Shown here in pieces: positions 1-22,752 of a stretch of 22,752 bases of DNA. Made by a program: the position numbers and the translations under genes. The DNA comes from a virus. The stretch covers positions 1 to 22,752 of the IMG/VR virus record IMGVR_UViG_3300013131_000258; one strand, given 5' to 3'. Numbering within the stretch: position 1 is the first letter of the stretch; each line of letters starts with the position of its first letter. A model generated the notes under the pieces. That model did no database searches. It was not told the origin of the DNA and worked only from the letters and a program-made list of their open reading frames with translations.

Positions 1-3
1 CAT
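1..3 (-). CDS. Start codon of a further minus-strand gene (partial, off the left edge)
   Basis: On the minus strand the stop codon of the gp4-like gene (TAA, 6 to 4) is followed directly by ATG at 3 to 1. A good ribosome binding site, GGGAG at 14 to 10, lies 6 bases before this ATG, inside the last codons of the upstream gene. This is the same tight coupling used elsewhere in the window. Only the start codon is visible, so nothing can be said about the product. Confidence 0.45.
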
Positions 4-447
4 TTATTTCTCCCATAAAGGAATATTAAGGCTCTTTTCAGTATAAATCTTAAATTTCCATCCTCTAGCAGCACAAAACGTTTCTGCTGCATCCCATTTT
101 GCTTTATTAACGCCCCATGTGGCTACTTCAGTCAAATATCTTTTTGTTATTTTATCTCTTTTCTTAGGTTGTTGTGTTTGTTTATATGGTTTGATTTCTA
201 TCAAAGAAATTTCTTTTTCACCTTTTGTATTTATTTCAGTAACAATAAAATCAACAAAATATCTATGTATTTTATTGTCAACTGGTGATCTATAGGGTAT
301 AATTATAGTTTCACTACCCCAAAGCAATATTTTTGGGTTATTGTCTAATTCCATCATATATTTCAATTCCCAAGAACTTCTGTAAACAATTTCGTTTAAA
401 CTACCTTTGTATTTTTTAGGGTTTTTGGGTTTAAAGATTCCTTTCAT
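4..447 (-). CDS. 4: gp4-like head completion protein (TnsA-like nuclease fold)
   Basis: A 147-residue protein recognised as the T4 gp4 (also called gp50) head completion family. Family proteins act late in capsid maturation, on the DNA-filled head before tail joining. Seen here: the family-typical opening of Lys/Pro/Asn/Tyr residues, then YRSSWELK (22-29), and a PD-(D/E)XK nuclease pattern with E27, D66 in FVDFIV, and E84-I-K86. These are the expected metal-binding and catalytic residues of a TnsA-like endonuclease. Length fits the family (about 150). It is transcribed away from the baseplate operon and shares a 60-bp intergenic region with gp48. An exact TATAAATA octamer on the minus strand (498 to 491) lies 44 bases before its start codon. 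In T4, genes 4 and 53 are also close, so the neighbourhood is conserved although this gene faces the other way. Confidence 0.85.
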   Translation of the reverse strand: MKGIFKPKNPKKYKGSLNEIVYRSSWELKYMMELDNNPKILLWGSETIIIPYRSPVDNKIHRYFVDFIVTEINTKGEKEISLIEIKPYKQTQQPKKRDKITKRYLTEVATWGVNKAKWDAAETFCAARGWKFKIYTEKSLNIPLWEK

Positions 448-463
448 AATTGCCTTTTTTATT

Positions 464-471
464 ACTAAATA
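464..471 (+). promoter_or_regulatory. Possible late promoter for the baseplate operon
   Basis: ACTAAATA matches six of eight positions of the T4 late octamer (the TAAATA core). It lies 36 bases before the gp48 ATG at 508, in the only non-coding gap upstream of the plus-strand operon. It overlaps no gene. The match is incomplete and no -35 element is expected for this promoter class, so confidence is modest. Confidence 0.35.
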
Positions 472-490
472 CCATTATTATATCTTGATA

Positions 491-498
491 TATTTATA
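491..498 (-). promoter_or_regulatory. T4-type late promoter octamer for the gp4-like gene
   Basis: TATTTATA on the plus strand reads TATAAATA on the minus strand, exactly the T4 late promoter -10 element recognised by gp55-type sigma. Transcription would start about 6-7 bases downstream (near 484), leaving a leader of under 40 bases before the gp4-like ATG at 447. The octamer also occurs by chance in such AT-rich DNA; position is the main support. Confidence 0.55.
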
Positions 499-507
499 AG
501 GAAATCA

Positions 508-1287
508 ATGCCTACTAATAACAACGAATTACCTTCAAATTTTCCTACTCCTCCAGCAAAAACATTAACTGGAAACAGAGGAGTAAGGGTATTTCCAGAA
601 GATCTAATATCTGATGGCAGAGAATTTTATTTACAAATTCAGTTTGTGGACTATGATTTTCATTTATCAGGATCTGGATTACCAACAGGAGGAATAATTC
701 TTCCTATACCATTAAAACTTAACGAACAACAAATCATTTTATGGGAAGACCAATCTATGATGAATGCAGCAGCAGCTGTAGGAAATAGTTTTTTATGGAA
801 TAGTAGATGGCAAGCGTTCGCAACAGCACAATTAACTGGGGTTGCTGCTGGAGCAGCAAGTAGATATTTTGGTTTACAACTTAATCCGTTTTTATGGGCT
901 ATTTTTAAACATCAAACATTTAAAGAATTCATATTTTCTTGGATTTTAACAGCTACAAATGAAAAGGAATCTGAAGATATTGCTGAAATTATAAAATTTT
1001 TCAAATATAATAGTTTACCATTTACTTGGGGTAATGTAGCTGTTCCGGGATTTCCTCAAATTAATGCAGATTTAGTTATGAATTATCCAAGTATAGCAAT
1101 AATGAAATTATTTCCGAATAATGCATTTACATTTAGAATAAAACCTTGCGCAGTTTTAGGGGTACATGTTGATTATTCTGCTGCAGGACAACCATCGTTT
1201 TTTAAAAACGGAGCACCAACTATGGTAAGATTAGACGTTCATTTTAAAGAAATTGAACTTTGGACAAAGAATAATTATTTTCTATAA
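508..1287 (+). CDS. 48: gp48-like baseplate tail tube cap protein
   Basis: A 259-residue protein resembling T4 gp48, which caps the baseplate hub and starts tail tube polymerisation together with gp54. Family-like features: the PIPLKLNE segment (about 66-73) followed by WEDQS, an Ala/Gly-rich stretch (about 105-118), the block LNPFLWAIFKHQTFKEFIFS (about 125-144) that matches the gp48/tube-like beta-sandwich of the NP...F...FKEF...F type, and a C-terminal FKEIELWTK strand. It is shorter than T4 gp48 (364). No separate gp54 is visible here. The start at 508 is supported by AAGGA (498-502) five bases upstream. The stop overlaps the gp53 start (TAATG). gp54 is the alternative assignment within the same fold. 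Confidence 0.75.
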   Translation: MPTNNNELPSNFPTPPAKTLTGNRGVRVFPEDLISDGREFYLQIQFVDYDFHLSGSGLPTGGIILPIPLKLNEQQIILWEDQSMMNAAAAVGNSFLWNSRWQAFATAQLTGVAAGAASRYFGLQLNPFLWAIFKHQTFKEFIFSWILTATNEKESEDIAEIIKFFKYNSLPFTWGNVAVPGFPQINADLVMNYPSIAIMKLFPNNAFTFRIKPCAVLGVHVDYSAAGQPSFFKNGAPTMVRLDVHFKEIELWTKNNYFL

Positions 1288-2162
1288 TGCCTAAAAATAC
1301 ATATTTTTCAGAATTTCCTGTTATTAAATATGGAAACTCTTCTATAATAGATATAACTAAAAGAATAGCATTATTAGATTCAGTATCTAATAATCCTTAT
1401 GTATTTTATCCATATGATATCGCACACAATGAACGACCAGATCAATTGTCTTATAGATATTATAGAGATCAATATAAATCTTGGTTAATATATCTTACAA
1501 ATAAAATAGTAGATCCTTATTACGATTGGTATTTACATCCTAGAGAATTTGATGAATTTCTTACAGGTAAATATGGTTCTTTAGAAAATGCATACAATAA
1601 AATTGCATTTTATAGACATAATTGGGCGAACAGTGAAGATATATCAATATCAGCATATAATGCTTTAGCTGTATCTCAACAAAAATATTGGACACCTGTT
1701 TATTCTGTAAGTAATAACATTACATTTTATACTAGAAAAAAAGAAAATTGGTCTATAAATACTAATAAGATAGTAAAATATACTTCTTCCAATACATCTT
1801 TTACTAATAATGAAATATGTGATATAATATTCGATAATGATAATACTGGTATAGCACAAGTATTATACACTACTAATACTTCAGTATATGTACAACATAC
1901 TGTTGGTGTTACTGTATCAAACGATAGTATAGTTATAACAGCTAACAGTTACTTATACGGTAGAGAAACATTAGTTAATACATCTTTTAGTAATTCTTCT
2001 TTAATAGTTTCAAATATATCGGCAGAAGAAGAGATATATTGGGAACCTATTACATATTTTAATTTAGAAACAGAAAAAAATGAATTCAATAAAACTATAA
2101 GATTATTAGATAATAGATTAATGAATCAAACAATATTAAATTTTAGGGATATAATGCAATAA
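1287..2162 (+). CDS. 53: gp53 baseplate wedge subunit
   Basis: A 291-residue protein of the T4 gp53 wedge family, which joins wedges together and to the hub. Residues 1-115 carry the conserved features: opening YFSEFPVIKYG, then ITKRIALLD, a YPYDIAHNERPDQLSYRYY stretch, and YDWYLHPREFDEFLTGKYG (about 79-97). The latter two are characteristic of phage gp53. The remaining C-terminal part (about 115-291) is Asn/Ser/Thr-rich, beta-strand-like and less conserved, and ends with a charged helix-like region. T4 gp53 is 196 residues, so this version carries a C-terminal extension. It is coupled by one-base TAATG overlaps to gp48 before it and the hub gene after it. Confidence 0.85.
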   Translation: MPKNTYFSEFPVIKYGNSSIIDITKRIALLDSVSNNPYVFYPYDIAHNERPDQLSYRYYRDQYKSWLIYLTNKIVDPYYDWYLHPREFDEFLTGKYGSLENAYNKIAFYRHNWANSEDISISAYNALAVSQQKYWTPVYSVSNNITFYTRKKENWSINTNKIVKYTSSNTSFTNNEICDIIFDNDNTGIAQVLYTTNTSVYVQHTVGVTVSNDSIVITANSYLYGRETLVNTSFSNSSLIVSNISAEEEIYWEPITYFNLETEKNEFNKTIRLLDNRLMNQTILNFRDIMQ

Positions 2163-3388
2163 TGCCAGTTGGTGATATAGTAGTAAATAAAATGAATATA
2201 GGTTCTCTTAATCTTCTAAGAAGAGATGAATGCCAATATGTTGGTTTTAATATCTATGAAGATTTATTTAATCCATACGGACCTACTGCAGAAATAAAAG
2301 TTAATGATTTTACAGATTGTTTAGGAAGATACAATTTGAATGGCAAGGAAAAAATAGAAATAGATTTTTCTCTTTACGAAGGAAAAGAAAGAGTAAAATT
2401 TGATTTAATGTCTTATGAAAATTCTGATTTAGACGATAGATCTAAAATTAAAAGTGGTGCAATGAAGTCAAAGACATATATAATTAAATGTGTTTCCCCG
2501 GAATATTTGAACGTTCAATCTAAAAGCAATATACAAAAAAGTTATAATTTAGAAATACATAAAATTATAGAAGATTTAGTAAAAAATACAGGATTTTCTT
2601 CTAAAAAACAATTTATTAATGATGATCCTACAAAAGGAAAAATAAGACATATAGCTACTGGACATCCATTAAATATATATCAACAACTTAATAATAGAGC
2701 AGTTTCTTTAAGAAATAAATCGTCAGCTTATGTATTGTATGTATCAGATAATAAGTATATGTACAGAACAATTGAACAATGTTGTAAAGATCCTGAAGTC
2801 TTGACTTTAAGCCAAAGTACAACATTAGGAGCAGGAGCTTCAGAACAACAAAAACAAAATTCTATTACTAGTATTTTAGTAGGATCTTCGTTTTTTAGTC
2901 CTCCAAGATATAAAATAGACACTCAAATGAGAACATATGACACAGTAACAGGAAAAGCTAATTATCCAAGAATTAAACCAAATTCTCAATATACACATTT
3001 AGGAAATCCTGTATATAAAGAAAGTGGTTCAGAAACATCTTTTCCATTATTTTCTCAAGCGGCATATACTCAACATGATAGAGTAAATAATAAAACTTCA
3101 ACAGATGTAGCTTCGGCTAGACAAAATAGATCAGCATATCTAGGTTATTTTGCACAAAATCATGCAGATTTAGTAGTTATTGGAAATCCTAAAATAAAAT
3201 TAGGAAATATTATAAGAATTAATATTCCTAATAAATCAACAGATTCTAATTTATATGAATCACAATTTAGTGGTCCTGTATTAATAACACAAATAAGGCA
3301 TATTATTAATCCTATAGGACAAGTACCTAGGTATCAAATGGTTCTAAGAGTAACAAAAGCAGGTGGGTACGATAGAGGTGGAGAATGA
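2162..3388 (+). CDS. Baseplate hub ring protein (gp27/VgrG-N-like)
   Basis: A 408-residue protein with the organisation of gp27/VgrG hub domains. Seen: an N-terminal beta-rich part (VNDFTDCLGRYNLNGKEKIEI, about 46-66, in two adjoining pieces) of the pattern strand-turn-'GxExI', then KTYIIKCVSPEYLN (about 106-119), a helical IHKIIEDLVKNTGF segment (about 138-151), a helix-plus-strand segment with AYVLYVSDNKYMYRTI (about 193-208), and a long C-terminal beta region ending in ITQIRHIINPIGQVPRYQM. In T4, a gp27 trimer forms the torus that seats gp5 and adapts threefold to sixfold symmetry. The next gene is a gp5-type OB-fold protein overlapping it by ATGA, which supports this role. T4 gp27 is 391 residues. 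Assignment rests on fold pattern and position, not strong sequence identity. Confidence 0.72.
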   Translation: MPVGDIVVNKMNIGSLNLLRRDECQYVGFNIYEDLFNPYGPTAEIKVNDFTDCLGRYNLNGKEKIEIDFSLYEGKERVKFDLMSYENSDLDDRSKIKSGAMKSKTYIIKCVSPEYLNVQSKSNIQKSYNLEIHKIIEDLVKNTGFSSKKQFINDDPTKGKIRHIATGHPLNIYQQLNNRAVSLRNKSSAYVLYVSDNKYMYRTIEQCCKDPEVLTLSQSTTLGAGASEQQKQNSITSILVGSSFFSPPRYKIDTQMRTYDTVTGKANYPRIKPNSQYTHLGNPVYKESGSETSFPLFSQAAYTQHDRVNNKTSTDVASARQNRSAYLGYFAQNHADLVVIGNPKIKLGNIIRINIPNKSTDSNLYESQFSGPVLITQIRHIINPIGQVPRYQMVLRVTKAGGYDRGGE

Positions 3389-3852
3389 TATATTGGGCAG
3401 AAATAAGAAATATAGAAGATGATCCTTCTAAAAGTGGAAGGGTAAAGTTAAGATTTTATCCACAATATGGATTAGATTATAGCGATGAACAAAATATCAA
3501 AGATGACGATTTGCCTTGGGCTATGCCTTTAATGCCAATAACTTCTGCTTCTACAAATAAAGCAGGAGTAATACCTACTGGGTTACAAGTAGGATCTAGA
3601 GTAGCAGTAATGTTTGCTGCAGAAGATACAGAAAAACAATATCCTATTGTATTAGGTTCGTTTTTTAGAGCATATCCTCCAATAGTTAATGAACAACAAT
3701 CAGATTCAAATAAAGATGGATTTGATTCAGTAGATCAAGATCAAAAAGGTGTAGATTTACCTTCTAACGCTCGATCTATAGAAGATAATATTGGTAGAAA
3801 TCCTTTAAATCCAAGAATAACACCTAATGATATTGAAACAGAAAGTGTATAA
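3385..3852 (+). CDS. 5: Free-standing gp5 N-terminal OB-fold protein (hub)
   Basis: A 155-residue protein matching only the first domain of T4 gp5 and VgrG. Seen: YWAEIRNIEDDPSKSGRVKLR (1-21, in two adjoining pieces) with the typical 'V-ND-P-K-GRVKVR' OB-fold pattern, LPWAMPLMPI (about 49-58), VGSRVAVMFAAED (about 75-87) and YPIVLGSFF (about 92-100). In full gp5 this domain is followed by lysozyme and a beta-helix; here the chain ends after a polar, Asn/Pro/Asp-rich tail (about 105-155). The beta-helix is in a separate gene two genes downstream. The start is supported by GGTGGAG just upstream; it overlaps the hub gene by four bases (ATGA). It should bind the hub ring and the spike. Confidence 0.75.
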   Translation: MIYWAEIRNIEDDPSKSGRVKLRFYPQYGLDYSDEQNIKDDDLPWAMPLMPITSASTNKAGVIPTGLQVGSRVAVMFAAEDTEKQYPIVLGSFFRAYPPIVNEQQSDSNKDGFDSVDQDQKGVDLPSNARSIEDNIGRNPLNPRITPNDIETESV

Positions 3853-5051
3853 TGAGTACGAAAAAAGCAACTCCTTCTAATTCAAAATATAATAAAAAGA
3901 AATATATTAAGAATACAACTGGCGAAAAAGCTATAGAAGTTGCACGTAAAAAATATGCAAAACATAGAGATAAGCCAACATTAGCAGCTGCTAATGTATT
4001 ATTATCTTTACCAGAAGCATTGAGAGAAGTTGATCCTAATAATATTTCGCAAGTATTACCTCATATGTATAGAAAATTTATGATGGTAAGAAATTTATTA
4101 AGAAGTTTTAATTCAAAAAATAACAGTGCATCCTCACCAGCTGCTTATACAAAAAATTCTATTACTAATGTTTTTACTGGTGCTCTTTGTATTTTAATAA
4201 AAGAACATTCGTTTGATACTGTTATGTTTAGATTATTTACTGTTTTAGGTAATAATAATTATTACAAACTATCAACCGAATATCAAGAAATAGTATTTGA
4301 ATCTATAATAGAAGTTATAAAAAAAGAAAATGAGTATGGTAAAACTAATATACCTGTATCCGTTATACCAGAAATAGTATATAGTTCTTCTATTCCTCCT
4401 ATATTATTTAATTCGTATCAAGAAGTCCCGGATTATTATGTACAACAATATTATACTAAAGAATTAGATCCTTATCCTGGATATATACATTATATGGATG
4501 ATAATGATATTTCTTGTTATATACGCAGATTATCTATAGATTATCCTTTTGAATCTGCAGAACAAGAAATATATACTCTATCAGAATTTGCTTTAGCTTA
4601 TGAATTAAATAAATATATAAAAAACAATAATCTTACTGTAGAAATATTGTCTGCATTATTAATTTTTTATTGCACAAAAATACAAGATGATTTATTTGAA
4701 AAAACTAATGGAAAAAACAGTAAAAATAATCTTTTATCAATGTTATCACAATTTGCTGGTATTGCTGGTGTTATGGTAGATTTAACAGAAGGCAATCATT
4801 TACCCGAATCAGTATTAAATATTGCTTCTGTTGCTGCAACGATTCAACAGCATAAATTGAATATAGGAAAAATTAAAAGACTAAAATCTATAACAAATTC
4901 TGCGTTTTTACCTTTACAATTGTTAAATAGAGGATCTATATTAAGCTTATTATCTTCAACATTAGGAGTATCTAATATAGTATATACAGCCGCTAAAATT
5001 GAAAATTTAATATCTTCTATAAAGAATGAATTAATCAATGACAAAGTATAA
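3852..5051 (+). CDS. Unrecognised helical protein between OB and spike genes
   Basis: A 399-residue protein I do not recognise. It opens with a basic, Lys/Asn-rich tail (1-40), continues with AAANVLLSLPEALREVD and a run of amphipathic helices, a central Tyr/Pro-rich part (about 170-215, with several Tyr-Tyr pairs), then Gly/Ala/Ser/Leu-rich helical stretches (about 290-390) including FAGIAGVMVDL and LLSSTLGVSNIVYTAAK. The latter are moderately hydrophobic but broken by charges, so I do not call membrane segments. Its place inside a divided gp5 hub, coupled by TAATG before and a 14-base overlap after, suggests a baseplate hub component or hub assembly factor (roles held in T4 by gp26, gp28, gp29 and gp51). 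No lysozyme motif was found. Function is open. Confidence 0.7.
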   Translation: MSTKKATPSNSKYNKKKYIKNTTGEKAIEVARKKYAKHRDKPTLAAANVLLSLPEALREVDPNNISQVLPHMYRKFMMVRNLLRSFNSKNNSASSPAAYTKNSITNVFTGALCILIKEHSFDTVMFRLFTVLGNNNYYKLSTEYQEIVFESIIEVIKKENEYGKTNIPVSVIPEIVYSSSIPPILFNSYQEVPDYYVQQYYTKELDPYPGYIHYMDDNDISCYIRRLSIDYPFESAEQEIYTLSEFALAYELNKYIKNNNLTVEILSALLIFYCTKIQDDLFEKTNGKNSKNNLLSMLSQFAGIAGVMVDLTEGNHLPESVLNIASVAATIQQHKLNIGKIKRLKSITNSAFLPLQLLNRGSILSLLSSTLGVSNIVYTAAKIENLISSIKNELINDKV

Positions 5052-5841
5052 TAAAAAATTAGAAGAAGCACCATATGAGGTAGGAAGATCTAATCCAAAA
5101 TATCCTTGGATTAGAGGAGAATCTGATATATTGGGTGCAACAACAACAATATATGCTGATCCTGATAATTATAAAGAATCTTTTACTGAGAAATTTAATC
5201 ATGATGCTTCATTTCAAATAAATGAAACCGCTGATGAAGATAAAAAGGGATTAACTAATTCGTTAAATCATGAAGTTAGACAATATTCTTCAGGAGGACA
5301 TTCTTTAACTACAGACGGGCATCAAGATAATGCAAGTTTAGAAGGAAAAGGCTCTTTAAGAGAAAATTTTGCTGGTGATAGAGGTTCTTCTGCTAAAGGA
5401 AACATATATTCAGGTGCAGGAGAATCTAATGTTAATGGTTCGGATGCTGGACAATATAACGCTGATAATGGTGATACATACACGACTACTACTGGCAATA
5501 GAATAAGTGAGCATACGGGTAATACTGCTACACATTTTGAAGGCGATTTAACTCAATCTGTTACTGGAAATAAAATATCTATGATAGATGGAGAAATAGG
5601 ATTACATGTTCAGGGTGGGAACATGGATATTCAAGTGGAAACAGGCAGATTTAGAGTAAAATCTGGAGCTAAATTATTAATAGAATCAGTAACAGAGATA
5701 GAAATAAAGGTTGGTTCTTCTATAATAAATATAACATCTAGTGGTATAACAATAAATTCTAGTGGTGATATAGTAACACAAGGTAGTGCAACCAAGGTAC
5801 AAGGTGGTGGTATTGTAGCTCCTCCTACAACGTTTATTTAA
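5038..5841 (+). CDS. 5: Central spike, gp5 C-terminal beta-helix-like protein
   Basis: A 267-residue protein that looks like the needle part of gp5/VgrG. The N-terminal 40 residues (with YPWIRGESDILGATT) resemble the segment that leads into phage spikes. Residues about 75-190 are Gly/Asn/Asp/Ser/Thr-rich short repeats such as GNRISEHTGN and TGNKISMIDGEIG. The C-terminal part has alternating strands (IEIKVGSSIINITSSGITI, about 217-235) typical of the VgrG/gp5 triple-stranded beta-helix, and it ends in a Gly/Pro-rich tip (VQGGGIVAPPTTFI). A trimeric membrane-piercing needle is inferred. There is no lysozyme domain and no PAAR-like tip motif. The gene starts inside the end of the preceding one, with only a weak ribosome binding site, suggesting translational coupling. 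Confidence 0.75.
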   Translation: MTKYNKKLEEAPYEVGRSNPKYPWIRGESDILGATTTIYADPDNYKESFTEKFNHDASFQINETADEDKKGLTNSLNHEVRQYSSGGHSLTTDGHQDNASLEGKGSLRENFAGDRGSSAKGNIYSGAGESNVNGSDAGQYNADNGDTYTTTTGNRISEHTGNTATHFEGDLTQSVTGNKISMIDGEIGLHVQGGNMDIQVETGRFRVKSGAKLLIESVTEIEIKVGSSIINITSSGITINSSGDIVTQGSATKVQGGGIVAPPTTFI

Positions 5842-5855
5842 GAGAAGAAAATTAT

Positions 5856-6179
5856 ATGAAAGAATATTTCAAAAAATTAATGTTAGAATTTATCACTAAC
5901 GATAAAGGAGAGCCGGTATATCCAAAACCAGAAAAACCTTCACAAACAATACATGATATAGCTACTAAACATGGATATTTTACGTCTCCAACTAAAAATG
6001 TAGGTAATTGGGTTATATACACTAGAAAAGATTCTAATATGCATTATGACATACATCATAATATTGATAATGGAAAATGGGGGCATCAATCATATAATAA
6101 TGTATATATGTCTGCCCCGCAATCAGGATCTAAACCAGAAGAATTAGACGGATATTTAGAAAGTATACATAATCCATAA
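5856..6179 (+). CDS. Small unknown protein, paralogue of the one after gp25
   Basis: A 107-residue protein of unknown function. It begins with a short amphipathic segment (MKEYFKKLMLEF), then IHDIATKHGY (about 32-41), an inferred set of strands including WVIYTRKD, a His-rich part (MHYDIHHNIDNGKWGHQ, about 59-75), and a last helix PEELDGYLESI (about 94-104). The pattern IHxIAxxxGY ... H ... GxWxH ... PEELxxYL is shared with the 90-residue protein at 6625-6897, so the two genes are paralogues on either side of gp25. The order helix-strands-helix with a His-containing strand recalls the small HicA-like fold, but I see no secure match. AGAGAAG about 10 bases before the ATG is a plausible ribosome binding site. 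Confidence 0.65.
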   Translation: MKEYFKKLMLEFITNDKGEPVYPKPEKPSQTIHDIATKHGYFTSPTKNVGNWVIYTRKDSNMHYDIHHNIDNGKWGHQSYNNVYMSAPQSGSKPEELDGYLESIHNP

Positions 6180-6625
6180 TGCCAACGAGAGCAGACTCAT
6201 TTACCGCATTAAAGAGAAACCAGGAATTTTTCTCCGATTTCTTAAATAATTTTGATAAAACACCTATTGGGAATCAATTAGGTAGAGTTACTAATATACA
6301 AGCAGTTACTCAATCTCTTAAAAATCTCATTAAAACTAATTTAGGAGAAAGATTATTTGATCCAGTAGTTGGTGGTAATGTATATGCTTCATTATTTGAA
6401 TTAAATACTCCTTTGATAAAAAGTAATTTAGAATTTTACATAGAAAATACTATAAGACTTAATGAACCAAGAGTAAATTTAATTTCTGTTGAGGTATTAA
6501 CTTCTTTAGATTTAACCCAAGGTATATATGTAGAAGAAAATACTTTGTTAATAAAAATAACATTTAATCTAATAAATAATTCAGAAGTACAAACAGTTAA
6601 TTTCGTATTAAAGAGAATCCGTTAA
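6179..6625 (+). CDS. 25: gp25 baseplate wedge subunit
   Basis: A 148-residue member of the gp25/lysozyme-like wedge family (T4 gp25, P2 W, type VI TssE). In T4, gp25 sits at the wedge core with gp6 and gp53 and nucleates the sheath; the family name reflects early ideas, not a proven muramidase activity. Seen: a family-typical N-terminus, IQAVTQSLKNLIKTN (about 40-54), a GERLFDPVVGGNVY segment (about 57-70), and the signature NEPRV (about 95-99) before strands of the wedge core. Length fits (T4 gp25 is 132). The gene is joined by TAATG to a small unknown gene on each side. Confidence 0.9.
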   Translation: MPTRADSFTALKRNQEFFSDFLNNFDKTPIGNQLGRVTNIQAVTQSLKNLIKTNLGERLFDPVVGGNVYASLFELNTPLIKSNLEFYIENTIRLNEPRVNLISVEVLTSLDLTQGIYVEENTLLIKITFNLINNSEVQTVNFVLKRIR

Positions 6626-6897
6626 TGAGTTTAAATTTAATAAAAAGAATAATTAAAGAACAATCTCTTAGTATTCATCATATAGCTAAGCAATATGGTT
6701 ATAGAGATTATGAACTTGATAATGAAGGTAATGTTTTATACACTAATATTAAAACAGGACAAAAAATAATGCATTCTAGGTATGGTGGTTGGAAACACGG
6801 AAATTTAGATTTTAGAATGAATATGTTTAATACTAAAAAACACGGAACTACTCCTGAAGAATTAATAAAGTATCTAGGATCACCAGAGCATGGCTAA
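6625..6897 (+). CDS. Small unknown protein, paralogue of the one before gp25
   Basis: A 90-residue protein of unknown function. It has a short leader (LIKRIIKEQ, 5-13), then SIHHIAKQYGY (about 16-26), LDNEGNVLYTN and a strand with KIMHSRYGGWKHG (about 47-59), and a final helix PEELIKYLGSP (about 77-87). These blocks align in order with the 107-residue protein at 5856-6179. The leader contains I-K-E followed by Gln at 10-13, which fits the (L/I)xE cleavage rule of the T4 prohead protease; that use is speculative. It overlaps gp6 by eight bases. AAGAGA lies just before its ATG. Confidence 0.65.
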   Translation: MSLNLIKRIIKEQSLSIHHIAKQYGYRDYELDNEGNVLYTNIKTGQKIMHSRYGGWKHGNLDFRMNMFNTKKHGTTPEELIKYLGSPEHG

Positions 6898-8689
6898 TAG
6901 TTCGTTAAATTTAACTTCATTAGATTTTGATACATTAAAAGAACAATTTAAAACATTTTTAAAATCACAATCTGTATTTAAAGATTATAATTTTGATGGA
7001 TCTAATATAAATGTATTATTAGATGTAATGTCATACAACACATATTTGAACGCTTTTTATCTTAATATGGTAGCTTCTGAAATGTTTTTAGATTCTGCTC
7101 AAAAATTAGATACAGTTGTATCTCATGCAAAAGAACTAAATTATACTCCACGATCACATAGTTCTGCTTTTGCTAATGTTACAATAACATTATCTGCTGA
7201 TTCTACATTAAGTCCTTTTACTGTACCGAAAAATACTATATTTGTTGGTACGAATTCAAATGGAACATATAATTTTGTAACTAGAGACGAATCTACATAT
7301 ACTACTTCTAATTCAACAATAACAATCAATAATCTTCAAGTATTTGAAGGTAATTATGTTAATAATTCGTTTATAGTTGATTATTCAAACGAAGCTCAAA
7401 GATTTGTATTAACTAATGATAATATTGATTTAGATAGTTTAGTTATAACAGTATATGAAAATAATCAACAAGATTCTGCAGAATATAATAGAGTAGATAC
7501 ATTATTTGGATTAAATTCTCAATCTAATGTATATTTCGTACAGGCTGCACAAAATAATCAATATGAAATATTATTTGGTGACGGATTTTTAGGGAAAAAA
7601 CCACAAAACGAGGCATTAATTGTTGCTGAATATATACTTTGTTCAGGTTCAGATGCCAGTGGTGTATATGAATTATCTATGGGCACAGATTTAGGGCCTA
7701 TAAATGGAGGATTAGTTTCAGTAGATAGTATAATTGTTAATGCCAATTCTTCAGGAGGGTCTAATTCTGAAAACATTGAATCTATACGTTTTTATGCTCC
7801 TAGATATTTCGCTACACAACTTAGAGCTGTTTCTTCAGATGATTATAGTTCTATTATTCTTAGTAAATTCGGTGATGTTATAGAAGATGTTAATGTATAT
7901 GGTGGTGAATTATTAGAACCAAAACAATATGGTATAGTTGTTATTTGTTTAAAACCAGTTTCTGGTTTAATTGCTCCAGACTATTTAAAACATCAAATTT
8001 CTTCTTATATGAACGATTTTATTTCTTTGCCAACTAGGGTAGAGATTACTGATCCGGATTATTTTCATTTAAATATTACATCTACTGTACAATATAATAA
8101 AAATTCAACATCTAAATATGCTTCTGATATAAACAGCATAATTTTACAAGCTATTATGAGTTATAGCGAAGAAAATTTAGAATCTTTTAATGAAGATTTT
8201 AGATATAGCAAATTTATTAGTGCTATAGATAATTCTGATGAATCTATAACATCAAATAATACTGAAGTTAGATTGATTAAGAAATTGTATCCTAAATCAA
8301 ATTATCCTACTTCTTATACTATATCGTTTAATAATGAATCTCATGATAACACACATGGTCATTCAGTTATTGAATCTTCTTATTTCACTTATGTAGCAGA
8401 AGATGGTACAAATTATCAATTATCAAAGATAGAAGATGATGGTGAAGGTATATTATATGTTTACACTTATATTAACAATATTTTAACAGTATTGAATAGT
8501 TCTATTGGAACCATAAATTATGAAACTGGATTTGTTACAATAAACAATTTAAATATTGCTAATTATACAGGAGACAGTTTATCTATATATCTTTATGTTA
8601 AAGAAAAAGATATAATTATCAATAACTCACAAATTTTATTAATAGATGCATATAATGTTAATATTACAGTTACAGAAGAAAGTAACTAA
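6890..8689 (+). CDS. 6: gp6 baseplate wedge subunit (gpJ-like)
   Basis: A 599-residue protein of the T4 gp6/P2 J wedge family. gp6 dimers join the wedges into the inner ring that holds the baseplate together and changes shape on contraction. Seen: LDFDTLKEQFKTFLKSQ near the N-terminus (12-28), the FDGSNINVLLDVMSYNT motif (about 35-51), helix LDSAQKLDTVVSHAKELNY, a beta domain with the family-typical FGDGFLGKKP (about 227-236), and the APRYFATQLRAVSSDDY segment (about 301-317), which is very characteristic of gp6/gpJ. Length is near T4 gp6 (660). The start overlaps the preceding gene by eight bases, with AGGA upstream; the stop overlaps the next gene (TAATG). Confidence 0.9.
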   Translation: MANSSLNLTSLDFDTLKEQFKTFLKSQSVFKDYNFDGSNINVLLDVMSYNTYLNAFYLNMVASEMFLDSAQKLDTVVSHAKELNYTPRSHSSAFANVTITLSADSTLSPFTVPKNTIFVGTNSNGTYNFVTRDESTYTTSNSTITINNLQVFEGNYVNNSFIVDYSNEAQRFVLTNDNIDLDSLVITVYENNQQDSAEYNRVDTLFGLNSQSNVYFVQAAQNNQYEILFGDGFLGKKPQNEALIVAEYILCSGSDASGVYELSMGTDLGPINGGLVSVDSIIVNANSSGGSNSENIESIRFYAPRYFATQLRAVSSDDYSSIILSKFGDVIEDVNVYGGELLEPKQYGIVVICLKPVSGLIAPDYLKHQISSYMNDFISLPTRVEITDPDYFHLNITSTVQYNKNSTSKYASDINSIILQAIMSYSEENLESFNEDFRYSKFISAIDNSDESITSNNTEVRLIKKLYPKSNYPTSYTISFNNESHDNTHGHSVIESSYFTYVAEDGTNYQLSKIEDDGEGILYVYTYINNILTVLNSSIGTINYETGFVTINNLNIANYTGDSLSIYLYVKEKDIIINNSQILLIDAYNVNITVTEESN

Positions 8690-10896
8690 TGGATTTTAAT
8701 ATACAAAAGAAAATAAGCAATCTTATTGAAAATCAATTTCCTCAATTCTATCAAGAAGAGGGACCTAATTTCATATTATTTATGAAAGCTTATTATGAAT
8801 GGATGGAATCTGAAAACCAATCTATATATCAAAGTAGAAGAATATTCGATTATAGAGACATTGATAATACATTAGAAGAATTTTTAGAACATTTTCAAAA
8901 AAAATATTTGTATGGTATACCATTTAATGTTATTATTAATAAAAGATATCTTCTAAAACATATTTTAGATGTATATAGATCAAAAAGCAGTATTCAAGGA
9001 TACAAACTTTTATTCCGTTTAATATATGATGAAGACATAGAAATTTATCTTCCTGGTAGAGATGTATTAAGATTATCTCATGGAACATGGCATGTTCCGA
9101 AATATATAGAAATTTCTTCGAATAAAAAATTCATAAATGCACAAGGAATGGAAATCATAGGAATTAATTCTGGTACAAGAGCTATTATAGAAATTAGTAC
9201 CAATGAATTTTTTGATTACAATATATTAAATTTACTGTACATTACTAATATTAAACCCATTGGAGGTGATTTTGATATTGGTGAAAAAATTGTTCTTTAT
9301 GGACAAGAAAATAATACAAGTATCATAGAAACTGCACCAACCGTATTAGGTTCTTTAGATTATTTAGAAATAATCAATGGGGGACGAAATTTTTCTGTTG
9401 GTGATATAGTAAAAATTGCACATAAAAGTAATAACACAATAATATCTCATGGAATAGAAGGGTATTTAAGAGTAACAGATCTTTCTAGAGGATTTGGTAT
9501 ATTATTCTTTAATATAGAAGATGGTGGATTCGGTTATACTTCTAATGCATTAACTTTTGTATATAATGCAGATGGAAATGGACAAAATGGGGCTTTTAAT
9601 GTAGGAACATTATCTAATGTTGTTGAATATACATATAATACAGATTTAATAGCAGATTATCTTACAACAACATTAAATTCTTCTGCTTTTGGAATGCCAG
9701 GAAGTCCTACAGCGAATTTAGCATCAAATATAGGGATTACATTAAGTTATACTAATTCTGTGTTTGGTACTATTTTATCTTTATCTAATATATTTACGGG
9801 TAATGGATATTTACAAGAAGCTAATTGTTTTGCTAGATCTACTTTATTGTCAAATACAACAATGACTGGTACTATTTCTTATGCTAATAATTCTAATACT
9901 GTAACAGGATCTGGTACGGGATTTACTAATTTTTTCGTTAATAACGAAGTTATTATGTTGCAAACTAATAGCACAGCAACAGATACAGCAGAATTTTGTG
10001 TTATAAAACAAGTAGTTAATACTACATCTATTACACTATATAATCCACCTGTTAATACTTCTGCTAGTGGTGTTTATAAAATAGCACCAACTATATTAAA
10101 ATCTAATTACGCATTATACGAAGAGCCAATGTATAATGTTGATGGTGAAATACATGGAATGAACGAATATATCGTAGGATATCCATTTTCTGGTAATAGT
10201 ATTGCACAATCAACAGCATTAATAGATTCAGGAAAAGGTTATTTAGACGGAGAACAAGTAATTGCGTATTTATATGGGGCTATTTCTAATACTATTCAAA
10301 TTATTTTACCAGGAATAAATTATGTTAATAATGAAGTTGTATATTTTATAGGAAATCAAGGATCAGGTACACAAGCTAATGGTTTTATAACTACTAATGG
10401 TAATGGAAGTATAACATCAGTTACTGTTAATCAACCAGGATCTGGGTATTTTATAGATCCTTCTGCTGCTATAGATACAGCTAATGGTACAGGAGCAGAA
10501 TTAAGGCCATTTTTATCAGAATTTAATACTACAAGTAGTATTACAGGAATTGTAAAAAAGAAAGGTATAGGTAGTGGAAAAGGGTATTGGTCTACAACTA
10601 GAGGATTTTTGAATTCTGATAAATATATACAAGACAGTTTTTATTATCAAGATTTTTCTTATGAAATTAAAGTCCCACAAATTTTATCTAAATACAAAGA
10701 TATTTTATACAATACTTTTCATACTGCTGGCACCGAACTTTTTGGAAAATATATGTTAAAAACTATAGATAATTCGCTAATAAATGTATTAGAAAGCAAT
10801 AATACTGCTAATACAACTTTATTAGAATATTTTATGGCAGATACAATAAACGAAACTGCTGATAGTTCAGATACAGCGGATAGTGTAACAATATAA
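8689..10896 (+). CDS. Baseplate wedge protein in the gp7 position (mosaic)
   Basis: A 735-residue virion protein in the place where T4 has gp7. The N-terminal 150 residues carry the marine T4-like signature: ENQFPQFYQEEGPNFILFMK (14-33), YRDIDNTLEEFLEHFQKKYL (about 56-75), LLKHILDVYRSKSSIQGYKL (about 92-111) and a YDEDIEIYLPGRD stretch. The Phe/Tyr-rich start and the YRSKSSIQGYKLLFR block resemble tail protein I-type wedge starters. The rest is a mosaic of beta modules: Gly-Tyr repeats (GGRNFSVGD, SGKGYLDGEQ, PGSGYFIDP) and one module (residues about 393-468) that also appears in the giant protein at 13117. It probably bridges the inner wedge to peripheral parts. T4 gp7 itself is longer (1032). 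Confidence 0.7.
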   Translation: MDFNIQKKISNLIENQFPQFYQEEGPNFILFMKAYYEWMESENQSIYQSRRIFDYRDIDNTLEEFLEHFQKKYLYGIPFNVIINKRYLLKHILDVYRSKSSIQGYKLLFRLIYDEDIEIYLPGRDVLRLSHGTWHVPKYIEISSNKKFINAQGMEIIGINSGTRAIIEISTNEFFDYNILNLLYITNIKPIGGDFDIGEKIVLYGQENNTSIIETAPTVLGSLDYLEIINGGRNFSVGDIVKIAHKSNNTIISHGIEGYLRVTDLSRGFGILFFNIEDGGFGYTSNALTFVYNADGNGQNGAFNVGTLSNVVEYTYNTDLIADYLTTTLNSSAFGMPGSPTANLASNIGITLSYTNSVFGTILSLSNIFTGNGYLQEANCFARSTLLSNTTMTGTISYANNSNTVTGSGTGFTNFFVNNEVIMLQTNSTATDTAEFCVIKQVVNTTSITLYNPPVNTSASGVYKIAPTILKSNYALYEEPMYNVDGEIHGMNEYIVGYPFSGNSIAQSTALIDSGKGYLDGEQVIAYLYGAISNTIQIILPGINYVNNEVVYFIGNQGSGTQANGFITTNGNGSITSVTVNQPGSGYFIDPSAAIDTANGTGAELRPFLSEFNTTSSITGIVKKKGIGSGKGYWSTTRGFLNSDKYIQDSFYYQDFSYEIKVPQILSKYKDILYNTFHTAGTELFGKYMLKTIDNSLINVLESNNTANTTLLEYFMADTINETADSSDTADSVTI

Positions 10897-10905
10897 AGGG
10901 ATATA

Positions 10906-11559
10906 ATGGCACAACAAATAATCAATATTGGTTCTACTCCGAATGATGGGACTGGTGATACTATCCGTAATGCATTTGATAAAACTAATGATAATTTTGA
11001 TGAAATTTATGATTCTTTAACATTTGGTACAAATAATATTACCGTAGCAAATACATTATTAATTGGTAATTCTACCATAAATTCAACTATGAATTCATCT
11101 TCATTAGTAGTTTCTGCTAATGTTAATGTTGCTAATATAGTAAAAGCCAATTCTACAGTATTATCAGTCGGATCTAATGTTACTGTTAATACTACTACAA
11201 TGTTTTTTGGTAATTCTACAGTTAACACATTTATAACAAGTTCAATAGTAAGAACAGGAACAGCAAACGTTGTAACAAACACTGGATTAATATTAGGTTC
11301 TTCTACTAAAGCGGCAAATGGGTATACTTTTTTACCGAATGGATTAAAATTAAATTGGGGATGGGTATCTAGCAATACTACAGTAGGAAACGCTACATTT
11401 ACCTCAGCATATACAACACTATATAATGTAAGTGTAACAGCAAATAGTACAGTTTCAACATATCAACCAGCTATAATATCTAGTAATTCTACAGTTGCGG
11501 TTATAAGAACAGGAAATGCTACTGCGTCTAATATTATGTGGACTGCAATAGGAGTATAA
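10906..11559 (+). CDS. Small tail fibre protein with gp53-like C-terminal domain
   Basis: A 217-residue fibre-like protein. Residues 1-35 hold a motif common at the start of phage fibre proteins: INIGSTPNDGTGDTIRNAFD followed by KTNDNFDEIY, an attachment or trimerisation element. Residues about 40-125 are low-complexity Asn/Ser/Thr-Val repeats (GNSTINST, ANSTVLSVGSNVTVN, GNSTVNTF) typical of the shafts of marine T4-like fibres. The C-terminal part contains GYTFLPNGLKLNWGWVSS (about 138-155) and a SAYTTLYNVSVTA strand, which look like the small beta-sandwich head at the end of many fibres (gp53-like C-terminal domain). It sits between two wedge genes, AAGGGA precedes the ATG, and gp8 follows immediately. 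A role in host contact or as a baseplate appendage is likely. Confidence 0.7.
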   Translation: MAQQIINIGSTPNDGTGDTIRNAFDKTNDNFDEIYDSLTFGTNNITVANTLLIGNSTINSTMNSSSLVVSANVNVANIVKANSTVLSVGSNVTVNTTTMFFGNSTVNTFITSSIVRTGTANVVTNTGLILGSSTKAANGYTFLPNGLKLNWGWVSSNTTVGNATFTSAYTTLYNVSVTANSTVSTYQPAIISSNSTVAVIRTGNATASNIMWTAIGV

Positions 11560-13107
11560 ATGAGCAAAATACTACCTTCGTATAAAAAATCTATTATAGA
11601 AGAATTAATTAATTCTATATCTACAAATACTTCTAATTATTATATTTTCGGTGCAAATCCAATAGAATTTGCTAATACGATACCAACAATTGCTAATAAT
11701 GAATCAAATTTTTCTTATGAATTTATTAATCGTATGATATTTGGTAAAAAAATAACTAAAAATGATATATATCCTATCATAAATTCTAATTTGTGGGAAA
11801 GTAATACTGTTTATCAATTTTATGACCAAACTTCTAATACTTTATATTCTAATAATAATTATTATGTAGTATCAGATCCGAATGAAGTTGGTGGTGTTTA
11901 TAATGTATATAAATGTATAGATAATAATAATGGTGCGAATTCAACAGTAGATCCAGGAACTATAGGAACTCCATCACAACCAACTACATTTCAAACTGTT
12001 GATGGTTATAAATGGAGATATGTGACTACAGTTTCTGCTACTATCTATAATAGATTTTTTTCTGATGATTATATGCCAATATACGCAAACAATATACTGG
12101 TCGCTTCAGCAAATAATTATGCTGGTGTTGAAAAAATAATTGTTTCTAATACAGGAACTGGATATTCTGCGTATACAAATGGAATAATACAATCTATAGT
12201 TAATAGCACACTAATTCAAATAGAAGCAGTTGCTAATCCTTCTAACTTTTATTACAATAACAATGCAATCTATATGTATAATAGTAGTTTAGGAACAGCG
12301 CAATTAAGTAATGTTTCTAATTATATTGTAAATTCAACAGGTAATTGGGTTATTTTAGAAAAAGAAGCAAATACTACAATTATATTACCATCACAAACAG
12401 AATATCTAATAACGCCCAAATTAGTATTTGATACAGATGGAGATACTTTTCCTATTGGATATGCGATAGTTAATACTTCTATAAATGCTATATCGGGTGT
12501 ACAAATATTAGATATAGGATCAAATATTACAAGAGCTAATGTATATATAGAAAGTAGTTTTGGTTCTGGAGCTAATATTTATGCCATAGTTCCTCCACCA
12601 GGAGGTCATGGTTCAGATCCAGTAAAAGAATTAAACGTGAAAGGATTTGTTGTAGGAATTAGATTTTCTAATAATGAAAATAGCACTATAGTAACTAGCA
12701 ATACGGTTTACAATAAAATAGGAATTATAAAGAATCCTTATATATTAGAGACCAATAATACAAAAGGTGCGTTATATACAGCAAATACTTTTGATTCTTT
12801 ATTAAAATTTACTGTATCTCCATCTCATACGTTTACTTTAGGAGAAACAGTAATAGGATCAAACAGTAAAGCACAAGGTATTGTAGTATTTTCTAATTCT
12901 ACTCAAACATTTTTAACTGGTGAAAAACAATTTCAAAGCGGAGAATATGTGGGTAATACTTCAGTAGGAAATGTTACTGTTATTACCATAATTTCTAGAG
13001 GAGATATATATACAAAAGATTTATCTCCGTTGTACGTAAACAATATAAATAATGTAAATAGATCAAATACTCAAACCGAAACTTTTAAGATTTTCATACA
13101 GGTGTAA
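11560..13107 (+). CDS. 8: gp8 baseplate wedge subunit
   Basis: A 515-residue protein matching T4 gp8, a dimeric outer wedge protein. Seen in order: NYYIFGANPIEFANTIP (about 26-42), the YNVYKCIDNNNGANSTVDPG block (about 122-141) followed by VDGYKWRYVTTVSA (about 152-165) and FSDDYMPI (about 172-179). These correspond to the 'VYRCLD ... DGYVWEYLF' part of T4 gp8. The C-terminus, with GDIYTKDLSPLYV and NTQTETFKIFIQV, matches the 'Y-EN-PI ... Q-TE-I-I' end of the family. T4 gp8 is 334 residues; the extra length is in beta modules inserted between about 190 and 480. AGGAG lies 10 bases before the start, which directly follows the previous stop. Confidence 0.85.
   Translation: MSKILPSYKKSIIEELINSISTNTSNYYIFGANPIEFANTIPTIANNESNFSYEFINRMIFGKKITKNDIYPIINSNLWESNTVYQFYDQTSNTLYSNNNYYVVSDPNEVGGVYNVYKCIDNNNGANSTVDPGTIGTPSQPTTFQTVDGYKWRYVTTVSATIYNRFFSDDYMPIYANNILVASANNYAGVEKIIVSNTGTGYSAYTNGIIQSIVNSTLIQIEAVANPSNFYYNNNAIYMYNSSLGTAQLSNVSNYIVNSTGNWVILEKEANTTIILPSQTEYLITPKLVFDTDGDTFPIGYAIVNTSINAISGVQILDIGSNITRANVYIESSFGSGANIYAIVPPPGGHGSDPVKELNVKGFVVGIRFSNNENSTIVTSNTVYNKIGIIKNPYILETNNTKGALYTANTFDSLLKFTVSPSHTFTLGETVIGSNSKAQGIVVFSNSTQTFLTGEKQFQSGEYVGNTSVGNVTVITIISRGDIYTKDLSPLYVNNINNVNRSNTQTETFKIFIQV
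13044..13051 (+). promoter_or_regulatory. Possible internal late promoter before the giant gene
   Basis: An exact TATAAATA in the 3' end of gp8, with a predicted start near 13057, about 60 bases before the ATG at 13117. It lies in codons for Asn and Ile, which are frequent here, so a chance match cannot be excluded. It would allow extra transcription of the giant protein and distal tail genes. Confidence 0.3.
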
Positions 13108-13116
13108 AAACAAATA

Positions 13117-16100
13117 ATGGCATTAGATAAAAACCTAAATGTACCTCCATACAATATAGATTATGACGCTAATAATAGATATCATGCTCTATTATTTAGA
13201 CCACATACGGCTGTTCAAGCAAGAGAACTATCAGAAATAGAGTTTATTCTTCAAGATCAAATTAGAAGATTAGGCGAACATATGTTTAAAGACGGCACTG
13301 TTATCGAAGGTGTCGGTATTATATATCACCCTAATACTCATTATATTTCTTTAGAAGATTATTTTAACATAGATGCAAATGCTTTTGTTACAGATTATAA
13401 TTCTTCTTATTTAATCACTAATTCTACAGATTCTAATAATGCTGTAAGAGCTGTAATGAAAATTGGTAAAAATGGTGTTAAAGCTGCATATCCGGAAACT
13501 AACAGAATTTACTTTGATTATATAACAACAGGTACAGATGGTTCTGGAGAAGATGTTAACGTATTTTCACCAGGAGATATTTTATATTTTTACAGTAATA
13601 CACAAAATAAGTTTGGTGATCTTGATGCTAATAATTTAGTAAATAGCATTAATACGTTATCATCAAACGTAGTTTTTAATTCTAATGGATATGCGTATTT
13701 AATAGGATGTACTGATGGTATAGTATACCAAAAGGGATATTTTATAAAAGTACCAAAACATGTAATAACTGTAAGAGATTTTTCTACTAATGTTTCTGGT
13801 TATGTAGTAGGATTTGAAACTACAGAAGAAATAATAGACGAATATGCTGATCCTAATTTATATGATAATGCATTAGGATATTCTAACGAAAATGCTCCAG
13901 GTGCGCATAGATTAAAACTTACTCCAGAATTAGTTGCTAAATCACGCACAGACACATCAAATAATATCAACTTCTTTTCTATTGTAGAATTTGATGGTGA
14001 TAAACCAACAGAACAAAAAGAAAATACAGAATATAATAAAATATTAGACCAATTTGCTGTTAGAACATATGAAGAATCTGGTGATTATGTTACCAAACCT
14101 TTTCAAATTGAAACTAGAGTAAATGAAGCAAATTCACAATCATTCTTTTATGAAATTTCTTCTGGTATAGGATATGTTAGAGGGCATAGAATTGAAAAAA
14201 TTAATTCTACTAGGGTAGAAGCAGATAAAGGTATAACTACAGAATATGCACAAAATCAAATAATTACAGGAAATTATGGTAATTATGTTATATGTAGTGA
14301 ATTTTTGGGTGCTTTTGATTTTGAAACTTTATCTCAAGTAACATTATACGATCAACCACAATATGCTATTACTGATAAAGAAGGCGCAGCATTAGGTAAT
14401 CCTATAGGAAATGCAGTAGGTACAGCTTCTGTTCGTGCTATAGTATTTTATAATGGTACAAAAGGGTTATCTTCATCACAATATCTAGTATATTTGACTG
14501 ATATTAGAATGAATGCGGATAAATCTTTTAATACTGATGTTAAGTCTTTATATGCTTCTCATGCTACATATGGTAAAGCAAAAGCAGATATTGTATTAGA
14601 AAGCGGATTAGCTGTATTAAAATCGTCAGGAAGTAATAAATTAATCTTTAATACTGCACTAACAGCTATAAAAAGATTAACAGATAATACTGGAATTGGC
14701 GACACATTATATGTATATGATCAAATAAAACCTTCTACAATAAATTCTAATGGAGCAGTAACTGTAACATTACGTACTGCTGCTCCTGGTTCTGCAGAAG
14801 AAAAATTAACTTCAACCACAGGTTCTGTATTAATTGGTTCACAATTAAACGATTACAATATTATATTATCAACTAATGCTTATTCTGCCAATTTGACAGG
14901 AAATATAGCATTTTCTAATAGTAGCAATATAACTATAACAGGAACAGGAACACTATTTACTACAGAATTGGTTGCTAATAATCTTGTTAGAATAACTGCT
15001 AATTCTACTCAAACTTATATAAGAAGAGTTACAGGTATTACTAATTCTACATCATTAACTATAGATAGCCCTATAAATGATGCGGCTGGTAATACTTCTA
15101 CTAAAATACAAAGATTTTATATAGACGGAACAGTATTGTCTATTGCTAATGTTACAATAAATTCTAATACGTCTTTTACTTCACAATTAGGTGTAACATT
15201 AGATTCAGGTACACAAAACGTATATTGTTCTTTCCCTGTGTATAGAAATCAAGCAAGTGCTATAAGTAAAGTTATTAACAAAAACAGATATGTAAAAATA
15301 GATTGTTCAAACAATGTGGCTAATACAGTTGGTCCTTGGGATTTAGGTTTAGTAGATGTACATAAAATAAGACATGTATATGTTGGAACAACATATGCCA
15401 ACACTAATTCTGACAGAAGTAATTGGTTTGAATTATATACAGGACAATCAGACGACAAATATTCACATTCTAAATTAGTTATTAAACCTACATATAGATC
15501 ACAAATAACAAGTTCAACAAAAATGTTGATTGAACTTGATCATTTTACTGCTAATACATCATATTCTGTTGGTTTCTTTTCTGTGGAATCTTATCCAATA
15601 GATGATACCAATACTTCTAATACTAATGCTATACAAACTATAGAAATTCCAGTATATAACGGTGTTGAATTAAGAAATGTGATAGATTATAGACCTAGAT
15701 ATAATAATTCTGCGAATAATTCTACTACTGAAGCAGGAGCTACTATTAATCCAGTAGTTAATACTACATTTTCAGTATCTGGTTCTGGACAATATGTAAT
15801 CTCGCCGGACACAAACTTTATAGCAGATTTTGAATATTATTTGCCTAGATATGATTTAATTACATTAGACCCTTATGGTAATTTTAAAGTACAACAAGGA
15901 AATCCTGCTGTAAATCCTGTGTCTCCGTTTTTTGAAAATGATCAAAGTTTAATTGCTGAATGTTATGTTCCTCCGTATCCTACACCAACAGTAAGAGAAC
16001 AAGAAACATATAATACTAATTCTAAAACATTATTAAAAATTAAATCAAACAAACGTTATACAATGAAAGATATAGCTTCGTTGGAAAAACGTATTAAGAA

Positions 16101-17577
16101 AATAGAATACTATACAGTATTAAATTCTTTAGAGCAACAAGCTAAAGATTTAACAATTCCTGATTCTAATGGGTTGGACAGATTTAAGAATGGTATATTT
16201 GCTGATCCATTTAATTCTCACAATTTAGGAAATGTTTCAGATTTTGAATATAAGATTGCAGTAGATCCTACAGAAACTGTAATAAGACCATTTATCGTTA
16301 GAAATGATATAGATATGATGTATTCAAATACATTATCTAGTAATGTTGTAATAACTGGTCCATATGTTACATTAAGCTATACTGATGAATTATATATAAA
16401 TCAAAATATGGCAACTAAATTCCGTAACTGTGCAGAAGCAGTATGGCAATGGAATGGTAAAGTTTCTTTATATCCTTCTTATGATTTTCATAGAGATGAA
16501 GATACAGCACCAAATGTTAATGTTGATATAGATTTAGTTTCTCCATGGGAACAATTTGCTAATTCTCCTTGGGGTTCTCGTTGGGGAGATTGGAGAACTG
16601 TATCTTCAGATGCTATTCGTGATTGGTCAGAAACTTGGACAAATATAACAGAAGGTATTAATGCTGGAGCTAGTGTTCTAACTAATATAGAAACTATAAC
16701 AGCTACAAATACACAAGAAAGAACTTCTCAAGGATTAGTTGTAGATGTTAATTCGCAAACTATTGATTTAGGTTCTTATGTTAAAGATGTAGCATTACAA
16801 CCTTATATGGCTTCTAGATTAGTATCTTTCGTTGCGTATAATATGAAACCTAATACTACATTGCACGCATTTTTTGATGCTGTTAATGTAGATATATATT
16901 GTGCACCTGGTACATATAATGGAAATAATACTCCATATGATTATGCACAATCTATAGAAGATAATGTAGTTTCTAGAACTGGTAATTTTGGTGATGCTTT
17001 AGTATCTGATGCTAATGGGTTTGTTTCTGGAGTATTTTTAATTCCTGCTGAAACTTTTAGAACAGGAGATAGAATATTCCAATTAACTAATGTAGACGAT
17101 TTAGTAACTGGTGCAGACGCAAGATTAACATTAGGGAAAACTACATATACCGCAGATTCTTTATCTGTTACTCGTACTTCTACAACTATTAACGTAAGAC
17201 AACCAGAAATTACTGTTCAAGACAGAACAGAAAGAAGAACTTCTACAACAACATCAGAAAATATTTCACAAGCTTTATTTTGGCCGCAATGGGATGATCC
17301 TATAGCACAATCCTTTACTGTTGTTAATATACCTCAAGAAGGTTCTGGTCTATTTTTAAGTAAAGTAGGTGTGTTTTTTAAATCTAAAGATGAAAATTTA
17401 GGTGTGTCTTTATATATTTGTGAAATGGAAAATAGCACTCCTAATGAAAATATAATAATAGGAAAATCGTATAAAAAAGCTGCTGATATAACTGTTTCTT
17501 CTACAAGCAGCGCAGAAACAGAATTTACGTTGGATTTTCCAGTATATTTGATGGCAATAAAGATTATGCATTTATAG
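13117..17577 (+). CDS. Giant DUF4815-type virion protein, N-terminal part (frameshifted)
   Basis: A 1486-codon frame that is the first two thirds of a giant tail/baseplate protein found next to gp8 in marine T4-like phages. Seen: YDANNRYHALLFRPHTAVQA (14-33) followed by RELSEIEFILQDQIRRLGEH, the DUF4815 opening; YVRGHRIEKI (about 355); a beta module at about 592-668 also present in the gp7-position protein; and the conserved coiled-coil block YTMKDIASLEKRIKKIEYYT (about 980-1000) then GLDRFKNGIFADPF (about 1020-1034). Near 1430 starts a domain (VGVFFKSKDENLGVSLYICE) that continues in the -1 frame from about 17550. In this frame the last residues after VYL (from 17551) are out-of-frame read-through to a stop at 17577. 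AGGTG lies 12 bases before the ATG. It is probably a peripheral baseplate or fibre-like protein; exact role unknown. Confidence 0.8.
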   Translation: MALDKNLNVPPYNIDYDANNRYHALLFRPHTAVQARELSEIEFILQDQIRRLGEHMFKDGTVIEGVGIIYHPNTHYISLEDYFNIDANAFVTDYNSSYLITNSTDSNNAVRAVMKIGKNGVKAAYPETNRIYFDYITTGTDGSGEDVNVFSPGDILYFYSNTQNKFGDLDANNLVNSINTLSSNVVFNSNGYAYLIGCTDGIVYQKGYFIKVPKHVITVRDFSTNVSGYVVGFETTEEIIDEYADPNLYDNALGYSNENAPGAHRLKLTPELVAKSRTDTSNNINFFSIVEFDGDKPTEQKENTEYNKILDQFAVRTYEESGDYVTKPFQIETRVNEANSQSFFYEISSGIGYVRGHRIEKINSTRVEADKGITTEYAQNQIITGNYGNYVICSEFLGAFDFETLSQVTLYDQPQYAITDKEGAALGNPIGNAVGTASVRAIVFYNGTKGLSSSQYLVYLTDIRMNADKSFNTDVKSLYASHATYGKAKADIVLESGLAVLKSSGSNKLIFNTALTAIKRLTDNTGIGDTLYVYDQIKPSTINSNGAVTVTLRTAAPGSAEEKLTSTTGSVLIGSQLNDYNIILSTNAYSANLTGNIAFSNSSNITITGTGTLFTTELVANNLVRITANSTQTYIRRVTGITNSTSLTIDSPINDAAGNTSTKIQRFYIDGTVLSIANVTINSNTSFTSQLGVTLDSGTQNVYCSFPVYRNQASAISKVINKNRYVKIDCSNNVANTVGPWDLGLVDVHKIRHVYVGTTYANTNSDRSNWFELYTGQSDDKYSHSKLVIKPTYRSQITSSTKMLIELDHFTANTSYSVGFFSVESYPIDDTNTSNTNAIQTIEIPVYNGVELRNVIDYRPRYNNSANNSTTEAGATINPVVNTTFSVSGSGQYVISPDTNFIADFEYYLPRYDLITLDPYGNFKVQQGNPAVNPVSPFFENDQSLIAECYVPPYPTPTVREQETYNTNSKTLLKIKSNKRYTMKDIASLEKRIKKIEYYTVLNSLEQQAKDLTIPDSNGLDRFKNGIFADPFNSHNLGNVSDFEYKIAVDPTETVIRPFIVRNDIDMMYSNTLSSNVVITGPYVTLSYTDELYINQNMATKFRNCAEAVWQWNGKVSLYPSYDFHRDEDTAPNVNVDIDLVSPWEQFANSPWGSRWGDWRTVSSDAIRDWSETWTNITEGINAGASVLTNIETITATNTQERTSQGLVVDVNSQTIDLGSYVKDVALQPYMASRLVSFVAYNMKPNTTLHAFFDAVNVDIYCAPGTYNGNNTPYDYAQSIEDNVVSRTGNFGDALVSDANGFVSGVFLIPAETFRTGDRIFQLTNVDDLVTGADARLTLGKTTYTADSLSVTRTSTTINVRQPEITVQDRTERRTSTTTSENISQALFWPQWDDPIAQSFTVVNIPQEGSGLFLSKVGVFFKSKDENLGVSLYICEMENSTPNENIIIGKSYKKAADITVSSTSSAETEFTLDFPVYLMAIKIMHL

Positions 17578-19628
17578 TACAACCTGATGGTAATAGCCCA
17601 GAATATACAATTTGGGTTGGAGAAACAGGTGGGTTCGATGTTTTAACCAATCAACAAGTATATTCTAATCCATACTCAGGAACAGCCTTTATTTCTTCTA
17701 ATAGAAAAACATGGACTCCAATACAAAAAGAAGATCTTAAATTTAAGTTGTATAGAGCTAAATTTAATAGTTCAGGTGGTTATGCAGGATTCACTAACGA
17801 AAATGATGAATTTTTAACTGTGTCTGGATTTACTAAAGCTAATTCTAATATATCTATAGCAGTAGGAGATATTGTATATAGAGCTAATACATCTGCAAAT
17901 ACAGCTAATTTAACAAGTATTGTAAGCAATACATTAATATCTAATTCAACAAATAATCTACCAAAAGGAAGAATACAATATTTTAACGAAGAAACCGGAG
18001 AAGTATGGTTAGATTCTTCAGCAAATGGTGGATTTAGTAATTCAGATATTATAGCAGTTTATAGACCAAATAATGTTACTATAGCTAATTCTACTGTTAT
18101 TAATGCTAATACATTAATAGCCTGGACTACAATTACAACAGTTGATAATAAATCGTATCATATAGTTGTACCTAAATTTGGAATTATGCAACCTTCTGGT
18201 ACTTCTATTAATTACGAATACAAAGGTGTGTCTAATACAAATGTAGCAGATAGTAATTATCAAATTGTTCAGAATAATATGGAATTAGAATATATTGACA
18301 AAGAACGTCATATTATGTCTAAATCTAATGAAGTGGCAAGTTTGAGTTCTGCAAAATCTGGTACATATAAGATATCATTTGCTACGGTAAACGATTATGT
18401 TTCTCCTGTGATAAATCTATCACAAAAAACATCATTGTTTATAGAAAATCAAATAAACAATGATACTCTTAATGAACATACTAGATATGGTAATTCTTCT
18501 ACAAAATATATATCTAAAAAAATAATTTTAGAAGACGATCAAGATGCAGAAGATGTAAAAATGTTATTTTCTGCTTATAGACCATCTGGTACTGATATTA
18601 AAGCATATATTAAAATAAAAAATGCTCAAGATTTTGAAGATTTTAATGATAAAAATTGGACAGAATTAGAATATATAGACGATGGTGATGAAGTATATTC
18701 TTCTTCGTCTAATAAAAAAGATTTTAGAGAATATGAATTAGGATTTTCTATTACTAGAAAAGTTTATTTTGTTGCAAATAATAATTCGTTGCAAGTAGGA
18801 GAAACTATTACACAATCAAGTTCTATAGGAACTGTAGTATTTAGAAGTGGTAATAATGTTACTGTTGATATGGAAAGCGGATTATTATCTTCTGGAGCAG
18901 CAACAGGGTCTTCTACAGGATCTATTAATATAGTATCAATAAACACAAAATCTGCGTTTTCTAATTCAGGAGTAGATATATACGAAGCTCTTCCTGGTGG
19001 TGTTGAAATAGGTTCTAGTAATGTAGTAATTGTTGGAAAAAATCACACATTTAATGCTAATACAGGAATAAATAATGCTGCAGATGTAATTACAATAACT
19101 AATGCAAATACATATTTTAGTGTTGGTGATGCTATTATGTATCACGTATCAACAGGAAATACCGCTGTTTCTGGTTTAACTTCTAATACTAAGTATTATG
19201 TATCGTTTGCAAATACTACAGGATTAGCGTTAGCATCAACAAGAACAGGTGCTAATATTAATATAACTGCTTCTTCTATTTCTGAAACAGGACATACTTT
19301 AATTGGATCGTTCTTTAATGAAACTTTTGATGTTGGAGATAGAATAAGAATACAAGAAGCTAGTGGCACATTTTCTATAAAAACTATTACATCAATATCA
19401 AACAATACATATTTAACTATAGATACAGGAACAGAATTTACTAATACTGCTTCATTGTTTTATGTATTTAAACCTACTACTGCTGATGGAGTTGTAGAAT
19501 ATTATGATTCTACTGGTACTAGATATCAAGGATATAAAGAATTTGCTATTAAATTGGTATTATTATCTTCAAATCCTGTCTTAGTACCTAAAATAGATGA
19601 TGTTAGAGGAATAGCATTACAGGTATAA
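17550..19628 (+). pseudogene. Giant DUF4815-type virion protein, C-terminal part (other side of frameshift)
   Basis: A 692-residue continuation of the preceding gene in the -1 frame. From 17550 it reads DGNKDYAFIVQPDGNSPEY and continues without a stop through YTIWVGETGG, NPYSGTAFISSNRKTW and EDLKFKLYRAKFN. This matches what family members carry directly after 'F-TPVYL'. Read alone, the first usable start would be TTG at 17748, in the middle of this conserved domain and without a ribosome binding site, so independent translation is unlikely. Further on are a VVPKFGIMQPSGT segment, YHVSTGNTAVSGLTSNTKYY with NTTGLALAS (a common module in marine phage fibres), and GTEFTNTASLFYVF. The joined protein would be about 2170 residues. 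It could be a sequencing or assembly error, a real mutation, or recoding. Confidence 0.7.
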
Positions 19629-19629
19629 G

Positions 19630-19815
19630 ATGAAAGAGTTATATATAAGAGATAAACATAATCTTGGTGCAGTATTAAATACTGATATTGCTGGATTAAA
19701 GGCTTATAAATCGTTAAAACAAAAAAATAAAAAAATTGATGAAATAGATAATTTAAAACAAGAAATTAAAGATATAAAATCTTTATTAACATTAATTTTA
19801 GAAAGAATTAAATGA
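19630..19815 (+). CDS. Small coiled-coil protein
   Basis: A 61-residue protein. The first 27 residues contain NLGAVLNTDIAGLKAYKSLK, in which 'L-NTD--AL--YK' recalls small proteins encoded after tail genes in other marine T4-like phages. Residues about 31-60 form a clear heptad-like helix (IDEIDNLKQEIKDIKSLLTL) with Leu/Ile spacing that fits a coiled coil. Composition is Lys-rich. The gene starts two bases after the giant gene's stop, with AGG upstream, and overlaps the next gene by ATGA. A chaperone or a small oligomeric clamp for the fibre is possible; function is not known. Confidence 0.65.
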   Translation: MKELYIRDKHNLGAVLNTDIAGLKAYKSLKQKNKKIDEIDNLKQEIKDIKSLLTLILERIK

Positions 19816-20486
19816 CTATAGCCGTTGCTAATACAGCAAATACTAATACATTTGATTATTGGAAAACTCGTACTAACGAACTAGCAGATGCTATGTCGAA
19901 TAAAGTAGTTACGACTAATTCTAATACTACAACAGGTAATGCTACTGTAAATGGATATGTAATTGCAACAGGATTAATAGGTAATTCTATAAATGGTGGA
20001 AATTCTACTGTTGTTACAGCATTAACAGTAACATCTAATTTAACTATAGCTACTGGAAATATATTAACTGTAGGAAATTCTACTATAAATGTAGTAACAA
20101 ATTCTTCTAGTATAACTATTGGTTCTTTAAGCGTAACTAATACTACAATTAATCGTAGCAATATTGATGTGTTACCATATTATGTGAATACACAAACTTC
20201 AGGAACTTCTGCACAAATAGTAGATTCTTTCGCTATAGCTACATATAGATCTGCTGAATATATACTAAATATTACGAATAATTCAGCAAATGGATATCAA
20301 ACAAATAAGATATTGATATTACATGATGGAGGGTCGATTCATTGGAATGAATATAGTATTATGTTTTCTAATACATTATTAGGTACATATTCAGCAAATG
20401 CTAATACAACTCATGTTAGATTATTATTAACACCAACTGCATCAAATACCCAAGTTAAAGGGTATAAACAACTTATACAAGTATAA
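19812..20486 (+). CDS. Tail fibre-like protein
   Basis: A 224-residue fibre-like protein. The N-terminus ANTNTFDYWKTRTNELADAM (about 9-28) with NKVVTT is a recurrent attachment or trimerisation segment in marine T4-like fibre proteins. Residues about 35-120 are Asn/Ser/Thr-Val repeats (TGNATVNGYVIATG, VGNSTINVVTNSSSITIG) similar in style to the fibre at 10906. The C-terminal domain (about 130-224) contains SAQIVDSFAIATYRSAEYIL, KILILHDGGSIHWNEYS and THVRLLLTPT, a beta-sandwich tip found at the end of many phage structural proteins. Probably a trimeric fibre or fibre attachment protein. It is joined by a 4-base overlap to the coiled-coil gene. Confidence 0.7.
   Translation: MTIAVANTANTNTFDYWKTRTNELADAMSNKVVTTNSNTTTGNATVNGYVIATGLIGNSINGGNSTVVTALTVTSNLTIATGNILTVGNSTINVVTNSSSITIGSLSVTNTTINRSNIDVLPYYVNTQTSGTSAQIVDSFAIATYRSAEYILNITNNSANGYQTNKILILHDGGSIHWNEYSIMFSNTLLGTYSANANTTHVRLLLTPTASNTQVKGYKQLIQV
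20463..20470 (+). promoter_or_regulatory. Possible late promoter before the distal tail cassette
   Basis: TATAAACA matches seven of eight positions of the T4 late octamer. It lies in the last codons of the fibre gene, 28 bases before the ATG at 20499. A predicted start near 20476 would leave a leader of about 23 bases that still includes the strong TAGGAGA ribosome binding site (20488-20494). The match is coding (Tyr-Lys-Gln), so it may be chance. Confidence 0.3.
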
Positions 20487-20498
20487 TTAGGAGAATAG

Positions 20499-20795
20499 AT
20501 GTCTTTACAATTTTCTACTACTTTAAGAAATAATGTTTTGGATCAATTTGAAACTACAATTTCAACTGCTCCATTATTAACAATTTGGACTGGTGGACCA
20601 CCAGCAACTTGTGCTACTGCTAATTCTGGATCTTTATTAGCCACATTAACACTTCCTTCTGATTGGATGGCTGCTGCTAGCGGTGGTTCTAAAGCTAAGA
20701 GTGGTACTTGGTCTAATACAGCAACTGGAACAGGAACAGCAGGACACTTTAGAATTTTTGATTCTGCTGGATCAACTTTGTCATTTCCAAGGTAA
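20499..20795 (+). CDS. Small phage tail-associated protein, N-terminal part (frameshifted)
   Basis: The first 98 codons of a small phage protein of a widespread family, often seen in tail regions of unrelated tailed phages. Seen: LQFSTTLRNNVLDQFETTI (3-21), a WTGGPPATCATANSGSLLAT stretch (about 30-49), LPSDWMAAASGGSKAKSGTW (about 53-72) and GHFRIFDSAGST (about 83-94). The frame then departs after Ser-Thr and stops at 20795, while the family pattern continues one base on. The family is usually about 130 residues. The biochemical role is not known; a beta-sandwich decoration or adhesin-like role is inferred from context. TAGGAGA (20488-20494) is the best ribosome binding site in the window. Confidence 0.7.
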   Translation: MSLQFSTTLRNNVLDQFETTISTAPLLTIWTGGPPATCATANSGSLLATLTLPSDWMAAASGGSKAKSGTWSNTATGTGTAGHFRIFDSAGSTLSFPR

Positions 20796-20904
20796 TGTAA
20801 GCACAACAAGCTCTGGTTGGGATATGGAATTAGATAATACTTCTATTAATACTGGGCAATCTGTTACTGTTACTACGTTTACAATAACTGCTCCTGGAGC
20901 GTAA
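20779..20904 (+). pseudogene. Small phage tail-associated protein, C-terminal part (+1 frame)
   Basis: From TGT at 20779 the +1 frame reads CHFQGNVSTTSSGWDMELDN and then TSINTGQSVTVTTFTITA to the stop at 20904. This is the expected continuation of the preceding protein: family members have 'DS-GTTCHIQG ... GDM-LDNTSI--GQ-VT-T-F'. Joined to the upstream part it gives about 135 residues, the normal family length. Removing one T from the TTT at 20777-20779 restores a single frame. There is no separate start codon with a ribosome binding site for this part. Confidence 0.6.
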
Positions 20905-21759
20905 ATGTTATTTGGAAGTCCTTGGGGTTGGAGTAGAATGTCTAGTAATTTGCCTTTGTATGCAAATACAGGTACTCCAACGAACAATTATGGAACAAAT
21001 TTTACAATAAACGCTAATAGTACCAAAGGTACAACAGTATCTTTAATTGCCAATTTACAACATGATGTTCATTATTTGACTATAGGTATCAATGGAACTG
21101 GGTTGTCTACTGCTGATTGTAACGCATTAATTGATATAATGGTTGATCCAGCAGGAGGTACTTCTTGGTCTAATGGGTTTATTGATAACTTATGTGCAGG
21201 ATCTGTTGTTACTTCCATAGCATCTAATCCAAGTTTTCAATGGTATCATTTTCCAATTTGGATAAAATCAGGTACATCTTTAGGTATAAGAGGTCAAACT
21301 AGACACACGGCTAATTTGACTACAGTTAGAGCAATATTAGTAGTATATGGAGAACCTAGTCGCCCAGAAATGTGGTGGTGTGGTCAAAAAGTAGAGACAA
21401 TAGGAGCAAATACGGCTGCTTCTAAAGGTATTAATATTACACCAGGAAATTCTTCTGCATGGGGAAATTGGGCTAATGCTACTGCTTCTTCGTATAATTA
21501 TGGTGCGGTTCAATTTGGATTAAATGCAACAGATTCATCTACGACTGCAGTAAATTATTTTTTTCAATTTGGGATAGACAACTTACAATTACCTGGTTCT
21601 CAAACATATTATGGTGGCGGATCAACAGCCGAATTAATGGGTAAAAATGCAACCACTATTATTCCTTGCAATACACCTGCAAATACAGTATTTCAATGCA
21701 GAGGTACTGCTAGTGGTACAGCAGAGATACATAATTATTGTGTATACGGAGTTTATTAA
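20905..21759 (+). CDS. Putative distal tail protein with two related beta domains
   Basis: A 284-residue protein that usually follows the preceding family in phage tail cassettes; the biochemical function is not known to me. It seems to hold two related beta-rich domains. The first (about 30-130) includes VHYLTIGINGTGLSTADCNA and FPIWIKSGTSLGIRGQ; the second (about 145-284) includes YGAVQFGLNATDSSTTAVNY and a final FQCRGTASGTAEIHNYCVYG. Both run 'GxN ... xFPxx ... RGx ... VYG'. A Trp-rich linker with SRPEMWWCG lies between them. It starts directly after the previous stop, with TGGAG eight bases upstream. A virion surface or receptor-contact role is inferred. Confidence 0.65.
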   Translation: MLFGSPWGWSRMSSNLPLYANTGTPTNNYGTNFTINANSTKGTTVSLIANLQHDVHYLTIGINGTGLSTADCNALIDIMVDPAGGTSWSNGFIDNLCAGSVVTSIASNPSFQWYHFPIWIKSGTSLGIRGQTRHTANLTTVRAILVVYGEPSRPEMWWCGQKVETIGANTAASKGINITPGNSSAWGNWANATASSYNYGAVQFGLNATDSSTTAVNYFFQFGIDNLQLPGSQTYYGGGSTAELMGKNATTIIPCNTPANTVFQCRGTASGTAEIHNYCVYGVY

Positions 21760-22107
21760 TTGGCAATTTCAGAAGCATATTCAGGAACAATAACTGCTAA
21801 TACTACTGAATGGTCTTTAACAACCAATACAGCAGGACCAGATACTGATACTAATGATGGGGTATATCAAGCATTTATAGATTTTAATAATTCCGCTGGT
21901 AGTGATGTTTTTGAATATAAAGTATATGAGAAAGTAATATCTTCAGGAACACAACGAGCAGTATATTCTGCCAGAATAGCGGGATCTCAATCAGGACCTA
22001 TTTGGGCGTCTCCTTCTTTAATATTATTACATGGTTGGGATATGACCATTAAAAAAATAACTGGTACAGATAGATCTATAGATTGGTCAATTAGAAAAGT
22101 AGCGTAA
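21760..22107 (+). CDS. Small tail-associated protein with conserved WASPSLILLHGWDM block
   Basis: A 115-residue protein of a family common in tail regions of tailed phages. Seen: EAYSGTITANTTEWSLTT at the start, DGVYQAFIDFNNSAGSDVFE (about 33-52), YKVYEKV, and the very conserved IWASPSLILLHGWDMTIKK (about 80-98) followed by GTDRSIDWSIRKVA at the end. The start is TTG: it follows the previous stop directly, CGGAG lies about 9 bases upstream, and no ATG is available nearby in frame. It is predicted all-beta. It belongs with its two upstream neighbours as one cassette. Confidence 0.7.
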   Translation: MAISEAYSGTITANTTEWSLTTNTAGPDTDTNDGVYQAFIDFNNSAGSDVFEYKVYEKVISSGTQRAVYSARIAGSQSGPIWASPSLILLHGWDMTIKKITGTDRSIDWSIRKVA

Positions 22108-22108
22108 A

Positions 22109-22752
22109 ATGTGGCCATTTCAGCCGTTATTAGAAAGTACTGCTCAATTACAAGGCGATACTTCTTCTAACGGAACTCTTAGTAAATCAATTGGTAATTT
22201 TAATTCTTCTATAACAGGTACTGTATCTGTATCTGCATCTACATCCAAATCAATAGGTACATTTACTGAATCTATTAATGGTACTGTATTAATTTCAGCA
22301 TCTACATCAAAATCAATAGGTACATTTACTGAATCAATAGAAGGTACTATTACTGATCCTGCAGTATCTGGTTCTCTTAATAAATCAATTGGCGAGTTTT
22401 CAGAATCTATTGATGGTGATGTATTAGTTTTAGCATCAACATCCAAATCAATAGGAACGTTTGCTGAAACTATTGATGGTGACGTATTAGTATCTGGTTC
22501 TCTTAATAAATCAATCGGTGAATTTGTTGAATCTATTGATGGTGATGTATCAATATCTGGATCTGTTAATAAATCAATTGGCACATTTACTGAGTCTATA
22601 GATGGTGATGTATCAATTTCAGCATCAACATCCAAATCAATTGGTGAGTTTACCGAATCAATCGATGGTACAATATTAGTATCTGGTTTTGTTAATAAAT
22701 CAATCGGTGAATTTACTGAGTCAATTGATGGTGATGTATTAATATCAGGAAC
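22109..22752 (+). CDS. Tandem-repeat tail protein (partial, runs off the right edge)
   Basis: An open frame starting at ATG 22109, one base after the previous stop, and still open at the window end (214 full codons). A 20-residue head (MWPFQPLLESTAQLQGDTSS) is followed by at least nine copies of a 21-residue unit of consensus S(A/G)S(T/L)(S/N)KSIGxFxESIDGDVxI. The KSIG motif begins at residues 26, 47, 68, 92, 113, 134, 155, 176 and 197; one unit is three residues longer (ITDPAV). Strand-turn repeats with conserved Gly and Ile fit a solenoid or trimeric beta-shaft. Its position after the small tail protein cassette suggests a fibre or adhesin. No homology can be claimed from the repeat alone, and the C-terminal domain is outside the window. 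Confidence 0.75.
   Translation, partial: MWPFQPLLESTAQLQGDTSSNGTLSKSIGNFNSSITGTVSVSASTSKSIGTFTESINGTVLISASTSKSIGTFTESIEGTITDPAVSGSLNKSIGEFSESIDGDVLVLASTSKSIGTFAETIDGDVLVSGSLNKSIGEFVESIDGDVSISGSVNKSIGTFTESIDGDVSISASTSKSIGEFTESIDGTILVSGFVNKSIGEFTESIDGDVLISG
22169..22752 (+). repeat. 63-bp in-frame tandem repeat array
   Basis: Nine and a part copies of a 63-bp unit, in frame within the last gene; the third copy is 72 bp. Two unit types mix: one encoding (S/L)ASTSKSIG (copies 2, 3, 5, 8) and one encoding SG(S/F)(L/V)NKSIG (copies 4, 6, 7, 9). Third-position differences between copies show these are diverged repeats, not an assembly loop, although near-identical blocks such as tctcttaataaatcaat recur. 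Confidence 0.85.

Follow-up and report, generated by a model that had tools for sequence, protein, structure and literature searches.

Among the tail genes of a T4-like phage we encountered two small genes, here termed ORF-A and ORF-B, whose products are, as judged by comparison of their sequences, distantly related and diverged copies of one small protein family, with a similarity beyond that expected by chance. They lie on either side of the gene for the baseplate wedge subunit gp25, and by comparison with related loci ORF-B is inserted into the gp25-gp6 junction, which is almost always closed. The source fragment, a viral record of 22,752 bases, was analysed as a whole and is referred to below as the window. 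We regard the finding as sound but modest, and give about a third of our belief to an accessory role of the pair in the baseplate, about another third to morons directed at the host or at rival phages, and the rest to other readings.

A paralogous pair flanking gp25

The initial annotation described the two proteins as paralogs sharing four motifs, and both statements hold. On reading of the sequences all four motifs are present in each protein and in the same order, namely IHxIAxxxGY (IHDIATKHGY in ORF-A and IHHIAKQYGY in ORF-B), a His-bearing stretch (DIHH and IMH), GxWxH (GKWGH and GGWKH) and PEELxxYL (PEELDGYL and PEELIKYL); ORF-A carries around 15 extra residues at its N-terminus. BLASTP aligns them with 31% identity over 78 residues (E 2e-6 for this single comparison), and in a tblastn search of the 22,752-base fragment each ORF finds the other (E 3e-5 and 2e-5), and a third copy is absent from that fragment at E <= 10. 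The pair has a Smith-Waterman local score of 80; shuffled versions of ORF-B have a mean of 29 (SD 5.5, maximum 61), and none of 5,000 equalled the real pair (Gumbel p 4e-6). The next best score among 1,602 ORFs is 53, from an alignment of ORF-A with the needle protein of locus L018 that is spurious on reading.

Genes in the window are arranged in the order gp4-type head-closure (on the minus strand), tail-tube cap, gp53, gp27-type hub, the OB part of gp5, a 399-residue protein, the gp5 needle, ORF-A, gp25, ORF-B, gp6 and another wedge gene, the T4 names of the head-closure and hub genes being our reading of PHROG labels (Table 1). In T4 itself, gene 25 is located apart from genes 5 and 6. The sequence TAATG forms the overlap both between the stop codon of ORF-A and the start of gp25 and between the stop of gp25 and the start of ORF-B, and the 3' end of ORF-B overlaps the start of gp6 by 8 nt, confirming that the two ORFs directly bracket gp25 with overlapping starts and stops. 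The pair is thus probably co-translated with the wedge genes, although position in a late operon tells when a protein is made and not what it does. Codon usage in the pair resembles that of neighbouring genes (0.728 for ORF-A and 0.681 for ORF-B, compared with 0.649-0.812 in ten other genes), which argues against fresh foreign arrivals; GC3 is slightly above that of the neighbours (0.167 and 0.143, compared with 0.095-0.134 in the same ten).

Table 1. Coordinates of ORF-A, ORF-B and adjoining genes in the window
Feature	Length (aa)	Position	Strand	Basis
Spike needle (gp5 C-terminal part)	267	5038..5841	+	PHROG 694, E 4.2e-5; tail comparison; C-terminus GGGIVAPPTTFI
ORF-A, small alpha+beta protein, orphan in the searches made	107	5856..6179	+	
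gp25-like baseplate wedge subunit	148	6179..6625	+	PHROG 261, E 7.5e-35; Pfam GPW_gp25, E 1.4e-10
ORF-B, paralog of ORF-A	90	6625..6897	+	
gp6-like baseplate wedge subunit	599	6890..8689	+	PHROG 219, E 4.7e-161; Pfam Gp6 domains

Several other features of the window were recorded. The gp5 region (3385-5841) is split into an OB protein of 155 residues, the 399-residue protein, which has no family matches, and the needle; no match to a lysozyme domain is found in any of the three. In several relatives the OB part is fused to a larger protein of about 550-610 residues. Within 13117-19628, a 1,486-residue ORF (DUF4815) runs to 17577, and a second open frame covers 17487-19628; a frameshift may have interrupted a single long gene here, or two genes may overlap. 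The last stretch of the record, 22217-22750, is a tandem array of about 7 copies with a 63-base period, probably part of a tail-fibre-type gene that the contig end truncates.

Junctions beside gp25 in related phages

Relatives were collected from IMG/VR as 49 gp6-bearing and 80 gp25-bearing loci, lists that overlap in contigs, together with five annotated phages. An alignment of gp25 served as the query for the gp25 loci because a scan with a single gp25 sequence had confirmed no relative. The resulting set comprises 134 loci with the window counted. Apart from the window, 128 of them contain both gp25 and gp6, which are separated by no more than 30 nt in 125 of these (77 of 79 when each distinct gp25 is counted once). 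The exceptions are phiM12, with a gap of 870 nt, and two loci sharing the same 65-nt gap. The corresponding gap in the window measures 267 nt and is filled by ORF-B, and it is the near-constant closure of this junction elsewhere that identifies ORF-B as an insertion. Conservation of the pair around gp25, a possibility raised by the initial annotation, is absent in every relative examined; paralogs in both gp25 junctions occur only in the window among these loci.

Other genes are found at the same positions. In phiM12 (locus L006, 5440-6249) a gene annotated as HNH DNAse-like lies between gp25 and gp6, and in Melnitz-3 (locus L170, 3154-3567) an annotated nuclease-like gene precedes gp25; neither has similarity to ORF-A or ORF-B. 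The junctions beside gp25 therefore seem to accept insertions, and even the tightest junction of the T4-like baseplate operon, that between gp25 and gp6, can take a new gene. One 158,790-base record (L053), with a gp6 identity among the highest observed (70% in the best segment), shows the gp25 and gp6 genes split over several reading frames, perhaps as a result of sequencing errors, and possesses a PAAR-type gene.

The slot upstream of gp25 is commonly occupied by a PAAR-type gene, which is found in 49 of the 73 distinct-gp25 relatives with enough upstream sequence (within 60 nt in 47 cases) or, before removal of duplicates, in 82 of 117 loci (80 within 60 nt). "PAAR-type" here takes in PAAR-like proteins, as of the two subtypes used that of L014 is clear in Pfam (E 2.7e-12) and that of L010 falls below Pfam's cut-off (E 0.0064). 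Two PAAR profiles built from relatives find no PAAR protein in the whole window, and neither ORF-A nor ORF-B matches the Pfam PAAR family (PF05488) at E <= 10, the L014 control giving E 2.7e-12.

The window needle terminates in APPTTFI, a Pro-rich type of tail. Among 62 distinct tails, Pro-rich ends (PPTTF, PPTKF, PPLPW and similar) are present in 10 of the 21 from PAAR-less loci, the window's counted and "PAAR-less" being judged at the slot before gp25 only, compared with 0 of the 41 from PAAR-bearing loci; the Fisher p of 3e-6 (1e-5 without the window's own tail) applies to a pattern defined after some tails had been seen and to tails related by descent. Eleven PAAR-less tails have no Pro-rich end. 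The Pro-rich needle tail and the PAAR gene are mutually exclusive in these phages, and a needle with such a tail may represent a self-capped spike. This exclusion bears on how a contractile spike is tipped without PAAR, and may be more useful than the pair of ORFs itself. In the other nine loci with Pro-rich tails gp25 starts 19-39 nt past the needle and the slot is empty, so that ORF-A looks like a second insertion; on these comparisons this is more likely than a substitute tip.

Homolog searches, predicted structures and HicA

Searches for relatives of the pair were uniformly negative. When both proteins were compared with 50,697 phage records by tblastn, only five weak matches were obtained at E <= 10, which we take as chance. 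Viral contigs scanned with the single proteins and with the alignment of the two gave no relative, in tblastn-confirmed scans that could miss members less similar than the pair itself, and neither did genome contigs scanned with ORF-B. A profile built from the two sequences found no match in 47 records or in a further 7, empty answers that carry no weight without a positive control, and among 12,875 ORFs from the 134 loci its best other match has E 1. A degenerate motif scan returned 11 stretches, none a relative on reading, and a second returned at least 118 stretches with no relative among the matches listed (80 loci read). Pfam, PHROGs, NCBIfam, PADLOC and PDB sequences gave nothing convincing for either protein. 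PHROG 37245 matches ORF-B weakly, at E 0.05 (0.0012 in this record alone), and a match of ORF-A to EpmC (E 0.002), below Pfam's cut-off and not common to ORF-B, was set aside. The two proteins thus appear to be orphans without known relatives in the collections and at the sensitivities searched. As no relative was found in other baseplate operons, there is no conservation signal linking the pair to the baseplate.

AlphaFold models, for which the only alignment was that of the two proteins with each other, are of low confidence (mean pLDDT 62 and pTM 0.51 for ORF-A, pLDDT 65 and pTM 0.58 for ORF-B). Both begin with a short predicted helix. The further elements common to the two are helices at the IHxIA and PEEL motifs and four strands, of which the first is short and comes after GY, the next two lie at VLYT/VIYT and the His stretch, and the fourth precedes the PEEL helix. 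Since each protein informs the model of the other, the layout they share is not independent proof of the same fold. The fold lists obtained with VIA-align have 7 entries in common among the best 50 matches for each of these weak, non-independent models. The best match is 7nvr_d in both cases, with Z 5.4 for ORF-B (rmsd 3.2, 75 aligned) and Z 6.8 for the other model (rmsd 2.6, 71 aligned); these are unrelated chains, with Z values in the range the tool calls common. Foldseek gave no match at E <= 0.001 for ORF-B against PDB or for both models against BFVD. The helix-strands-helix layout described in the initial annotation is therefore seen in both low-confidence models, but is too common to name a family.

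That annotation compared the layout to HicA and suggested RNA- or protein-binding accessory factors that had moved into the baseplate operon. HicA toxins (PF07927) have a dsRBD-like fold, and Burkholderia HicA has a G-x-H site with functional Gly22 and His24 (PMC3969222). Pfam HicA gives no row for ORF-A or ORF-B at E <= 10, with E. coli and Moraxella phage HicA controls matching at 3e-7, and hhalign of the pair against six HicA sequences, these two controls among them, returns probabilities of 0.4% and 0.35% with only 9-10 columns aligned. The G-x-H motif is absent from both sequences, and no HicB gene is adjacent, the neighbours being the needle, gp25 and gp6. Net charge is -0.9 for ORF-A and +4.0 for ORF-B, compared with +6.0 for E. 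coli HicA. Three HicA-family structures match the weak ORF-B model, 1whz with Z 3.9 (rmsd 4.4, 57 aligned), 6g26_F with Z 3.7 (3.8, 56) and 4c26 with Z 3.5 (3.6, 56), values below those of many unrelated chains (up to Z 5.4); for the ORF-A model no HicA structure is among the matches listed (best 50). Kinship with HicA is thus not borne out by the Pfam, hhalign, G-x-H or HicB results, and an RNA-binding role has no evidence of its own once that kinship is unsupported. As an account of where the genes lie, the idea of accessory factors that moved into this operon can be retained.

Possible roles and relation to known systems

Our preferred interpretation, held tentatively, is that ORF-A and ORF-B are lineage-specific, co-translated accessory proteins that would bind other baseplate proteins. 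The two are diverged copies of one small alpha+beta protein, inserted flush on both sides of gp25 in a single T4-like lineage, and would be produced late with gp25 and gp6, presumably through translational coupling. Such small proteins might bind baseplate components and aid assembly of the wedge or hub, or ride as minor baseplate parts, with the conserved IHxIA, middle-strand His and GxWxH forming a putative binding or metal site. Paralogy, the overlaps with the starts of gp25 and gp6, the junction closed elsewhere, neighbour-like codon usage and the matching predicted layout are consistent with a baseplate role, and the retention of a coupled reading frame in an otherwise closed gp25-gp6 junction suggests use. 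Against it stand the lack of a relative in other baseplate operons and the low confidence of models (pLDDT 65 and 62) derived from a two-sequence alignment. A more specific proposal, that the pair is a new type of baseplate component in which one domain brackets the gp25-gp6 wedge core, only in a PAAR-less lineage with a self-capped needle, is unlikely on present evidence; if true, the baseplate core of that lineage would have been refitted with parts that T4 does not have. The pair provides a concrete orphan case in which a role in wedge assembly can be tested.

It is also possible, again tentatively, that the two are morons. These would be small genes that came to lie in a late operon with strong expression and whose products target the host or competing phages and play no part in the baseplate. 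The absence of the pair around gp25 in relatives and the unrelated genes taken up at gp25 junctions in phiM12 (HNH DNAse-like) and Melnitz-3 (nuclease-like) agree with this. Against it, two copies of one family flank a single gene, and both have overlapping starts and stops and scant space for separate promoters. T4 internal proteins bear a head-targeting leader that the prohead protease cleaves, and the short N-terminal helices with which both proteins start (MKEYFKKLMLE, MSLNLIKRIIKE) could be leaders of this kind in virion-packaged, injected proteins; this is improbable, as the two leaders differ from each other and none recurs in the small ORFs from two related genomes, where a loose pattern fits 6 ORFs out of 478 in one and 9 out of 434 in the other, mostly unlikely ORFs. 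The head genes lie outside the fragment. We likewise assign a low probability to HicA-like (dsRBD-fold) RNA-binding proteins or RNases, with which the predicted layout, the three structural matches and the basic charge of ORF-B are consistent, in view of the failed profile comparisons despite working positive controls, the missing G-x-H and HicB, the charge of ORF-A and the unrelated chains that outscore HicA structures. It is very unlikely that the genes encode mobile nucleases of homing type in degenerate or minimal form: the annotated HNH-type gene of phiM12 does occupy the same gp25-gp6 junction, but neither ORF matches a nuclease family or resembles the phiM12 and Melnitz-3 genes, the His/Asn spacing of an HNH motif is not conserved between them, and 90-107 residues is short. 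Replacement of the PAAR spike tip by ORF-A is highly improbable; ORF-A does occupy the slot used by PAAR-type genes in relatives, in a window where no PAAR was found, but it has no PAAR motif, the needle tail is of a type seen only in PAAR-less relatives, nine of which leave the slot empty, and its paralog ORF-B lies outside the slot.

In comparison with known systems, the pair is like HicA in its small size, the predicted order of helix, strands and helix, and the presence of one or more His residues in strands. It differs in having no sequence or profile match, G-x-H site or HicB partner, and in possessing an additional helix at the N-terminus and probably a fourth strand, and ORF-A is not basic. 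T4 gp5.4 is identified as the spike tip (PMC7600766), and PAAR tip proteins of this kind are similar in size to the pair and share the needle-gp25 slot with ORF-A; unlike them, the pair has no PAAR motif, accompanies a needle tail of the PAAR-less type and has its second member, ORF-B, elsewhere. The extra genes of phiM12 and Melnitz-3 are named nuclease-like and are not homologous to ORF-A and ORF-B, which match nothing, but they are inserted in the same two gp25 junctions as the pair.

Follow-up and report, generated by a model that had tools for sequence, protein, structure and literature searches.

The stretch of DNA analysed here (the window) is a whole IMG/VR record of 22,752 bases, and its last open reading frame (ORF; 22109–22750, plus strand) is built of short in-frame tandem repeats. 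We read this gene, at a probability of roughly 0.6, as an N-terminally anchored, modular β-repeat virion appendage, most likely in a host-contacting structure; recombination would drive the turnover of its length and unit sequence. Copy-number change in fibre genes is already known; what appears to be new is a repeat gene that occupies a shared position and has a shared start peptide while its units are unrelated.

Genomic setting of the repeat gene

The upstream genes of the window form a T4-like baseplate and tail block, which encodes the tail tube cap, wedge and hub subunits and related proteins. The repeat gene closes this block, directly after the baseplate wedge and tail genes, and reaches the contig edge with no stop. 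Its nearest neighbours lie on the same plus strand. The gene at 20499–20904 encodes a virion structural protein that is weakly gp80-like (PHROG phrog_3758, E = 6e-21; Pfam Gp80, E = 0.03; PDB 44nx_B, E = 1.4e-5) and whose PHROG class is ‘head and packaging.’ It is followed by a gene for a protein of 284 residues (20905–21759), and then by a gene for a protein of 115 residues that begins with TTG (21760–22107) and is conserved immediately ahead of the repeat gene in relatives from IMG/VR and genome_contigs (alignments A1 and A3). The 284-residue protein is likewise kept in relatives (alignment A2). Profile searches of the PDB with the 115-residue and 284-residue alignments returned nothing significant, and PHROGs gave one weak match for each.

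Several reading frames elsewhere in the contig appear to be interrupted. The gp80-like gene has an apparent frameshift near 20780, and its end in another frame (ORF 20683–20904) is similar to that of the homologue in locus L003 (4664–5146). The ORFs at 13117–17577 and 17748–19628 match consecutive parts of phrog_358 (profile positions 1–1504 and 1710–2018), and this gene is apparently split by a frameshift or stop near 17577. The two apparent frameshifts may be sequencing errors. The hub/tail-lysozyme (gp5-like) gene also seems to be divided, with its front part at 3385–3852, its rear part at 5038–5841 and a 399-residue ORF that has no match between them. Among the baseplate genes, the small ORFs at 5856–6179 and 6625–6897 look like distant copies of one another, as both start with H..A..HGY/QYGY and end with PEEL.[GK]YL.

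The repeat array

Nine KSIG anchors recur in frame along the gene, spaced by 21, 21, 24, 21, 21, 21, 21 and 21 residues, with the lone 24-residue step caused by a 9-nt insertion that adds the residues DPA (22355–22363). Copies 1–3 occupy 22166–22354 and copies 4–9 occupy 22364–22741, each of 63 bp, and the beginning of a tenth copy (22742–22752) is severed where the record stops. The array starts behind a 19-residue non-repeat N terminus. Self-identity at an offset of 21 residues is 0.56, as compared with a maximum of 0.19 in 2000 shuffles over all periods from 10 to 39, and Tandem Repeats Finder recovers the array independently with periods of 63, 126 and 189 bp. Two unit types can be distinguished, AST-S (type A) and G[SF][LV]N (type B), which follow one another as A A B A B B A B in copies 2–9, so that copies 2 and 3 are both of type A and copies 4–9 run B A B B A B. 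Copy 1 is weaker, with 42–57% amino-acid identity to the other copies. The nine in-frame units and the intermixed order of their types, both claimed in an earlier sequence-only reading, are thus borne out, with one step of 24 residues.

The units share 47–88% nucleotide identity, and pN/pS among them is 0.51–0.53 in the coding frame, the lowest value of the six frames. This indicates that the protein sequence is constrained and that the units are more than recent duplicates. The array contains every one of the four pairings of unit type (A or B) with the residue before F (T or E), and since the T/E difference needs two base changes, this points to exchange between units. The repeated internal duplication or exchange suggested earlier is supported by the same four combinations.

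On the minus strand, the frame at 22144–22752 is likewise open across the whole array, which is explained by the 63-bp period. We rejected it as a gene, because the sense frame is favoured by its start, its conserved N terminus and its lower pN/pS.

The array stops at the contig edge with no visible 3′ end, and two other genes of the contig carry apparent frameshifts, as might be expected if it were a decaying or misassembled gene without function. However, its frame is open across nine copies, the units are under purifying selection, the start region is conserved, and equivalent intact genes with stops are found in many relatives. We consider such decay or misassembly very improbable, although the part of the gene past the contig edge may hold an error or a break.

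A repeat gene behind a conserved partner gene

A search of IMG/VR with the window’s own unit gave 18 pattern hits and no relative confirmed by tblastn, and the only match to this unit was in Caulobacter phage Seuss, at 27% identity. Relatives were therefore gathered through the 115-residue neighbour gene, which has 121 confirmed relatives in IMG/VR (80 of them kept) and two loci in genome_contigs, and which as query yielded 68 distinct phage loci. Queries with a 626-residue neighbour (0 relatives) and with the 284-residue protein (1 relative) likewise revealed no phage very close to that of the window.

With this single search protein, a tandem-repeat gene was found next after the 115-residue gene in 52 of the 68 distinct loci, as opposed to 1 of 140 upstream control ORFs, where ‘repeat’ denotes a z of at least 6, a threshold that we set ourselves, and the control ORFs were picked mechanically. 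In L090, the repeat gene chosen is 2.4 kb downstream. The sole control ORF with repeats is a 463-residue upstream ORF (L035, 1565–2953), whose repeats recur roughly every 22 residues (z 8.1). The distance from the 115-residue gene to the repeat gene is 1 nt in the window and −4 to +15 nt in most relatives, with gene starts chosen by script and some offsets set by hand, and in some relatives one small gene sits between the two.

Of the 52 repeat genes, 49 have a period of 20, 21, 22 or 23 residues, two have one of 16 and the remaining gene has one of 14. Consensus units vary by locus, and examples include TGVSATGQVGSVTV, GSLxVTEEGDTLASTGTL, TWAEFEVP and ALLANDLQSLSQ. The longest repeat genes encode 1,777 and 1,909 residues (L100 and L101). 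Long arrays may be misjudged by short-read assemblies, and several contigs, the window’s included, end within the array. Behind their 22-residue units, the genes of L100 and L101 end in a second, shorter and Trp-rich repeat (NWQxVDDSQTPxW).

The window gene shares all three features of this module, namely the position after the 115-residue gene, the N-terminal signature described below and units of 21 residues. Its unit similarity to other loci is weak (best z 3.4), and at this level we do not claim common descent of the units across loci. In a few loci the neighbour of the 115-residue gene has no repeats, so the repeats do not appear to be essential to the module. The window’s baseplate gene had no match in nine related records, in a search run without a positive control, which fits a shared module rather than a shared virion type.

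The N-terminal signature

Genes at this position recurrently start with MSWxFQPLLPxxAQLQ(AGG), the window version being MWPFQPLLESTAQLQ. The putative anchor segment of the window gene (22109–22165, plus strand) comprises the 19 residues MWPFQPLLESTAQLQGDTS, and its assignment draws on the enrichment of the motif A[QDE][LQI][QL], which falls within residues 6–24 in 43 of the 69 genes that occupy this position and in 83 of the 4012 ATG ORFs that served as background. It also draws on occurrences of the signature apart from repeats. In four loci, L013 (9346–9462), L064, L067 and L076, a 38-residue ORF consists of the signature alone with no repeat, whereas in L058, L066, L034 and L036 the signature sits on a non-repeat body. 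Signatures without repeats or with other bodies are as expected for an anchor with an exchangeable body.

Copy-number change among relatives

The number of units differs among close relatives whose ends are well conserved. Three loci with 21-residue units have 5, 6 and 7 copies (L080, L055 and L071, respectively), and here the gap falls within the array while the C-terminal part has hardly changed. Similarly, two loci with 22-residue units have four and five copies (L054 and L047), and L089 has about one copy as compared with five in L078. L047 and L049 have the same number of units, with one unit replaced. Identical arrays were recovered from separate metagenome datasets (L080/L083 and L055/L056), which argues against assembly error. 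A copy number constant in all relatives, which would have spoken against the earlier suggestion that copy number can change, was looked for, and 5, 6 or 7 units were found instead. For the relatives, the suggestion is thereby upheld by whole-unit differences. Repeat genes with different unit families (those of L055, L071, L080, L062, L078 and L089) have in common a long charged C-terminal segment that ends in LEIxDIIDEMxSRALLxAxGIAA.

Predicted folds

At the Pfam cut-off the window protein matches no family, and none of its PHROG matches is convincing. AlphaFold2, run on the single sequence, predicts stacked β-coils that form a monomeric β-solenoid (pTM 0.68), with a pLDDT of about 85–90 across much of the C-terminal half and low confidence in the N-terminal half. 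The best structural neighbour of the model is a β-helical antifreeze domain (3p4g; Z 15.6, 192 residues, r.m.s.d. 3.1). A viral fold library returns the Seuss protein at a probability of 0.99 with a weak E-value of 0.029, and there are weak fold matches to CsgA. AlphaFold2 predicts confident solenoids even for random perfect repeats (PMC11795689), and the solenoid model carries limited weight on account of this bias.

The units themselves show an alternating β-pattern with Gly/Asp turns, and in some relatives the C terminus is formed by a long heptad-like segment with the potential to oligomerise. These features would suit the trimeric tail-fibre shaft proposed in the sequence-only reading, in which three chains intertwine and each 21-residue unit makes one strand-turn-strand step; many phage fibres are trimers. 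However, the sole model is a single-chain solenoid (itself of limited weight; PMC11795689), its best structural neighbours are monomeric β-helices such as 3p4g, and no solved trimeric shaft was found by sequence search. We judge a trimeric shaft unlikely.

If the solenoid is an artefact of AlphaFold2, the repeats might instead act as a flexible, mostly disordered spacer that separates the anchor from a C-terminal tip. Its preference for solenoids in random repeats (PMC11795689) would be consistent with this, as would the low confidence in the N-terminal half of the model and a copy number that is free to vary. On the other hand, the units are imperfect (47–88% nucleotide identity) and under purifying selection (pN/pS about 0.5), and they have a regular hydrophobic/β-pattern. 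Furthermore, unrelated units keep a near-equal length of 20–23 residues, which a fixed structural period would demand. A disordered spacer seems to us quite improbable.

The 284-residue partner is predicted to consist of two β-sandwich (jelly-roll-like) domains (AlphaFold2 pLDDT 86, pTM 0.86). Minor tail and tail-fibre proteins are among the viral folds that it matches, and its similarity to solved structures is middling (best Z 8.6).

Possible location in the virion and proposed mechanism

Judging from its genomic setting, it is plausible that the appendage is part of the virion or tail. The module’s neighbours in other phages include portal, terminase and head genes, and fibre genes too. The module adjoins portal or terminase genes in L003, L004, L013 and L024, and precedes a tail-fibre gene in L009. 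Given the portal, terminase and head neighbours, the appendage could belong to the head or neck just as well as to the tail. Specifically, the module could sit on the capsid or portal vertex and bear a head or neck decoration fibre in place of a tail fibre, as those four loci and the PHROG class of the gp80-like gene would suggest. That location is harder to reconcile with the window, where the module comes directly after the baseplate wedge and tail genes, and with its place ahead of the tail-fibre gene in L009, and we regard it as doubtful.

For the favoured anchored β-repeat appendage, we infer N-terminal docking, a β-solenoid or fibre fold, and an effect on reach or host contact. The first ~19 residues (WxFQPLL...AQLQ) would serve as a docking peptide onto a shared four-gene module made up of the gp80-like protein, the 284-residue double jelly-roll, the 115-residue protein and the repeat protein. 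The body behind the anchor would be composed of ~21-residue β-strand/turn units, each adding a fixed length. Unequal recombination between units would add, remove or swap them, leading to changes in length and a fast turnover of unit sequence during which the anchor and, in relatives, the C-terminal ends would be retained. New unit variants would presumably spread by recombination between units.

Comparison with known repeat systems

The closest counterpart to the window gene is CPT_Seuss39 (AKU43565.1) of Caulobacter phage Seuss, which likewise has 21-residue tandem repeats (27% identity, 3e-16), a gp80-like gene upstream in the same block, and the same predicted fold. It differs in its unit (SIAASLxKTMxxMxxxI), in being complete at about 268 residues and in that the N-terminal signature is not evident. 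The gene that comes directly after it is annotated ‘tail protein.’

Tandem repeats of BACON domains in crAss-like phages are tail-associated and grow by internal duplication and exchange (PMC6949934). Each BACON unit is itself a folded domain that binds carbohydrate and belongs to a Pfam family, whereas the module described here has units of 16–23 residues that belong to no family and are unrelated between phages; Pfam finds no BACON domain in the window protein. In-frame duplications in fibre genes also alter copy number in Xanthomonas phages OP1, Xp10 and Xop411 (PMC2248197) and in Enterococcus phage EfV12-phi1 (PMC6365445), where they are tied to host range or host coevolution. In these phages, however, large segments (parts of a ~118-residue region, or 1.8 kb) are duplicated in otherwise ordinary fibres, which have no short-unit array or shared anchor peptide.

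The β-solenoid repeats of filamentous haemagglutinin and curlin (PF05594 and PF07012) resemble the module in their β-repeats of about 20 residues, but the module is made of phage genes with no secretion apparatus context. The window unit has no Pfam match to PF05594, and PF07012 is not among its Pfam matches. The unit of one relative (L004) lies above the Pfam cut-off for PF05594, although no single stretch passes alone. The module and its signature have no family in Pfam or PHROGs, and the open-access papers searched describe no short-unit repeat gene that combines a near-fixed period and a shared start peptide with unrelated units.

Implications

Phage fibres whose repeat number varies have been described individually. 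In at least 52 distinct loci, a repeat gene lies behind shared partner genes, with a recurrent start peptide and unrelated units that measure 20–23 residues in 49 of them. The analysis flags three gene families, those of the 115-residue, 284-residue and repeat proteins, that are unnamed by PHROGs, Pfam and PDB sequence search. Fibre length change, the birth of repeats and anchor-based exchange become testable by counting units in relatives. A broader interpretation, which we advance tentatively and with more doubt than conviction, is that this is a widespread virion module common to tailed phages that are not related to one another. In it, a conserved short docking peptide would display a rapidly changing repeat rod, and new unit sequences would repeatedly arise and spread through the array in different lineages. 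If so, the module would make the length and surface of the appendage an evolvable, countable trait.
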